The position numbers and the translations under genes were made by a program. Below, one piece after another: positions 1 through 63,800 of a stretch of DNA of 63,800 nt (its first letter is position 1; each line of letters starts with the position of its first letter). Source of the stretch: an uncultured Mycoplasmatota bacterium (GTDB lineage Bacteria; Bacillota_I; Bacilli_A; RF39; UBA660); assembly GCA_947646095.1 (NCBI GenBank), contig CANSFI010000007.1, positions 1 to 63,800 on the forward strand, read 5' to 3'. The notes under the pieces are model-generated. The model did no database searches. It saw only the letters and a program-made list of their open reading frames with translations, and was not told where the DNA came from.

Positions 1-1
1 A

Positions 2-133
2 ATAAAAAAAGGAAAAATAAAACAACAACAATTAATGATTAATAACATGTTAAAAAAAGAATTTGATATACCTTTAATATCAGAAATATCAGGACTTAGT
101 GTATCACAAATAAATAAAATAATAAAAAGTTAA
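2..133 (+). CDS. C-terminal end of an Rpn-like nuclease/transposase-family protein (5' partial)
   Basis: An open frame enters from the left edge and ends at TAA 131-133. The visible 43 residues are lysine/glutamine rich and then read FDIPLISEISGLSVSQINKI. That resembles the C-terminal tail of the PD-(D/E)XK nuclease/transposase (Rpn/PDDEXK_2) family, whose members end in a short helical motif of the form 'ia..tGLs..eI'. Only this tail is in the window, so the catalytic domain cannot be checked. The identification rests on a short tail and is tentative. Confidence 0.4.
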   Translation: MKKGKIKQQQLMINNMLKKEFDIPLISEISGLSVSQINKIIKS

Positions 134-155
134 ATTTTTGTGTTATTGTTTATAG

Positions 156-497
156 GAGCTTTATAGTATTGTTAAACTTACTAGGTTAAAAGACAAACAG
201 CTAGGGTTAGAAAACGATCGTATAGTTGCTAAGGATAATTATTATATACATATTTTAAATATATTTACTTATGAAGTGATAATACTTGATGATAAACCTT
301 TTAGTTATAAAGAAACAGAATATCTATGTGCTGGTCACAAAATGCGTATATTACCTATATATAAATTTGATGAAAGTTTATTGAAATATCCTGATAGAAA
401 AGTACCATCATATGTTTTGTGGCAACTTTATAATAAATTAAATGGATTTGATGAAAAAGTTTATGAATTAAAAAAAATAAAAATGTTTAAATTATAA
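156..497 (+). pseudogene. Hypothetical small protein, probably lacking its proper start
   Basis: The frame is open from just after a TAG at 153-155 to TAA 495-497, about 113 codons, but has no ATG near the 5' end. The first conventional start is GTG at 276, giving 73 residues and cutting into what looks like continuous protein sequence (KDKQLGLENDRIVAKDNYY lies upstream in frame). The absence of a start with a ribosome site suggests a 5'-truncated gene, or one starting at a rare codon. No family is recognised. It lies just upstream of the tagO-like gene on the same strand. Confidence 0.35.
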
Positions 498-523
498 TTT
501 ATTATAAATAGTATATATTGTGG

Positions 524-529
524 TATAAT
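524..529 (+). promoter_or_regulatory. Extended -10 promoter element of the tagO-like gene
   Basis: TGTGGTATAATG at 519-530 contains a perfect TATAAT with an upstream TG. The predicted transcript would start only about 10 bases before the start codon, giving a nearly leaderless mRNA. No convincing -35 box is seen. Confidence 0.5.
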
Positions 530-545
530 GTAAATGGTGATGTAT

Positions 546-1652
546 GTGTTAAATGAAGAATTATCAAAGATATTTATAATGGTTTTAACAACATTTTTAT
601 TTGTATTTATTATTATACCATTTATTAAAAATATAGCTTTTCATGTAGGAGCATTAGATATTCCTAATGAAAGAAAAGTTCATAAAAATTCAATGCCTAG
701 GTTAGGTGGTCTTGGAATATTTTTAGGATTTTTATTAGGATATATGTTATATGGTAGAGCTAGTTCTATTATGAATTCTATTTTAATTGGAAGTTTTATT
801 ATTGTTTTAACAGGAGTGGTTGATGATATAAAACCTTTAAAAGCAAGCGCCAAATTTATAGGACAATTAGTATCTGCTTGTATTATAGTATTTTATGGAA
901 ATATAATTATGCATGATTTAAGTGCTTTTGGTTTTTATGTTGATTTTGGAGTCCTTGCTTATCCAATAACTGTTTTCTTTATATTAGGATGTATTAATTG
1001 TATTAACTTAGTTGATGGCTTAGATGGATTAGCTAGTGGAATTAGTTCAATTTATTTTTTAACAATTGGTATAATTGCAGCTATTCAAGGCAAATTTAGT
1101 TTAGATTGTGTTCTTACATTTGTAATGTTAGGTTCAACTTTAGGATTTTTAGTTCATAACTTTAATCCCGCTAGTATTTTTATGGGAGATTCTGGTTCTA
1201 TGTTTTTAGGATTTATGATAGCAGTAATAGCTCTTTTAGGTTTTAAAAATGTAACAATGACTTCTCTTATTATTCCACTTTTGATATTAGCAATCCCTAT
1301 TCTTGATACTTTATTCGCAATAATTCGTAGACTTCTTAAAGGTGAAAGTATTTCAACTCCTGATAAATTTCATATTCACCATCAACTTTTAAAAAGAAAT
1401 TTTTCACAAAAAGCAACCGTTTTAATTATATATGCTATAGATTTATTATTTGCAGCAGCTTCAATTATATATTTTCTAAAAGATCAAATGCTTGGATATA
1501 TTATATATGGAATACTTTTATTTATAGTTGTATTATTTGTAGTTAAAACAGATGTAGTAGTAGAGCATGAATCATTAGAACCTAGAAATATATTAAGCAA
1601 AATAATACACAAAAAAGAAAATAAAAATTCAAATAGTAAAAAAAATAAATAA
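546..1652 (+). CDS. tagO: Polyprenyl-phosphate GlcNAc-1-phosphate transferase (TagO/WecA family)
   Basis: An integral membrane enzyme that transfers a sugar-1-phosphate from a UDP-sugar to undecaprenyl phosphate, the first step of wall teichoic acid or another secondary wall polymer. Family motifs are present in order: DIPNERKVHKNSMPRLGG, the Asp pair in GVVDDIKP, NLVDGLDGLASG, FMGDSGSMFLGF and the C-terminal HIHH. There are about ten hydrophobic segments and a lysine/asparagine-rich tail. ATG codons at 534 and 540 are possible starts, but GGTGA at 537-541 best serves GTG 546, matching the GGTGATtatATG spacing of neighbouring genes. The substrate sugar is inferred from the family, not seen. 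Confidence 0.85.
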   Translation: MLNEELSKIFIMVLTTFLFVFIIIPFIKNIAFHVGALDIPNERKVHKNSMPRLGGLGIFLGFLLGYMLYGRASSIMNSILIGSFIIVLTGVVDDIKPLKASAKFIGQLVSACIIVFYGNIIMHDLSAFGFYVDFGVLAYPITVFFILGCINCINLVDGLDGLASGISSIYFLTIGIIAAIQGKFSLDCVLTFVMLGSTLGFLVHNFNPASIFMGDSGSMFLGFMIAVIALLGFKNVTMTSLIIPLLILAIPILDTLFAIIRRLLKGESISTPDKFHIHHQLLKRNFSQKATVLIIYAIDLLFAAASIIYFLKDQMLGYIIYGILLFIVVLFVVKTDVVVEHESLEPRNILSKIIHKKENKNSNSKKNK

Positions 1653-1690
1653 TTTAATTAAAAAAGTTCATAATAATTATAGGTGATTAT

Positions 1691-2422
1691 ATGAATTTTT
1701 TTGATATAAAATGGATAGAAGTCTTAGATACTGTAGTTAGAGCTTTAGTATCTTTAACAACCCTTTTTTTAATTACCAAATTATTAGGTAAAAAACAGGT
1801 ATCACAATTATCATTATTTGATTATGTAATTGGAATATCAATTGGTAACTTTGCTGCTGAAATGACTATTAATATCGAATCTCAATATTTAAATGGTCTT
1901 ACGGCTATAATAGTTTTTGGACTTGTTGCTTATTTAGTTTCTTATCTTACTATGAAAAGTATAGTATTGCGTAGATTTTTTATAGGTACTCCAACTATAT
2001 TAATTCAAAATGGTAAATTAATTGAAAAAAATTTAAAAAAAGTTAAATTTGATATTAATGATTTATTAGAAGAATGTAGAGGAAATGGCTATTTTGATAT
2101 AAGTCAAATTGAATATGCTTTAATGGAAGTTAATGGGAAAGTTAGTATTTTACCTAAAGGAGAATATATACCAGTTACAATTAAAGATATGAATTTAAAA
2201 CCTTCTAAACAAGAACTTACAGCAAATATTATAATCGATGGTAAAATAATGTATAATAATTTAAAAAATATGAAAAAAGATGAGGATTGGTTAGAAAAAG
2301 AATTAAAAGTAAAAGGTTATAAAACTTTAGATAATGTATTACTTGCTACACTAGATAATAATGATAAAATAACAGTTTATGAAAGAAACTATCATGATAA
2401 AATTCATAATGTATTAGAATAA
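1691..2422 (+). CDS. YetF/DUF421-family membrane protein
   Basis: A 243-residue protein with two or three N-terminal membrane helices (about residues 10-80) followed by a soluble alpha/beta domain, the usual YetF (DUF421) arrangement. The recognisable family core is KLLGKKQVSQLSLFDYVIGI, and GNFAAEMTI follows. The C-terminal half contains the ILIQNGKLIEKNLKK segment typical of the soluble DUF421 domain. AGGTGATTAT precedes the ATG. The family's biochemical role is poorly defined; in Bacillus members are membrane proteins linked to sporulating or stressed cells. The neighbouring tagO-like gene is on the same strand with a 38-base gap. Confidence 0.8.
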   Translation: MNFFDIKWIEVLDTVVRALVSLTTLFLITKLLGKKQVSQLSLFDYVIGISIGNFAAEMTINIESQYLNGLTAIIVFGLVAYLVSYLTMKSIVLRRFFIGTPTILIQNGKLIEKNLKKVKFDINDLLEECRGNGYFDISQIEYALMEVNGKVSILPKGEYIPVTIKDMNLKPSKQELTANIIIDGKIMYNNLKNMKKDEDWLEKELKVKGYKTLDNVLLATLDNNDKITVYERNYHDKIHNVLE

Positions 2423-2490
2423 TTTACATTATTAGACATATAGTTGTTTTTAATAATGTTTTTCTTTGATATAATAAAAAAGGTGATTAT

Positions 2491-2922
2491 ATGACAAGAC
2501 ATTTTTGTGCATCAGTATTTGTAATAAATCCTATTAATAAAAAAGTATTATTAGTAAAACATAAAAAGTTTAATAAATGGGTTCAACCAGGGGGACATAT
2601 AGAAGATAATGAAGTTCCAGAAGAAGCAGCCATACGAGAAGTGTATGAAGAAACTGGTTTAAAAATAAAACTATTAGGAGAAAGATTTCCAAGGGAAGAT
2701 GATTTTATTAGACCATTAGGAATACAAAAAAATAGAAATTTACAAGGTGATACTCATATCGATATTATATATGCTGGTGTACCTAAGGGAGAAATAGAAG
2801 AAAAAATATCAGATGAATCTACAGTTATATGTTGGTTTAGTAGAGAAGAATTAGATCATATTGATGTTTTTCCTGATATAAAAATAACAGTTGATTATAT
2901 TTTAAAAGAAATGATAAGATAA
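2491..2922 (+). CDS. NUDIX hydrolase
   Basis: A 143-residue single-domain NUDIX protein that hydrolyses a nucleoside diphosphate linked to another group; the substrate cannot be read from the sequence. The Nudix box runs from GGHIEDNE through AAIREVYEETGL (about residues 35-57), with the REVYEE metal-binding core intact. The start is set by AAAAGGTGATTAT just before the ATG, and TATAAT at 2471-2476 gives a very short leader. It is followed at once by a hairpin shared with the convergent PIN pseudogene. Confidence 0.85.
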   Translation: MTRHFCASVFVINPINKKVLLVKHKKFNKWVQPGGHIEDNEVPEEAAIREVYEETGLKIKLLGERFPREDDFIRPLGIQKNRNLQGDTHIDIIYAGVPKGEIEEKISDESTVICWFSREELDHIDVFPDIKITVDYILKEMIR

Positions 2923-2957
2923 AAAATAGTTAGATGTCTAAACATTTAACTATTTTA
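2921..2957. terminator. Bidirectional hairpin between NUDIX and PIN genes
   Basis: The stem AAAATAGTTA pairs with TAACTATTTT around a 14-base loop, with A and T runs outside. It overlaps the 3' ends of both converging genes, so it can terminate both. Confidence 0.7.
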
Positions 2958-3969
2958 AATAAATTATTGATATGTATATTGATTGTATCATCAATTAGAT
3001 TATTTTTCACTTTATTAATTTTATATTTATCAATATCAATAATTTTAATTTCTAAATTATATATTAATTTATCTTGATATTCATATGTATCTACATTATT
3101 TTGATCAATTATAGGATTGGTTTTATGGATTTCTATCTCACTAAAATAATTAGCCTCTACTGATATATACACAATATCGTTTTTAATACCAATTAAAGTA
3201 TAGTTGCTAATACTATATATAAAAATATTTTTAAATTTTGAGAAATCTATATTATTATAATGAGATATTATATTACATTTTAGATTATCAGCATCTTTTT
3301 GAATCATATTTATTAAAGTATCATTTTTAGTGGTTTCAATTCTTCTTAAATGTAAATTATAATCCTTCAAACCATCTAAACTAGAATTTAAAAAAGATAA
3401 CATTTGATTTATAGAAGAAAATACTTTTACATATTTAGGAAAACTATTTTTAAATCCATCATCTGTTGTAATAACTAATAAGTTTTTTAAATCATTCTTT
3501 AAATAGTTTTTAATCATATTAATAGAACAAGCATCAGGAAATTCATTTTTCTTATTTTTTTTGCTTTCAAATGGATATTTATCCTTAAAATAATCTTCAA
3601 ATACTTTTTCTATGCTTAAATAAGAGAGGGGTATAACTTTACATTTAAAATTTTAATAAAAGATTTAAAGGTATCTAAAGTATCATCTTTTATAATGGCT
3701 TTTAATTTAAAATCATAATACTGATCAATAAACCAAGGATAATTCCTTGTTGCTTCTTTGATAGCATTTTTCAAATGAGTATTTATTTGCTCAATATTAG
3801 GAGTTAAATGTTTTTCTATTTCTTTCTTTACTATGATTGGCATTAGTATTTCTATTTTATTTATATCAATTTGTTGTTTTAATAAATCCAAAGTTAAATT
3901 ATAAGGTTCTTTAAATTTATATTGCATTTGTTTATATATACAAGTATCAATTAAAACTTTATATTTCAT
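2930..3969 (-). pseudogene. PIN-domain-like nuclease (DUF4935 type), frameshifted
   Basis: Two frames on the minus strand make one protein. The upstream part (3616-3969, from ATG) gives MKYKVLIDTCIYKQM, the first aspartate motif of a PIN nuclease. The downstream frame continues with KKNEFPDACSINMIKNYLKN and NLLVITTDDGFKN, the later acidic motifs of PIN_12/DUF4935 proteins. The switch between frames falls near 3640-3655, in a run of A and T, so the upstream frame stops early at 3616. The downstream frame has no start of its own except an internal ATG at 3517. It is either a frameshift mutation or a sequencing error in a homopolymer. Confidence 0.65.
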
Positions 3970-3978
3970 ATTACCTCT

Positions 3979-4590
3979 TTATTTTAGTAATTTTCTTAAT
4001 TCTTTTTTAGCATTTCTTTTAAGTTTATTAGTAGCTTTTTTTCTAAATTTTTGATTAGTTATAAAAAGAATTATAACAACAATAATAACAATTATAAACA
4101 TTCCTACTTTTATATAGTCTATTTCATTATTCCAAATACCTACTTTTTTAGTTTTAGCTATTAATTCTTTACTTTTTAAAATAGATGTATATTTGTAATC
4201 ATCATATAGGTATGCTACTTTGGCTAGACCATTTTCAATTAATTTTTCCTGTAATAATTCATTATCTGTAAAAACCCAAACTAAATGACGATTATATTTA
4301 TCTAGTTTATCACTATTTTCATCATATTCTATTTCAATTTTAGAAGCATTTTTTAAAGAGTTACATGTATAATTACTAGCTTCTTTGCCATAGGGTTCTT
4401 CACCTTTAGTAGGATGTTTAGTTTCAGGTGTATCAATTGCTAAAAAGCGAATTTTAATTTTTTCTTTATTTAATATTACCTTAGCAGTATCTCCATCTAC
4501 ACAATCCTTAAAAGTAACTTCCTTTTTTTCTTTCGCATAAACATTACTAATTGATAAAAATATAATTAAAAATACAACTACTTTTTTCAA
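3979..4590 (-). CDS. Thermonuclease (SNase-like) with signal peptide and C-terminal membrane anchor
   Basis: An extracytoplasmic nuclease of the staphylococcal nuclease fold. After an N-terminal signal peptide (LKKVVVFLIIFLSISNVYA) comes the SNase domain: DCVDGDTAKV, IRFLAIDTPETKHP (the Arg and catalytic Glu region), KEASNYTCN and DKYNRHLVWVF (second Arg). A C-terminal helix, VGMFIIVIIVVIILFI, precedes a basic tail, so the enzyme is probably tethered to the membrane facing outward. The best start is TTG at 4588-4590, which follows AAAGGTGAT; a longer open frame upstream has no ribosome site. 203 residues. Confidence 0.8.
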   Translation of the reverse strand: MKKVVVFLIIFLSISNVYAKEKKEVTFKDCVDGDTAKVILNKEKIKIRFLAIDTPETKHPTKGEEPYGKEASNYTCNSLKNASKIEIEYDENSDKLDKYNRHLVWVFTDNELLQEKLIENGLAKVAYLYDDYKYTSILKSKELIAKTKKVGIWNNEIDYIKVGMFIIVIIVVIILFITNQKFRKKATNKLKRNAKKELRKLLK

Positions 4591-4649
4591 ACATATCACC
4601 TTTATTATTATAATAGATTTGTATTTAATCTGCAACTATAAATCTTTTA

Positions 4650-4678
4650 TTTACATAAATAAATGTTTGTGGTATAAT
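4650..4678 (+). promoter_or_regulatory. typA promoter
   Basis: TTTACA (4650-4655), a 17-base spacer and TATAAT (4673-4678) form a near-consensus vegetative promoter, 28 bases before the typA ATG. Confidence 0.75.
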
Positions 4679-4705
4679 TACTCAAGTCGAAAGAAGAGTG
4701 TATTT

Positions 4706-6514
4706 ATGAAAAATAAGAAGAACATAGCAATTATAGCCCATGTTGACCATGGTAAAACAACTTTAGTTGATAAATTATTACAAATGTCAGGTACATTTAG
4801 AGAAAATGAAGAAGTTCAAGAAAGAGCAATGGATTCTAATGATATTGAAAGAGAAAGAGGAATAACAATACTTGCTAAAACTACTGCTATTGATTATGAA
4901 GGATATCGTATTAATATACTGGATACTCCAGGACATGCTGATTTTGGTGGTGAAGTAGAACGTATTATGAATATGGTTGATGGAGTTTTACTTGTAGTAG
5001 ATGCTTATGAAGGAACAATGCCTCAAACTAGATTCGTACTTAAAAAAGCCTTAGATGCAGGTGTTACTCCAATAGTTGTAGTAAACAAAATAGATAAACC
5101 AACTGCTCGTCCAAAAGAGGTAGTGGACGAGGTATTAGATTTATTTATTGAATTAGGAGCTGATATTGATCAATTAGATTTTCCAGTAGTTTATGCATCC
5201 GCTATTAATGGTACATCTAGTTTAAATCCAGAACTTGAAACTCAAGAAAATACTATGAAATATATATTAGATACAATTATAAATTATATACCATCACCAA
5301 AAATAGAGGAAGGAACACTTCAATTTCAACCAGCACTCCTAGATTATAATGATTATGTTGGACGTATTGGTATTGGCGTTGTTAAAAGAGGAAAAATAAA
5401 AGTAAATCAAACTGTATCTTGTATGCGTTTAGATGGTAGTGTAAAACAATTTAGAATTCAAAAAATGTTTGGTTATGTAGGACTTAAAAGAATTGAAATA
5501 GAAGAAGCAGAAGCTGGAGATATTATCGCTATAGCAGGACTATCTGATATATCAGTAGGAGAAACTATATGTGAGTTAGGTAAAGAAGAAGCTCTTCCTG
5601 TTCTTAGAATTGATGAACCTACATTGCAAATGACATTTGGAACAAATACTAGTCCATTTGCTGGAAAAGAAGGTAAATTTTTAACAGCTAGAAAGATAGA
5701 AGAACGTTTATTTAAAGAAACTGAAAGAGATGTATCATTAAAAGTAGAAAAAAGTGATAATGAATCTTGGATAGTATCTGGTCGTGGAGAATTACATTTA
5801 TCAATTTTAATTGAAAATATGCGTAGAGAAGGATATGAACTTCAAGTTTCAAAACCACAAGTAATTATAAAAGAAATAGATGGAGTTAAATGTGAACCAT
5901 TTGAAGAATTACAAATAGATGTTCCAGAAGAATATGTAGGTCCAGTTATAGAAGCATTAGGTAATCGTGAAGGAACAATGGAAAATATGGTTAATCATGA
6001 AAATCAAGTAAGACTTTTATATACAATTCCTTCTCGTGGTTTAATTGGTTTTTCAACTGAATTTATGACAATGACAAAAGGTTATGGAATTATGAATCAT
6101 ACTTATAAAGAATATCGTAAAATGGCTGGAAATAATGTTGGAGCTAGAAAAAATGGTGTACTAGTTTCAATAGAAAATGGCAAAACAACAGCATATGCTC
6201 TAGGACAACTTGAAGATAGGGGAGTTATGTTTGTAGAACCAGGAACTGATGTTTATGAAGGTATGATAGTTGGTGAAAATAATCATGATAATGATTTAGC
6301 TGTAAATGTTGTTAAAGGTAAAAATTTAACTAATACCAGAAGTTCTAGTAAAGATCATACAGTTGTTTTAAAAAGACCAAAAATACTTAGCCTAGAAACA
6401 GCACTTGATTTTATTAATGATGATGAATATGTTGAAGTAACACCTGTCACTTTCCGTCTTAGAAAAAAAGTTTTAAATACTAATGAAAGAAAAAAATATG
6501 ATGCTAAAAAATAA
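4706..6514 (+). CDS. typA: Ribosome-associated GTPase TypA/BipA
   Basis: A translational GTPase that binds the 70S ribosome and helps ribosome assembly and stress adaptation. 602 residues, the usual family length. The G domain shows [30 protein letters not shown] and NKIDKPTA, followed by EF-G-like domains II, III and V and the TypA-specific C-terminal domain ([21 protein letters not shown]). The start is ATG 4706, next to the [11 protein letters not shown]-terminus; a longer open frame upstream runs through the promoter and is rejected. Confidence 0.96.
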
Positions 6515-6538
6515 CGATTTGAATTTCGAATCGTTTTT
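6511..6538 (+). terminator. typA terminator
   Basis: AACGATT and AATCGTT form a 7-bp stem with a short loop, immediately followed by a T run, starting at the typA stop codon. Confidence 0.7.
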
Positions 6539-6631
6539 AATTTTATAATAAATTTAACAATTAAAGTGTTATAATAAAATAAATATAAATTTCTAACCAT
6601 TTTATTTAATTAATTACTATATAAGTGGAAG

Positions 6632-7081
6632 GTGACTATTGTAGATAAAATTTATGATAAATATTTCTTAAAAATATATAATTGGATGGTGAAAAAACTA
6701 ATAATAAAGAGGATGTTGAAGATTTAACAAATAGTGTTTGTAATATTTGAATATTTAAATAAAAATATAAAAATAGAAAATTGCTTATAATTTATGGTGT
6801 ACTAAAGCAAAATGTTATATTAAAGAAAAAAATAATACAGTATATAATGAAACACCTGAGTTAGGATATAAAGTAGAAGTGGTAGATAAAATTATATATA
6901 AAGAAATCATAAATAATTTAGATAATATAGGATTAACACAAAAAGAAAAATTATCATTTAATATTATCTTAATGACCCTTCAGTAAAAGAAATTAGTAAA
7001 GAATTAAATACTAGTGAATCTAACATAAAATACTATTTATATAGTGCTAGAAATAAGATAAAGGAGAGATATTGTGACTAA
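6632..7081 (+). pseudogene. Decayed sigma-70-family (ECF-type) sigma factor
   Basis: Pieces of one sigma factor can be read in more than one frame. An N-terminal region-2-like stretch, DKIYDKYFLKIYNWMVKKL then EDVEDLTNSV, is followed after frame changes by a C-terminal region-4-like stretch, LTQKEKLSFNI then DPSVKEISKELNTSESNIK and YYLYSARNKIKERYCD. The region-4 helix-turn-helix is clear. At least two frame disruptions near 6690-6780 and 6960-6980 make it non-functional as written. GTG at 6632 is the likely original start. The regulon is unknown. Confidence 0.55.
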
Positions 7082-7199
7082 TTTAAACTTAGATAAATAT
7101 TTAAATATTGTTAATAAAGAAAAAATAAAATTATGTATTGAAATTATGAATTATTATTATGATGGTGTAATTGGTATAGATAATTTCTTTAATATTTAG
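7074..7199 (+). CDS. Small ORF overlapping the sigma-factor remnant
   Basis: A 41-residue frame starts at GTG 7074, overlapping the sigma remnant's stop codon by eight bases, with AAGGAGAG just upstream as ribosome site. The peptide begins with TNLNLDKYLNIVNKEKIKL and has no membrane helix or known motif. The coupled position is where anti-sigma factors often sit, and this may be what remains of one. No function can be assigned. Confidence 0.3.
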   Translation: MTNLNLDKYLNIVNKEKIKLCIEIMNYYYDGVIGIDNFFNI

Positions 7200-7202
7200 T
7201 TA

Positions 7203-7236
7203 TATAAAAAAACGACTCACTTTGAGTCCTTTTTTT
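7203..7236. terminator. Hairpin at the 3' end of the minus-strand XRE gene
   Basis: GACTC and GAGTC form a stem around ACTTT, flanked by A and T runs on either side. It overlaps the TGA stop codon of the minus-strand regulator. Confidence 0.6.
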
Positions 7237-7465
7237 CGTGATCTATAAAGAATAAATAAATTTCTTTGTTTAATACTTCAGCAAATCTTTCTAACATATC
7301 AATTGAAATAGTTTGATGAGTAATAGATTCTAGTTTGGCTACAAAACTATCACTAACGGGTATTGAATCAGCAAGCTTGTGTTGAGTTAAACCCTTTTCT
7401 TTTCTATACTTTTTAATATTTGAGCCAACAATATTATAAATATCTTTTTCTTTGTTAATAGACAT
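7217..7465 (-). CDS. XRE-family helix-turn-helix regulator
   Basis: An 82-residue single-domain DNA-binding protein. The HTH_3 core runs VGSNIKKYRKEKGLTQHKLA, then SDSFVAKLESITHQTISIDM (recognition helix), then LERFAEVLNKEIYLFF. There is no sensor or dimerisation domain. It is transcribed away from another XRE gene (7557), with a perfect 6-3-6 inverted repeat between them, so mutual or self repression is likely. GATAGGTGATAGT precedes the ATG. It ends in TGA, which is rare in this window and marks accessory genes here. Confidence 0.8.
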   Translation of the reverse strand: MSINKEKDIYNIVGSNIKKYRKEKGLTQHKLADSIPVSDSFVAKLESITHQTISIDMLERFAEVLNKEIYLFFIDHEKKDSK

Positions 7466-7510
7466 ACTATCACCTATCTCAATTTTCTCATATAAACTGC
7501 ATTTTAATTC

Positions 7511-7539
7511 TAGACTAATAGTCTATATAACGTTATAAT
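7511..7539 (+). promoter_or_regulatory. Operator/promoter between divergent XRE genes
   Basis: TAGACT AAT AGTCTA (7511-7525) is a perfect inverted repeat. Its left half also serves as the -35 hexamer of a rightward promoter with TATAAT at 7534-7539 (17-base spacer). On the other strand, TTAGTC within the same palindrome lies 17 bases from TTATAT. One bound repressor could therefore block both directions. Confidence 0.55.
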
Positions 7540-7556
7540 TAACTAGAGGTGATTTT

Positions 7557-7760
7557 GTGTATTATACTGATAAACTGAAAATGAAGAGAAAACAAGAAAA
7601 AATTACTCAAAAACAAATGGCAGGAATGCTTAGTATAACTATATCTTTTTATTCTCAATTAGAAAACAAAAAGAAGAGGTTATATTATGATATGGCTGTT
7701 AGAATAGCTGATATTTTTAATATGAAACCAGATCAATTATTTTATACTAAAAATGATTAA
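7557..7760 (+). CDS. Short XRE/Cro-like regulator
   Basis: A 67-residue helix-turn-helix protein, starting at GTG 7557 after AGAGGTGATTTT. The HTH core is LKMKRKQEKITQKQMAGML then TISFYSQLENKKKRLYYDMA, ending with IFNMKPDQLF. It faces the minus-strand XRE gene across a 91-base region holding a shared operator and lies 29 bases upstream of the ABC-F gene. It could control that gene as well as itself. Confidence 0.75.
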   Translation: MYYTDKLKMKRKQEKITQKQMAGMLSITISFYSQLENKKKRLYYDMAVRIADIFNMKPDQLFYTKND

Positions 7761-7789
7761 TATATGATAAAATAGTTGTGGTGATTTAA

Positions 7790-9394
7790 GTGAGAGCAGA
7801 AGATATTAGTTTAGCTTTCAATTTAGAAACAATATATGAAAGTGCGAATTTTAATATAAATGATTTAGATAAAGTTGGAGTAGTAGGTGTAAATGGAGCA
7901 GGAAAAACTACTCTTTTTAAAGTTATTTTAAAAGATATAGAATTAGATAGTGGTAAAATTAAAGTAGATAATCAAAAAAGAATTGGATATTTACCTCAAG
8001 AGATAGTGTTAGAAGATAAAGATATAACCGTATTTGATTATATAATGAGTGCTAGACCAATTGATAAATTAAATAAAAAATTGACTAATTTATATGAGGA
8101 AGTAGCTAATTCTGATATAAATAAACAAGATAAAATTTTAAAACAAATTTCTAAAACTCAAGAAAAATTAGAATATTATGATTGTTATAACGCTGAAAAT
8201 ATTATGATGGAAATAATAGATAATATGCATATTAATAGTAATTTATTAGATAAAAAATTAATAGATTTATCAGGTGGTCAAAAATCTAAAATAGCATTTG
8301 CGCATCTTATTTATTCTAATCCTGAAATATTATTACTTGATGAACCAACCAATCATTTAGATGTAGAAACTAGAAATTATATTATAAACTATTTAAAAAA
8401 ATATAAAGGAATGGTTTTGATTATATCTCATGATATTACATTTTTAGATGAAATTGTTAATAAAATTTTATATATTGATAAAGCTAGTAAAAAAACAAAA
8501 ATATATACAGGAAATTATTCAACATATCAAAAAAAACTAAAACAAGAAAAAGAGTTAAAACAAAGAATAATTGAACAAGAAAATAAAGAAATAGAATCCT
8601 TAAGAAATATTGTTTTAAAATATTCTAATTCATCTGGAAAAAGAAAAAGGATGGCCGAAAGTCGCGAAAAAGTATTAAATAAAAAACTAGAAAATAGAAC
8701 TTTAGAAGATAAGGTTTTGAAAAAAGTAAAACTTAATATTAAACCAAATAGAGAAGGAAGTAAAATACCTATTAAAATTAACAATATAAGTTTTGGTTAT
8801 GATAAAATACTTATTAATAATTTATCATTAGTTATAAATAATAAAGAAAGATTTTTAATAGTTGGTGAAAATGGTGTTGGGAAGTCTACTTTACTAAAAC
8901 TAATAGTTGGTTCTTTAAAACCATTAGAAGGTAATATTTGGTTTGGAAGTAAAACTGATATTGCATATTATGCTCAAGAATTAGAACTTTTAGATTCAAG
9001 TAAAACAATACTAGACAATTTAAATACAAATGATTATAGTGAAAAAGATTTAAGGACAATATTAGGAAGTTTCTTATTTAGTGGTGATGATGTTTTTAAA
9101 AAAGTAAAAATTTTATCACCTGGTGAAAAAGCTAGAGTAGCGCTTGCTAAAATAATGTTAGAAAAAGCTAATTTACTTGTGTTAGATGAGCCTACTAATC
9201 ATTTAGACCCTGAAACTCAAAGAGTAATTGGAGAAAACTTTAAAAACTATGAAGGAACTATTATTTTAGTTAGTCATAATCCAAGTTTTGTAGAAGAAAT
9301 TGGTATTAATAGAATGCTTATTTTACCGAGTGGTAAGGTAACTAATTATTCAAAAGAAAAACTAGAATATTATTATAAATTAAACACAAAATAA
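7790..9394 (+). CDS. ABC-F family ATPase
   Basis: 534 residues with two ABC nucleotide-binding domains and no membrane segments, the hallmark of ABC-F proteins, which act on the ribosome in translation regulation or antibiotic protection. Domain 1 has GVNGAGKTTL, LSGGQKSKIA and LLLDEPTNHLD; domain 2 has GENGVGKSTL, LSPGEKARVA and LVLDEPTNHLD. Between them lies a charged linker (about residues 240-310) that in this family reaches toward the peptidyl-transferase centre. The subclass (housekeeping Ettt/Uup type or antibiotic resistance type) cannot be decided by eye. The start is GTG 7790 after GTGGTGATTTAA. Confidence 0.88.
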   Translation: MRAEDISLAFNLETIYESANFNINDLDKVGVVGVNGAGKTTLFKVILKDIELDSGKIKVDNQKRIGYLPQEIVLEDKDITVFDYIMSARPIDKLNKKLTNLYEEVANSDINKQDKILKQISKTQEKLEYYDCYNAENIMMEIIDNMHINSNLLDKKLIDLSGGQKSKIAFAHLIYSNPEILLLDEPTNHLDVETRNYIINYLKKYKGMVLIISHDITFLDEIVNKILYIDKASKKTKIYTGNYSTYQKKLKQEKELKQRIIEQENKEIESLRNIVLKYSNSSGKRKRMAESREKVLNKKLENRTLEDKVLKKVKLNIKPNREGSKIPIKINNISFGYDKILINNLSLVINNKERFLIVGENGVGKSTLLKLIVGSLKPLEGNIWFGSKTDIAYYAQELELLDSSKTILDNLNTNDYSEKDLRTILGSFLFSGDDVFKKVKILSPGEKARVALAKIMLEKANLLVLDEPTNHLDPETQRVIGENFKNYEGTIILVSHNPSFVEEIGINRMLILPSGKVTNYSKEKLEYYYKLNTK

Positions 9395-9418
9395 TCACTT
9401 TTAATAGGTGATTATTTT
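9388..9418. terminator. Bidirectional terminator between ABC-F and ddl
   Basis: An 11-bp stem (AAAATAATCAC with GTGATTATTTT) and 9-base loop overlaps the ABC-F stop codon and lies between two converging genes. Confidence 0.75.
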
Positions 9419-9422
9419 AAAA

Positions 9423-10397
9423 TTATTTACAATTTTTAATTAATGTTGTTATTAAATCAGTATATGATAATTTATCATTAGTAATCAATTTAGGATACAT
9501 ACTAATAGTAGTAAAACCTGGTAAAGTATTAATTTCATTTAAATAAATTTTATCATTAACTTCATCATAGAAAAAATCAATTCTAGAAAGCCCCCTAGCA
9601 TTTATTCCAATAAATGTTTTTTTAGCATATTCTTTGATTTTATCAGAAACCTTTGAGTCTAAATTAGCTATTTTAGTTTCAGAATTCTTTTTATATTTAG
9701 CATCAAAATCATAAAATTCATTACATGAATTAATTTCACCAATATCAGAAATAATTAATTCTTTATCTTCTAGTACAGCACATTCTAATTCTCTAGCTTT
9801 AATAAACTCTTCTATTATTATTTTATTATCATATTTTAGTGCTACTTTAATTGACTTAATTAATTCTTTTTTATTTTTTGCTTTATTAATTCCAATAGAG
9901 GATCCACCATTAGCTGGCTTTATAATCATTGGATATTTTAAAGCTTCTTCTATATCATTGATGTTGTAATTTTTATTTACACATATATATGGAACTTGTG
10001 GAATATTTAAATGATTAAAAATAATTTTAGCAAATTCTTTATCCATTCCTACAGAACTTGCTAAAGTATTAGAACCTATATAATTAATATCAAATAAATC
10101 TAAAAATCCTTGTAATTTACCATCTTCTCCACCATTACCATGAATAATAGGAAAAACCACATCAAAATCTTTTACAAATTCTACAATATTATTAATTTTA
10201 GTAACCTTTGATTTTAACCAATTTTTATTTAATAGTTTAACTTTATCTTCAAAAATAAACCATTCATTTTTTTTAGTTATTCCAACAGAAGTAACATTGA
10301 ATTTTTTATAATCAATATTTTCAAGTATTGATTTAGCAGATTTAATAGAAACTTCATGCTCAGTTGAATTGCCACCAAATAAAACTAAAACCTTCAA
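9423..10397 (-). CDS. ddl: D-alanine--D-alanine ligase
   Basis: A cytoplasmic ATP-grasp enzyme joining two D-alanines for the peptidoglycan pentapeptide. 324 residues. Motifs: GGNSTEHEVSIKSAK (N-terminal domain), the KPANGGSSIGI loop, EEFIKARELECAVL, and the metal site EINTLPGFT near the C-terminus. The omega-loop reads FYDFDAKY, including the tyrosine associated with D-Ala-D-Ala rather than D-Ala-D-Lac ligases, so the wall is predicted to be of the vancomycin-susceptible type (inference). The gene is alone on the minus strand, and AGGTGATTG precedes the ATG. Confidence 0.95.
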   Translation of the reverse strand: MKVLVLFGGNSTEHEVSIKSAKSILENIDYKKFNVTSVGITKKNEWFIFEDKVKLLNKNWLKSKVTKINNIVEFVKDFDVVFPIIHGNGGEDGKLQGFLDLFDINYIGSNTLASSVGMDKEFAKIIFNHLNIPQVPYICVNKNYNINDIEEALKYPMIIKPANGGSSIGINKAKNKKELIKSIKVALKYDNKIIIEEFIKARELECAVLEDKELIISDIGEINSCNEFYDFDAKYKKNSETKIANLDSKVSDKIKEYAKKTFIGINARGLSRIDFFYDEVNDKIYLNEINTLPGFTTISMYPKLITNDKLSYTDLITTLIKNCK

Positions 10398-10586
10398 ACA
10401 ATCACCTCAATTAATATATATGAAAAAAAGTAATAAAAATGTAAAATATATAATATATTTTAATAAATTGATTGTTTATTTTATATATTTATGATATATT
10501 AAAAAAGGTTTAAAGAATTATTTTATTACTTCCTTGAAGTCACAAATAACAATTAAATCAAAATAAACAAAAAAGGAGGTAAGTAG

Positions 10587-10781
10587 ATGGAAAAGCAAGA
10601 TAAAAAAATTATCTGTAAAGATTGTGGTAAAGAATTTATTTTCACAGTTGGAGAACAAAATTTTTACGAAGAAAAAGGTTTTACTAATGATCCTGTAAGA
10701 TGTAAAGAATGTCGTGATAAGAAAAAGGCTGATAGAAACAATAATCGTAGATTTGATACTAACAACCAAACTGAAAATTAA
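10587..10781 (+). CDS. Small zinc-ribbon protein
   Basis: 64 residues with two CxxC pairs: CKDCGKEFIFTVGEQNFYEE followed by VRCKECR. This is the probable zinc-binding 'zinc-ribbon' domain (PF13451-like), often found as tiny nucleic-acid-associated proteins in Firmicutes. The tail is basic and asparagine-rich. It has the strongest ribosome site nearby (AAAGGAGG, eight bases from ATG) and a long A/T-rich leader, suggesting high expression. Function in the cell is unknown. Confidence 0.8.
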   Translation: MEKQDKKIICKDCGKEFIFTVGEQNFYEEKGFTNDPVRCKECRDKKKADRNNNRRFDTNNQTEN

Positions 10782-10804
10782 TAGGTTATTATACCTATTT
10801 TTTT
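10780..10804. terminator. Terminator between zinc-ribbon gene and lipoprotein gene
   Basis: AATAGGT and ACCTATT pair around a 6-base loop, followed by eight Ts on the + strand. It overlaps the end of the converging lipoprotein gene. Confidence 0.75.
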
Positions 10805-11481
10805 TGGCTAAATTCTATATTAGTTTTTAATTCATTGTTTTCATAAGTTGGTAGCATAGAAATATTATAATTGTATTCTGTATCAAAACTTATTTTAATT
10901 TCAGTAGTATTTAAAAGTAAATATTTTATAATAATTTTATTATTTTCAATTTTATTTTTTTGATATAACAATTCTTCTTCAGAAAAATTATTATTAGAAT
11001 TTAATGAATGAATCTTAAAATTAAAAATATCTTTATCTGAATTAATTATTAAACAACTGTTAGATGTATTTATTTTAATGCTTAAATCATCTTTAGATGA
11101 GGTACATTCTCCATATTCAACCTTAAGAAATGATAGATCAGTATACTTATTTTTAATTGATTCTAGAATAGAATTTAAGTTATCACTACTTTTGGAAATA
11201 TAGTATTTATTATTTTCTTTATAATAAATACTATTATTAGAAATTTTAAAATTATATATTTTGTCATTAGAAACAATATCTAAATCCTTTGAATCGCTAT
11301 TATCTATTTTATTTTCAACAAAATTTAGTTTATTGATTTCCTCTTCAATAACTTTAAAATCTTGTTCTAATAAATAAATATCATTAAATTTAATAGATTG
11401 AATGTTATTAATGTTTAAATCATAATTGTTTTGACAACCTGTTAAAAATAAGATAATTGTTATTAATAATATTTTTTTCAT
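10795..11481 (-). CDS. Hypothetical lipoprotein
   Basis: 228 residues. The N-terminus, MKKILLITIILFLTGCQNN, is a lipoprotein signal peptide with lipobox LTGC; cysteine 16 would be lipidated and the protein held on the outer face of the membrane. The rest is a charged, asparagine- and lysine-rich, probably beta-rich domain with two further cysteines (CTSS and NSCLI) that could form a disulfide. No known domain is recognised. It converges with the zinc-ribbon gene and diverges from the helicase gene. Confidence 0.7.
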   Translation of the reverse strand: MKKILLITIILFLTGCQNNYDLNINNIQSIKFNDIYLLEQDFKVIEEEINKLNFVENKIDNSDSKDLDIVSNDKIYNFKISNNSIYYKENNKYYISKSSDNLNSILESIKNKYTDLSFLKVEYGECTSSKDDLSIKINTSNSCLIINSDKDIFNFKIHSLNSNNNFSEEELLYQKNKIENNKIIIKYLLLNTTEIKISFDTEYNYNISMLPTYENNELKTNIEFSQKK

Positions 11482-11602
11482 AATTTCACCAATATTATTA
11501 TTACAAATAATTTATAAAAAAATGCTCGAAAATAGTTAAAATGCAAGATTATTATAGCTTTTTGTTATCAAAAATGATATTATATAAAAACGTGGTGGTA
11601 TT

Positions 11603-14600
11603 ATGAATTTATATAATTTAATAATTAATTTAGTTGGATATGATTCATTTTATAAAGGGAGATCTTATCCCTCAAGTTTTATCAAACATGTTGAAACTTA
11701 TGAGGAAAATAATTATTATGTTCACAAATATTCTGTAAGATCAGAAAGAGTGAATAGCTGGTATAATGTTAATATAAAAAATAATGGTATGAAAATATCT
11801 AGTATTAGTTGTGGATGTATGCAATATGAAAAAATGAAGACATGTAAACATATAGCAGCTGTTTTGGTTGAAGATATAACTGATATAATAGAATTTGAAG
11901 TAATAGATGAATTAAGTGTGTCAAAATCTATATTAAGTAAGTACAACATTATATCTAAAACTAATACAGTTAAACAAAAATTAGATATTGATGTAGAATT
12001 TAATAGAATTTATAATACTATTGAATTTAGACTTTATATTGGAAATGAAAAAAAGTATACCTTATCAAATTTTAATAAAATGCAAGCTTTTTTAGATGCT
12101 TATAATGATAATACAAGCTATTGTTTTGGTAAAAATTTAACTTATGATTCAAAATTACATTATTTTGATAAAAAGGATACTGAAATTTTAATGTTTGTAA
12201 AAGACTTTATTGAAACTAAACAAAATAATTATTATTTAAAAAATGATTTAAGTTTATCAGTGAGAGAATTTGAAAAATTTTTAATTTTATTAAAAGATAA
12301 AGAATTTAAAATAAATGGAAAAACTATTTATAATGTATTAGAAGAGTTTCCAACTGAATATATTCTAAACAAAAAAGATGATAATTATATTTTAAGTATA
12401 AAAGATTATGAAAATTATGAATTTTTAGAAATTGAATATCGTTTTGCTTTATATAAAAATAACTTATATATTTTAAAACATGATGATAGAAAATACTTAA
12501 AATTATTAAAAGATAATCGAATTAAAAATTTAATTTTTGAAAAAAAAGATTTAAATCAATTTAGTAATGGATTATTTAATAAAGTAAAAAATAATATGAT
12601 AATTGATGAAGAAATAACAGAAATAGCTATTCCTACTAAACCAGATGTTAAACTATATTTTGATATATCCTATTCTAAATTAAAATGTGATATTATCTTA
12701 AAATATAAAGATAAAGAAATAAACTATTTTGATAAAGCAGGTATTTTAAGAGACAACGATTTTGAATATGATTTAATAAGTGAAATATTAGATTATGGTT
12801 TTTATGAAGATAAAAAAACCTTTATTATAGAAAATCCCGATGAAATGTATGAATTTTTAGATGAAAGAATAGATGAATTATCTAAAAAATATGAAGTATT
12901 CACAAGTAAAAAAATAGATAATACTAATATAATTAAAAAAACAAGCGTAAATAATAATTTCAGTATTGGAAAAGATGGCATAATGTCTTATAGTTTCAGT
13001 GTTGATGAAATAAATAGTGAAGATTTAAATGATGTATTTGTAGCTTTAAAACAAAGGAAAAAATATTATAAATTAAAAAATAATAATGTTATTTCTTTGG
13101 AAAATAATGAAGAACTACAACAATTAAATGATTTGATTGTTGATTTAGAGTTAAATAAAGATGTTATAAGTGAAGGAAGTTCTGTTATTCCGAAATATCA
13201 AGCACTATATATTGATAGTTTAAAGAAAAACAAATATAAAAATATTAAAACTAATAATTTATTTGATGAATTTATAACAAATTTTAAAAAATATAATAAT
13301 TTAGATATTATATTAGATAAAACAGATGAAAAAACTTTAAGAGATTATCAAAAAGAAGGAGTTAAATGGTTAACCACTATTTACAAGTGTGATTTGGGTG
13401 GTATTTTAGCTGATGAGATGGGATTAGGTAAAAGTATTCAAACAATAGTTTTTATAAAACAATTATTAAAAGAAAAACCTGATTCTAAAATAATTATAGT
13501 AGTTCCAACTTCACTTGTATATAATTGGCAAAAAGAATTTGAAAAATTTGGTCCTAAATTAAAATATGTCGTAGTAGCAGACAACAAGAAAAAAAGAAAA
13601 GAAATATTTGATAGAAAAGATGATTATAATATTTTTATCACTAGTTATGGATTAATTAGAAATGATAAAGATGAATATGAAGATATTGATTTTGAATTAT
13701 GCATTGTTGATGAAGCACAAAACATTAAAAATTATCAAGCCACTATGACTAAAGAAATTAAAAAAATTAAAGCTAAATGTAAAATAGCTTTAACAGGAAC
13801 ACCACTAGAAAATAATGTTACAGAACTTTGGAGTATATTTGATTTTATAATGCCAGGATATTTAAGTAGTATTTTAAAGTTTAAAGAAAAATATAATGTT
13901 AAAGATGTAACAAAAGAAGATTTAGAACATCTTAAAACTTTAAATTATCAAATTAAACCATTTATTCTTAGAAGAAAGAAAATTGATGTTGTAAAATCAC
14001 TTCCTAAGAAAATAGAAAATAAAATATATATTGATCTTTCTGGAAAACAAAAAATGCTTTATTTGAAAGTACTAAATGATACTAAAAAAGAAATGGATGA
14101 AATGATACAAGATGGTGGATTCCAAAAATCTAGAATGAAGATATTGCAATTACTAACAAAATTAAGACAAATTTGTATTGACCCTAATGTTTTATATGAA
14201 AACTATGATGGAGAAAGAGTCAAAATAGAAGAGTTGGTTAGAATTGTTACAGAAAATATTTTAAATGGCCATAAAATATTAATATTTAGTAGTTTCAAAA
14301 GGATTTTAGAAAATGTAAAAGAAATCTTTAATAAAAATAATATATCTTATTATATGATTGATGGTAGTGTTAAAAGTAAAGATAGAATGAATATGGTTGA
14401 ATCATTCAACAATGATGATATTAATTGTTTTTTAATAACACTTAAATCAGGTGGAACAGGCCTTAATTTAACAGGTGCTGATACAGTAATACATTTAGAT
14501 ATTTGGTGGAATCCTCAAGTAGAAAATCAAGCAACTGATAGAGCTCATAGAATTGGTCAAACTAAAACAGTTTCTGTTATTAAACTAGTTACTAAAGGAA

Positions 14601-14743
14601 CTATTGAGGAAAGAATAATTGAACTTCAAGATAAAAAGAAAATATTAAGTGAAAATTTAATTGAAGGTAAAAGTGATAGTGAATCTCTATCTTCTTTAAC
14701 AGAAAAAGATATTAGAAAATTATTATCATATAATGAAAATTAG
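11603..14743 (+). CDS. SNF2-family helicase with N-terminal SWIM zinc finger
   Basis: 1,046 residues. The N-terminal region has a SWIM-type zinc finger (SISCGCMQYEKMKTCKHIAA, about residues 69-88). A long variable middle is followed by a SNF2 ATPase: LADEMGLGKSIQT (motif I), VDEAQNIKN (II), LTGTPLENN (III), LKSGGTGLNLTGADTVIHLD (V) and ATDRAHRIGQTK (VI). Such proteins are double-stranded-DNA translocases; the bacterial SWIM-SNF2 group has no settled role, and RNA-polymerase-linked or repair functions are possible. It stands alone, not next to recognisable defence genes. ATG follows CGTGGTGGTATT. Confidence 0.88.
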   Translation: MNLYNLIINLVGYDSFYKGRSYPSSFIKHVETYEENNYYVHKYSVRSERVNSWYNVNIKNNGMKISSISCGCMQYEKMKTCKHIAAVLVEDITDIIEFEVIDELSVSKSILSKYNIISKTNTVKQKLDIDVEFNRIYNTIEFRLYIGNEKKYTLSNFNKMQAFLDAYNDNTSYCFGKNLTYDSKLHYFDKKDTEILMFVKDFIETKQNNYYLKNDLSLSVREFEKFLILLKDKEFKINGKTIYNVLEEFPTEYILNKKDDNYILSIKDYENYEFLEIEYRFALYKNNLYILKHDDRKYLKLLKDNRIKNLIFEKKDLNQFSNGLFNKVKNNMIIDEEITEIAIPTKPDVKLYFDISYSKLKCDIILKYKDKEINYFDKAGILRDNDFEYDLISEILDYGFYEDKKTFIIENPDEMYEFLDERIDELSKKYEVFTSKKIDNTNIIKKTSVNNNFSIGKDGIMSYSFSVDEINSEDLNDVFVALKQRKKYYKLKNNNVISLENNEELQQLNDLIVDLELNKDVISEGSSVIPKYQALYIDSLKKNKYKNIKTNNLFDEFITNFKKYNNLDIILDKTDEKTLRDYQKEGVKWLTTIYKCDLGGILADEMGLGKSIQTIVFIKQLLKEKPDSKIIIVVPTSLVYNWQKEFEKFGPKLKYVVVADNKKKRKEIFDRKDDYNIFITSYGLIRNDKDEYEDIDFELCIVDEAQNIKNYQATMTKEIKKIKAKCKIALTGTPLENNVTELWSIFDFIMPGYLSSILKFKEKYNVKDVTKEDLEHLKTLNYQIKPFILRRKKIDVVKSLPKKIENKIYIDLSGKQKMLYLKVLNDTKKEMDEMIQDGGFQKSRMKILQLLTKLRQICIDPNVLYENYDGERVKIEELVRIVTENILNGHKILIFSSFKRILENVKEIFNKNNISYYMIDGSVKSKDRMNMVESFNNDDINCFLITLKSGGTGLNLTGADTVIHLDIWWNPQVENQATDRAHRIGQTKTVSVIKLVTKGTIEERIIELQDKKKILSENLIEGKSDSESLSSLTEKDIRKLLSYNEN

Positions 14744-14766
14744 AATGCATATTTGTATTCTTTTTA
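14741..14766 (+). terminator. Weak terminator after the helicase gene
   Basis: GAATGCATATTTGTATTC followed by a T run starts at the helicase stop codon. The stem is short, so termination may be partial. The rest of the 260-base gap up to the cotJC gene shows no gene, only A/T-rich sequence. Confidence 0.45.
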
Positions 14767-14985
14767 ATATCATTAAAAAATGAAAAAACTTTAAAGTAGG
14801 TAAAGTTAATATATAAAATTTTATTAAAAATTCTTTAATTTAAGTAATATATGTAAGATTATAAATTTTTTTATTATTAATTTACTGTTTTTGAAAGTAA
14901 AAATATATGTTAACATTTTCTAAAATATAGGCAATTATAAATAAAGATTATAATGATATTTAAGAATTTATAAAAGTATAATAAA

Positions 14986-15010
14986 AAATACTCGTTTTGA
15001 GTATTTTAAA
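14986..15010 (-). terminator. Terminator of the cotJ operon
   Basis: AATACTC and GAGTATT form a stem with an A run on its left, which becomes a U run in the minus-strand transcript just after cotJC. Confidence 0.6.
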
Positions 15011-15563
15011 TTTTTTTCTTTAGATAATAATCCCTTAATTCTTTAAAACGTTCATAATGAATAATTTCTCTTTGTCTTAAAAAAGATAGTGGAGCAAGTA
15101 CTTCTGGATCATCAGTCATATCCATTAAATGTTCATAAGTAGCTCTTGCCCTTTGTTCAGCTCCCATATCACTTTCGATATCTGCTATATAATCACCAGA
15201 TACTTTAATATAAGTCATTGAAAATGGATTACCAAATGAATCTGATGGAAATAAATCCATACCAAATTGAGCATAATGTTCACCAAGACCAGCGTCTTTT
15301 AATTCTTCTATAGTAGCCCCTCTCATTAATTGATAAAGCATTGCTGATATAATTTCAACATGAGCAAGTTCTTCTGTACCAATGTCAGTAAGTAAAGCTT
15401 TTCCTTTGTCATCTGGCATATTGTATCTTTGATCTAAATATTGCCAAGCAGCAGCAAGCTCTCCAGCTGGCCCACCATATTGTGTTAAAATATATTTAGC
15501 CATTTTTAAATCTTTTCTAGTAATATTAACAGGATATTCTAGTTTTTTTTCATATTTCCACAT
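15006..15563 (-). CDS. cotJC: CotJC-like manganese catalase-family spore coat protein
   Basis: 185 residues of the CotJC/manganese-catalase ferritin-like fold. The N-terminus MWKYEKKLEYPVNI is typical of CotJC. Metal-ligand helices include PAGELAAAWQYLDQR, GTEELAHVEIISAMLYQLM, MGAEQRARATYEHLMD and REIIHYERFKEL, giving the expected Glu/His pattern. In Bacilli and Clostridia CotJC is an inner-coat protein and possible peroxidase. It lies 12 bases downstream of the cotJAB gene with TAGGAGGTTTAT before the ATG, so the two are one operon. No other sporulation-specific gene except SpoIID-like domains is seen in the window. Confidence 0.9.
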   Translation of the reverse strand: MWKYEKKLEYPVNITRKDLKMAKYILTQYGGPAGELAAAWQYLDQRYNMPDDKGKALLTDIGTEELAHVEIISAMLYQLMRGATIEELKDAGLGEHYAQFGMDLFPSDSFGNPFSMTYIKVSGDYIADIESDMGAEQRARATYEHLMDMTDDPEVLAPLSFLRQREIIHYERFKELRDYYLKKKI

Positions 15564-15575
15564 ATAAACCTCCTA

Positions 15576-16010
15576 TTATTCCCAAGGCCATGGACCTTGA
15601 TTCCACATCCATGGATATGTATTTAAAGCATCACTATCAAGTAGTAATGGTCCATATTTACCTTCGTATTCTTTCATATATTGCTCTTTTAAAGAACGAT
15701 ATTGATTAAAAAGATTTATGGCATCCTTATTATCTGGAAAATTATCTAAATATAAATTAAGATCAATAGTTGCAAAATCTAAAGAATCTATATAAGTTAG
15801 AAGTTCTGCTTGTTCATTCATAGGTTTAATTTCAAAAGGTTTATCAATTTTATACGTATTGTAAAGTTCAGGAAACATATTTCCTCTAATAAATCCATTA
15901 TAAGGGTTATAAAGATTGGATTCAACCTTAGTTTGATTATATCCTGGTAAATTATAATTATTGTTTGTATAATTATAATAATCTTGTGCTTGATTATAGT
16001 TATTCATCAT
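15576..16010 (-). CDS. cotJB: CotJA-CotJB fusion protein
   Basis: 144 residues. The last 80 match CotJB: a helical part (LLTYIDSLDFATIDLNLYLD, FPDNKDAINLFNQYR), YEGKYGPLLL and the characteristic C-terminus WMWNQGPWPWE. The N-terminal part (NPYNGFIRGNMFPELYNTYK, about residues 35-54) resembles the end of CotJA, where an 'FPELY' motif is conserved. In Bacillus, CotJA and CotJB are separate small proteins. Here they appear fused after a tyrosine/asparagine-rich leader. The ATG is preceded by AAGGAGGTAAG; the following in-frame ATG is also possible. Confidence 0.8.
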   Translation of the reverse strand: MMNNYNQAQDYYNYTNNNYNLPGYNQTKVESNLYNPYNGFIRGNMFPELYNTYKIDKPFEIKPMNEQAELLTYIDSLDFATIDLNLYLDNFPDNKDAINLFNQYRSLKEQYMKEYEGKYGPLLLDSDALNTYPWMWNQGPWPWE

Positions 16011-16168
16011 CTTACCTCCTTGATTTTATTGTATGAAATTGATTAATTTGTGTATAGGTAAAAGTCTATATGTTAAATTAGACAAAAAATAATTAATTTT
16101 TTCATTTATACTTTTAATTTGCTTAAAAATGAGTTATACTTAATATTAAGATAATAAGGAGGATTAGT

Positions 16169-17773
16169 ATGATATTAAAAAAACCATATGCATTTTTAAT
16201 AAAATATTTTAAATTAATCCATATTGTATTACTATTATTAATGAGTTATTTGCTTTATCGTACTAATATTGTTTTTAATTTTTTTCAGGAATATATAAAT
16301 TCTAATCAACTAATAACGGGGAAAGATTTTGCTGGTCAATTATTTAATTCATGGATGTTCATTTTTCCAATCATAATAGTAATAGTATTTTCTATCCTAT
16401 TAGCAGTCATGTATTACAAGAAAAAAACAATCGCATTTTATTTCTTTAACGTTATAGTCATGGTAGCAATTTTTATAATCTATAATATTGGAAATAACAA
16501 TGCAATTATATTATCAAAACAATTACTCGAAACCAAAACCCTACGTTTTTTAAGAGATATATTTGTAATTCTCACATTATTCCAAGGTTTAGGAGTAATA
16601 CTTACATTTATTAGAGCAACTGGATTCGATATAAAAAAATTTGATTTTGGTCATGATTTAGAAGAACTAGATATAACAGCTGCAGATAGTGAAGAGTTTG
16701 AAGTAGATGTAAATATTGAAACTAATATTTTAAAAAGAGAGCTAAAAAGAAAATTTAGGTTTGCTAAGTACGTTTATTTAGAAAATAAATTTCTTATAAA
16801 TATAGCAGTTCTGATTCTTTTCTCAGCCACATGTTTTATTATATATATTAATATGACAATATATAATAAATTTTATAAACAAAGGGAAGTATTTTCTGCT
16901 AGTGAATTTGCTATGTCAGTAAGTAATAGTTATATAACCAATAAAAATTATAATAATAATATAATAACAGATAATTTATTAGTAGTTGTAGAGTTGAGTA
17001 TAAAGGCTAGTCTTTCTGATGAACTTAAATTTAATACGACTAAAGCCCAATTAAAAGTTGGTAAATATACTTATTATCCTAACAATGAATATGATTCAGG
17101 ATTAAGTGATTTAGGAATCTCTTATAATAATTCAACAATTAGTAAAGATGGATTTGAAAAAATATTATTAGTATATGAAATACCAAGAAGTTCAGCTAAA
17201 GAAAAAAAGATTTTTAGTTATATTGATAATATTGAATCTAAACATAATAAATTAAATACAAAATATATAAGGGTAAAAATTAATCCCCATAATTTAGATT
17301 CAGAGGAGGAAATAAATCAAGTAGACTTAAAGAAAACTACAGAATTAAATAAAAATATATTAGGTGGAACAAGTATTTATTTAGATTCATTTGAAATTAA
17401 AGATAACTATAAAATATCATATAAATATTGTGAAAAAGATAAATGCTATGATTCGATTGAATACTTAAGACCTACACTAGATACTAATTATGATAAGGCT
17501 TTACTAAAAATAGAAGGAAATTCAAGTATAGATCCAGATTTGAAAAATAAAAATATAAATGATTTATATAGCATTATTTATTATTTTGGACAAATAAAAT
17601 ATGAAATTGATGGACAAGTAAAATATTATAGAAATCTAAAAAAGGTTAATCCTACTAGAACTAATATAAATAATACTTATTATATTGAGGTTCCAAAAGA
17701 AATTGAAAAAGCTGATAGTATAAGCTTAATTATTGATGTTAGAAATATTTCATATGAATATAATGTCAAATAA
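16169..17773 (+). CDS. Polytopic membrane protein, first gene of the Tad/T4SS locus
   Basis: 534 residues, unrecognised. Four N-terminal membrane helices (about residues 18-36, 62-84, 90-110, 128-150) are followed by an acidic cytoplasmic loop (DLEELDITAADSEEFEVDV), a fifth helix (about 210-230: LINIAVLILFSATCFIIYI) and a roughly 300-residue outer domain. That domain contains one CEKDKC cysteine pair. The layout suits a platform or surface-exposed scaffold. AAGGAGG precedes the ATG. It opens the 23-kb same-strand block, and its conserved position would suggest a structural role in the pilus/secretion machine; that is inference. Confidence 0.6.
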   Translation: MILKKPYAFLIKYFKLIHIVLLLLMSYLLYRTNIVFNFFQEYINSNQLITGKDFAGQLFNSWMFIFPIIIVIVFSILLAVMYYKKKTIAFYFFNVIVMVAIFIIYNIGNNNAIILSKQLLETKTLRFLRDIFVILTLFQGLGVILTFIRATGFDIKKFDFGHDLEELDITAADSEEFEVDVNIETNILKRELKRKFRFAKYVYLENKFLINIAVLILFSATCFIIYINMTIYNKFYKQREVFSASEFAMSVSNSYITNKNYNNNIITDNLLVVVELSIKASLSDELKFNTTKAQLKVGKYTYYPNNEYDSGLSDLGISYNNSTISKDGFEKILLVYEIPRSSAKEKKIFSYIDNIESKHNKLNTKYIRVKINPHNLDSEEEINQVDLKKTTELNKNILGGTSIYLDSFEIKDNYKISYKYCEKDKCYDSIEYLRPTLDTNYDKALLKIEGNSSIDPDLKNKNINDLYSIIYYFGQIKYEIDGQVKYYRNLKKVNPTRTNINNTYYIEVPKEIEKADSISLIIDVRNISYEYNVK

Positions 17774-17786
17774 TTAAAATTATGTA

Positions 17787-17815
17787 GTGACAGAAAAAAT
17801 AGTTTATGATATAAT
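17787..17815 (+). promoter_or_regulatory. Internal promoter before the second locus gene
   Basis: GTGACA (17787-17792), 17 bases, TATAAT (17810-17815), then AATGGAGGG and the ATG at 17836. Confidence 0.6.
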
Positions 17816-17835
17816 CTTATAATGGAGGGTATGAT

Positions 17836-18501
17836 ATGAAAGGAATAAAAAAAATACTTATTTTTAGTCTTTTGATGTTTATACCTAACATGGTAAAAGC
17901 AGATTGTGATTATAATGAAAAATCTAGGCTTCAATCTTTAGCTAGTAATCTCAATTTTAGTTACGATTATAAAGAAATAGCAGATGGTAAATTTAATAAA
18001 GTCAGTTTTGATATTATAATTAATAATTTACAACCAGAATTATATATAGATGATGTTACTAATGGTGTAACACACTATTATAATAATAAAAACGAAATTA
18101 CAATCAATAATTATAGTGCTGGGAGTACAATAGAATTTGAAATACGTGCTCGTTTGGGAAACTGTAAAAATCAATATTTAATAACACATTATGTTACATT
18201 ACCACCATATAACAAATATTATAAAGATCTTATATGTAATGGTGTAACAAGTTATAAATTGTGTGACCGTTGGAGTAAAATAACTTTATCATATGATGAT
18301 TTTGTTGAAAGGGTAACAGAATATAAAAAAGAATTGAGACAAACACATGAGGATCCTATCATAGAGGATGAAAATGAATTTATAGAAAAAATTATTTCAT
18401 TTTTATCTAAATATAGTATTTATTTATTTGGCGGTATTATAATTGTTTGTAGTAGTTTAATATTCTATTTGAGTCGAAAAGATGATTTTGATTTAAAATA
18501 G
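17836..18501 (+). CDS. Secreted, C-terminally membrane-anchored protein of the Tad/T4SS locus
   Basis: 221 residues. A signal peptide (MKGIKKILIFSLLMFIPNMVKA, cleavage before DCDY) is followed by an extracytoplasmic domain with about five cysteines, probably disulfide-linked, and a C-terminal helix (YLFGGIIIVCSSLIFYL) with a short charged tail. No family is recognised. The type I topology fits a pilus-base or minor surface component. It lies 16 bases upstream of the TadE-like gene. Confidence 0.6.
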   Translation: MKGIKKILIFSLLMFIPNMVKADCDYNEKSRLQSLASNLNFSYDYKEIADGKFNKVSFDIIINNLQPELYIDDVTNGVTHYYNNKNEITINNYSAGSTIEFEIRARLGNCKNQYLITHYVTLPPYNKYYKDLICNGVTSYKLCDRWSKITLSYDDFVERVTEYKKELRQTHEDPIIEDENEFIEKIISFLSKYSIYLFGGIIIVCSSLIFYLSRKDDFDLK

Positions 18502-18516
18502 AAAAGGAGTGAAAAT

Positions 18517-18921
18517 ATGAAAGAGTCATTTTGGGCGATATTTATTATATCAATAGGAATTATATCAATAGCGTTTGTCTTCTTATTTCAAAGATTGACA
18601 AATACTGATGAACACAACATGCATCTTTTAAAAGAAACAACAGAAGCAGCTATGTTTGATGCTTTAGATTTAGCTTCTTATAGAAAAGATGGTACTATTA
18701 GAATAGACCGTGAAAAATTTGCTGAAAATTTTGTTAGAAGATTTGCTGAAAATGCTTCATTAGCACGTACTTACGTGATTGAAATATATGATGTTAATGA
18801 AGAACCACCTAAGGTTAGTTTGAAAGTTTCTAGTACAGAAAAAGGACAGGATGCCTCAAACGAAATCTTAGAGTTCGATATTGAAAACAAAATCGATGCA
18901 ATATTGGAAACACCATATTAG
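18517..18921 (+). CDS. TadE-like/minor pilin-like membrane protein
   Basis: 134 residues with one N-terminal helix (MKESFWAIFIISIGIISIAF) and a soluble outer domain. It begins with the same MKE as three pilin-like proteins further along (22684, 22910, 23347), but lacks their glycine at position 6. After the helix it reads TEAAMFDALDLASYRKDGTI, reminiscent of TadE-type pseudopilins that form the tip or base of Tad pili. AAAAGGAGTG precedes the ATG. Family placement is by position and architecture only. Confidence 0.55.
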   Translation: MKESFWAIFIISIGIISIAFVFLFQRLTNTDEHNMHLLKETTEAAMFDALDLASYRKDGTIRIDREKFAENFVRRFAENASLARTYVIEIYDVNEEPPKVSLKVSSTEKGQDASNEILEFDIENKIDAILETPY

Positions 18922-18938
18922 AAGAAAGGGATGAATTT

Positions 18939-19754
18939 ATGAATAATTTAATAATTTCAATAAGAAGATTTTTTAAAAACAAAAACACAGTTACAATTTT
19001 GGGGGTAATAGTTATATTAGGACTTTTATATTGGGGATATAGTTCACAAGTAAATGGAGCTGTAGCACCTATTTCTGTTCCTGTAGCAGCACAAACAATT
19101 CAACCTAGAACAGAAATTACAGAAGCTATGGTTACTACTATAGAGGTACCATCTATTTCTATAACTGATAATGTTTATAGAACTGCTAATGCAGTTGTTG
19201 GTAAATATTCAGCAGTTAATGCAGTAATACCAGCTGGAAGCATGTTCTATACAGAATCAGTTGTTGATAAAAGGGAACTACCTGATAATGCATTTGTTGA
19301 AGTTGGAGATGATGAAATACCATATTTATTCCCTGTTGATTTAGAATCATCATTTGTTAATTCTATCTATCCAGGTAATAAAATAGACATTTATATGAAA
19401 GCAGAAGATACTTCAGGTAAGATAATGGTTGGAAAACTTATTGCTGACTTAGAAGTAGTTGCTGTTAAAGATGCAAGTGGTAAAAATGTATTTGAAAACA
19501 CAGAAGAAGACAGACAAGCTGCATATTTTATCTTTGGATTAGATGAAGAAATACATATTTTACTTAGAAAAGCTTCATATTTAAGCAATTATGGAGTAGA
19601 ACTAATTCCAGTACCACATGGAGGAACTGCTGTAAGTGAAGATGAAACAAGAGTTAGTACTGAATATCTAAAGAATTTCATTAATGCTAATACAATAGTA
19701 TTAGAAGGCCAAGAAGGAACAAAGAAAAATAACAATAATGATAATGGTGAGTAA
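18939..19754 (+). CDS. cpaB: Flp pilus assembly protein CpaB/RcpC (SAF domain)
   Basis: 271 residues. One N-terminal helix (about 19-33, TILGVIVILGLLYWG), then an SAF-type domain (PISVPVAAQTIQPRTEITEA then MVTTIEVP and AVVGKYSAVNAVIPAGSMF), then an RcpC-like C-terminal domain (VNSIYPGNKIDIYMKAED). CpaB is an extracytoplasmic assembly factor of Tad pili. The asparagine-rich tail is probably disordered. The next gene, cpaF, starts three bases after its stop, so the two are translationally linked. Confidence 0.85.
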   Translation: MNNLIISIRRFFKNKNTVTILGVIVILGLLYWGYSSQVNGAVAPISVPVAAQTIQPRTEITEAMVTTIEVPSISITDNVYRTANAVVGKYSAVNAVIPAGSMFYTESVVDKRELPDNAFVEVGDDEIPYLFPVDLESSFVNSIYPGNKIDIYMKAEDTSGKIMVGKLIADLEVVAVKDASGKNVFENTEEDRQAAYFIFGLDEEIHILLRKASYLSNYGVELIPVPHGGTAVSEDETRVSTEYLKNFINANTIVLEGQEGTKKNNNNDNGE

Positions 19755-19756
19755 TT

Positions 19757-20893
19757 ATGTTTGATAGCATGTTTTCACATATCGACTTTGGCCCAGTTAA
19801 GGAATATTTAGAAAATGATGATATTACTGATATTTCATACAGTAATGGGGGACAAGTTTGGTTAAAAACATTATCTAGAGGAATTTTTAGAATAGAAAAT
19901 AATTTAGTAAATAATGCTTTTATAGAAAAATTAGCTTTTCAATGTGCAAATGCAATGGGTAAAACATTTAATATGGCTCATCCATTTCTAGATGCAGAAG
20001 GAGCTGAACTACGTCTTAACTTTATTCATGAATCAATAGCTAAAAATGGTATTGCTTGTGTTATGCGTAAAACACCTGCTAAAATAAGACTTGAAAAAGA
20101 AAAAATATTACAAGATAAATATATAGAATTAGATATTCATGAATTTTTAGTTAAATGTATTGAAGGACACTGTAACATTATTGTTAGTGGTGAAACTGGA
20201 TCTGGTAAAACAGAGTTTATTAAATACTTAGCATCTAAGATTAAAGAAAATGAAAAAGTTATTACAATAGAAGATACATTAGAACTTCATTTAGATAGAA
20301 TTTTTCCAACTCGTGATATAGTTGCTATGAAAACTAATAATATAGCATCTTATACAGATGTATTAGTTACATGTATGCGTCAAAATCCTAAATGGATATT
20401 ACTTTCTGAGGTTCGTAGTGCTGAAGCTGTAATGGCTATTCGTAACTCTATTTCATCAGGACACTATATTCTATCTACAATCCATGCTGATAAAGCTTCA
20501 GCTATACCAAACCGTATGTATAGTTTACTTGAAACTAATCAAGATATTGAACAATTTTTAGCATCAATCTATAGGTATATTCAACTTGGGGTATATATTA
20601 GAGCTTATCAAGATAAGGAAACTAAGAGATTTGTTCGTGAAATAGCAGAAGTTACAGAATTTTATGTTACTAAAGATAATAAAGCTGAATATAACACAAT
20701 TTATAGAAAAACATCAGAAGGAAATGTTATTCGTAACAATCCTAGTCCATATTTGATAGATTATTTAGATTCACAAGGTGTTAGTTTACCTAAAAATATA
20801 ATTAATACAAATAAAAATGGATTAGAAAATAATCAAAACGCATTTGATTATCAAACAACTTCTAGTGATTTTACTGAAATAATTGATTTTTAA
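19757..20893 (+). CDS. cpaF: CpaF/TadA-family secretion ATPase (VirB11 superfamily)
   Basis: 378 residues. This hexameric cytoplasmic ATPase powers Tad pilus assembly; the superfamily also includes VirB11 of type IV secretion. Visible motifs: Walker A GETGSGKTEF (about residue 144), Asp box ITIEDTLELHL, Walker B-like WILLSEVRSAEAVMAI, and His box STIHADKASAIPNRM. The N-terminal domain includes the ITDISYSNGGQVWLKT segment. Since Gram-positive type IV systems usually lack VirB11, this protein may serve both halves of the locus (inference). Confidence 0.93.
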   Translation: MFDSMFSHIDFGPVKEYLENDDITDISYSNGGQVWLKTLSRGIFRIENNLVNNAFIEKLAFQCANAMGKTFNMAHPFLDAEGAELRLNFIHESIAKNGIACVMRKTPAKIRLEKEKILQDKYIELDIHEFLVKCIEGHCNIIVSGETGSGKTEFIKYLASKIKENEKVITIEDTLELHLDRIFPTRDIVAMKTNNIASYTDVLVTCMRQNPKWILLSEVRSAEAVMAIRNSISSGHYILSTIHADKASAIPNRMYSLLETNQDIEQFLASIYRYIQLGVYIRAYQDKETKRFVREIAEVTEFYVTKDNKAEYNTIYRKTSEGNVIRNNPSPYLIDYLDSQGVSLPKNIINTNKNGLENNQNAFDYQTTSSDFTEIIDF

Positions 20894-20910
20894 TAATAAG
20901 GAGGTGCAAC

Positions 20911-21813
20911 ATGACATTTTTAATAATCTTTTTAGTTGCTGCTATTGCTATATATATTGCTATATATAGGAATAACAGAGGAGAAAATGTTTATAAGTAT
21001 ATTTCTAAACATGTTGGCAATGCTTATGAAAAATATGCACCTTATTCTTTTAAAGAAGTAAGAGAAAAAGTAAAAGAATTAGGTCAAGAATATACTCCTA
21101 GACAATATACAATACAAATAACTATTTTTGCAATCGCTTCAGCAGTTATTTCTTATTTGTATTTTTACAATTTACTTATATCAATTATATATGTACTTTG
21201 TTCTATCGCTGTAATTCCATATCTTACTTATTTAAGATGCAAAAGAGTATATAGTGAGTTTATATTTGAACAAATTCAAGTATATACAACTAATACAATT
21301 ATGGAATTCGCAACTACTCAATCATTTGTTAAAGCTATTGAAGGAGTTTATGATTCAGATGTTTTAGAAGACCCTGTAAAAGAAGATGTAAAAATGATGA
21401 TCGATTTAGCTTATCAAAATGGTACTATTGAACAATCTATTGAATATATGAACAACAAATATGATTTCTATATTGTAAAAAATATGCATCAATTATTTTT
21501 ACAAATTACTAATGAAGGTTCAAAAGATTCAGGTGAATCATTAGAAAATATGTCATTAGATATAGATATGTTAGTTGAAAATGTTTACAGAGATCGTATT
21601 GAAAGAGCAACTTTCCATAAAAAATTCTTACAATTTGGTATAATTCTTTATTTAATGGTTATGCTAGTACAATTCTTACTAGGTATAGAATCTTATATTA
21701 AAATGCTTGATAATATTTTAATGCAATTCTTATTACATGGAATTATCATTATAAATACATATTTTTTACTTAGTGGGGAAAAATACTATAATGAAGATGT
21801 GGGGGCAGAATAA
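20911..21813 (+). CDS. tadB: TadB-like pilus platform protein (T2SS F domain)
   Basis: 300 residues with an N-terminal helix, a helix pair at about 70-105 and another pair near the C-terminus (FGIILYLMVMLVQFLLGI), bracketing a cytoplasmic helical GspF-type domain (VYTTNTIMEFATTQSFVKAI, LAYQNGTIEQSIEYMN, EGSKDSGESLENM). Such inner-membrane platform proteins couple CpaF to the pilin fibre. AAGGAGGTGCAAC precedes the ATG, and its stop overlaps the start of the tadC-like gene (TAATG). Confidence 0.85.
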   Translation: MTFLIIFLVAAIAIYIAIYRNNRGENVYKYISKHVGNAYEKYAPYSFKEVREKVKELGQEYTPRQYTIQITIFAIASAVISYLYFYNLLISIIYVLCSIAVIPYLTYLRCKRVYSEFIFEQIQVYTTNTIMEFATTQSFVKAIEGVYDSDVLEDPVKEDVKMMIDLAYQNGTIEQSIEYMNNKYDFYIVKNMHQLFLQITNEGSKDSGESLENMSLDIDMLVENVYRDRIERATFHKKFLQFGIILYLMVMLVQFLLGIESYIKMLDNILMQFLLHGIIIINTYFLLSGEKYYNEDVGAE

Positions 21814-22604
21814 TGTTATTTGTAATTATCGGATTAATAGTTTTATTAATATTTGAATATCAACATGTTATTGATTCAAAAAAATTTATAAATGATACTG
21901 AACCATATCTTAGATTTTTAATGGAAGATGATTATAAGTTTTTGCTCGATATAAGATATAATGGAAAACTAACAGAAGAAGAAGTTAACAAATTATACCA
22001 AAAACGTATAGGAACAGCTTTAATTACTATAGTTGTATTATTCTTCTTATTCTTATCAAATTTAAATTTTGTAAACATTCTTATTTGTTTTATAATAGGA
22101 TTTGTAGTATTTAAGATGCCTTATACTAAATTAAAGTCTTATTATAATGCTAATCTACATCACATTAATTTAATGTTACCTTATTATTTAAAAGGGTTAG
22201 AAATATTAATTCAACATTATACAGTCCCAGTTGCTTTAGCAAAATCAATCGATACAGCACCAGAGGTATTTAGACCAGGATTAAGGAAATTAATTGATAA
22301 AATAGATGCTGGAGATTCTAGTGTTGATCCATATATGGACTTTGCTAAAGAATATCCAGTTAGAGATTCTATGCGTATGATGAGATTGCTTTATCGTTTG
22401 GGTTTAGGTTCACAAGAAAATAAACAAGAACAATTATTAATGTTCTCTAGAACTATTTCATCATTACAAAATAAAGCTCGTGAACAAAAATATAAAGAAC
22501 GTTTAGAAAAAATGGAAAATAAAACAATGTTAATGCTAGGTTGTACTGGTGGAGGAATTTTAATTTTCTTATTGATTGCTATGATGTCTATGATGCAATT
22601 TTAG
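21813..22604 (+). CDS. tadC: TadC-like pilus platform protein
   Basis: 263 residues, the partner of TadB. There is an N-terminal helix, a helix pair (about 70-105), the cytoplasmic segment LMLPYYLKGLEILIQHYTVP then DAGDSSVDPYMDFAKEYPV and MRMMRLLYRLG, and a C-terminal helix (LMLGCTGGGILIFLLIAMMS). The architecture follows the T2SSF fold, truncated compared with TadB. It overlaps the tadB stop by one base, so the two are translationally coupled and likely made in equal amounts. Confidence 0.8.
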   Translation: MLFVIIGLIVLLIFEYQHVIDSKKFINDTEPYLRFLMEDDYKFLLDIRYNGKLTEEEVNKLYQKRIGTALITIVVLFFLFLSNLNFVNILICFIIGFVVFKMPYTKLKSYYNANLHHINLMLPYYLKGLEILIQHYTVPVALAKSIDTAPEVFRPGLRKLIDKIDAGDSSVDPYMDFAKEYPVRDSMRMMRLLYRLGLGSQENKQEQLLMFSRTISSLQNKAREQKYKERLEKMENKTMLMLGCTGGGILIFLLIAMMSMMQF

Positions 22605-22625
22605 TGACAATTAATGTAAAGTTTA

Positions 22626-22654
22626 TTGAAGTTTAAATATTTAAATGTTATAAT
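22626..22654 (+). promoter_or_regulatory. Internal promoter for the pilin genes
   Basis: TTGAAG (22626-22631), 17 bases, TATAAT (22649-22654), ahead of AAAGGTGGTGAT and the pilin start. An extra promoter here would allow pilin to be made in excess over the assembly machinery. Confidence 0.65.
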
Positions 22655-22683
22655 TAAATTAATAAAGTAAAGGTGGTGATATT

Positions 22684-22896
22684 GTGAAAGAAGCTGCAGG
22701 AGAAGCAAACTTAACTGTAATAACAATTATTTTAATTGGTGTAATTGTAGCTATAGCAACACCTCTTATAAATAATATGATGAAAACTACAGCAAAAAGA
22801 TCATGTTGTCAAAATGCTGGTGGAACATGGGCAAATGGAAATTGTAGTGGAGTAACCAATTGGTGGGATGAAACTAATAAGACTTGTAAAGGTTAG
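22684..22896 (+). CDS. Flp-like major pilin candidate
   Basis: 70 residues, starting at GTG 22684. MKEAAG followed by EANLTVITIILIGVIVAIA looks like a very short prepilin leader (predicted cleavage after Gly6) plus a hydrophobic alpha1 helix, as in Flp/type IVb pilins. The remaining mature domain is short, with four cysteines (SCCQNAGG, NCSG, TCKG), unusual for Flp and suggesting disulfide stabilisation. Its own promoter and first position in the pilin cluster make it the best candidate for the major Tad-type subunit. Confidence 0.7.
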   Translation: MKEAAGEANLTVITIILIGVIVAIATPLINNMMKTTAKRSCCQNAGGTWANGNCSGVTNWWDETNKTCKG

Positions 22897-22909
22897 GAAG
22901 TGATATAAT

Positions 22910-23332
22910 ATGAAAGAAGGCATAGGTAGTATATTTTTATACAATATTGTCATTATTTTCATTGTTGTTGTATTTGCAATTTTGGCTGCAACTTTAACAT
23001 ATTATAAAGCTTTTAAAGTTAATACAAAAATTATAAATTCTATTGAGAAGTTTGAAGGATATAATAATTTGGCAATAGCTGATATCGATAATAAATTACT
23101 TACTACTGGATATTTGCCTAAAGAAAATCATAAGTGTCCAAAAAAAAATGGTCAAGAACCATTAAGTTATAATGGAAATTATCGTTATTGTGTTTATCGT
23201 TTTAATGAAAGTTCTAGATATGATAGTTATGGTGTAACAACTTATATAACACTTGATATTCCACTTATTAAAACATATTGGCGTATACCAATATATGCTA
23301 GATCAAATCGTATATATCGCTTTAATGGTTAG
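22910..23332 (+). CDS. Minor pilin-like protein A
   Basis: 140 residues. MKEGIG leads into a hydrophobic helix (SIFLYNIVIIFIVVVFAILA), then a globular domain with a cysteine pair (HKCPKKNG and YRYCVYRF). It is a paralogue of the next gene: both carry an MKExxG leader, an 'IEK(F/Y)xGY' segment, 'CPK', 'YxYC(V/I)YR' and 'DIP' in the same order. Predicted extracellular after processing at Gly6. Probably a pseudopilin forming the tip or priming complex. Confidence 0.65.
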   Translation: MKEGIGSIFLYNIVIIFIVVVFAILAATLTYYKAFKVNTKIINSIEKFEGYNNLAIADIDNKLLTTGYLPKENHKCPKKNGQEPLSYNGNYRYCVYRFNESSRYDSYGVTTYITLDIPLIKTYWRIPIYARSNRIYRFNG

Positions 23333-23346
23333 GAGGTAAGTGAATC

Positions 23347-23793
23347 ATGAAAGAATCAATTGGTAATTCCGCTGTATTTACAATTATAATTATATTTGTT
23401 GGTATTATTTCTACTATTCTGATTGGTTCGCTTAGCTATACCAAAGCATATAAGATTAGAACAAGAATGATAAATATTATTGAAAAATATAAAGGTTACG
23501 ATAATGATAATGCTAAGTTAAAACAAGAAATAGATGAATACTTAAAGTCCGCTGGTTACAGCGTTATTAAACCTACAACTAATAAAAAAAATGTATGTCC
23601 TAAATATCCTGATAATAATGGTGTTAAGGCCATAAACACAATAGATAATTATGAATATTGTATATATCGCCTTAATACTGTTAAGGGTCCTTATTATCAT
23701 GTAACAGTATTTATAAGTTTCGATATACCAGTAATTTCATCTTATTTAAAGTTTCCAATATCTGGGGAAACAAGAATTATATATGAACTATAA
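23347..23793 (+). CDS. Minor pilin-like protein B
   Basis: 148 residues, tandem paralogue of the preceding gene. The leader MKESIG is followed by the helix NSAVFTIIIIFVGIISTILI and a globular domain containing MINIIEKYKGYDN, NVCPKYPD and YEYCIYRL. The duplicated pair suggests specialised minor pilins. The ribosome site is GGAGGTAAGTGAATC before the ATG. No prepilin peptidase gene (TadV/CpaA) is seen in the window, so processing would depend on an enzyme encoded elsewhere. Confidence 0.65.
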   Translation: MKESIGNSAVFTIIIIFVGIISTILIGSLSYTKAYKIRTRMINIIEKYKGYDNDNAKLKQEIDEYLKSAGYSVIKPTTNKKNVCPKYPDNNGVKAINTIDNYEYCIYRLNTVKGPYYHVTVFISFDIPVISSYLKFPISGETRIIYEL

Positions 23794-23806
23794 AAAGAGG
23801 TGAGCT

Positions 23807-24829
23807 ATGAACGTTATAATATCAAATCGTTATACAGCAATGTTACAACAATTAGATATTGATGTAATTAAAAGTCTTAACGGAGAATTTGAAGTAGATG
23901 ATATAATTTCTACTTTTCAAAATTTTTATTTTCAAAGAATGATACTAGATATAACTGCAATTAAAAACTATAAAGATATAAAAAATTTGCAAAAACTATC
24001 AATTGCTCTTGATATGGATAAAATAATATTACTTTTAGATGATTCAGCTGAAAGTTCTTCAAATGAATATTTATCTAAATTGATATCTATGGGTATTTAT
24101 AATTTTACTAAGAATGCTGAAGGTATTATGTATTTATACAATAATCCTAATTCTTATCGTGATGTAGCTCATATTCATCAATTAGATAGTAATTCAAATA
24201 ATGATTCTAATACTGGTGGAACTCAACAAACTATTTTTGTTACTCCGGCATCAAATGAACCAAAGCAGGTTAAAATTATAGGTTTTAAAAATGTTACTGA
24301 AGATGCTGGTTCAACTACTTTAGTATATATGTTAAAAAAACAATTGCAAAAAAATTATAAAGTAGCTGCTATTGAAGTAGATCGTAGAGATTTTATGTTT
24401 TTTAATGATAAAGATCTAGTTAGTACTAATTCTACTGAAATAGGTAATAAAATATCTAAATATAGTACTTATGATGTTATTTTAGTAGATATAAATAAAA
24501 GTACAGAAGCAGAAGAATTATGTAATGAAATATTTTATCTATTAGAACCATCAACTATTAAATTAAATAAATTAATGTTAATAAATAATAAAATTTTAGG
24601 AGAATTAAAAGGTAAAAAAATACTTTTAAATAAAAGTGTTTTAAGTTCAAAAGATGTACTAGATTTTGAGTATGAATCTAGATTGAAGGTATTTTATAAT
24701 ATACCACCACTTGATGATCGTGAACAAGAGATTATGGCACTAAATTCATTCTTAGATAAATTAGGTTTTATAAAACAACAACCTATGGGAACTCAAAAGA
24801 AAAATAAGCTATTAGGTTTATTTGGCTAG
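23807..24829 (+). CDS. TadZ/CpaE-like protein with degenerate P-loop
   Basis: 340 residues. The N-terminal ~115 residues resemble a receiver-like domain without phosphorylation motifs, then an asparagine/serine-rich linker, then a MinD/ParA-like domain (VKIIGFKNVTEDAGSTTLVY, AAIEVDRRDF, YDVILVDINKSTE). The Walker A lysines of ParA proteins (KGGxGKT) are absent: the loop reads EDAGSTT. TadZ proteins localise Tad machines at cell poles and several have atypical P-loops, so this is a plausible positioning factor rather than an active ATPase. It closes the Tad half of the locus. Confidence 0.65.
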   Translation: MNVIISNRYTAMLQQLDIDVIKSLNGEFEVDDIISTFQNFYFQRMILDITAIKNYKDIKNLQKLSIALDMDKIILLLDDSAESSSNEYLSKLISMGIYNFTKNAEGIMYLYNNPNSYRDVAHIHQLDSNSNNDSNTGGTQQTIFVTPASNEPKQVKIIGFKNVTEDAGSTTLVYMLKKQLQKNYKVAAIEVDRRDFMFFNDKDLVSTNSTEIGNKISKYSTYDVILVDINKSTEAEELCNEIFYLLEPSTIKLNKLMLINNKILGELKGKKILLNKSVLSSKDVLDFEYESRLKVFYNIPPLDDREQEIMALNSFLDKLGFIKQQPMGTQKKNKLLGLFG

Positions 24830-24831
24830 TA

Positions 24832-24860
24832 TTGACAAAATATAGAAAATAACGTATTAT
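24832..24860 (+). promoter_or_regulatory. Strong promoter before the VirB2-like gene
   Basis: Perfect -35 TTGACA (24832-24837), 17-base spacer, TATTAT (24855-24860). One of the best promoter matches in the window; it starts the type IV secretion half. Confidence 0.75.
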
Positions 24861-24886
24861 ATAGTTATTAGAGGAGGTTTTTATTT

Positions 24887-25246
24887 ATGATACAAATATT
24901 AAATGTATGTACTGGATTAGTTGGAGAAGCAGGTATTCCATCTAAATTAGCTTACATTGTTTCATTAGGAGTTAGTGCAATTCAAATAGTAGTGCCAATT
25001 TTATTAATAGTTTGGGGAATGTTAGATTTAGGTAAAGCTGTAATGGCTCAAAAGGAAGATGAAATTAAAAAAGGACAACAAACTTTTGTTAAAAGAATTG
25101 TTGCAGCAGTAATCGTATTCTTTGTAGTTGTAGTAGTTAAGCTTGTAGTTGGTCTTGTGGCTGACGATGGTTCTACTATAACTGGATGTATGGATAGTAT
25201 TCTAAATTGTAAATCTACATCTTGTAGTGATCCAACAGCAGGATAA
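24887..25246 (+). CDS. VirB2/TrbC-like T4SS pilin
   Basis: 119 residues with two long membrane helices (about 25-50: LAYIVSLGVSAIQIVVPILL; about 70-95: IVAAVIVFFVVVVVKLVVGL) joined by a short charged cytoplasmic loop (KEDEIKKGQQTFVKR), the VirB2/TrbC plan. The C-terminal tail has four cysteines. It carries its own strong promoter, ribosome site GAGGAGG and terminator, as expected for an abundant subunit. Its two-helix unit is clearly related to the C-terminal part of the 27735 protein. Confidence 0.65.
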   Translation: MIQILNVCTGLVGEAGIPSKLAYIVSLGVSAIQIVVPILLIVWGMLDLGKAVMAQKEDEIKKGQQTFVKRIVAAVIVFFVVVVVKLVVGLVADDGSTITGCMDSILNCKSTSCSDPTAG

Positions 25247-25268
25247 AATATAAAATAGTATAAATTAC

Positions 25269-25295
25269 GATAGCAAAATATTTGCTATCTTTTTA
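25269..25295 (+). terminator. Terminator after the VirB2-like gene
   Basis: GATAGCAAA and TTTGCTATC form a perfect 9-bp stem with a 3-base loop and a T run. Confidence 0.85.
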
Positions 25296-25339
25296 TATAC
25301 TATTTTGTTTTTTTTTTTGGTATAATTAATTTAGTAAAA
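25286..25339 (+). repeat. Direct repeat, left copy, bordering the insert
   Basis: A 54-base stretch starting TATCTTTTTATATACTATTT and including an extended -10 box (GGTATAAT) is repeated at 27225-27276 with about two substitutions and a 2-base change in T-run length. The two copies bracket about 1.9 kb that does not fit the operon. Confidence 0.7.
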
Positions 25340-25347
25340 GGATTATA

Positions 25348-25578
25348 AACAATTAGAAATAGATTTTGTTTTTAGTAAGGAATGTGATAAATATTATATC
25401 CAATCTACTTATAGCATCAGAGATGATGAAAAGAAAGAACAAGAATTCTAATTTCTTTTAAATGTAGGAGATATTTTAAAAAAATATTTATTGTATATAA
25501 TCATTTTTAAAATAGCAGGATGATAATAGAGTTATATTTGTGAGCTTTTATAATTTCTTATTGAATGAAAGTAGTTAA
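25348..25578 (+). pseudogene. C-terminal remnant of a DUF4143-type AAA ATPase
   Basis: In two neighbouring frames the translation reads LEIDFVFSKECDKYYIQSTY then SIRDDEKKEQEF, FLLNVGDILKKYLLY and DDNRVIFVSFYNFLLNESS. This is the C-terminal nuclease-like end of DUF4143 ATPases ('EIDFV...yiQv.y...e..eREf..L..i.D...K'). There are in-frame stops and frame shifts and no ATPase domain, so only a 3' scar of an accessory gene remains. It marks this stretch as foreign to the secretion operon. Confidence 0.6.
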
Positions 25579-25680
25579 AAAAGAATAGAACCAAAATAGT
25601 AAAGACATTTCAGAATAATTAAAAGTAAATAAATATATCATTAACAATTTCAATAGTTGGATTGAAAGGATGTAATATTA

Positions 25681-26187
25681 ATGTTAAAAAAAGATATTTT
25701 GGATTTAATAGATAATTTTGAAAGAGAAATATGGAAATTTGATGATAATGATAAATTATATAATGATATGCATTATATTTATTCTATTGAAAAGGAAATA
25801 AAAACATCTGATGAATCAAATATAAAACCAATCTATGACAAATTAATAGCACTAATAGGAATGATTAGATTTAAATATGGATTTGAAAGTATAATAATAA
25901 AAAGTAATCAAGAACTTGAAAATTTAAAAGAAATAATAGAAGGATTTTCATTAAATAGTAATGACATTATTAATCAGTATAATTATATAAGTAAAAACAA
26001 AAATATGGATTTCATAAAAAACAATTATGAAAATAAACAAGGAAAAGAAGGATTATATTTAGCAATTGAATCTTTAAAATCATTAATTACTAACGATGAG
26101 TATAGAAAATTATTGAATAAAAGTCAGATTAACAATGTTCTTATAGATTGTGTTAAATTAAATAATGGTATTGCCAATATAAATTGA
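25681..26187 (+). CDS. Hypothetical protein in the operon insert
   Basis: 168 residues, highly charged and helical, no known domain and no membrane helix. It starts at ATG 25681 after GAAAGGATGTAATATT and ends in TGA, rare in this window. The following frame (26188 onward) begins directly after this stop in another register without a conventional start, so the two could once have been one protein of about 435 residues separated by a frameshift near 26,170-26,190. Function unknown. Confidence 0.45.
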   Translation: MLKKDILDLIDNFEREIWKFDDNDKLYNDMHYIYSIEKEIKTSDESNIKPIYDKLIALIGMIRFKYGFESIIIKSNQELENLKEIIEGFSLNSNDIINQYNYISKNKNMDFIKNNYENKQGKEGLYLAIESLKSLITNDEYRKLLNKSQINNVLIDCVKLNNGIANIN

Positions 26188-26296
26188 ATTACAATATAAA
26201 GAAATTATAAAACAAGTTTGGGAACATTCTTTATCAAATAATATAGATGATAGTGGAAAATTTAGAGTATTATTTTCAAATATTTCTGGTGATAAT

Positions 26297-26995
26297 TTGA
26301 GAGATAAAGCTAATTTATTAATTAATAGACCAAACCAATCTTCTTGTAGTATGATAAGTTCTGATTTTATAGCACTTTATGGAGCTGATTTAAGAAAAAT
26401 TGGATTTATATACCCAAATAATTCAGAAATTATTACGACAAGTGCATACGATTTAGCTTCTAATGTTTTTGGGACAGGCTATGTTAATAAAGAAAAAGCA
26501 ACTTCTCTTGCAACTCCAGAAGTTATAGAAAAAATTGGTATAGCAAGATCAAAAGAAAAAGGTGAAGATTTATATTCATCAAGTTGTTATAATGAAATTC
26601 TTGTTAATTCTAAACCATGTGGTATTGTACTTTTGGGATTAGGGGAAAATGATTTGAATATTTATTATCAAGAAGCAAAATTGCTTTCTTTAGAAATGAA
26701 TTTACCATTATATTGTATAGACACTATGCAATATAATGGTAAATTATCAGATGATGATAAAAATTATATAGCATTTCATTCAGTATTATCATTTTTAGGA
26801 ATTTCTACTGATGATTTTATGCAAATGAGTCATGATTGTACTGAAATTTATGAAATTATTAATTCTTATAAAGAACAAGTCACAGAGATTTTTTTAAAAC
26901 TTAAAAAAAGTGGAATTTTAACTAAAGAAAATATGTGTCAGATGATGAGTAATATAGTGGATATTTCTAAAATTAATAGTAAAAGTAAATTATAA
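26297..26995 (+). CDS. Hypothetical protein, probably continuing the preceding ORF
   Basis: 232 residues if started at TTG 26297, but the frame is open and protein-like back to about 26,188 (IELQYKEIIKQVWEHSLSNN lies upstream), so the annotated start is arbitrary. No family recognised; the sequence has a mixed alpha/beta look with six cysteines (for example SSCSMISSDF and SSSCYNEILVNSKPCG). Lying inside the direct-repeat-bounded insert with a DUF4143 scar, it is best seen as accessory cargo, possibly 5'-disrupted by frameshift. Confidence 0.4.
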   Translation: MRDKANLLINRPNQSSCSMISSDFIALYGADLRKIGFIYPNNSEIITTSAYDLASNVFGTGYVNKEKATSLATPEVIEKIGIARSKEKGEDLYSSSCYNEILVNSKPCGIVLLGLGENDLNIYYQEAKLLSLEMNLPLYCIDTMQYNGKLSDDDKNYIAFHSVLSFLGISTDDFMQMSHDCTEIYEIINSYKEQVTEIFLKLKKSGILTKENMCQMMSNIVDISKINSKSKL

Positions 26996-27224
26996 AAATT
27001 ATTTAATACAATATTAATATTTTTATAAAACTTGCTTTTATTTTTAGTTTGTTTTTAATTTCACAGTGAAACTTTAATTTTTCTATATATAAAATATATA
27101 TTTATCTTTTAAAATAATGAAAAAAGCCATAATATTAAGTATTATAAGCTTGTTTATAATAAAAATAGAAAAATAGTTTTATCTATCTATTGACCAAACT
27201 GTAGCTTTTTAATCTGATTATTAT
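26996..27224. other. A/T-rich gap without genes
   Basis: Between the insert ORF and the right direct repeat no frame with a ribosome site is seen. It has only weak inverted repeats around 27,125-27,155. Confidence 0.4.
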
Positions 27225-27276
27225 TATCTTTTTATATACTATTTTGTTTTTTTTTGATATAATTGATTTAGTAAAA
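27225..27276 (+). repeat. Direct repeat, right copy, acting as promoter for the 27307 gene
   Basis: The second copy of the 25286 repeat. It contains TTGATATAAT followed 27 bases later by AACAGGAGG and the ATG at 27307, so it probably promotes the downstream genes. The left copy would have held this position before the insert arrived. Confidence 0.65.
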
Positions 27277-27306
27277 TCTGTTATAAGTAAAACAGGAGGA
27301 ATATAA

Positions 27307-27720
27307 ATGGAAATAGATAAATTATTAGATAATTTAAAAGAAAACAAAAAAATAGTTTTATCTTTAATTATTGGTATTATTGTTGTATTTACTATACTAT
27401 TTTTTATAGGTAGGTTTGTTAATAATTACTTTGATAGAAAGAACTTAGAAAAAGCATTAACATCTATGGGAGAAAAAGTATATAAAGAATTATATTATAA
27501 TAATTTAAAAGATGATTTTGCAGTATATGAAAAAGAAGGAATAAAAATCACATTAAATGAAATGTTTAACGCAACAGATTTGGATTATAAAGATTATTTT
27601 TATAATAGGAGAACAAATAAGTCGTGTAATCCTAATGACACTTATGTAATGATTTATCCTAAATCACCTTACCAAATTAACGATTATAATTTAACTTTTA
27701 ATTTGGTATGTGGATATTAG
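27307..27720 (+). CDS. Single-pass membrane protein of the T4SS half
   Basis: 137 residues: a basic cytoplasmic N-terminus (about 17 residues), one helix (IVLSLIIGIIVVFTILFFIG), and an outer domain of about 95 residues with a cysteine pair (KSCNPND and LVCGY). Its topology resembles the minor pilin-like proteins upstream but it lacks the MKE leader. It lies 14 bases ahead of the next locus gene. No known family. Confidence 0.55.
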   Translation: MEIDKLLDNLKENKKIVLSLIIGIIVVFTILFFIGRFVNNYFDRKNLEKALTSMGEKVYKELYYNNLKDDFAVYEKEGIKITLNEMFNATDLDYKDYFYNRRTNKSCNPNDTYVMIYPKSPYQINDYNLTFNLVCGY

Positions 27721-27734
27721 TAGGGGGGATATAA

Positions 27735-28838
27735 ATGAAAAAAATTTTATCTTTAATATCGATATTTGTAATTTCTATGTTTTTGAACGTTAAATTATGT
27801 TGCGCTTTTGAAAAGAAAGTTATACATGAAGAAGTTGAATATCCTAATTTTGGATGGGCTGTATGTACATATATAATTGATAATTATGAAATAAGTTATA
27901 CTTTAGAAAGTAATGGAGAAGGGAAGATAAATAAGGATTTTAAGAGTGAGGTTATTAATTCTAATCTTAGAACTAATTATTCATTTAGTGATTATTTATC
28001 AGGCTCTAATTTTGTTAGTAAGAGTACAAACAAATTTAGTTGTCCTTCTAAAATATATATAAAATATGAAGGTGGAGGTAAAACAACAGGAGTTAAAATA
28101 TTTTATGACAAAAAGAATGGAAATAAAGAAATAAGTTTAGATTCTTCTAAGTCTAAAAATAATAATAAACCTATATCTAATAGTAGTAAACCAACCATTT
28201 CATGTGATTATACAGCAACTAAAACTCAAGGAAAGGGAACTGTTAATGCAACTATTGTAAGTGATGGTTCAAAAATAACCTCACAGTTTTATTCTGGATC
28301 ATATAAACCACAAAAAGATGATTATCCAGAAATTGCTAAATTATTTAAAGATTCTAATGGTAAATTACATTGTCCAAACTTATATATATCATGTGGATCT
28401 AGTGGTAGTAATTCATTTTGTACTATATCTGAAAATAACAATATTTACGGTATTAGTTTTTCTGGTACTGAAAGTAATGATGCAGATAAAATAAATGGTA
28501 AAAATGACAATCCAAATGAAAATGATGAGAAAATTAATTTAAATTATACAACTGGTTGTGGAATAATTTCAAATGATTTAAAAGATTGGATGATTCAACT
28601 ACTAGATATAGTAAAAATAGGTGCCTTAATATTAACATTAATACTTGGAATGGTCGATTTCCTAAAAGGTGTAGCTAGTGGTGATGATGATGCTACGAAA
28701 AAGGTATGGAAAAGTTTTTCTAGAAGATTAATAGCATTAGTTTTGTTATTTCTATTACCAGTTATAATAGAGTTTATACTTGGCTTAGTTACTATAAATG
28801 GTGTAGATGCTAGTAATCCATTATGTGGAATTTCATAA
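27735..28838 (+). CDS. Secreted two-repeat domain fused to a VirB2-like membrane unit
   Basis: 367 residues. A signal peptide (MKKILSLISIFVISMFLNVK, ending near CCAF) is followed by two cysteine-containing repeats of about 100 residues, one around VCTYIIDNYEISYTLESNGE with NKFSCPSKIYIKYE, the other around SCDYTATKTQGKGTVNATI with LHCPNLYISC. A C-terminal two-helix unit follows (IVKIGALILTLILGMVDFLK and LIALVLLFLLPVIIEFILGL) separated by DDDATKKVWKSFSRR. That unit aligns with the 24887 pilin. The protein could be an adhesin-bearing pilin or an anchored inner core component. Confidence 0.6.
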   Translation: MKKILSLISIFVISMFLNVKLCCAFEKKVIHEEVEYPNFGWAVCTYIIDNYEISYTLESNGEGKINKDFKSEVINSNLRTNYSFSDYLSGSNFVSKSTNKFSCPSKIYIKYEGGGKTTGVKIFYDKKNGNKEISLDSSKSKNNNKPISNSSKPTISCDYTATKTQGKGTVNATIVSDGSKITSQFYSGSYKPQKDDYPEIAKLFKDSNGKLHCPNLYISCGSSGSNSFCTISENNNIYGISFSGTESNDADKINGKNDNPNENDEKINLNYTTGCGIISNDLKDWMIQLLDIVKIGALILTLILGMVDFLKGVASGDDDATKKVWKSFSRRLIALVLLFLLPVIIEFILGLVTINGVDASNPLCGIS

Positions 28839-28849
28839 AAAAAATAAAA

Positions 28850-28881
28850 AAACAATAAAAATAAAGACTATTGTTTTTTTT
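28850..28881 (+). terminator. Terminator after the 27735 gene
   Basis: AACAATA and TATTGTT form a 7-bp stem followed by eight Ts; an extended -10 (TGCTATAAT, 28883-28891) follows for the next gene. Confidence 0.65.
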
Positions 28882-28937
28882 TATGCTATAATGTATGTGT
28901 ATGTTTGTATTTAAAATTTGATTAGGAGAAGGATAGT

Positions 28938-30914
28938 ATGTGGATTATCAAAATTTTAAGATATTTATTCTTAGCAATAGATTCAGTAGTTTACTGGGCT
29001 GCAACTAAAGTATATGAATTATTTATGTTAATATCAGAAACAGGTTTATTTACACCTGAATTAATAAGGACATTTGCTAGTAGAATATATGTTTTGTTAG
29101 GTGTTTTTATGTTATTTAAAGTTTCATTTTCTTTAATAACATATATACTTAATCCAGATACTTTTGATGATAAAAGTCAAGGAGTAGGTAATTTATTATT
29201 AAATTTTTTTAAAGTTTTAATTGGAATAATAGCAGTACCATATGTATTTCAATTTGCTTATGGTTTACAAACAATAATTTTAAAAGATAATATTATAGGA
29301 AATATTGTTATGGGAATGAATTCGAATTTAGTAAGTGGTGACTATAATTATGTAGAACGTGGTGGAAAATTAATGTCATACAGTGTTATATCTGGATTTA
29401 TTACGTTAAATGAAAATTTAGTAGGTGAAGAATGCGCAAGTGAACCGATTGTTGGTAAGATTGGTGAAGATGGAAAACAAGAGGCTACTTTAAGTGAAGC
29501 ATGTTCATCTAATGAAAGTGCAATGGCAGTTTTGCAATCTGAACATAATCCCAATCTTTTTAATGATGTTACAAAAATAACTGTGGAAGAAGGTTTAAAA
29601 AAAGCTTATACAGAAAGTGATTATACCTTTTATGTTAATATGATAGGATTAACTGCTAATGATGAAAATGGAAATGAACAATTTATATTTAATTATAATT
29701 TTATTTTATCTACTATTGCGGGTGGATTCTTAGCTTGGATTTTATTAATTTTCTGTATAGATATTGCGACTCGCAGTGTCAAATTGGGATTTTTACAGCT
29801 TATCGCACCAATACCTATAATTTCTTATGTAGATCCAAAGAGTGGTAAAGAAGGCATATTTAAAAAATGGTTAAATCAATGTACAAAAACATATTTGGAT
29901 TTGTTTGTTAGATTACTTGCTATATACTTTGCTATATTTGTAATTAGTTCTTTACTAACAGATGGAGCTTACAATATTGTAAATCCAGGACAAAAAGTTA
30001 ATTTCTTTGTTAATATATTTATAATATTTGGAGCCTTAATGTTTGCTAAACAATTACCAGAATTAATAACAGATATTACAGGTATAAAACTTGGTGGATT
30101 TACATTAAATCCAATGAAAAAACTTGGTGAGTCTAAATATGCTTCTGCATTAATAGGAGCGACTGGAGGCTTTATTGGTGGAATAGTTGCTAATGGATGG
30201 GCTGCTAAGCAAAATGAAATAGGAATAAAAAAAGGAATAAAAAGTTCTATATCTGGAGGATTTACTGCTGCCTTTAGAGGCGGGTATGCTGGACTAAAAT
30301 CTGATGGGAAATCTTCGGCTTTAGCTTCAGCTACAAAAGGAATTACAGATATGAGTTTATCAAGAAATTTAAAAATAAAAGGTTATGGTACTAAAGATAA
30401 AATAATGGATAGGGCTACAGATATAGCTGGAATAAAATATAAAACAGGTACAAGTAGTGAACTTAAAAGTCAAATAAATGAGTCGAAACAGGAACTATCT
30501 AATTTTCAAAGAAATGAGCATGCTCTATCTGATGCTTTAAATCAAAGAATTTCAGAACAAGGAAATAAAATAGCTGGTTTACTAAAAACATTTGATGGAA
30601 AAGTAGCATCCCATGATGAAAAAGGTAATGTAACAGCTTATGAGACAAAGACTTTTGAAAGTTATGCAGAATCAGCTGCTAGAGATGTTGCTACTAACAT
30701 GGGAGAAAATTGGGATAATATGACTACAATTAGGAAAGAAATGTATATAAATCAAGCTATTTCTGATGATAAAATTGTTGATAGAGATACATTTAATTCA
30801 TTTAATGAATTATATGTGGCACGTAATAATGCAGATCTTGAAAGTAGAAAAACTGAAAAACAAATCAATGATCTTGAAGAAGATATGGATAAATTTAGGA
30901 ATAGAAATAAATAA
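28938..30914 (+). CDS. VirB6/TrbL-like polytopic channel protein
   Basis: 658 residues. About seven membrane helices: an N-terminal group (residues about 5-120) and, after an outer domain of some 130 residues, a second group (about 255-375) with the segment ILLIFCIDIATRSVKLGFLQ followed by LIAPIPIISYVD. The N-terminal-out, multi-helix core with a long cytoplasmic helical tail (about 490-655, coiled-coil-rich) is the plan of VirB6/TrbL and Gram-positive PrgH/TcpH-like channel proteins. It is followed by the PrgI-like and VirB4 genes, the usual order in Gram-positive type IV systems. Confidence 0.75.
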   Translation: MWIIKILRYLFLAIDSVVYWAATKVYELFMLISETGLFTPELIRTFASRIYVLLGVFMLFKVSFSLITYILNPDTFDDKSQGVGNLLLNFFKVLIGIIAVPYVFQFAYGLQTIILKDNIIGNIVMGMNSNLVSGDYNYVERGGKLMSYSVISGFITLNENLVGEECASEPIVGKIGEDGKQEATLSEACSSNESAMAVLQSEHNPNLFNDVTKITVEEGLKKAYTESDYTFYVNMIGLTANDENGNEQFIFNYNFILSTIAGGFLAWILLIFCIDIATRSVKLGFLQLIAPIPIISYVDPKSGKEGIFKKWLNQCTKTYLDLFVRLLAIYFAIFVISSLLTDGAYNIVNPGQKVNFFVNIFIIFGALMFAKQLPELITDITGIKLGGFTLNPMKKLGESKYASALIGATGGFIGGIVANGWAAKQNEIGIKKGIKSSISGGFTAAFRGGYAGLKSDGKSSALASATKGITDMSLSRNLKIKGYGTKDKIMDRATDIAGIKYKTGTSSELKSQINESKQELSNFQRNEHALSDALNQRISEQGNKIAGLLKTFDGKVASHDEKGNVTAYETKTFESYAESAARDVATNMGENWDNMTTIRKEMYINQAISDDKIVDRDTFNSFNELYVARNNADLESRKTEKQINDLEEDMDKFRNRNK

Positions 30915-30932
30915 AAAGGGATGTGATATAGC

Positions 30933-31250
30933 ATGAATAATAATTTCTTAATACCAGCTAATTCAAAAAAATCAATGTTACTATTTGGATTGTTTAATCG
31001 TGTAGATGCTTGGATATTTGGTTTAGGTGTAGCTACCACATTACTGTTATTATTAATTCTACCAGTAGAACAATTAATACCAGCAATTATAGCTATTGCT
31101 CCTGGACTTGTATGTGGATTTTTGGTTTTACCAATACCAAATTATCACAATGTAAGAACAGTTATTAAATCAGCTTATATATTTTTTACAACAAGACAAA
31201 AATTTATTTGGAAAGGTTGGTGTTTTATAGATGAAGAGAATAAAAAGTAA
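30933..31250 (+). CDS. PrgI/VirB3-like small membrane protein
   Basis: 105 residues with two helices (about 28-45 and 48-68) and a basic C-terminal tail ending in ARQ-like TTRQKFIWKGW. The PrgI family core is visible (IPANSKKSMLLFGLFNRVDA, then LPIPNYHNVRTV). VirB3/PrgI proteins sit at the inner membrane beside VirB4. Its 3' end overlaps the next gene's start by 20 bases, tying translation to VirB4. Confidence 0.8.
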   Translation: MNNNFLIPANSKKSMLLFGLFNRVDAWIFGLGVATTLLLLLILPVEQLIPAIIAIAPGLVCGFLVLPIPNYHNVRTVIKSAYIFFTTRQKFIWKGWCFIDEENKK

Positions 31251-31773
31251 ATATACTAATGATGCTATACCTATAAAAAGCATAGTAAATGGTAATATTG
31301 TATTAGATAATAATGAAAAAGTAACTGGTGTGAAAATTATGCCTAGAAATATCTTTATTCTTGACTATGATGTTATGAATGGAATAATTAATAATCTAAA
31401 AAATGTTTATAACATAATCGATTATGAATTCTGGATTGTAGCAGCTGATAGACCAGTTGATATTAATTTATATTTATCACAACTTCAATTACTCTATAAC
31501 TCAACTCAAGATACAGTTAGAAGAAAAATGATCATGGATGATATTAATAAAGCTAACATGTTTATGAGTAATAATGTTGTTGATACAGAATATTTCTTGT
31601 TATTTAAAGAGAAGGATGATGAAAAAATTCAAAAGAGAATTAGAAACTTAATAAATTCTTTAGCAGGAGCAGGACTTTCTTCTCATCAAGTAACAAATGA
31701 TGATTTAAGAATGATTTTAGATAACTTCTTAAATGGTGGACAAACAACTACATTTGGGACGGTGATGAGTTAA
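31231..31773 (+). CDS. VirB4 ATPase, N-terminal piece
   Basis: 180 residues matching the N-terminal, non-catalytic domain of Gram-positive VirB4 (TcpF/PrgJ type), including EKVTGVKIMPRNIFILDYD and the ILDNFLNGG stretch near its end. It has no Walker motifs. It starts inside the 3' end of the prgI-like gene and ends with TAATG, where the final A of its stop is the A of the next ATG. The usual VirB4 is one chain of about 700-850 residues; here N-terminal and catalytic parts are separate, coupled genes. Confidence 0.75.
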   Translation: MKRIKSKYTNDAIPIKSIVNGNIVLDNNEKVTGVKIMPRNIFILDYDVMNGIINNLKNVYNIIDYEFWIVAADRPVDINLYLSQLQLLYNSTQDTVRRKMIMDDINKANMFMSNNVVDTEYFLLFKEKDDEKIQKRIRNLINSLAGAGLSSHQVTNDDLRMILDNFLNGGQTTTFGTVMS

Positions 31774-33557
31774 TGGATATAAGAAGTCAAGTAGCTCCAA
31801 AAGGTTTAGAATTTAAACCTAGTGAATTTATAATAAGTGATAAATATGCCACTATTTTAACAGCTGTATCTTATCCTAAAATGATACCAATAGGATATTT
31901 ATCTAATCTTACTAGTATGTCTGGAATTAAAATGGTTATAAAACATATACCACTTCCTTTCAGTGTTATTAGTAAAATGTTAAATAAAGAAATAGCAGAT
32001 TTAAAACAAAGATATCAAACTGAAAGTGATAAAACAATTCAAGAAAGAATTAGACAAGATTATGAATCATTAGAATACTTTATTTCTATGTTAGCAAGTA
32101 GTCAATCTAAGGTATATGACTTTCAACTACACATAATGATTACAGCGGATAGTGAAGATGAATTACTTGCTAAAAAACTTCAAGTTAAAAATTACTTAGA
32201 AGCTATGGAAATGAGAGCTTTTCCACTTAGATTTGAACAAGAAAACGTTTTAAAATCAATTATACCAATCTATCCTAAACAAGATATAGAAGAACGTATT
32301 GGAACACCAATACCCGCTCCAACACTTGCAGCTATGTATCCATTTATTTTTGATAGTATTAAAGATCCTGGATATGCTTGTTTACTTGGAGTAGACTTCT
32401 CAGGAGGAGTAATTTTATTCAATCAGTTCTTATATCAAATAAAAAAAGAGCATAATAGAAATAATGCTAATATAATTTTACTTGGAACATCTGGTAGTGG
32501 TAAAAGTACAGCAGCCAAATTATTAATTAGAACAGGTATTAGAAATAATAATCAAATAGTAGTTATCGATCCAGAAGGCGAACTAGAAGAAATGACTCGT
32601 CTTTATGGAGGAGATTTTATAGACCTTGGAAAAGGTGGAGAATTTGGTATGATAAATCCTCTTGAAGTAATATTAGATGCTGATGAAGATGAAATAAAAC
32701 AAGGTTTAGGTTATACAGTATTAACTAGAACAATACAAACAGTAAAAGCTTTCTTAAAATACTATGATCCAACTATAGAAGAAGATGTAGTTAATATATT
32801 TAGTGAAGTTTTACAAGAAACTTATAGGAGATTTAATATAAGTTTTGATACTGATTTTACTAAATTTACTTCAAAAGATTATCCCACATTCAAAGATGTT
32901 TATGCAACAGTAAGAGGTAAAATATTATCAATGCCTGAAAAAACTCATGAAAAAGAAATATTAGAAAAACTTGAGTTAAAACTACGTCCATTAATTAAAG
33001 AATTGAAATACTTTTTTGATGGTCATACAACAATTAGTCCAAGAAGTAATTTTATTGTATTTAATATTAGAGAATTAATGAATACAGATACCAATATAAA
33101 AAATTCACTATTCTTCAATATTTTAAAATATGCTTGGGGATTAACTTTAAATAAAAATATCAATACTATTCTAGCAGTAGATGAAGCTCATGTACTTTTA
33201 AGTGGTAATAATACATTAGGTGCTGATTTCTTAGCGCAAGTACAAAGACGTGCTAGAAAATATAATACAGGAACAATATTTATTACTCAACAACCAACTG
33301 ATTTCTGTGATCCTTCTGTTATTACACAAGGCAAAGCAATCTTTGATAATGCTTCTTATTATTTAGTTATGGGATTAAAAAAACAAGCTGTTGAAGATTT
33401 ATCTAAGTTGATTGATTTAAACGATAATGAGAAAGAAAGTATTAAAAGATATAATCAAGGAGAAGCTTTATTTGTTTGTGGTAGTAGAAGAATGCGTATT
33501 AATATAGTTGTAACAGAACAAGAATTAGACTCATTTGGTAGTGGTGGAGGATTGTAA
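31773..33557 (+). CDS. virB4: VirB4 ATPase, catalytic piece
   Basis: 594 residues. It opens with SQVAPKGLEFKPSEFIISDK, the middle of a normal VirB4. The ATPase domain shows Walker A GTSGSGKSTAAKLL (about residue 238), VIDPEGELEEMTRLYGGDFI, Walker B TILAVDEAHVLL, and the VirB4 C-terminal motif QVQRRARKYNTGTIFITQQP. It is the main energiser of type IV secretion. With the upstream 180-residue gene it adds to a normal VirB4 length. No frame joins the two as written, so a split gene or a single mutation is possible. Confidence 0.92.
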   Translation: MDIRSQVAPKGLEFKPSEFIISDKYATILTAVSYPKMIPIGYLSNLTSMSGIKMVIKHIPLPFSVISKMLNKEIADLKQRYQTESDKTIQERIRQDYESLEYFISMLASSQSKVYDFQLHIMITADSEDELLAKKLQVKNYLEAMEMRAFPLRFEQENVLKSIIPIYPKQDIEERIGTPIPAPTLAAMYPFIFDSIKDPGYACLLGVDFSGGVILFNQFLYQIKKEHNRNNANIILLGTSGSGKSTAAKLLIRTGIRNNNQIVVIDPEGELEEMTRLYGGDFIDLGKGGEFGMINPLEVILDADEDEIKQGLGYTVLTRTIQTVKAFLKYYDPTIEEDVVNIFSEVLQETYRRFNISFDTDFTKFTSKDYPTFKDVYATVRGKILSMPEKTHEKEILEKLELKLRPLIKELKYFFDGHTTISPRSNFIVFNIRELMNTDTNIKNSLFFNILKYAWGLTLNKNINTILAVDEAHVLLSGNNTLGADFLAQVQRRARKYNTGTIFITQQPTDFCDPSVITQGKAIFDNASYYLVMGLKKQAVEDLSKLIDLNDNEKESIKRYNQGEALFVCGSRRMRINIVVTEQELDSFGSGGGL

Positions 33558-33593
33558 TAAAAATATAATTTTCTAGTTTGGTGGTGAAGTTAA

Positions 33594-36506
33594 ATGGATG
33601 AAAATAAGAATGATAATAAAAGAATAAATAAAGAAGAACTATTAAAAAATGTAGATATAAATTCTATTAAATTAGAAAATAATACTATCATGGGACCATT
33701 AGGGAATCTAACTAATAAAATTAATCCTAATTTTATGAATAAAAATTTATTAAAAAATGATGGTTTTATTAAACCAATAGGAAAAGATGCCTTAAAAAAT
33801 AATTTAGCTATGAGAGGTAGTAATCAAGGTTTAAATGCATTTAATAATGGTCAAAACAATACAGAAGCTGGTAGTACCAATAATACAAAATCTAGTGAAT
33901 CAAAAGAAGCTAATAATAATACATTATCAAAAAATAATAGTTCTTCTGATCCATTAACTTCAAATACCAATAATAAATCAAATAATTCTGGTTTTGCAAG
34001 TAAAAAATCAGGATTGTTTTCAGGTTCAAATAAATCAAAAGATGAAGTACAAGGAAAAGCAAGTGCTACAGAAGATTTTATTAAAAAATTAAAAAAAGCT
34101 AAAATGATAATGGCTATTGTCAGCGCGGTTACTCCTATTGTTTTTCCTATAATAGTAGTATTTATTATAGTAGTAATTATAATGGCTCAAATAATGACAG
34201 TTAGAGATAACATTGTTAAATTAGCAGATCAATTTACGACAGGAGTAGAAAAGTTAGTTAACTTTGCCCAAGGGGATGGATGGATGACTAACGAGGATTC
34301 ATTCTTTAAAAAACTAGATAATGAATATGATAGATTTGAAACAACTGTAAGTGATGGTGGTAAACTAGATATACCTTTAATAGCAGCGACTATTCATTAT
34401 TCTGCAACAACTGATTTGTCAACTTATGAAGATGCAGATCCTGATATAGATTCTAATTTTAATTCCGATAATTTCTTTGATTTAGGAATCAATTTAACTA
34501 AGGATCAAACAGTATCATTTTATAAGGTTTCTAAAGATAAATTAGGTAGTGTATATACATTGTGGCCAGGACAGAAAAGACTACTTGGACACGTAGTAAA
34601 CACAAGTGTTGAACTTAGATTTGGAAATTTGGCTGACGCTGCTAGTGGTTGGTCAACTCTTTTCTCACGCTTTGAAAATGTAATAACAGATACAATGGCA
34701 GATGCATATTGGCAAACTCCAATACAATATATAAATCCTTTAACTGCAATTCCAGCTTTTTTAGATACATATAATAGAGCTTTGGCTTATCAAGAACAAA
34801 TGGGAAGTATCTCAGCATTTCAAGAATATAATAAGAAAAATTTATTATATGAATGCCAAGAATTTGTTTATACATTTAGAGAATTATTTAATAGAATTAA
34901 TGGTAATGATGAGATGCAGATTAAAAAAAATGAAAATGATATATTAGAAGCATATTTTCCTAGTGGAATAATTCCATATCCATATATTACAACAGTTGTA
35001 AACTATGGTCATGGAGAATACCAACAAATGAAAGAGGATATTTTAGATATAAAGGCATTACTAAAAAAAGAAGGAATAGACATTTCTAATAACAATAATG
35101 ATGAAGTTGTCAAAAAAGCTCAAAATAGTAGCAATGATAAATTAAAAGCTTTAGCTACTAGTTACAATGATAATAAAAGTAAGTATATGTATTCTTATAC
35201 TCATTACCTACAAGAGGTTTATATACCATTTACTTATTTTTATAATCAAAATTATACTCAATCACAAGTAGATACTATAGTAGAAGAAATATATGATCAA
35301 AGAGATTTCTATAATTATTTAATAACTGAAAAAGAACCAGAAAATGCTTGTGGAGGTAGTTGTTCATATCCTGTTAATGGTCAAGAGGTAGATAGTTTAA
35401 AAGTAAGATTATTAACATGTAGTAATAGTAAAGGAATACCAATTCCAGGAGAAGAATTAATTGACTTTGAAAAATATATCTTAGGTGTAGTATATGCTGA
35501 AATAGGTCCTAGCGCTCATCCGGAAGCTTTAAAAGTTCAAGCTATAGCTGCTAGAAGCTATGCCTTACTTAGACCAGGTAACATGAATAATGCAGCTGGT
35601 CTTAGATTACAAAAAGAAAATGGTAATTGGGTTTTGTCAATTAGAAATTGTGTAGCTGATCAAGTTTACTGTGATCCTGATAAAGGATGTTCAACTGAGG
35701 TACAACCTACTGGATATAATATGGTAACAGTATATTCAGGAGCAACAACAAAACCTTATAGTTATAAAGGTCCCTTACCAGAAGATGCAGCTATCAGATC
35801 AGCAGTAAGTGAAGTAGCTGGACAAGTACTATTAAATAAAGATGGTAATATCGTTTCAACAGGATATGTCAACACAAATCAAAATAGATGGGATAAACAA
35901 GCAAATGAAGGAAAATCTTATACTGAAATATTAATGTCAGATTATAAAGAAGGATTTAAAATATCATCTCCAAATTGTTCGAATGTTTGTAATGAAGCAA
36001 CTGGAGATTATACACAGTGGAAACAAGCTGGTGCTCCATGGTCAAATATTGTAATTGGTAATGGTCAAACTATAGGAGAAATAGGTTGTTTAGTAACATC
36101 AGTTTCAATTCAAATGGCTAGATCTGGAGTACCATTAACAATTCCAAATTTTAATCCAGGAACATTTGTAGAAGCTATAAGACCATGGGGATTTTCTGAG
36201 GGTGTATTATACATATGGGATAGCGCCACAAAAATTGCTCCAAATTTTGTATATGGTGGTCAAACACCATTAAGTGGGATGTCTAAACAGGCTAAAGCAT
36301 CAACAATTCAAGGATTAATTAATAGTGGTTGTTACGTAGTTATGGAAGTAAAAAGTGGCTGTGGTGGTAATCACTGGGTTGCTGTTGATTATGTTAGTGG
36401 TGATGAAGTGTATATGATGGATCCAAGTTGGCCAGATAAAGTTGTTTGGGATAGATATAATCATACATGTACAACTTCAGCAGCCTGTTATAGAGTAACT
36501 AACTAG
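33594..36506 (+). CDS. T4SS cell-wall enzyme: SpoIID-like and C39-like peptidase domains
   Basis: 970 residues. A disordered cytoplasmic N-terminus (1-160, asparagine/serine-rich) leads to one membrane helix (about 178-200). The outer part starts with an unassigned domain of about 380 residues. Then comes a SpoIID-like domain (about 620-800) with FEKYILGVVYAEIGPSAHPE and ALKVQAIAARSYALL, including the glutamate of this lytic transglycosylase family. Last is a C39_2-type papain-like domain (about 805-965) with EIGCLVTSVSI (Cys), GGNHWVAVDY (His) and MMDPSW (Asp). It takes the place of VirB1-like hydrolases. Confidence 0.82.
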   Translation: MDENKNDNKRINKEELLKNVDINSIKLENNTIMGPLGNLTNKINPNFMNKNLLKNDGFIKPIGKDALKNNLAMRGSNQGLNAFNNGQNNTEAGSTNNTKSSESKEANNNTLSKNNSSSDPLTSNTNNKSNNSGFASKKSGLFSGSNKSKDEVQGKASATEDFIKKLKKAKMIMAIVSAVTPIVFPIIVVFIIVVIIMAQIMTVRDNIVKLADQFTTGVEKLVNFAQGDGWMTNEDSFFKKLDNEYDRFETTVSDGGKLDIPLIAATIHYSATTDLSTYEDADPDIDSNFNSDNFFDLGINLTKDQTVSFYKVSKDKLGSVYTLWPGQKRLLGHVVNTSVELRFGNLADAASGWSTLFSRFENVITDTMADAYWQTPIQYINPLTAIPAFLDTYNRALAYQEQMGSISAFQEYNKKNLLYECQEFVYTFRELFNRINGNDEMQIKKNENDILEAYFPSGIIPYPYITTVVNYGHGEYQQMKEDILDIKALLKKEGIDISNNNNDEVVKKAQNSSNDKLKALATSYNDNKSKYMYSYTHYLQEVYIPFTYFYNQNYTQSQVDTIVEEIYDQRDFYNYLITEKEPENACGGSCSYPVNGQEVDSLKVRLLTCSNSKGIPIPGEELIDFEKYILGVVYAEIGPSAHPEALKVQAIAARSYALLRPGNMNNAAGLRLQKENGNWVLSIRNCVADQVYCDPDKGCSTEVQPTGYNMVTVYSGATTKPYSYKGPLPEDAAIRSAVSEVAGQVLLNKDGNIVSTGYVNTNQNRWDKQANEGKSYTEILMSDYKEGFKISSPNCSNVCNEATGDYTQWKQAGAPWSNIVIGNGQTIGEIGCLVTSVSIQMARSGVPLTIPNFNPGTFVEAIRPWGFSEGVLYIWDSATKIAPNFVYGGQTPLSGMSKQAKASTIQGLINSGCYVVMEVKSGCGGNHWVAVDYVSGDEVYMMDPSWPDKVVWDRYNHTCTTSAACYRVTN

Positions 36507-36519
36507 AAAGGATGATAAA

Positions 36520-37287
36520 ATGAAAAATAAAAAAGCAATCATTATTGTAACTTCAATAATAGGTGTTTATTTGGTTTTAGCTGTCATCCTTTTCGGTTGG
36601 GATAACTTTACAAATAAATTTCAAAGTTTATATATAATGTTAGACTCTGGTGATAAATGGGTATTAAAAGATGGCCATTTTAAAGATGTAGAAGATGATA
36701 AAGAATATAACTGGAAAAAATTTGATGTTTATGTTAATAATCAGTTGCTAGGAAATTATAATTTGTTATATAATAATATTTGGTATCTTTTTGATGACAA
36801 TCGCAATTCTAAATCTTATGGTGGTAGTTTAATAGCTATAAGAGGAAATAAAAAATATGAAGTAATAGATTTTCAAGAAGAAGATTTAAATGAAGAAGAT
36901 TTAAAAAAAGTAAAAAATGTTTTAAAATCAGAAAATATAGAATATACATACAATCTTTCATATAAAAAGAAGGTAACATTAGATGTAGATGGCGACTCAA
37001 AAGAGGAAACAATTTATGCTATATCAAATGTTTTTACCTCTGAACCTAATCAAAAATTTTCAATTGTATTTATCGATAATGATGGTATTGAAGTACTATA
37101 TAAGGATGTGAAAAAACCATCTAAAATGTATGAAATGTGTATGCCTAAAGTTAAATTTATTATTGATATTGATAAAGATTTAAAATATGAAATAATTACT
37201 GAATGTACTTATTTTAGTGTTATGGGTAGTTGTGATAGTTTATATAAAATAAAAAATAATTCATATAAAAAATTTAAAGGATGTTAA
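36520..37287 (+). CDS. Single-pass protein with FG-GAP/EF-like repeats
   Basis: 255 residues: an N-terminal helix (AIIIVTSIIGVYLVLAVILF) followed by an extracytoplasmic domain. Two calcium-loop-like stretches, TLDVDGDSKEETIYA and FIIDIDKDLKYEIITE, resemble the DxDxDG signatures of VCBS/FG-GAP surface domains. It is wedged between the wall enzyme and the coupling protein, where Gram-positive type IV systems often carry VirB8-like or surface factors. No firm family. Confidence 0.55.
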   Translation: MKNKKAIIIVTSIIGVYLVLAVILFGWDNFTNKFQSLYIMLDSGDKWVLKDGHFKDVEDDKEYNWKKFDVYVNNQLLGNYNLLYNNIWYLFDDNRNSKSYGGSLIAIRGNKKYEVIDFQEEDLNEEDLKKVKNVLKSENIEYTYNLSYKKKVTLDVDGDSKEETIYAISNVFTSEPNQKFSIVFIDNDGIEVLYKDVKKPSKMYEMCMPKVKFIIDIDKDLKYEIITECTYFSVMGSCDSLYKIKNNSYKKFKGC

Positions 37288-37298
37288 GGAGGATAAAT

Positions 37299-39539
37299 AT
37301 GAAATTAAAGTTTAGAGCAGAACCTAAAGATTTATTAATTTTTGGTATATTTTGTTTATTTTTACTATACTTTGTTGCTATAGCAGTTTTAAATCTTTCT
37401 TCTTTTGCTAATGAAAATACATTTCATGGATTAAATCCATTGCCAGCATTTACAAAAGAATATATAGTTTATACATTAGTATTTTTCTTTATTGCCCTAG
37501 CAGCAATCATAACTAGTGTTTCTTCATATTTTTTTGATAGAGAAAAAGGTATAGGGCTATCTGTTTCTCCTAAAAAAGAAAAAGGATATTCTCGATGGGC
37601 AACAGATAAAGAAATGAAAAAAAACTTAAAAGTAGTAGTACCAAATGCTGATATGAGTGATGTAGCTGGAATACCACTTATCAATGATGGAAAACATATT
37701 TGGGTTGATGATAGTGAATATCATAATTTAATTATTGGTTCTACTGGTAGTGGTAAAACAGAAATGATAGTACAACCAATGGTAAAATTACTTGCTAAAA
37801 AAGGGGAGTCAATGATTATCACCGATCCTAAAGGTGAAATATATGAAAAAAATGCAGAAGAATTAAGAGAAAAGGGTTACAACATAGTATTATTAAACTT
37901 TCGTAATCCTCAAAATGGTAATTGTTGGAATCCTTTAACATTGCCTTATACTTTACATAAAAATGGTAATCAAGATAAATCTATTGAATTATTAGAGGAC
38001 TTAGCTCTTAACATCCTTTATGATGAATCTAGTAAAGGTCAAGATCCTTTCTGGGAAAAAACATCAGCAGACTATTTTACAGGATTAACTTTAGCATTAT
38101 TTGATGATGCTAAAGAAGAAGAAATAAACTTAAATAGTATTAACTTAATGACTACAGCTGGGGAAGATAAACTAGGTAATACTACATATATAAAAGAATA
38201 TTTTAGTTATAAAGATCAAGCTTCATCTGCCTATATTAATGTTGCTAGTACATTAATGGCACCAAATGATACTAAAAGTAGTATATTATCAGTATTTAAA
38301 CAAAAAATAAAACTTTTTTCTTCACGAGAAAATTTATCAGAAATGTTAGCCCATAGTGATTTTGATATGGATGATATTGGTCGAAAAAAAACAGCCGTAT
38401 TTATTGTAGTTCAAGATGAAAAGAAAACATATCATTCACTTGTTACAATATTCTTAAAACAATGTTATGAAACACTAATTAGAGTAGCTCAAGAAACTGG
38501 TGGAAAACTTCCATATAAAACCAATTTTATTCTAGATGAATTTGCTAATATGCCACCTCTTAAAGATGTTACAACTATGGTAACAGCTGCTCGTAGTCGT
38601 AAAATTAGATTTACTTTCATCATCCAAAACTTTGCACAATTACATGAAGTATATGGTAAAGAAAATGGAGAAACCATTAAGGGTAACTGTGGTAATATCA
38701 TTTATTTAATAAGTAGCGAATTGGGAGCCTTAGAAGAAATAAGTAAATTATGTGGAGAAGTTAAATCTAAAGAAAAAGATAAAACTGCTTCTACACCACT
38801 TGTAACAGTAAGTGATCTACAACGTTTACCACAATGGTCAATGATTGTACTTAGAATTAGAGAATGGCCTTTTAAGACAAAAATGACACCAAATTGGAAA
38901 ATGGTTCAAAATAATTCTTGGGGAAAAAACTATCCAAAATCTGAATATCCAATTAGAGAAAAAAAATCAGTACCTGTATTTAATATAAAAGCTTTTGTCG
39001 ATAAGAAAAAAGAAGAAAAAATAAACAAAATGTTAGGTGAATTTAATAACAGTAACAATCAAATGTCACCATCTAGACCACCAATGCCACCTATACCGCC
39101 TATGTTTGGAGGAGCAGGACCTTCAAATGATGGATTTAATGTTGATGAATTAGTAAAAAGAATAGATGCTAAAATAGCTGAATTAGAAGAAGAAGAAAGA
39201 AGAGAAAAAGAAAAGCTTAATAATCCACAAAATAATGATGTTCAAAATAATTTAAATCCATTAGATAATAACAATCCTGTGGAAAAGAAATCTGATAATA
39301 ATATCAAAAATAGTAAATCTGTGGAAAACTTAAAAGAAAAATCTAGTGATGTAGTTAAACCTGTGGAAAACATTATTGTTAAAACAGAAAAAATTAACAA
39401 TCCTGTGGAAAAAGAAAAAAAGGCAAATAATTCTTTACCTAAAATAGAAAAAACTGTGGAAAAAATAGAACCAAAAGATCAAAGCTATGTTACAGAAGAT
39501 CAGTTTTTCGATGATTTCTTCTTTGATGATGAAGATTAA
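37299..39539 (+). CDS. virD4: VirD4/TraG-like coupling ATPase
   Basis: 746 residues. Two N-terminal helices (about 13-35 and 58-82) are followed by an AAA+ domain with Walker A GSTGSGKTEMIVQPMVKLL, the SMIITDPKGEIYEKNAEEL segment, Walker B NFILDEFANMP and motif FTFIIQNFAQLHEVYG. VirD4 proteins recruit substrates to the channel. The proline/lysine/asparagine-rich tail (residues about 590-746) holds a 14-residue periodic VEK/VEN repeat. ATG 37299 follows AAGGAGGATAAAT; an upstream in-frame ATG lacks a ribosome site. Without a nearby relaxase, the substrate may be protein. Confidence 0.92.
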   Translation: MKLKFRAEPKDLLIFGIFCLFLLYFVAIAVLNLSSFANENTFHGLNPLPAFTKEYIVYTLVFFFIALAAIITSVSSYFFDREKGIGLSVSPKKEKGYSRWATDKEMKKNLKVVVPNADMSDVAGIPLINDGKHIWVDDSEYHNLIIGSTGSGKTEMIVQPMVKLLAKKGESMIITDPKGEIYEKNAEELREKGYNIVLLNFRNPQNGNCWNPLTLPYTLHKNGNQDKSIELLEDLALNILYDESSKGQDPFWEKTSADYFTGLTLALFDDAKEEEINLNSINLMTTAGEDKLGNTTYIKEYFSYKDQASSAYINVASTLMAPNDTKSSILSVFKQKIKLFSSRENLSEMLAHSDFDMDDIGRKKTAVFIVVQDEKKTYHSLVTIFLKQCYETLIRVAQETGGKLPYKTNFILDEFANMPPLKDVTTMVTAARSRKIRFTFIIQNFAQLHEVYGKENGETIKGNCGNIIYLISSELGALEEISKLCGEVKSKEKDKTASTPLVTVSDLQRLPQWSMIVLRIREWPFKTKMTPNWKMVQNNSWGKNYPKSEYPIREKKSVPVFNIKAFVDKKKEEKINKMLGEFNNSNNQMSPSRPPMPPIPPMFGGAGPSNDGFNVDELVKRIDAKIAELEEEERREKEKLNNPQNNDVQNNLNPLDNNNPVEKKSDNNIKNSKSVENLKEKSSDVVKPVENIIVKTEKINNPVEKEKKANNSLPKIEKTVEKIEPKDQSYVTEDQFFDDFFFDDED
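39277..39463 (-). repeat. Five spaced DnaA-box-like 9-mers inside the virD4-like 3' end
   Basis: CTGTGGAAAA occurs at 39277, 39319, 39361, 39403 and 39454. Each holds TGTGGAAAA, whose complement TTTTCCACA fits the relaxed DnaA-box consensus TTWTNCACA. Spacing is exactly 42, 42 and 42 bases, then 51. The same repeats encode a Val-Glu pair every 14 residues. Confidence 0.65.
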
Positions 39540-39541
39540 AA

Positions 39542-39580
39542 CTTTAAAACCTTTAATCCTTTATATTTTAAAGGTTTTTT
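39542..39580 (+). terminator. Terminator closing the Tad/T4SS locus
   Basis: AAAACCTTTAA pairs with TTAAAGGTTTT around a loop and is followed by a T run. Confidence 0.8.
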
Positions 39581-39715
39581 AATATTAAGATATTATCTAA
39601 ACTCTGTTAAAAACAATTCGTAAGACACAAAATTGATAAAATAATGTACTAATAAAATAAACATTCATCATATATGTTTATAAATTTGTTTCATATATTA
39701 TATTAGGGTGGTAAA

Positions 39716-40003
39716 ATGATTCTTAGTATTTCAGTATCTGAATTACTTAAAAAAGGAAATGTTTCTATTATTGATATAAGAAACAATCAAAATTATAATA
39801 ACAATCATATCCCTAACGCTAAAAATATACCAAGTCAAGAATTAGTTAATAATCCTAGTAAGTATTTAGATAAAAATCAAACATATTACTTATATTGTCA
39901 AAAGGGAACAACAAGTATTAGGGTTTGTTCACTATTAAATAGTTTAGGATATAAAACAGTTAATGTAGCAGGTGGATATGAAGCTTGGATATTAGAAAAA
40001 TAG
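39716..40003 (+). CDS. Single-domain rhodanese-like protein
   Basis: 95 residues, about the size of PspE/GlpE-type sulfurtransferases. Motifs: IIDIRNNQNYNNNHIPNAKN (CH2A/DxR-HIPxA) and the active-site loop YCQKGTTS with its catalytic cysteine, then GGYEAW. It moves sulfane sulfur or senses redox state in the cytoplasm; the acceptor is unknown. A ribosome site (AGGGTGGTAAA) precedes the ATG. Confidence 0.88.
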   Translation: MILSISVSELLKKGNVSIIDIRNNQNYNNNHIPNAKNIPSQELVNNPSKYLDKNQTYYLYCQKGTTSIRVCSLLNSLGYKTVNVAGGYEAWILEK

Positions 40004-40253
40004 TTCTTATGATTTAATTGTAAGAATTTTTTTCTAATTATTAAAATTTATTAAACAAATTATTAAAATTAGTTATAATCATAATTAAAATATAAAAAAA
40101 TAATCATTTGTATTAAAAGAACAACTATGATATAGTTGTAAATATGATATGAATTATTATTAAATTAATTAGTGTCTTTCTTTTACCTTATCTGACAAAA
40201 AAGTCATTTCAAATATAGTAAAATATGATAAAATGATATAGAAGGAGATAAAC
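40004..40253. other. A/T-rich intergenic region
   Basis: No gene is seen. A short hairpin after the rhodanese stop (TTCTTATGATTTAATTGTAAGAA, then a T run) is a likely terminator, and TATGATAAAATGATATAG at 40,226-40,243 supplies -10-like sequence for the VTT gene. Confidence 0.4.
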
Positions 40254-40841
40254 ATGAAAGAATTGATAGATACAGTTATAGAATTTTTAAAAGTTCAAGT
40301 TCAAGCAAATAATCCTGTTATTGGTATCATAATAGGTATGTTTGTTATAGTTTTAGAATCTATAATACCAATATTACCATTAGCTGTATTTATTGCTATT
40401 AACATGTTGGTATTTGGAAATATTATAGGTTTTATTATTTCCTGGGTTGCTACTATTTTAGGTTGCATATTATCATTTACTCTATGTAGAAAAGGCTTAA
40501 GTAAAATATTTTATTCTAAAGTAAAAGAAGATAGTACAATTAATGATTATATGAAAAAAATATCTAATATAAAATTTTCTAATCTAGTTCTTATAACAGC
40601 ATTACCATTTACACCAGCTTTTGCTGTTAATATAGCATCTGGTCTTTCTACTATTTCTTATCATAAATTTATTTTAGCTATCATTATAGCCAAATTATCT
40701 ATAGTATATTTTTGGGGATTTATTGGAACTACTTTTTTAGAAAGTATTACTAATATTAATGTATTAATAGAATTATGTTTAATTATATTAGGGGCATATA
40801 TAATATCAAAAATAGTAATGAAAAAATTTAATATTGATTAG
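40254..40841 (+). CDS. VTT-domain (TVP38/DedA-like) membrane protein
   Basis: 195 residues with five hydrophobic segments. The VTT core includes VLESIIPILPLAVFIAINML and the motif TALPFTPAFAVNIASGL, similar to the conserved 'R.iP..P....n..aG' stretch (the arginine is replaced by Ala here). VTT proteins are membrane scramblase/transporter-like; some recycle undecaprenyl phosphate. AGAAGGAGATAAAC precedes the ATG. The rmuC gene starts 10 bases after its stop. Confidence 0.8.
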   Translation: MKELIDTVIEFLKVQVQANNPVIGIIIGMFVIVLESIIPILPLAVFIAINMLVFGNIIGFIISWVATILGCILSFTLCRKGLSKIFYSKVKEDSTINDYMKKISNIKFSNLVLITALPFTPAFAVNIASGLSTISYHKFILAIIIAKLSIVYFWGFIGTTFLESITNINVLIELCLIILGAYIISKIVMKKFNID

Positions 40842-40851
40842 GAGGTTTTTT

Positions 40852-41922
40852 ATGGAGTATGTAATAATAGGAATATTAGTAATAATTTTAGTTTTAACAA
40901 TTATTTCACTTACTAAAAATATTAATGAATCTAATATAACAGAAAGATTAGGAAAATTAGAAACAAATACTATTAAAGAATTAGGTGAATTTAAATCTTC
41001 AATTGCACATAATTTAAATGAAGATTTCAATAACTTAAATGAAAAAATGGAAGAAAAATTACGATTAATTAACGATCGTGTTAATGAAAGATTGGATGAA
41101 AATTTTGAAAAAACTAATAAAACATTTACATCAGTATTAGAAAGATTATCTAAAATTGATGAAGCACAAAAAAAGATAGATGTTTTATCTAATGATATAG
41201 TATCTCTTCAAAGTATTTTAACTGATAAAAAAACTAGAGGTATATTCGGGGAAATAAATTTAAAACATATTATGAGTAGTGTTTTTGGAGAAAATAATGA
41301 AAAAATATATAAACTTCAATATACATTAAGTAATGGAAATATCGCTGATTGTGTACTATTCGCACCATCACCACTAGGGACAATTGCTATCGATTCTAAA
41401 TTTCCACTTGAAAATTATCAAAATATGGTTGATAAAAACAACACAAGTGTTAAAAGAGAACAGTCTGAAAAACTATTTAAGATTGATATGAAGAAACATA
41501 TAGATGCAATAGCTGATAAATATATTATTTTAGGTACTACTTCTGAACAGGCAATATTATTTTTGCCAGCTGAAGCAATATTTGCAGAAATTAACGCTTA
41601 TCATCAGGATATTATTGATTATGCTTATAAAAGACATGTTTGGATAACTTCTCCAACTACTTTAATAAGTACATTAACAACCATTCAAGTTATTATCAAA
41701 AATATTGAAAGAGATAAATATGCTAATATTATTCATCAGGAATTAAATTTATTATCAGAAGAATTTAAGAGATATAAAGATCGTTGGGATAAACTTTACC
41801 GTAGCATTGAAACTGTTTCTAAGGATGTAAAAGATATATATACAACTACTAATAAAATAACTAAAAGATTTGATTCAATAAATCAAGTAGATATGGAGGA
41901 ATTAACTCATGAAGAAGATTAA
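40852..41922 (+). CDS. rmuC: DNA recombination protein RmuC
   Basis: 356 residues. An N-terminal membrane helix (MEYVIIGILVIILVLTIISL) leads into a long coiled coil (about 25-115), then the RmuC nuclease-like domain with GIFGEINLKHIMSSVF, DCVLFAP, IAIDSKFPLENYQNM and LFLPAEAIFAEI. RmuC limits inverted-repeat rearrangements by an unknown biochemical step. ATG 40852 follows TAGGAGGTTTTTT; a longer frame from 40834 lacks a ribosome site. Confidence 0.9.
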   Translation: MEYVIIGILVIILVLTIISLTKNINESNITERLGKLETNTIKELGEFKSSIAHNLNEDFNNLNEKMEEKLRLINDRVNERLDENFEKTNKTFTSVLERLSKIDEAQKKIDVLSNDIVSLQSILTDKKTRGIFGEINLKHIMSSVFGENNEKIYKLQYTLSNGNIADCVLFAPSPLGTIAIDSKFPLENYQNMVDKNNTSVKREQSEKLFKIDMKKHIDAIADKYIILGTTSEQAILFLPAEAIFAEINAYHQDIIDYAYKRHVWITSPTTLISTLTTIQVIIKNIERDKYANIIHQELNLLSEEFKRYKDRWDKLYRSIETVSKDVKDIYTTTNKITKRFDSINQVDMEELTHEED

Positions 41923-42517
41923 TATATTACTTATACTAGTATTAAGTATAGGTGGTATTATTTATAGTATAAATCCTATTATGAATGGACTTTTATATAA
42001 AGCCTTAATATGTTTATCTGTTGTACCTGTAGCATTAGTACCAACAATATTTAAGTATTTATTTAAAATAAAAATAACTTCATCAACAGAGTTTATATAT
42101 TTGATATTTATTTTCTTTTCTCATTTTTTAGGTTCTATTGTAAACTTATATCATATTGTTAACAATTATGATAAAATAATGCATTTAATTTCAGGAATTG
42201 TTACAGCTTTCTTTGGATTACTTATACTATTATATTTAAAGAAATATAATAATAAAACAATATTTTTTAATGTTTTATTTATAATAGCATTTGTGTTAAT
42301 GATAGCTTCTTTTTGGGAATTTTTTGAATTTTTCAACGATAATTTATTTAGAAAAGATGCTCAAAATGTTTTAACAACAGGGGTAGCTGATACAATGAAA
42401 GATATGATAGCAGCATTTATAGGATCTATTTTATTTAATATCATGTATATATATGAAGAAAAAACTAATAATACTATCATTATAAAAAGGTTTATTAAAG
42501 AAATCCAAAGTATTTAA
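41909..42517 (+). CDS. Multi-pass membrane protein (DUF2238/YjdF-like)
   Basis: 202 residues with five or six membrane helices. The conserved part, YDKIMHLISGIVTAFFGLLI, then FWEFFEFFNDN and TGVADTMKDMIAAFIGSILF, matches the DUF2238/YjdF membrane family ('WD...H..sG', 'WE..E', 'DT..Dm..n..Ga'). Its start overlaps the rmuC stop by 14 bases, so it is co-translated. Function unknown. Confidence 0.7.
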   Translation: MKKINILLILVLSIGGIIYSINPIMNGLLYKALICLSVVPVALVPTIFKYLFKIKITSSTEFIYLIFIFFSHFLGSIVNLYHIVNNYDKIMHLISGIVTAFFGLLILLYLKKYNNKTIFFNVLFIIAFVLMIASFWEFFEFFNDNLFRKDAQNVLTTGVADTMKDMIAAFIGSILFNIMYIYEEKTNNTIIIKRFIKEIQSI

Positions 42518-42582
42518 TAAATTAAAATTAAATACTATATTTTTTTCATAATTTAATCTATAATAGAATAGAGGTGTAGAAT

Positions 42583-44700
42583 ATGGAACAAATAATTATA
42601 GACTTATTAGAACAAGAAAATAAAGCATTGGATTTTTTTCAAATAAAAGATTTTTTGAAACTAGAAACAGCAGAACAATTTAAGGAACTTAATGAAGTTT
42701 TAGATAATCTTGAAAAAAGTTTAAAAATAGTTAGAACTAAAAAAAATAAATTTATGACTTATAAAAATAGTAATTTAAGATTAGGAAAATTGATTGCTAA
42801 TAAAAAAGGATTTGGTTTTGTTGATATTGAAGGTGATGAAGATGTTTATATTGCTAAAGAAAATATGAATGGAGCTATTCATGGAGATCAAGTTATTGTT
42901 GAAATTACTTCAAAAAAAAATATAGACTTAGAAGGTAGAATAGTAAGAGTAGTTAATCGTAATTTACAAAATATTGTTGGAGAAATATATAATAAAAATG
43001 GAAAAACATATATTGATTTAGATGATGATAAATTAAAAATAAATGTTGAAATAGATCCTAAACATACATTAGGAGCAATGCCTGGTCATAAAGTATTAGT
43101 GCATGTAGTTAAACAAAATAAAAATAATAATTATTTAGGAGAGGTACTAAAAGTATTAGGACATAAAAATGATCCAGGTGTTGATATTTTATCAATTGCT
43201 TGTAAATATGATATCGAAACAGAATTTTCTGATGAAGTATTAAAACAATTAGATAATATTCCAGATTTTGTTTCAGAAAAAGAAATTATGAGTCGTAAAG
43301 ATCATGATCTAAGAGATAAAGTAATTTATACAATTGATGGTAATGATACTAAGGATATAGATGATGCTATATCAATAGAAAAATTAGATAATGGTAATTA
43401 TAAATTAGGTGTTCATATAGCTGATGTTAGTTATTATGTAAAAGAAGGAACACCCTTAGATTTAGAAGCCCAAGATAGAGGAACAAGCGTTTATTTAGCT
43501 GATAGAGTTATTCCTATGATTCCACATAAATTATCTAATGGAATATGTTCATTAAATCCTAATGTTGATAGATTAGCAATCACTTGTGAAATGGAAATAG
43601 ATTCAAATGGAAAAGTAGTAAACTATGATATATTTGAAAGTGTTATTTGTTCAAGAATTCAAATGACTTACGATAATGTAAATCAAATTTTAGAAAAAAA
43701 TATTGTTCCAGAAGGATATGAAGATTATGTTTCTAGCTTATATTTAATGAAAGAACTTGCAGATATTCTTAGAACATCTAAACTTAAAAGAGGATATCTT
43801 GATTTTGATATAGATGAATCTAAAATAATAGTAGATGATAGAGGAAAAGCAATTGACATTAAACTTAGAAATCGTGGTATTGGTGAAAACTTAATTGAAG
43901 ATTTTATGATAATAGCTAATGAGACAGTAGCTACTCATCTTTTCTATATGAATTTACCTTCTATTTATCGTATTCATGGTGAACCAAATGAAGAAAAAAT
44001 TCAGAGTTTCTTAAATTTTGTTAGCATTCTTGGGCATAAAGTAAATGCTAAAATAAAAGATATTAATCCAAAAACAGTTCAAAAAATATTAGATGAATTA
44101 AAAGAAACAGAAGAATTTCATATTCTATCTAAATTATTACTTAGAAGCATGCAAAAAGCGGTATACGATACAAATAATATAGGGCACTTTGGTTTAGCTA
44201 GTAAAATATATACACATTTTACTTCACCAATTAGAAGATATCCTGATACAACAGTTCATCGTTTACTTAGAACATATTTGTTTCAAAATAAAATAGATAA
44301 TGAGACTATTAAATATTATGAAACCAATCTACCTTTTTTAGCGGAGCATTGTTCATACAAAGAAAGACAATCAATCGAATGTGAACGTGAAGTAGATGAT
44401 ATGAAAAAAGCTGAATATATGATGGATCATATTGGAGAAGAATACGATGGAGTTATTAGTGGTGTTATGAGTTTTGGTATGTTTGTTGAATTAGATAATT
44501 TAGTAGAAGGATTAGTTAGAATTGATGATTTAGCTGATGATTATTATACTTATGATGAAGTAACATTATCACTTATCGGAAAGAAAAATAAAAGGGGTTA
44601 TCGTTTGGGTGATAAACTTAAAGTAGTTGTTAAGGCTGCATCTAAAGAGGCTAAAACTGTTGATTTTGAACTTGCTAAAACTAAAAAACTAACGAAGTAG
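42583..44700 (+). CDS. rnr: Ribonuclease R
   Basis: 705 residues: winged-helix N-terminus, cold-shock domains (KKGFGFVDIEGDEDVYIAKE), RNB catalytic domain (TIDGNDTKDIDDAISIEKL with the metal-binding aspartates; HFTSPIRRYPDTTVHRLL) and a C-terminal S1 domain (YDGVISGVMSFGMFVELDNL). A 3'-5' exoribonuclease that digests structured RNA and, with tmRNA-SmpB, defective mRNAs. The smpB gene lies 1.3 kb downstream on the same strand with capA between, close to the common rnr-smpB order. Confidence 0.96.
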   Translation: MEQIIIDLLEQENKALDFFQIKDFLKLETAEQFKELNEVLDNLEKSLKIVRTKKNKFMTYKNSNLRLGKLIANKKGFGFVDIEGDEDVYIAKENMNGAIHGDQVIVEITSKKNIDLEGRIVRVVNRNLQNIVGEIYNKNGKTYIDLDDDKLKINVEIDPKHTLGAMPGHKVLVHVVKQNKNNNYLGEVLKVLGHKNDPGVDILSIACKYDIETEFSDEVLKQLDNIPDFVSEKEIMSRKDHDLRDKVIYTIDGNDTKDIDDAISIEKLDNGNYKLGVHIADVSYYVKEGTPLDLEAQDRGTSVYLADRVIPMIPHKLSNGICSLNPNVDRLAITCEMEIDSNGKVVNYDIFESVICSRIQMTYDNVNQILEKNIVPEGYEDYVSSLYLMKELADILRTSKLKRGYLDFDIDESKIIVDDRGKAIDIKLRNRGIGENLIEDFMIIANETVATHLFYMNLPSIYRIHGEPNEEKIQSFLNFVSILGHKVNAKIKDINPKTVQKILDELKETEEFHILSKLLLRSMQKAVYDTNNIGHFGLASKIYTHFTSPIRRYPDTTVHRLLRTYLFQNKIDNETIKYYETNLPFLAEHCSYKERQSIECEREVDDMKKAEYMMDHIGEEYDGVISGVMSFGMFVELDNLVEGLVRIDDLADDYYTYDEVTLSLIGKKNKRGYRLGDKLKVVVKAASKEAKTVDFELAKTKKLTK

Positions 44701-44708
44701 GAGTATTT

Positions 44709-45947
44709 ATGAAAAAAAGAAGTAAATTGATTATTATATTAGTACTTATATTGGTAATTTCTATAGGAGGATTCTTTGGTTATAAACATTTATTTAAAAT
44801 AGAAAAAAAAGTAGTAGATAAACCAAATATAGAAAATAAACCAAAGGAACCTAAAGTAGAAGAATATAAAGCTTCTCTAATAATGGTAGGAGATGCTTTA
44901 ATTCATAAAAGTGTTTACTTTGATGCTAATAGATTAGCAGGTTATAATGGTTATGATTTTAAACCTCAAATATCATATATTAAAGAAAAGGTAAAAAATT
45001 ATGATTTAGCATATTATAATCAGGAAACAATTTTAGGAGGGACATCTCTAGGTCTAGGAGATTATCCTAATTTTAATTCTCCTCAAGAAGTAGGAGATGC
45101 TATGATAGATGCAGGTTTTAATTTAATTAGTCTTGCTACTAATCATACTATGGATAGTGGAAATAATGCTGTTTTATCATCTCGTAAATATTGGAATAGT
45201 AAATCAAATGTTCAAGCTGTAGGAAGTTATAGTTCTTTAGAAGAAAAGAAACAAATTGAAACAAAAGTATTAGAGAAAAATGGTATTACATATGCTATGC
45301 TTAATTATACTTATGGTACTAATGGAATGCCTGTAAGTAGTGATTATCTAGTTAATGTATGGCCTACTGATTTGGAATTAAATGTTGTTTCTTTTGATCA
45401 AAGATATCAAGCTTATAAAGAAACTGTTGCAAAAGATATAGATGCTATTAGAGATAAAGTAGATGTGTTAATGGTTGCTATGCATTGGGGAGTAGAATAT
45501 ACACATACACCAACTGAATATGAAAAAGATATGGCAAAATTTTTAGCAGAACATGATGTAGATATAGTAATAGGAACTCATCCTCATGTTATTCAACCTG
45601 TAGAATGGATTGATAATACAATTGTATTTTATTCACTAGGAAACTTTATATCTGCTCAATATCAAGATCAAGGTTCTTGTTCAGATTATAAATGTATGGT
45701 TGGCTTAATGAGTTCCTTAGATATTACTAAAATAAAAAAAGGTAATGATGTTACTATTAAAATAGATAATATTAAAAACGATTTAATTTATACATATTAT
45801 TCTAATTGGAGTAATTTTAAAGTTATACCATTCTCACATCCAGATATTAAAAATTATGCATATAATTATAATTATTTATATAATAAATATGCTGATATTA
45901 TAAAATCTAGTGATGAAAGAATTAGTACTGTACCCCTTGGTGCATAA
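44709..45947 (+). CDS. CapA/PgsA-family metallophosphatase-like protein
   Basis: 412 residues. An N-terminal helix (LIIILVLILVISIGGFFGYK) is followed by the PGA_cap domain outside the membrane: SLIMVGDALIHKSVYFDANR, YNQETILGG, SLATNHTMDSG, AMHWGVEYTHTPTEYE, VIGTHPHVIQPVEWID, YSLGNFISAQ. Metal-binding Asp/Asn/His residues are all there. CapA proteins help make or anchor poly-gamma-glutamate or other capsule; no capB/capC is nearby, so the polymer is unknown. GGAGTATTT precedes the ATG, eight bases after rnr. Confidence 0.9.
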   Translation: MKKRSKLIIILVLILVISIGGFFGYKHLFKIEKKVVDKPNIENKPKEPKVEEYKASLIMVGDALIHKSVYFDANRLAGYNGYDFKPQISYIKEKVKNYDLAYYNQETILGGTSLGLGDYPNFNSPQEVGDAMIDAGFNLISLATNHTMDSGNNAVLSSRKYWNSKSNVQAVGSYSSLEEKKQIETKVLEKNGITYAMLNYTYGTNGMPVSSDYLVNVWPTDLELNVVSFDQRYQAYKETVAKDIDAIRDKVDVLMVAMHWGVEYTHTPTEYEKDMAKFLAEHDVDIVIGTHPHVIQPVEWIDNTIVFYSLGNFISAQYQDQGSCSDYKCMVGLMSSLDITKIKKGNDVTIKIDNIKNDLIYTYYSNWSNFKVIPFSHPDIKNYAYNYNYLYNKYADIIKSSDERISTVPLGA

Positions 45948-45958
45948 GGAGATAAAAT

Positions 45959-46396
45959 ATGGAAATCAACAATAGAAAAGCAAATTATGACTATGAAATA
46001 TTAGACACTGTTGAAGCTGGTATAGTTTTAACTGGTACAGAAATAAAGTCTATAAAAAACGGTCAAGCTAATTTGAAAGATAGTTATGCAATTATAAAGA
46101 ATAGCGAAATCTTTTTACTTAATATGCATATAAGTCATTATGAGCAAGGTAATATTTTTAATCATGATGAAACAAGAACAAGAAAATTATTACTTCATAA
46201 AAAAGAAATACTCAAATTAAATGATAAAATTAGTATGCTTGGATATACTTTAGTTCCACTTAAATTATATTTTAAAAAAAATAGAGCTAAAATATTAGTT
46301 GGTATTGCTAAAGGTAAAAAAAATTATGATAAAAGAGAAGCTATTAAGAAAAAAGATATTCAAAGAGATATAGAAAAACAATTAAGGAAATATTAA
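45959..46396 (+). CDS. smpB: SsrA-binding protein SmpB
   Basis: 145 residues of a six-stranded OB-like barrel with [38 protein letters not shown], the H-N-E-type segment [25 protein letters not shown] and the basic C-terminal tail ([15 protein letters not shown]) that enters the mRNA channel. It delivers tmRNA to stalled ribosomes. ssrA itself is at 55114-55455. AAGGAGATAAAAT precedes the ATG. Confidence 0.97.
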
Positions 46397-46421
46397 AAGG
46401 AGTATTTAGCTCCTTTTATTA
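46394..46421. terminator. Bidirectional terminator between smpB and the amidotransferase-like gene
   Basis: AAAAGGAG and CTCCTTTT form an 8-bp stem; it overlaps the 3' ends of both converging genes. Confidence 0.75.
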
Positions 46422-47098
46422 CATGCATCTATAAAACTATCAATAATTTTATTAGCTTCTAAATCATAAGATGTCATTTTTTCTGGATGCCATTGAACAC
46501 CTAAGACGAATTTTTTTTCAGGTAATTCAATACTTTCTATTATTCCATCTTCAGAATATGATGAAATAATAAATTTATTAACTTTTGAAACATGATAATT
46601 ATGACAACTGTTAACATTAATTTTATTTTTTTTGATTATACTATTCAATAAAGTATTTTTTTTAATTTTTACTTTATGTACATAATTAGTATTAGATTGT
46701 CTATGATTAATTTCGGTTTCATTCGCAACTATACAATTTTCCTTATTATCAATATTAGCCATTAACTGCATACCCATACATATTCCTAAAACTGGGATAT
46801 TTTTTTCTATAGCGTATTCAGTAACGAATGCTTGAAAATTGTACATGCGATTTCCACCAGGAATAATAATACCATCGCACATATCTACCATTTTTTTGTA
46901 TGCATTTTTTTCTTTTTCAGTTAATTCTGGTATTTCATTTGATTTTGTATTATAGTAATCAATATTTAATAATGGACAAATCATAAAAGGTATATAATCA
47001 TGCTCTACGATTATATTTTTATAATCATTGAATAAGGCAATTACACTATAGTTTTCATCACATGTTGGTATACCTAAAATTCCTATAATATTTTTCAT
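46406..47098 (-). CDS. Gamma-glutamyl-gamma-aminobutyrate hydrolase-like (class I glutamine amidotransferase, peptidase C26)
   Basis: 230 residues. The nucleophile elbow GICMGMQLMA (catalytic Cys), and the His-Glu pair in VLGVQWHPEKM, are intact, as is the N-terminal IIPGG oxyanion region. The PuuD/C26 family cleaves gamma-glutamyl bonds, for example in gamma-glutamyl-GABA or related metabolites. No putrescine-pathway gene is nearby, so the substrate is open. ATG follows GAAAGGATTTTAATT. Next to capA/smpB it could act on a gamma-glutamyl polymer, but that is speculation. Confidence 0.85.
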   Translation of the reverse strand: MKNIIGILGIPTCDENYSVIALFNDYKNIIVEHDYIPFMICPLLNIDYYNTKSNEIPELTEKEKNAYKKMVDMCDGIIIPGGNRMYNFQAFVTEYAIEKNIPVLGICMGMQLMANIDNKENCIVANETEINHRQSNTNYVHKVKIKKNTLLNSIIKKNKINVNSCHNYHVSKVNKFIISSYSEDGIIESIELPEKKFVLGVQWHPEKMTSYDLEANKIIDSFIDACNKRS

Positions 47099-47216
47099 AA
47101 TTAAAATCCTTTCTAAGAATATTTTAAATAAATTTAAAATTGGGTTATTCTGCTTATATTATTGCAATATTTAATATTAAATGCATTGGTTTTAATTTAA
47201 TTTTATTATTATATTT

Positions 47217-48266
47217 TTATTTTATACTTGATTTTATTATATCATCATTTTCTTCAAGATTTATAGTATTTATGTCAAATGAATTTGTTTCTTTAATATT
47301 ACTAATATAATCATTAATAGTATCTTTTATAGCTATAAGATCTTTGTATTTCATATCAATTAATGATTTTCCTTTTATCTTAAGAAAGTCTTCAATAGTT
47401 GTTCCAAATTGAGATAGAGTTAAATTTATTTGATCTATTAATTCCATTGAATCCAATATTGTTTTTATACTAGCTAATGGTATAGTAGATTCATCAGTAT
47501 TTCTTTTGGCTAAATATAGTTCAAAATTTAAATTTCTTTTTTTTATTTCTTCTTTACATTGCTCTAATTTAGTTGTTCTTTCTTTCCGTAAATCAGATAA
47601 AGTAATCCTAATTTTAATTATATTATCATTATAAACTTTTGGTTCAAATGCAAATTTATTTTTGGGGTCTAAATATTTGTCATAACAAACAAATTTTTTA
47701 TTATATAAATTTTTCATTTCCTGCTCTACATTCGCATAAAATTCTGAAAATTCGTCAAAAGCCTTAGCCATCGATTTTATTTTTCTCAATTTTTCATATA
47801 AGCTTTTTTCTTTGTTATCAAAATAGTTGTATTGTATATTAAGGTTCCATGGTGTATTAAGAATTTTAGCTTTTTCATTTTTTAAAGTTAAACCATATTC
47901 ATTAAATTTAGGCTCTATTTCATCAATAATTTTAATATATTTTTCACGCTTTTTATTATATTCTTCTATATCATCTTTAAATATAAAATTAGTAAAATCA
48001 GTAGTAGTAAATGAATTATCTGTTTTAGAACTTTGGTTAGTGGTAGTAAATGATTTGTTTATTTGTATATCATATTCTTTTCTTTTTTGCGGATTGCCTA
48101 TAACATCATAAGCCTCGTTAATTTCTTTTAATTTTTCTTCAGCATTTTTATTATTTGGATTACTATCTGGATGATATGTTTTAGCTAAATTTCTATATGC
48201 TTTTTTTATTTCATCTTCTGAAGCAGTTTTAGGAACTTTAAGAATTTCATAGTAGTTTTTATTCAT
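47217..48266 (-). CDS. J-domain protein (DnaJ-like co-chaperone)
   Basis: 349 residues. The N-terminal J domain (1-66: [28 protein letters not shown] with the HPD motif, [19 protein letters not shown]) is followed by a helical, charged region of about 280 residues with no zinc-finger or client-binding domain of true DnaJ. It therefore belongs to the type III J proteins, which recruit DnaK to specific clients. AAGGTTATGGTAAT precedes the ATG. Confidence 0.82.
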
Positions 48267-48449
48267 ATTACCATAACCTTTATGGTTTAATTATAACATA
48301 TAAATTATTTAATTTTCAATGAATTTTATATTATAAGCTATTATAATTATGATAATGCTAATTTCAGTATTATTGGTTTATTTTTATGGATTTGATATTT
48401 CAATAAAAAGATGGTATATTAATTACATTAAAAATTTTGGGGTGGTTGT

Positions 48450-49151
48450 ATGTTAAAAAAATTGATTTCTTTTTTAAAACAAAAACTTTTTAAGTCTGAT
48501 TTTAAGTCTGATCATGTTGAAAATTATGATATTAAAGCATCAACAGATATAGATTTTGATAAGGAATCATTTCAAGAAGAAATAATTGAAGATTCTTCTG
48601 AAGAAAAAATTGCTATTTCTTATATTAATTGGAAGTTTATTAATACATTGCAGAATTATGATATTGTTACTGCAAAAATGCTTGATAAGAAAATTGAGGA
48701 AGAAAATATATCAGCGTCTCATCAAAAGAGACCTTTAATTATTACTATTATTGAAAAAAAAGATGGAGAAAGAATTATTATGGGAAATAAAGGTGACCAT
48801 ATTTTAGAAAAAGATTTGATAAAACTCAAAAAATATCGTAATTTTTTATCTAATCAAGTTGTTTTTTCTGATTATGAAAATCGTGTTATTGAAATTGGAG
48901 ATATAGTTTCTTCTGATAATAAAAATTATATTATTTATAAGATTGCTAATAATAAATGTTATGGATATGCAATTTTTAAGAAAAGCAATCAATTAATGTT
49001 TGTTGATTATAGTGACCATCAAAAATTTGATATAAATAGTAAAATTTCTATTGTTAACTATTTTGGTGATAGTATAGTACAATTAATTAGAAATAATAAG
49101 AAGAAACTAAAATCTATGAAAAAGTATAATAATAAAATAAAAAAAAGATGA
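48450..49151 (+). CDS. Hypothetical protein, accessory
   Basis: 233 residues. The N-terminus (LKKLISFLKQKLFKSDFKSD) is basic and carries a short SDFKSD repeat; the rest is alpha/beta with many charged residues and no membrane helix. VVFSDYENRVIEIGDIVSS has a GreA/CarD-like look but is too weak to name. GGGGTGGTTGT precedes the ATG. It ends with TGA, like other accessory genes here, and lies at the edge of the scar zone. Confidence 0.55.
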   Translation: MLKKLISFLKQKLFKSDFKSDHVENYDIKASTDIDFDKESFQEEIIEDSSEEKIAISYINWKFINTLQNYDIVTAKMLDKKIEEENISASHQKRPLIITIIEKKDGERIIMGNKGDHILEKDLIKLKKYRNFLSNQVVFSDYENRVIEIGDIVSSDNKNYIIYKIANNKCYGYAIFKKSNQLMFVDYSDHQKFDINSKISIVNYFGDSIVQLIRNNKKKLKSMKKYNNKIKKR

Positions 49152-49164
49152 TTTTTAATATTCA

Positions 49165-49338
49165 ATGAATTCTATTAAAGTAAAGGCATTTGGTACTAGC
49201 TTTGGTAAATATGGTTTTACGATAACAAAACAAGAATTAGAAGAAAAAGAAGATAATGTGTCTTCTTATGTATTACAATGTAACATGACAATAGATTGTT
49301 GCATTCTTTTTATTCAATATTTCTTCCTCATTTTTTAG
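49165..49338 (+). pseudogene. Serine recombinase C-terminal scar, copy 1
   Basis: A 57-codon frame whose middle (FGTSFGKYGFTITKQELEEK, then EDNVSSYVLQ) matches the end of copy 2 at 53618-53938 (SSGKYGFTITKQELEEAEDN). The upstream part of the recombinase is missing and the reading frame runs on into unrelated sequence after YVLQ. It is a 3' fragment only. Confidence 0.55.
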
Positions 49339-49432
49339 AATTTAAGAATTATACCTTATTTTACTAACTATGCTTTAAATTATAATAAACTAAATCGACA
49401 GAATTTTGCTTTTTTTCATATTTAAATCGTAT

Positions 49433-49704
49433 TTAAAAAGTACGCTTAATAAAGTTTTCTAATTCTCTTAACGGAATAGACTTGTTTAAATCATTAATAT
49501 AAATATCTTCACACTCATTGAAAAAAAGATAAGCAGTTTCGTTTACTACAAGTTTATGAAGATCTATATAGGCAATATTTGTGTTTGTTAAACTAATAAT
49601 ATATCCATTTTCTAATTTAGATTTAATATTATTAAAATTAAGTAGATTATTAATTTTCTTTTCTAGACCTCATAAAATTATAATTTTTCTTTCACTATTT
49701 GCAT
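49433..49704 (-). pseudogene. Decayed small gene of the island module, copy 1
   Basis: On the minus strand an AAAGGAG ribosome site and ATG (49702-49704) lead to an early TAA; after a frame change the translation continues KSKLENGYIISLTNTNIAYI then DLHKLVVNETAYLFFNECED and IYINDLNKSIPLRELENFI. The last part is paralogous to the copy at 54125-54400 (HRIIINNTMFLAFNYFNEIY, INNLSKK). Family unknown. Confidence 0.45.
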
Positions 49705-49735
49705 AACTAATCAAACTCCTTTCAAAACAAACAAA

Positions 49736-49772
49736 AAAAAGTATCAACTTCTTCCCGAAATTGATACTTTTT
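49736..49772. terminator. Hairpin in the leader of the copy-1 minus-strand gene
   Basis: AAAAGTATCAA and TTGATACTTTT pair perfectly over 11 bp with T runs on both strands. On the minus strand it lies between the predicted promoter and the ribosome site, an attenuator-like position. Confidence 0.6.
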
Positions 49773-49779
49773 GTATATA

Positions 49780-49818
49780 AAGTTCGAATAGTTTGAACAG
49801 ATTCGTAAATGGTGCCTG
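49780..49818 (+). repeat. TTCGAAC-type repeat, copy 1, with tRNA/tmRNA-like 3' end
   Basis: AGTTCGAATAGTTTGAACAG, then ATTCGTAAATGGTGCCTG, matches 54478-54518 at nearly all positions. The right end, TGGTG, followed by AGTCGAA a little further on, resembles the complement of a tRNA or tmRNA 3' terminus. Confidence 0.55.
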
Positions 49819-49937
49819 CGAAGAAGAAGTCGAATAACTTTTTCTACAAGCAATTAATAGGTAGTAGCAATAATTACTAACTAATATAAGTATAGCATGA
49901 ATTACCAAATTTTGTTTCAAAAATTAGACTTGTTATC

Positions 49938-49966
49938 TTGTTTTTAATAATTTTTAATAGTATACT
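49938..49966 (+). promoter_or_regulatory. Toxin mRNA promoter
   Basis: TTGTTT (49938-49943), 17 bases, TATACT (49961-49966). Transcription would start near the GGG at 49974. Confidence 0.6.
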
Positions 49967-50028
49967 TTTTATAGGGAATATCAGTTGTTGAGTGTCTACC
50001 AAATCTCTTATAGAGAGGAGGTTTGATA

Positions 50029-50124
50029 ATGATGAAGAAAAGAAACTTTGTAATCAAAGTTCTTCGATACATTACTATCATTTTATTTCTCCTTATCATT
50101 ATGATAGTAGTAATAAAAAAATGA
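50029..50124 (+). CDS. Candidate type I toxin peptide (31 residues)
   Basis: A small hydrophobic peptide: basic start (MMKKRNFVIKVLRY), one membrane helix (ITIILFLLIIMIVVI) and a KK end, as in membrane-acting type I toxins. It has a strong ribosome site (GAGGAGG, 50015-50021) partly enclosed in a small hairpin (TCTC/GAGA). The mRNA predicted from 49974 has a 5' end complementary to its 3' end (49974-50000 with 50168-50203), and a convergent antisense RNA is predicted over the 3' half. No family name is recognised. Confidence 0.65.
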   Translation: MMKKRNFVIKVLRYITIILFLLIIMIVVIKK

Positions 50125-50230
50125 CACTTAATTCTACATTGAATTAAATGTCTCACTAATTATTTAGGGTAGACATTCAACATTGCAAAACTGAATGTTC
50201 CCCTTTTTATTTTATGCAATTTCCCTTGAC
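50114..50230 (-). ncRNA. Predicted antisense RNA antitoxin
   Basis: A consensus promoter on the minus strand (TTGACA complement at 50260-50265, 17-base spacer, TATTAT complement at 50237-50242) would start a transcript near 50230 that runs into the toxin mRNA's 3' region. A 12-bp stem with one mismatch (50123-50134 with 50141-50152) followed by a U run on that strand ends it near 50114. About 117 nt, overlapping the toxin mRNA's 3' arm. Confidence 0.6.
50173..50208 (+). terminator. Toxin mRNA terminator
   Basis: ACATTCA and TGAATGT form a 7-bp stem with a 12-base loop, followed by CCCC and a T run. Confidence 0.55.
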
Positions 50231-50447
50231 ATATTCATAATATCATACTTTTAAGACTTTGTCAAAAATCAATTTTCATGAATTATCTATGTAATGTTAG
50301 TGTTTTCTTTAACACTTTTGCTCTCTAGTTTGACAGTTGAGAGATCTAAATATACTTTTAGCCTAGAGAAAATCTAGTTTTTTTATCATTTTGCAATTGC
50401 GTATGTTCTCGTATGTTGGTATAATAATGTTATAAGGTAGTGGTACT

Positions 50448-52178
50448 ATGAGATTAAATATCAGAAAAATTAATAATTATTCTTATTACTCTATTATTAA
50501 AGATTATACAAATCTTGATGGAAAAAGATCTACTAAGATTTTTGAAAAGTTAGGTAATCAAGAGCAAGTAGAAGAAAGATTTGGTAAAATTGATACTATA
50601 AAAAGGATAAAAGAATATATCAATGAATTAAATAATGAAAATAATGAAAATTTATTAAAACGTGAATACAATCCCAATAAAAGAATATCTAATAATATAA
50701 AACGAAACTTTAATGTTGGTTATTTATTTTTGGAAAAATTATATAATCAATTAAATATTAAAAGTATTTGTGATTCTATTTCTGATAAATATAAATTTAA
50801 ATTTGATTTAAATGAAATATTATCTTATTTAGTTTATGCTAGAATTATATATCCATCTTCTAAATTAGAAACATTTAAACAATGTCAAAATTTTATTGAA
50901 CAACCTAAATTTAAACTTCATGATGAATATAGAGCTTTAAGTTATATTGCTGAAAATATGGATTTCATTCAAGAACAATTATTTAACAATAGTAAAAATG
51001 TAATAAAAAGAAATTCTAGTGCTATTTATTATGATTGTACAAATTATTTCTTTGATATTGATAATGAAGATGATCTAAGAAAATATGGTATTTCTAAAGA
51101 ACATAGACCTAATCCTATCGTTGGGATGGGCTTATTTATGGATGGTGATGGCTTACCTTTATCTTGTAATATTTACCCTGGTAATCAAAATGAACAAAAA
51201 AATTTAATACCAGAAGAAACTAAAATTGTTAATAGTTTTAAATTAGATTCTACTAAAATGATTTTATGTACTGATGCTGGTCTTGACTCCGATGAAATAA
51301 AGAACTTTAATGTTAAAGATAATCGTGGATTTGTTATTACCCAATCTTTAAAAAAATTAAAAGAGGAATATAAAAATCAAGTATTTAATAAATCAGATTG
51401 GAGAATTCTTAATGATTTAAAAAATGTATATAATCTTGAAACAATTGAAAGCGATGATTCTTTAAAAGAAAAATACTATGAAACTCTATTTTATAAAATC
51501 ATTCAGACCGAAACAAAATCTGTTAAACAAGATTTAATTGTTACTTTTTGTTTTAAATATCTTGATTACAATAGAAATATCAGGAATAGTCAAATTGAAA
51601 GAGCAAAGAAAAGTATTGAAACTAATAACGTTACTAGAAAAGGTAAAAATCAAAATGATTACAAAAGATTTATTGATTCCTTAAATTCTACTGAAAATGG
51701 TGAAGTGGCTGAAAATAAAACTTATTCTATTAATCAAGATTTAATTAATGAAGAATCCAAATATGATGGTTATTATGCTTTAACTACTAATTTAGTTGGT
51801 GATATAAATAAAATATTTAAAATAGTTAAAGGTAGATGGGAAATTGAAGAATCATTTAGAATTATGAAATCTGACTTTTTAGCTAGACCCGTTAATCTTT
51901 CAAGGGAAGATAGAATTAAGGCTCACTTTATGACTTGTTTTATTTCACTATTTATTTATAGATTATTAGAAAAGAAATTAGATTATAAATATACAACATC
52001 TCAAATTTTAAATACCCTAAGAAATATGAATATGATTGAACAAAAAGGGCTTGGTTTTGAACCTATATATGAAAGAACGAATATAACAGATGATTTACAT
52101 GATTTATTTAAATTCAACACTGATTTAGAAATAGTGAGTTATAAAAAAATTAAAAAAATTTTTGACAAAAATTTATAG
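50448..52178 (+). CDS. IS1634-family DDE transposase
   Basis: 576 residues. Catalytic residues lie in AIYYDCTNYFFD (first Asp), MILCTDAGLDSDE (second Asp) and GRWEIEESFRIMKSDF (Glu, followed by the family's arginine/lysine pattern). The segment DDLRKYGISKEHRPNPIVGM and MDGDGLPLSCNIYPGNQ are typical of IS1634/IS4-superfamily members. The frame is full length and undisturbed. It starts at ATG 50448 after AAGGTAGTGGTACT. Confidence 0.92.
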   Translation: MRLNIRKINNYSYYSIIKDYTNLDGKRSTKIFEKLGNQEQVEERFGKIDTIKRIKEYINELNNENNENLLKREYNPNKRISNNIKRNFNVGYLFLEKLYNQLNIKSICDSISDKYKFKFDLNEILSYLVYARIIYPSSKLETFKQCQNFIEQPKFKLHDEYRALSYIAENMDFIQEQLFNNSKNVIKRNSSAIYYDCTNYFFDIDNEDDLRKYGISKEHRPNPIVGMGLFMDGDGLPLSCNIYPGNQNEQKNLIPEETKIVNSFKLDSTKMILCTDAGLDSDEIKNFNVKDNRGFVITQSLKKLKEEYKNQVFNKSDWRILNDLKNVYNLETIESDDSLKEKYYETLFYKIIQTETKSVKQDLIVTFCFKYLDYNRNIRNSQIERAKKSIETNNVTRKGKNQNDYKRFIDSLNSTENGEVAENKTYSINQDLINEESKYDGYYALTTNLVGDINKIFKIVKGRWEIEESFRIMKSDFLARPVNLSREDRIKAHFMTCFISLFIYRLLEKKLDYKYTTSQILNTLRNMNMIEQKGLGFEPIYERTNITDDLHDLFKFNTDLEIVSYKKIKKIFDKNL

Positions 52179-52210
52179 AACTAAACGTACGCATTTTTTT
52201 GAGCAAATTA

Positions 52211-52253
52211 AAACTCTCTAAAACCTTATAAAATAAGGACTAGGGAGTTTTTA
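52211..52253 (+). terminator. Transposase terminator
   Basis: AACTCTCTAAAACCTTA pairs with TAAGGACTAGGGAGTTT with a few mismatches, then a T run, inside the right end of the IS element. Confidence 0.7.
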
Positions 52254-52344
52254 CTCTCTTACAACTGTCAAACTCAGGATTATAGCATCATTTATCTATT
52301 TTTACACCTAATAATTTAATCTTTAAGACAAATTGTAATCTATA

Positions 52345-52809
52345 TCATAGCCAATCATAATTTATATTATGTTTTAATTGCTTATATTCTTCTTGTTTTA
52401 TAAGAGCAATTATAGACTTAGGTCTAATATCTACATCATCAATTTCAGAGATGTTAAAAATACCAAAACTATCCCAACCCTCATCCAGCCTTTTAAAAAT
52501 ATCAAAGCTTTCTATTTCAGCATAATACACAAATTCTATCATATGAAATTTTGTTTTTTTTACAATATTTTCTTCTATAGATATTAATTGACAATCTAAT
52601 TTAATATCTAACTCTTCGGCTATTTCTCTTAAAATTGCATCTTGAGAATTTTCTAACAAATTTAGTCTACCTCTTGGAAGTAAATAAGCCTGATGATCAG
52701 TAATAGCCCGCATATTTGTTAAAACTATTTTTTTATGTTCTTTATCTTTTATTATGCACGAACTTCTTACATTAAATTTGTATCCATCTTTTTCGAATTT
52801 TATATCCAT
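52345..52809 (-). CDS. NUDIX hydrolase, accessory
   Basis: 154 residues. The Nudix box is complete: GRLNLLENSQDAILREIAEE then LDI, and PRG before it. The substrate is unknown. Although the frame is open further upstream to 53025, the ATG at 52807-52809 is chosen because it follows AAAGGGAAG and begins a normal NUDIX N-terminus; the longer version would translate unrelated repeat-like sequence. It ends in TGA and sits between the IS element and the IS3 remnant. Confidence 0.75.
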   Translation of the reverse strand: MDIKFEKDGYKFNVRSSCIIKDKEHKKIVLTNMRAITDHQAYLLPRGRLNLLENSQDAILREIAEELDIKLDCQLISIEENIVKKTKFHMIEFVYYAEIESFDIFKRLDEGWDSFGIFNISEIDDVDIRPKSIIALIKQEEYKQLKHNINYDWL

Positions 52810-52984
52810 CTTTTGTCTTCCCTTTCTTTTAGATATAGTATATCTAACTATAAATATTATAATACCTTTAACAACTATTTTAAAGATTACAATGTACAAT
52901 TTTTCAATTTCTTTGTAATATTTATTAAATTTTAATGTACCAAAATCCGAGTCACTTTTTAGCAGGATAACCTCGTTTGACAAC

Positions 52985-53003
52985 AACTCGCCAGTGGCGA
53001 GTT
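52985..53003. repeat. GC-rich hairpin in the scar zone
   Basis: AACTCGCC and GGCGAGTT form a perfect 8-bp stem around AGT. It is notable only because it is GC-rich in very AT-rich surroundings. The rest of 52810-53160 has no supportable gene. Confidence 0.5.
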
Positions 53004-53159
53004 TACAAGGGTTTTCGTGTATCACATTTTAATTTTTGTATGACAATTGTAAGATATAAAACTAAAGAAAAAATAGTGATTTTGCCTGTTTGTATTACAA
53101 ATGTCAGACAAAATTATCTATTTTTAATAGCTAAAACATACCGATTTGTACTAAAATTG

Positions 53160-53323
53160 AAGAATTTTATATTACTTTCATTATTATAGTGACTTTCTAT
53201 AAACTCAAATATTGATAGTCTTGCTTCATTAAATGTTTCATAATTATTAACATTTACTTCTTCTTTCTTTAATATGGCACCCACGCTTTCCATACTTGCG
53301 TTATCATAAGGACAACCTTTTTT
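53160..53323 (-). pseudogene. IS3-family transposase C-terminal remnant
   Basis: Minus-strand translation gives KKGCPYDNASMESVGAILKK, then NYETFNEARLSIFEFIES and HYNNE, the end of the IS3 OrfB DDE domain ('G.PyDNa..ES....lK.E...y....eA...i..YIe.yYN'). The N-terminal domain and the last part are missing. Confidence 0.65.
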
Positions 53324-53361
53324 ACTATTTATGTAGAGTTTTATATTATGTCGAGTTTCAA

Positions 53362-53393
53362 TGTAAAAAGCCTGTAATTACAGACTTTTTCTT
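53362..53393. terminator. Palindromic bidirectional terminator
   Basis: CTGTAATTACAG is a perfect 12-base palindrome flanked by AAAAAG and CTTTTT. It is enclosed by an 11-base inverted repeat (TTATGTAGAG near 53328 and its complement near 53401). Confidence 0.6.
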
Positions 53394-53464
53394 TTAAATT
53401 TCTCTACATAATAATTTGATGTAAACTTATATAGTATTCATAATGCAGAAGGAGTTGATAAAGA

Positions 53465-53617
53465 ATGAATACTATTGAATTCAAAGGTTTCTTTATAAGA
53501 ACTAAAAACTTTATGGAAGGTGGTGAAAATTTTCTTAAAAGTAATAACTATAATAATGTGATATCAAAATATTTAAGTTATCTAAAATCATTAGATGGTG
53601 TTAGTATAGAAATATAG
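53465..53617 (+). CDS. Small ORF ahead of recombinase scar copy 2
   Basis: 50 residues from ATG 53465 after AGAAGGAGTTGATAAAG, ending at TAG 53615-53617. The sequence (for example NTIEFKGFFIRTKNFMEGG) is not recognised. The frame continues after the TAG into the recombinase fragment, so this may be a chimera formed by deletion, with the TAG as a decay mutation. It could still be translated as a peptide. Confidence 0.35.
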   Translation: MNTIEFKGFFIRTKNFMEGGENFLKSNNYNNVISKYLSYLKSLDGVSIEI

Positions 53618-53938
53618 ACACAAAAGTTAGAACAAATTGATAAAATATCCAATACTCTAAAACAATATAAAGGTCTTACAAAATTCAATGAAGAAGTCTT
53701 TAATTGTTTAGTAGATAAAATCATCATTAGCGAAAAATCAGATAATGGAGAAGAAGATTTTTACAAGATTAAATTTATTTTAAAAACTGGAGAACTAATC
53801 AATAAAAATCTACCTAATGGAAAATTAGATATTGGCACAAGCTCTGGTAAATATGGCTTTACAATCACAAAGCAAGAACTTGAAGAAGCAGAAGATAATG
53901 TGTCTGCCTATGTATTACAACGGCACTCTAATATATAA
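53618..53938 (+). pseudogene. Serine recombinase C-terminal scar, copy 2
   Basis: Reads TQKLEQIDKISNTLKQYKGL, TKFNEEVFNCLVDKIIISEK, FYKIKFILKTGELINK and GKYGFTITKQELEEAEDN before TAA. This is the coiled-coil and C-terminal end of large serine recombinases from integrative elements ('L...Yk.ltkFneelf..lVdkIiv'). The resolvase and zinc-ribbon domains are absent. Its 3' end is duplicated, with changes, at 49165-49290. Confidence 0.6.
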
Positions 53939-54124
53939 ACCTGCAATCTTTTTTACATCATCATACATTAGATTATCATCTCCCTTTTTCTAATTTTTCA
54001 AAAAAAGAGAAGTAAAGGTACTACAAACTAATACTTTTACTTCTCAAAATAAGTCTTTGTAAATCAATTACATAATACAACATTTTTCTTATTTTGTCTA
54101 TTACCCATTTGTGAGTAATAAGCA

Positions 54125-54400
54125 TTAGTTCATAGTTTTTATGTAGTTTTCGGGCTCCAATATTTTAATTTTCTTACTTAAATTATTGATATAGATTTCA
54201 TTGAAATAATTAAAGGCAAGAAACATTGTATTATTGATAATAATTCTATGGGGCTCGATATAGTTTAAATTTGTCTTATCAATTTTACGAATACTACCAT
54301 TTATAATTGTTGGAGTAATATTACAAAAATCACATACTATCTCTAATCGTTTTTTTAAAGATTCCTACATATCAATTTCTTTTTTGATTACATTAATCAT
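54125..54400 (-). pseudogene. Decayed small gene of the island module, copy 2
   Basis: ATG at 54398-54400 (complement) starts MINVIKKEIDM, then an in-frame TAG at 54365-54367, then ESLKKRLEIVCDFCNITPTI and INGSIRKIDK, followed by HRIIINNTMFLAFNYFNEIY and INNLSKKIKILEPENYIKTM. It is paralogous to 49433-49704. The single stop could be recent. The family is unknown. Confidence 0.45.
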
Positions 54401-54477
54401 AGACACCAACCTTTCCGACTATGATTTCTTCCTAAAAACAGAAAAAACCAATTCAATCGAATTGATTCTATATCTAA

Positions 54478-54518
54478 AAGTTCGAATAGTTCGAACAGAT
54501 TCGTCAATGGTGGACCTG
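54478..54518 (+). repeat. TTCGAAC-type repeat, copy 2, with tRNA/tmRNA-like 3' end
   Basis: AAGTTCGAATAGTTCGAACA, then GATTCGTCAATGGTGGACCT and G. It begins upstream of the minus-strand gene exactly as in copy 1. TGGTGGACCTGA closely resembles the start of the complemented ssrA 3' end at 55114 (TGGTGGAGCTGA). Confidence 0.55.
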
Positions 54519-54575
54519 ACATAGTCAAAAACAAACTACTTCGTATTTAGTTGTGGTTTTATTTTGATTATTCAT

Positions 54576-55031
54576 TTATAAATTTTTATTTTCTACTACT
54601 GAAACAAAATAATCTTTATTTTCGTTTGTGCTCCAATTTTTTAATTGAGTTGTATCAATATCTACTAATGAATATTTTCCGTCAAAATCTAACATTTTAA
54701 TATATGCTATTTTAAGAGTATATATTCTAGTAAAATCATGGTCTTTCTTATTACTTTTTGCGATAATTTCTTTTTCTTTTTCATTAAAGCATTTATCTAA
54801 TATTTCTGAATCATAAAAAAAGTGTTTGATACAAACTCCAACTTCTACTTTAGATGTAGCAACTGCACTAATATTTTTACTAGAGCTTAAATTAAAAAAT
54901 ACTTGTTTTCCTACTAATGATGGTTTACCATTTTTGCTATATGTAAGATTATAATCTTTTATATTATAATTATATTCTAGCACTCTTTTTAATAAATCAT
55001 GTCTATTCACTTTTTTAACTCTTATACTCAT
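54576..55031 (-). CDS. Phosphopantetheinyl-transferase-like protein lacking catalytic residues
   Basis: 151 residues with the outline of a Sfp/AcpS-type transferase: NGKPSLVGKQVFFNLSSSKN, ISAVATSKVEVGVCIKHFFY, FNEKEKEI, IYTLKIAYIKMLDFDGKY. In active enzymes these positions read 'FNlSHs', 'vGvDiE', 'FsekE' and 'WtlKEAyxK'. Here the motif His is Ser, the metal Asp is Cys and the KEA glutamate is Ile. It is therefore probably inactive as a transferase, or has a changed role. The frame is intact. No polyketide, fatty-acid-carrier or peptide synthetase gene is nearby. Confidence 0.6.
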   Translation of the reverse strand: MSIRVKKVNRHDLLKRVLEYNYNIKDYNLTYSKNGKPSLVGKQVFFNLSSSKNISAVATSKVEVGVCIKHFFYDSEILDKCFNEKEKEIIAKSNKKDHDFTRIYTLKIAYIKMLDFDGKYSLVDIDTTQLKNWSTNENKDYFVSVVENKNL

Positions 55032-55113
55032 GACTATACAAACCTTCTTTTTAGCTTGTCTAAATTAATTTTATATTTTTATACAAACAAATTTTGTTTG
55101 TTTTATAACCACA

Positions 55114-55455
55114 TGGTGGAGCTGAGGAGAGTCGAACTCCTGTCCAAAAATACATTCATATAAACATCTACAAGTTTAGTTAGTTAATTAATGTCCTAGA
55201 AAAACTGATAACTAACAATCCATTTTCTAGTAAGCCTATGTAATTCATTATCACTTCTAGGCAAAGTAATAATATATCCCATTAAATTGAGCCTCTTATA
55301 AACTCCATGGGAGAGAGTAAATAAGAAGCAGCTTTGCATTTTCTTAAGCGAAAGCTAATTGATTTCTGTTTCCAGTTATTTTTTGTTTGCACGTAACGAG
55401 TGCCTTCGACTTGCAATCTATACTTCAATATTCCTGTCGAAACCTATGCAGCCCC
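55114..55455 (-). ncRNA. ssrA: Transfer-messenger RNA
   Basis: 342 nt on the minus strand. The 5' end GGGGCTGCATAGGTTTCGAC and the 3' end AGTTCGACTCTCCTCAGCTC then CACCA form the tRNA-like acceptor and T-arm. CCA is encoded. The tag frame (55344-55373) follows AAATAACT and reads GGA AAC AGA AAT CAA TTA GCT TTC GCT TAA, giving the tag A-GNRNQLAFA. tmRNA frees stalled ribosomes with SmpB (encoded at 45959) and marks products for proteolysis. The island scars lie directly downstream of its 3' end. Confidence 0.95.
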
Positions 55456-55542
55456 ATATATCAATTATTATAACACACTTTTTAAAGTTTAATCCATATG
55501 TTTTTTTAGAAAATTATGCTAAAATAAGTTAAGGGTGTTAAT

Positions 55543-56313
55543 ATGATAAATCTACAAGTTCTATTTTTACTTTTTCTAATATATTCAGTAATAGGTTGGA
55601 TAATAGAATCAGCTTTAAAATCTTTTCAATTTAAAAGATTTATTAATAGAGGATTTTTAATTGGACCTTATTTACCAATATATGGTAGTGGAGCTATTTT
55701 AATTACTATATTATTTAATTCATTTTCTAATAATATTATTGTATTTTTTATTATAATTTTAATTATTTGTAGCATTTTAGAATATACTACTAGTTATTTA
55801 ATGGAAAAATTATTTAAAGCTAGATGGTGGGATTATAGTAATAGAATTTTAAATATTAATGGTCGCATATGTATTTGTAATTCTATTATGTTTGGAATAG
55901 GTGGTTTAATAGTATTAAAGTTAAATACAATTTTTGTACAACATATTAACAAAATGAATACTAACTTTTTAATTAAGTTAAACATAGTTTTATTATTAAT
56001 ACTCATTGTTGATATATTAATATCTTATATAATTATAAATAGTTTTAAAAAAGTAGTAGTAGTTGAATTAGAGGACTCAACTAATAAAATAAATAGACAA
56101 GTAAAACAAGTTTTGGACGATAAAATAAAACAAAATTGTGATACTATTATAAAAAAATTAAATAAGTTTTACTCTGATATAACTAAAAAAATCAAAAAAA
56201 CATTTAGTAAAAGAACAATTCTTTATAGAAGGTTAATCAATGCTTATCCAAATTTTCAAATAACTAAAATGAATTTAAAAAAATTATTGAAAAAATTTAA
56301 AATAAATAAATAA
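55543..56313 (+). CDS. Putative ABC-transporter permease-like membrane protein (CmpB family)
   Basis: 256 residues with five or six helices (IYSVIGWIIESALKSF at the N-terminus, then FLIGPYLPIYGSGAILITIL, LEYTTSYLMEKLFKARWWDY and a tail of basic helices). The motif RGFLIGPYxPIYG and ARWWDYS belong to the ABC_trans_CmpB (PF06541) family, common in Firmicutes and without a proven substrate. GGGTGTTAAT precedes the ATG. Confidence 0.8.
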   Translation: MINLQVLFLLFLIYSVIGWIIESALKSFQFKRFINRGFLIGPYLPIYGSGAILITILFNSFSNNIIVFFIIILIICSILEYTTSYLMEKLFKARWWDYSNRILNINGRICICNSIMFGIGGLIVLKLNTIFVQHINKMNTNFLIKLNIVLLLILIVDILISYIIINSFKKVVVVELEDSTNKINRQVKQVLDDKIKQNCDTIIKKLNKFYSDITKKIKKTFSKRTILYRRLINAYPNFQITKMNLKKLLKKFKINK

Positions 56314-56357
56314 CTTCTTATCTAATTATTGTCACAATGTCTTTGACAATAAACTAT

Positions 56358-56387
56358 AATTTTTGATATAATAAACTCGTTAAAGGA
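56358..56387 (+). promoter_or_regulatory. engB promoter
   Basis: TTGACA (near 56343-56348) and TATAAT (near 56367-56372) with an 18-base spacer. ATTGTCA and TGACAAT around the -35 form an imperfect operator-like inverted repeat. Confidence 0.45.
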
Positions 56388-56397
56388 CAGTGATTTT

Positions 56398-56979
56398 ATG
56401 CGTATTAGTTCAGTAGAATTAAAAATATCTGCAGTTAGACGTAGTCAATATCCTACAGATGATAAACCAGAGTTTCTAATGGTAGGTAGATCTAATGTAG
56501 GCAAAAGTAGTTTTATAAATACTCTTATAAATCGGAAAAACTATGCTAGAACATCATCTAATCCAGGAAAAACTCAAACTATTAATTTTTATTTGGTTAA
56601 TGATACTTTTTATTTAGTTGATGCTCCAGGATATGGGTATGCTAATTTAAGTAAAAAGAAACAACGTAAATTTGGTCTTATGATGGAAGACTATTTAGTT
56701 AATCGTAAAAACTTAAAACAAGTATTTATGTTAATAGATTTTAGACATAAACCTAGCAGTGATGATATTATGATGTACAATTTTTTAAAACACTATGAAT
56801 TACCTGTTACTATTATTGCAACAAAAACTGATAAGATAGGTATAACAGGTCAACAAAAACAAAGAAACTCAATTTTGGATGAACTAGACTTAGTAGTTGG
56901 TGATGACTTTGTAATGTTTTCTAATGTTACTAAGTTAGGAAAAGATGAAATATATAAAAAAATACAAAGAACAATTTAG
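56398..56979 (+). CDS. engB: Ribosome biogenesis GTPase YsxC/EngB
   Basis: 193 residues, a TrmE-Era-EngA-EngB-Septin-type GTPase needed for 50S assembly. G1 GRSNVGKSSFINTL, the switch ARTSSNPGKTQTINFY, G3 DAPGYGYANLSK, G4 ATKTDKI. N- and C-terminal ends match the family length. The start is ATG 56398 after GACAGTGATTTT. It is followed by an unrelated gene and then der. Confidence 0.95.
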   Translation: MRISSVELKISAVRRSQYPTDDKPEFLMVGRSNVGKSSFINTLINRKNYARTSSNPGKTQTINFYLVNDTFYLVDAPGYGYANLSKKKQRKFGLMMEDYLVNRKNLKQVFMLIDFRHKPSSDDIMMYNFLKHYELPVTIIATKTDKIGITGQQKQRNSILDELDLVVGDDFVMFSNVTKLGKDEIYKKIQRTI

Positions 56980-57025
56980 TTATCTCATATTTAATTTACT
57001 TTCATACAATAACATAGGTGATTAC

Positions 57026-57514
57026 ATGAAAGTAATTATTATTGATGATGATAATATAATTGTTTTTTTAAATAAGTTTAATATTAAAAATATAGATTTT
57101 GATAGTAAAGAAAATATAGAAAAAAATTTTAGAAATATATTTTTAAGACTTAAACATATATATAATCTTAATATAAAAGGTTACTATAATATAAATATAT
57201 ATACAGATAAATTTTATGGAGCTGTATTAGAAATAGAACATGAAGATATTGAATATTTTGATTATTTTGATAATAAAGTAGATATGCGTGTTAATGTAGT
57301 ATCAGATTCTAAATTTTTATACAAAATAAAGGATATTTTTTGTTTAGATAAAACATTATTAAACAATATTTATCTATTTAAAAATGATTATTATATTGAA
57401 TTAAAAAGGAAAATTTCAGATTATGAATTAGGATTAATTTTAGAAAATAGTGATTTAATATATGGAGATATTGTTAATGATATATTGAAATTAGGTATTA
57501 ACTTAAATATCTAA
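57026..57514 (+). CDS. Hypothetical protein between engB and der
   Basis: 162 residues from ATG 57026, which follows ATAGGTGATTAC; the longer frame starting inside engB is rejected. It starts with MKVIIIDDDNIIVFLNKFNI and contains FYGAVLEIEHEDIEYFDYFD. The fold looks alpha/beta with no membrane helix; the pattern of an N-terminal strand followed by 'vFLnk' recalls MecA-type adaptors, but similarity is too weak to claim. Highly acidic and aromatic. Confidence 0.6.
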   Translation: MKVIIIDDDNIIVFLNKFNIKNIDFDSKENIEKNFRNIFLRLKHIYNLNIKGYYNINIYTDKFYGAVLEIEHEDIEYFDYFDNKVDMRVNVVSDSKFLYKIKDIFCLDKTLLNNIYLFKNDYYIELKRKISDYELGLILENSDLIYGDIVNDILKLGINLNI

Positions 57515-57550
57515 TATATAATTTAAAATAAAGATTTTAATAATAAAAAA

Positions 57551-57579
57551 TTTACATTTCATTAGCATTCTGTTATAAT
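57551..57579 (+). promoter_or_regulatory. der promoter
   Basis: TTTACA (57551-57556), 17 bases, TATAAT (57574-57579), 21 bases before the der start. Confidence 0.7.
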
Positions 57580-57599
57580 TACTAACTAGAGGTGGTTAT

Positions 57600-58913
57600 A
57601 TGGCAAAACCAGTAGTTGCGTTAGTTGGAAGACCAAATGTAGGCAAATCAACAATTTTTAATAGATTAGTTGGTAAAAAAATATCTATTATTGAAGATAC
57701 CCCAGGAGTTACTAGAGATAGAATATATGGAAATTGTGAATTTAAAAATTATAAATTTCATTTAATTGATACAGGTGGAATTGATATTTCGGATGAACAT
57801 TTTAATGATGAAATAAAAATTCAAGCTGAAATAGCCATTACAGAAGCGGATATAGTATTATTTATAGTTGATGGAAAAGAAGGACTTACCTCTAATGATT
57901 ATGTTGTAAAAAATTTACTTATTAAATCTGGTAAAAGAGTAATAGTAGTTGTAAATAAAATAGATTCAAAAATAGCTAATGAACATTTATATGATTTTTA
58001 TGAATTAGGTTTTGAAGAATACATAAATGTAAGTGGAGAGCAAAATATTGGTATAACTGATTTATTAGAACAAATAACACAAAATTTTAATGAGTATGAA
58101 GAAGAAAAAGAAGACAATATAGTAAAATTTTCAGTAATAGGAAGACCAAATGTAGGAAAGAGTAGTTTAGTAAATGCATTATTAAATGAAGAGAGAGTAA
58201 TTGTATCTGATGTAGCAGGAACTACTAGGGATGCTATTGATACACCATTTACTTATCATGGAGAAGAATATATTGTTATTGATACAGCTGGTATGCGTAA
58301 AAAAGGTAAGATATATGAAAATATTGAAAAATACAGCTTAATTAGATCTTTAAAGGCAATAGATAGATCTGATGTTTGTTTAATTGTAATAGATGCTAGT
58401 ACTGGAATAATTGAACATGATAAACATATTGCAGGTTATGCAATAGAAGCTGGCAAAGCCGTAATTATAGTAGTAAATAAATGGGATACAATTGAAAATA
58501 AAGAAGAACAAATGAAAAAATTTACTAAAGATATAAGAGCTAATTTTCAATTTATACCTTATGCTCCAATAGTATTTTTATCAGCTTTAACTAAAAAGAG
58601 AATACATACTTTAATGCCAGAAATATTAAGGATTTATCAAAATAGTAAAAGGGAAATAAAAACTAGTGTTTTAAACGATGTTATATTAGATGCTTATAAT
58701 CTTAATTTACCACCAACTTATAAAAGTAAAAGATTAAAAATTTATTTTTCTAATCAAGTATCAATAAAACCACCAACTTTTAATATTCAAGTTAATAGTA
58801 AGGGACTTATTCATTTTTCTTATGAAAGATATTTAGAAAATAAAATAAGGGAATCATTTGATTTTGAAGGTACACCAATAGTGCTTCAATTTAAAAATAA
58901 AGGAGAACTATAA
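57600..58913 (+). CDS. der: Ribosome biogenesis GTPase Der/EngA
   Basis: 437 residues with two consecutive G domains and a C-terminal KH-like domain, essential for 50S maturation. G domain 1: GRPNVGKSTIFNRLVG, DTPGVTRD, DTGG, NKID. G domain 2: GRPNVGKSSLVNALLN, VAGTTRDAIDTPF, DTAGMRKKG, NKWD. The KH part includes LPPTYKSKRLKIYFSNQ. AGAGGTGGTTAT precedes the ATG. Confidence 0.97.
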   Translation: MAKPVVALVGRPNVGKSTIFNRLVGKKISIIEDTPGVTRDRIYGNCEFKNYKFHLIDTGGIDISDEHFNDEIKIQAEIAITEADIVLFIVDGKEGLTSNDYVVKNLLIKSGKRVIVVVNKIDSKIANEHLYDFYELGFEEYINVSGEQNIGITDLLEQITQNFNEYEEEKEDNIVKFSVIGRPNVGKSSLVNALLNEERVIVSDVAGTTRDAIDTPFTYHGEEYIVIDTAGMRKKGKIYENIEKYSLIRSLKAIDRSDVCLIVIDASTGIIEHDKHIAGYAIEAGKAVIIVVNKWDTIENKEEQMKKFTKDIRANFQFIPYAPIVFLSALTKKRIHTLMPEILRIYQNSKREIKTSVLNDVILDAYNLNLPPTYKSKRLKIYFSNQVSIKPPTFNIQVNSKGLIHFSYERYLENKIRESFDFEGTPIVLQFKNKGEL

Positions 58914-58940
58914 AAGCATGTTTTTACGCATGCTTTTTTT
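58913..58940. terminator. Bidirectional terminator between der and gtrA-like gene
   Basis: AAAAGCATG and CATGCTTTT form a 9-bp stem after the der stop and overlap the end of the convergent minus-strand operon. Confidence 0.75.
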
Positions 58941-59313
58941 CAATAAATATTTTTCTTGTAATAAAGTTCCAAATCATAACAATAAAAGTCGCAATTATTT
59001 TGCTTAACATATAATAGATATTTAAGTTTTCCACCATAATATACATTACTAATTGATTAATTCCTAGTCCTATAACACTTAAAATAACAAATATAATTAT
59101 ATCTTTTAGACTTTGTTTATGATTTACATCAAATACCCATTTAATACTAGCTATATAATTAAATATTAAAGAAACTATAAATGAAATAATAGATGAATAA
59201 AAATAATATATCCCTAAAAATTCAGTTAAAATATAAAGAAGACTATAATCAATTAAAAAAGCTATTCCACCAACTATGCCAAATTTAATAATTTGTTTAA
59301 ACAAGTTTTTCAT
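58924..59313 (-). CDS. GtrA-family membrane protein (lipid-linked sugar flippase)
   Basis: 129 residues with four membrane helices, the GtrA size. Motifs: FGIVGGIAFLIDYSLLYILT, FNYIASIKWVF and a basic end (RKIFIEKK). GtrA proteins flip undecaprenyl-phosphate-linked sugars. It is two bases downstream of the GT2 gene and forms the last gene of a three-gene minus-strand set. Confidence 0.88.
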   Translation of the reverse strand: MKNLFKQIIKFGIVGGIAFLIDYSLLYILTEFLGIYYFYSSIISFIVSLIFNYIASIKWVFDVNHKQSLKDIIIFVILSVIGLGINQLVMYIMVENLNIYYMLSKIIATFIVMIWNFITRKIFIEKKHA

Positions 59314-59314
59314 T

Positions 59315-60235
59315 TTATTTCCTCATTTGATTTAATAAAAGTTCATATAATTGTTTATGTTTTTTAACTATAACTTGTAATATAATACCAGTTATCCATA
59401 AAAGTAAAGCTATATTTAATAAGACTCCAGCTACTATTAAACTTGGAAAACGTGGAACTAAACCAGTGTTAAAATATTCTATAAATACAGGAATTCCTAA
59501 TATTAAAGATATAATAATAAATATAGAAGCAAATATATTGAAAAACCAAGCTGGCTTATATTCTTTAAATAGAATGGCAATTGTTTTTAATACCTTAAAA
59601 CCATCTTTATAAGTGTTTAATTTAGAAACGCTTCCAGCAGGTCTATCTTTATAGTCAACAGGAATTTCAACTAATTTAAAGTTTTTATCTACTGCATGAA
59701 TAGTCATTTCTGTTTCAATTTCAAATCCTTTTGATAAAACAGGAAAACCTTTGACAAAATCATAGCTAAAAGCTCTATATCCAGTCATAATATCTTTAAT
59801 ATTATTATTAAAAAGTTTATTAATTAACCATCTAACAATTCTATTGCCAAAATTATGAAAAGGTCTTTTATTTTCTTTAAAGTATGTTGAAGATAGTCTA
59901 TCTCCAATAACCATATCAGCTTTTCCCTCTAAAACTAAATCGCACATTTCTTTAGAATGAGTAGAAGGATAAGTATCATCACCATCTATCATTAAATAAC
60001 AATCAGCATCTATATCCCTAAACATACTTCTAATAACATTACCCTTACCTTGTCGATATTCATATCTTACTATAGCTCCAGCTTTTTTAGCTATGGAATC
60101 AGTACCATCAGTAGAATTATTATCATAAACATATATCTCTGCATCTTTTAAAGTTTCTTTATAATCTTTAATTACTTTTTCAATAGTTTTACTTTCATTA
60201 AAACATGGAATTATAACTGCAATTTTTTTATTCAT
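59315..60235 (-). CDS. GT2-family glycosyltransferase (GtrB/DPM-like)
   Basis: About 306 residues. The GT-A domain has AVIIPCFNESKTIEKVIKDY, DNNSTDGTD, RYEYRQGKGNVIRSM, MIDGDDTYP (DxD) and DIMTGYRAFSYDFV. Two membrane helices follow (about 220-240, 265-290), as in GtrB and dolichol-phosphate-mannose-type enzymes that make polyprenyl-phosphate sugar. ATG 60235 follows AAGAAGTGAAAAT; an upstream in-frame ATG at 60253 is possible. It overlaps the stop of the next upstream gene. Confidence 0.88.
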   Translation of the reverse strand: MNKKIAVIIPCFNESKTIEKVIKDYKETLKDAEIYVYDNNSTDGTDSIAKKAGAIVRYEYRQGKGNVIRSMFRDIDADCYLMIDGDDTYPSTHSKEMCDLVLEGKADMVIGDRLSSTYFKENKRPFHNFGNRIVRWLINKLFNNNIKDIMTGYRAFSYDFVKGFPVLSKGFEIETEMTIHAVDKNFKLVEIPVDYKDRPAGSVSKLNTYKDGFKVLKTIAILFKEYKPAWFFNIFASIFIIISLILGIPVFIEYFNTGLVPRFPSLIVAGVLLNIALLLWITGIILQVIVKKHKQLYELLLNQMRK

Positions 60236-62051
60236 TATTTTCACTTCTTTCATTTATAATATTTAAATAAATTGATAACATTATTGGGAGTGCAAAAATA
60301 TAAGGCATTGCATATCTAAAATAAGTATTAACTGGTGAAGCAAGACATACTAAGAATAATGATATCATTGGAGTAATTGTAATTAAATATTTGTATTTTT
60401 TATTTTTTAGTAATGAGATGAACATAAACATATATACCCAAACATTAAAACCAATATTGACAATTAATCCAATTAGAGGAATATATGGAAAACTTACAGC
60501 AAAACTACTTAGTATTTTTCTAGGTATTGACAATCTATTATATTTATAGTTAAATATTTCTTCTTCAGATAATCTTTTATCATATTTATAATATACATAC
60601 CAATTACTAGTATTAGGAGTTAAGTAACCATATATATTATTTAAAGTAGCTTGAATATATATATCAGGCCTTTTAGTTAATCCCTTAAACCATACTTTAA
60701 AATAATCTTTTAATTCTTTTTTAGTTGAATATTTATTAAAACTATTTTTAACAGGATCGGATATTTCAGGTTTATATCTATTAGTTAGTGTTTCAATGTC
60801 TAATATTTTATCAATAGCTTTTATTTCATCTTTATCTAAATTAGCTTTATTTTCTTTTACATATCTAGCTGTTTGTTGAAAAGGAATAGAAAGCATTTCT
60901 CTAACACTTCCCTGATTAATTTTAAAGTGAGGAAGTAAAATATTAGTATAACTTTTATAAATTATAATTGGTAAAATGAATATAATTAATAATTTTAAGA
61001 TATTTTTTTTATTGATCAAAAATAGAAAAGGAAATGACATTATAATTAAATAGATACCATTATTTCTCATAAGCATAATTAAAGTAATTAAAATTATAAA
61101 TGATAGGCAATTTTTAATACATAATTTTTCATCTCTATTTTTAATTAAATCATAAATCATTATCATATATAATATAACTAAACTAGAGAATATAACATCT
61201 TTAACAGCTGATATTGAGTAAAGACCAAATGCAGGTACTAAACTATATATAAGTAAACTAACCAATCTAATATAGTAAGGAGTGTTTAATTTTTTCATAT
61301 ATTTTATAGTGAACGCTAATACGCTAGATAAAATAGCTATTTGAATAATACTATATAAAAATAGTCCAATATTAGTCGAATTAAATAGTATATGTCCTAT
61401 TTTAACACATCCACCTAATATTACAGTATGTAGTACAGGATGATGATTAGTAATAGTAGAAGCGTTTTCATATCCTAAAGCATAATCCATATATTTAGTT
61501 TCAATACCAAAAAATTGTTTTATTTGAAATGATGGATCTGGTGAAAGAATAGCTGGAAAAAAAGATATAATATATGGTAACCAACATATAAGAATTATAA
61601 TTAAAGATATTTTAAATGGTTTATCATCAAATAATTTTTTAATTTTATTATTATTTATATCTTTTTTATTTGTTTTAATAAATATTTCTAATTTATTAAT
61701 TATTAAATTGATAATAAAAAAGTAACCTATAATTTTTATTATAGTTATTGTAAAAAAAGTTAAATTAGAAAAACATAAATCCCAACTGTTTACTTTATTA
61801 TAACTATAACCAATCGTAATAAATATAGAAAGTAATATACTTAAAAAAATATATAATGGATGATTTTTATTTCCTTTAAAATAATACTTGCTATATAATT
61901 TAAAAAGCAAATAAAAAATTAGAGCATAAGCAAACATATTAGTGTTCACTTTATTTACAATTATATAATTAATATCAATATTTACAATTAATGAAAAAGT
62001 TGTAATAATTGATATTAAAATTAAAAATATAAATTTTAAATATTTGTTCAT
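60228..62051 (-). CDS. Large multi-pass membrane protein (DUF6020, GT-C-like)
   Basis: 607 residues with a dozen or more membrane helices. After the helix YIISFFPAILSPDPSFQIKQ comes a loop with SPDPSF and TNHHPVLHT, the acidic/His first-loop motif of GT-C-fold transferases. A soluble insert of about 120 residues lies near 395-500. With the GtrA and GT2 genes it makes the usual three-part set in which the GT-C enzyme adds the flipped sugar to a surface polymer. The acceptor is not shown by the sequence. Confidence 0.7.
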   Translation of the reverse strand: MNKYLKFIFLILISIITTFSLIVNIDINYIIVNKVNTNMFAYALIFYLLFKLYSKYYFKGNKNHPLYIFLSILLSIFITIGYSYNKVNSWDLCFSNLTFFTITIIKIIGYFFIINLIINKLEIFIKTNKKDINNNKIKKLFDDKPFKISLIIILICWLPYIISFFPAILSPDPSFQIKQFFGIETKYMDYALGYENASTITNHHPVLHTVILGGCVKIGHILFNSTNIGLFLYSIIQIAILSSVLAFTIKYMKKLNTPYYIRLVSLLIYSLVPAFGLYSISAVKDVIFSSLVILYMIMIYDLIKNRDEKLCIKNCLSFIILITLIMLMRNNGIYLIIMSFPFLFLINKKNILKLLIIFILPIIIYKSYTNILLPHFKINQGSVREMLSIPFQQTARYVKENKANLDKDEIKAIDKILDIETLTNRYKPEISDPVKNSFNKYSTKKELKDYFKVWFKGLTKRPDIYIQATLNNIYGYLTPNTSNWYVYYKYDKRLSEEEIFNYKYNRLSIPRKILSSFAVSFPYIPLIGLIVNIGFNVWVYMFMFISLLKNKKYKYLITITPMISLFLVCLASPVNTYFRYAMPYIFALPIMLSIYLNIINERSENNE

Positions 62052-62107
62052 ATTAACACCTAAAAGAATTATAACATATTTTCTCTTTTAACTACAAATT
62101 ATAATAA

Positions 62108-62125
62108 TAATTGTACACACAATTA
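62108..62125. promoter_or_regulatory. Inverted repeat before the cysteine-synthase-like gene
   Basis: TAATTGT ACAC ACAATTA is a perfect 7-4-7 inverted repeat just upstream of TATAAT (62138-62143) and AGGTGATATA-ATG. It is a plausible operator; the regulator is unknown. Confidence 0.45.
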
Positions 62126-62157
62126 CATTTATTTTATATAATAATTTAGGTGATATA

Positions 62158-63108
62158 ATGGAAAATTTGATTGGAAATACACCAATGATTAAAATTAATT
62201 ATGAAATTAATAATCAAATAAAAAGTGTATATACTAAATTAGAATATTATAATTTAACAGGTAGTATTAAAGATAGAATGGCTTATTATATTATTACTAA
62301 GGCCAAAGAAAGTGGATTGCTTAAAGAAAATCAACCAATAGTAGAGGCAACTAGTGGTAATACAGGAATATCCTTATCAGCTATTGGTTCTTATTTTAAA
62401 CATGAAATTCATATCTTTATGCCAGATTGGGTAAGTAGCGAAAGAAAAAAAATAATGGAAATGTATGGAGCTAAAGTTTATCTTATTTCTAAAGAAGAAG
62501 GTGGATTTTTAAAATGTATTGAAGAAGCTAATAAATTAGCTCAATCTATAAATGGTTTTAGACCAAATCAATTTAGTAATACTGATAATATTTCAGCCCA
62601 CTATAGTACAACGGGCTTAGAAATAATTGAAAAAATACCTGATGTTCAGGCTTTTATATCAGGCATTGGTACAGGTGGAACCATAATGGGAATTGGTAAA
62701 AGACTAAAAGAAAATAATACTAAAATATATGCTTTAGAACCAGATACTTTTCCTGTTATAACTAATGGTATTAAAGAAGGAAGTCATAAAATAGAGGGGA
62801 TAGGTGATGAATTTATTCCAGATATTGTTGATTTAAATATTTTAGAAGATATTATTTTAGTGAATGATATGGATAGTATTAATATGAGTAAAAAGTTAGC
62901 TAGAATTCTAGGTATTGGGGTAGGTATATCTAGTGGTGCTAATATGATTGGAGCAATACTTATAAATGAAAAAGAAAATGGTAAAGTTGTAACAGTATTT
63001 CCTGATGACAATAAAAAGTATTTAACAACAGATTTAGGTAAGGAAATAGATAATAATACTAATTTTATATCAAACAAAATAAAATTAATTAATTATGAAA
63101 TAGTATAA
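62158..63108 (+). CDS. cysK: Cysteine synthase-family PLP enzyme
   Basis: 316 residues, fold type II PLP enzyme. NLTGSIKDRMA carries the PLP lysine, ATSGNTGISLS binds the substrate, SGIGTGGTIMGIGKRLKE binds the phosphate of PLP, and GISSGANMIGA follows. It makes cysteine from O-acetylserine (or a relative) and sulfide. The reaction is inferred from CysK/CysM similarity; serine racemase- or cystathionine-synthase-like specificity is not excluded. AGGTGATATA precedes ATG. Confidence 0.88.
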   Translation: MENLIGNTPMIKINYEINNQIKSVYTKLEYYNLTGSIKDRMAYYIITKAKESGLLKENQPIVEATSGNTGISLSAIGSYFKHEIHIFMPDWVSSERKKIMEMYGAKVYLISKEEGGFLKCIEEANKLAQSINGFRPNQFSNTDNISAHYSTTGLEIIEKIPDVQAFISGIGTGGTIMGIGKRLKENNTKIYALEPDTFPVITNGIKEGSHKIEGIGDEFIPDIVDLNILEDIILVNDMDSINMSKKLARILGIGVGISSGANMIGAILINEKENGKVVTVFPDDNKKYLTTDLGKEIDNNTNFISNKIKLINYEIV

Positions 63109-63145
63109 ATAATTAAATTTAACTAACAATAATATTGGTGATAAT

Positions 63146-63691
63146 ATGAGATGTTTAATAATAGTTGGATCAAGAAGAGATGGTAATAGTTTAAAATTAA
63201 GTAAAAAGATTAAAGAAGAATTAAAAAAAGAAAGAATTATATGTAATATAATAGTACCTGGTAATCAAAAAATTTATACTTGTACTGGATGTATGGACTG
63301 TGATGAAAGTGGAGTATGTGATTTTTATGATGATATGATTTCTAATATTGAAAAGGTTAATAAATCCGATACTTTAATTTTTATAACACCAACTAGATGG
63401 AATTTGCTTTCTGGTGATATAAAAATATTTATGGATAGATTAAATCCTTTGTATGTACCTAAAAAGTTAGAAGGTAAAAAAGCAATCGCAATTGCAATTG
63501 GAAGCACAGCTAAAGAAGATTTTAGTACTAAAGGAGCTATAACTTCTATTGATAGTTTTTGTGAAAATGCTAAGATGCAACTAATTGGTAAATATGAGTT
63601 TAATAATTGTTTAGATTTTAATGATATTGAATCACATTTAGATGAAGTTAATAAAATGATTAATGAAATCAAAAATAAATTTAAAAACTAA
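63146..63691 (+). CDS. Iron-sulfur flavoprotein-like NADPH-dependent FMN reductase
   Basis: 181 residues of the flavodoxin-like fold. The N-terminal VGSRRDGNSLKLSKKI binds the FMN phosphate; CTGCMDCDESGVC supplies four cysteines in the CxxCxxC pattern of iron-sulfur flavoproteins (Isf) and related oxidoreductases; TPTRWNLLSGDIKIFMDRLN completes the flavin site. It may reduce quinones or disulfides. It follows cysK-like after 37 bases with TTGGTGATAAT before ATG. Confidence 0.85.
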   Translation: MRCLIIVGSRRDGNSLKLSKKIKEELKKERIICNIIVPGNQKIYTCTGCMDCDESGVCDFYDDMISNIEKVNKSDTLIFITPTRWNLLSGDIKIFMDRLNPLYVPKKLEGKKAIAIAIGSTAKEDFSTKGAITSIDSFCENAKMQLIGKYEFNNCLDFNDIESHLDEVNKMINEIKNKFKN

Positions 63692-63709
63692 TTATAGTTA
63701 ATACTAAAA

Positions 63710-63745
63710 AAATGTTATAAAAGAAATTTTATAACTTTTTTTTAG
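63710..63745 (+). terminator. Terminator after the flavoprotein gene
   Basis: GTTATAAAA and TTTTATAAC form a 9-bp stem with loop GAAA, followed by eight Ts. The last bases (63790-63800, GAGGTGATCAACAT) are the ribosome site and first two bases of a start for a gene beyond the window. Confidence 0.85.
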
Positions 63746-63800
63746 TAAAGAAGGACTTTAGTAAAGAAAGCTAGTATATAACTAGTGAGGTGATCAACAT

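Follow-up and report, generated by a model that had tools for sequence, protein, structure and literature searches.

DnaA boxes away from oriC are known to retain DnaA. In Bacillus subtilis, the removal of six DnaA-box clusters (DBCs) caused early initiation of replication and the return of a single cluster gave partial relief, with a strong effect seen only upon joint removal of all six (PMC5295017). In vitro binding of DnaA to the B. subtilis genome showed that the most strongly bound regions are box arrays, and that binding takes place within genes as well (PMC4447404). The datA locus of Escherichia coli carries five high-affinity DnaA boxes at one site outside oriC (PMC5295017). The array described here resembles the DBCs in lying away from oriC and in packing several boxes into a few hundred bp, and resembles datA in the number of boxes at a single locus.

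The window (the whole 63,800-nt stretch of DNA analysed) contains five exact copies of the word TGTGGAAAA, all on the plus strand and separated by 42, 42, 42 and 51 bp, and the positions and spacings given in the original prediction proved exact (Table 1). No further copy occurs elsewhere in the window, and when the whole window was shuffled the mean was 1.06 copies, with none of 100 shuffles reaching five. The boxes span 186 bp of coding DNA within the last 90 codons of a gene for a VirD4/TraG coupling protein (PF02534, E 5e-59). DBCs are recognised as several close matches to the organism's box in a short stretch, and here all five matches are exact. The boxes are read in one frame, as NPVEK, KSVEN, KPVEN, NPVEK and KTVEK in order, giving the pattern [P/S/T]-V-E-[K/N].

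Table 1 Predicted DnaA boxes and the genes around them (positions in the window).
Feature	Coordinates	Strand	Remarks
DnaA box 1 (predicted)	39278..39286	-	TTTTCCACA; plus strand reads PVEK; exact oriC box word
DnaA box 2 (predicted)	39320..39328	-	reads SVEN; aligned with the broken copy TTTTCCCCA in the relative
DnaA box 3 (predicted)	39362..39370	-	reads PVEN; copy in the relative intact
DnaA box 4 (predicted)	39404..39412	-	reads PVEK; copy in the relative intact
DnaA box 5 (predicted)	39455..39463	-	reads TVEK; copy in the relative intact
virD4/traG-type coupling protein gene	37281..39539	+	its variable tail holds the array; PF02534, PF10412, PF12696 and relatives
Rhodanese domain protein gene (next gene)	39716..40003	+	PF00581; a candidate target only if the array controls transcription; virD4 of the relative is likewise followed by a similar gene start

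The carrier gene belongs to a chromosomal secretion cluster (window 18939-39539) that combines Tad-like components (SAF domain, T2SSE ATPase) with those of a T4SS, i.e., a T4SS-pilin-like protein, a VirB4-like ATPase and VirD4. The VirB4-like ATPase is apparently split into overlapping ORFs at 31231-31773 (180 aa) and 31773-33557 (594 aa). VirD4 had matches in 177 of 193 family genomes, and the same genome encodes two more distant VirD4-like coupling proteins (L041 on G000:C5, 36% identity; L042 on G000:C4, 29% identity) that perhaps belong to mobile elements. The last residues of VirD4, T[DE]DQFFDDFF.[DE]D (TEDQFFDDFFFDDED; window 39495-39536), are conserved in the family despite the hypervariable tail and look like a docking peptide.

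The source genome (G000; 1.38 Mb, a draft of 46 contigs) has a single dnaA, which sits with its boxes on a separate contig (C8), placing the array outside oriC. From ~300 bp upstream to 100 bp downstream of dnaA, all seven sites matching TTWTNCACA are TTTTCCACA, the complement of TGTGGAAAA, so the proposed fit of the repeated 9-mer to this consensus extends to identity with the word used beside dnaA. In the sole same-genus relative (G064), TTTTCCACA accounts for 7 of the 8 TTWTNCACA sites around dnaA. Judged from these sites, the array word is the box that the genus uses at oriC, beyond a mere consensus look-alike. The oriC boxes share the identical 9-mer but point in both directions, have irregular spacing and flank dnaA, whereas the array lies inside a tail-coding stretch. 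The encoded DnaA aligns along its length with solved bacterial DnaA and includes the DNA-binding domain IV (PF08299); its DNA-binding signature (L039:17407-18759) is GGKDHTTV, compared with GGRDHTTV in the B. subtilis-like best structural match. Two inverted DnaA boxes (TGTGGAAAAGTTAGTTTTCCACA; L039:870-892, G000:C8:33869-33891) were also seen at a distance of ~16 kb from oriC, where no long ORF covers them.

The loose consensus carries no such signal. TTWTNCACA occurs at 9 sites in the window against 11.4 expected, and the genome-wide count, 172 compared with 188 for the reversed control, likewise gave no excess. The finding therefore rests on the exact word only, and it is this word and its clustering that are informative.

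An alternative is that V-E-[K/N] is a short docking motif repeated in a disordered VirD4 tail, with the identity of the DNA a by-product. The shared reading frame of all copies is in keeping with this, as is a relative (L013, L053) with a 28-residue PVEN repeat written in mixed GTA/GTG and GAG/GAA codons. Codon usage in the array argues against it. GTG accounts for 3.7% of the 6876 Val codons in a ~440-kb sample of the G000 genome, and for 10 of the 102 that precede E[KN] elsewhere, yet all five Val codons of the array are GTG, as the original prediction had noted, compared with none of the seven others in the tail. In 20,000 simulations that kept the protein and drew its codons by context-aware usage, this tail never held more than four boxes; 0.19 were expected, compared with the five observed. 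The same null applied to G064 gave 0.22 expected against four observed (p 5e-5). In that species, too, Val is GTG in every intact box and at no other Val of the tail, so that GTG is found in 9/9 intact copies against ~10% expected.

The within-genus comparison comprises two genomes, G000 and G064, whose VirD4 proteins are 83% identical overall, with tails that are difficult to align. In the G064 array four boxes are intact and a fifth copy is broken, with spacings of 30, 42, 42 and 42 bp. Given that the two genomes agree at only 55% of four-fold degenerate sites, which is near saturation, and that 17 of 49 GTG codons stayed GTG, the three aligned intact boxes stand out, forming islands of identity in a diverged tail. 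The residues abutting the word have changed (PVEN/PVEK, PVEK/PVEN and TVEK/IVEK in G000/G064), with the altered bases just outside the 9-mer, and the silent positions within it have not, a pattern that would be expected under selection on the DNA word. The word thus survives where the protein changes. The invariance of a 10-mer, CTGTGGAAAA, which the original prediction had stressed, holds in the window array and breaks down in G064, where the invariant core is the 9-mer. With one of five copies broken in the relative, the exact number of copies is not strictly constrained.

The exact 42-bp period over three steps could come from a 42-bp unit that was recently duplicated in tandem and by chance held a DnaA-like word. 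However, the 30-bp flanks of the units differ as much as random codons do (39% alike compared with 36% for random tail codons), which indicates that the identity of the units does not stem from recent duplication. Tandem Repeats Finder reported no array at the five boxes, and the period is common to two species with near-saturated synonymous sites. We regard this origin as barely tenable.

A survey of 386 family genomes looked for three copies of TGTGGAAAA on the same strand with gaps of 18-48 bp; it covered this one box form, others being TGTGGATAA and the opposite orientation. Such arrays were found in 24 genomes, 16 of them beside dnaA and 8 elsewhere. The 16 oriC arrays lie just upstream of dnaA (that of G087 was assigned by its rnpA-dnaA context). 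Arrays of the synonymous GTA word, which would encode the same peptides, were found in none of the 386 genomes, even though GTA is ~5 times commoner in this context. If the repetition concerned the peptide, many more GTA than GTG arrays would be expected. GTT arrays were found in three genomes, at oriC in G021, as a tandem repeat in a different frame in G018, and, in G296, close to a parS-like site in sequence that lacks a long ORF.

Synonymous-codon nulls, the alignment with the relative, and the GTA and GTT control arrays all point to constraint on the DNA word over the encoded peptide. As far as these comparisons tell, the selected and conserved entity is the DNA word, not the peptide. The docking-motif reading, whose motif is moreover missing from most relatives, is already disfavoured and we consider it very improbable. 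The proposal that the 9-mers are DnaA boxes is supported by their identity with the oriC word, their conservation at the DNA level in the relative and the synonymous-word control, and it held up in all the computational tests that could be applied.

All eight non-oriC arrays lie in coding DNA, in five kinds of gene, whose names (except virD4) come from reading translations rather than family searches. The carrier is virD4 in G000 and G064, and a peptidase U32 gene in G142, G245 and G322. In G242 the array falls between the conserved portions of dnaX, 9.5 kb away from dnaA itself. In G321 it occupies the C-terminal extension of an F-ATPase-alpha-like gene, at a distance of 158 kb from dnaA, and in G260 it has four boxes and lies in the N-terminal linker of a DUF2628-like gene. 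In the U32 gene, three boxes are retained in three species, and the residue before one box changes from Ile to Ala while the T of the box is unchanged. A further candidate DnaA cluster in G260 (G260:C7; L207:1052-1591) has five TTTTCCACA boxes in ~540 bp on the coding strand of SDR-like and ATPase genes. These boxes have the opposite orientation to the virD4 array and are partly read as FPQ in the ATPase gene, showing that an array is not bound to the V-E-[K/N] reading. Many two-box pairs were set aside as chance or as codons of zinc-ribbon C-x-N-C-G-K motifs (e.g., G000:C8:45908-45958).

A different nucleic-acid factor, such as an RNA-binding protein or one reading a genome-wide Chi-like word, might instead recognise TGTGGAAAA. 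All copies are on the coding strand, and the word is mildly over-represented in genes of both species (11 compared with 6.6 expected in G000, and 11 compared with 6.1 in the relative). The word is nevertheless that of oriC, three-copy arrays are concentrated beside dnaA, and both box orientations occur in G260 and at oriC, which makes such a factor quite improbable.

The suggestion that the motif is tied to the secretion system was not borne out. The tails of most virD4 relatives lack the motif and the box, so the array is not linked to secretion genes across relatives, and other genera have their arrays in the dnaX, U32 peptidase, F-ATPase-like and DUF2628-like genes. In a second virD4 clade (L066, L069 and L013), the evidence becomes weak once codon context is counted (p 0.009, 0.024 and 0.066, respectively). 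The L013 tail (G142:C38) holds a repeat of 28 residues (84 bp), PEPTIPVENKKEEMGIPSIPQEINQPVM, written in a mixture of synonymous codons; the tail also has one TTTTCCACA box and one TTATCCACA box.

DnaA could also bind the array and act locally, as a roadblock or regulator affecting transcription where the secretion operon ends or that of the rhodanese gene. The array ends 76 bp short of the end of virD4 and ~250 bp short of the next gene, and in B. subtilis DnaA is known to act as a transcription factor (PMC4447404). A simple scan found no intrinsic terminator after virD4, and the arrays of other genera occur in unrelated genes and at varied places within them. We therefore view local regulation as unlikely: with carrier genes that differ from genus to genus, titration or storage of DnaA, for which position would not matter, is a better fit than control over the secretion operon.

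Our preferred reading, to which we assign a probability of roughly 0.62, is that the array is an extra-oriC DnaA-box cluster that would act as a sink lowering free DnaA. DnaA would bind the phased boxes cooperatively on a single face of the DNA, and the resulting fall in free DnaA would delay or stabilise the initiation of replication, the role that has been proposed for the clusters of B. subtilis. The virD4 tail may serve as a landing pad, an unstructured stretch of protein that tolerates the box-encoded V-E-[K/N] peptides. In relatives with virD4 and dnaA on one contig the two are 123-285 kb apart, which makes an origin-side position of the array plausible in G000. Most genera lack the array in virD4 and most genomes lack a dispersed array by the survey pattern; the array, if it matters, is therefore replaceable.

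The original prediction placed the first four boxes on one face of the helix, 42 bp being four helical turns, and this spacing is common to G000 and G064. The spacings of V-E-[K/N] arrays are all multiples of three, and phase was tested against that background. When 14 spacings were treated as independent, they showed a preference for whole turns of 10.5 bp (p 0.0007, post hoc), and the preference stays at p 0.02 (also post hoc) with the window's own array excluded. This is modest support for same-face phasing, not proof.

Across the family, phased DnaA-landing arrays might settle in frame in unstructured segments of whichever genes are available and move between host genes by genus, with replication control dictating the amino acids; this broader proposal is tentative, and we hold it to be possible rather than probable. 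In this lineage without a cultured model, the locus offers a case, known from sequence only, of an element of replication control that appears to shape the amino acids of a protein unrelated to it. The case suggests that DnaA clusters outside oriC are sporadic and change place here, which would explain the difficulty of finding them by synteny. The control that compares arrays of the box with those of its synonymous variants is usable on any genome for DnaA clusters embedded in coding DNA.

A single literature search for DnaA boxes in coupling-protein genes found no paper. The kind of element is already known; what is new is that it sits phased and in frame within disordered coding tails and turns over from one gene to another. 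Compared with the DBCs of B. subtilis, the array is made up of identical boxes that share orientation and reading frame and are phased at 42 bp within a coding tail that is disordered, its carrier gene varies between genera, and its binding by DnaA is predicted from the boxes. The datA locus differs in that it is ~1 kb long, needs IHF and promotes DnaA-ATP hydrolysis (PMC5295017), whereas the array is confined to 186 bp of coding DNA.
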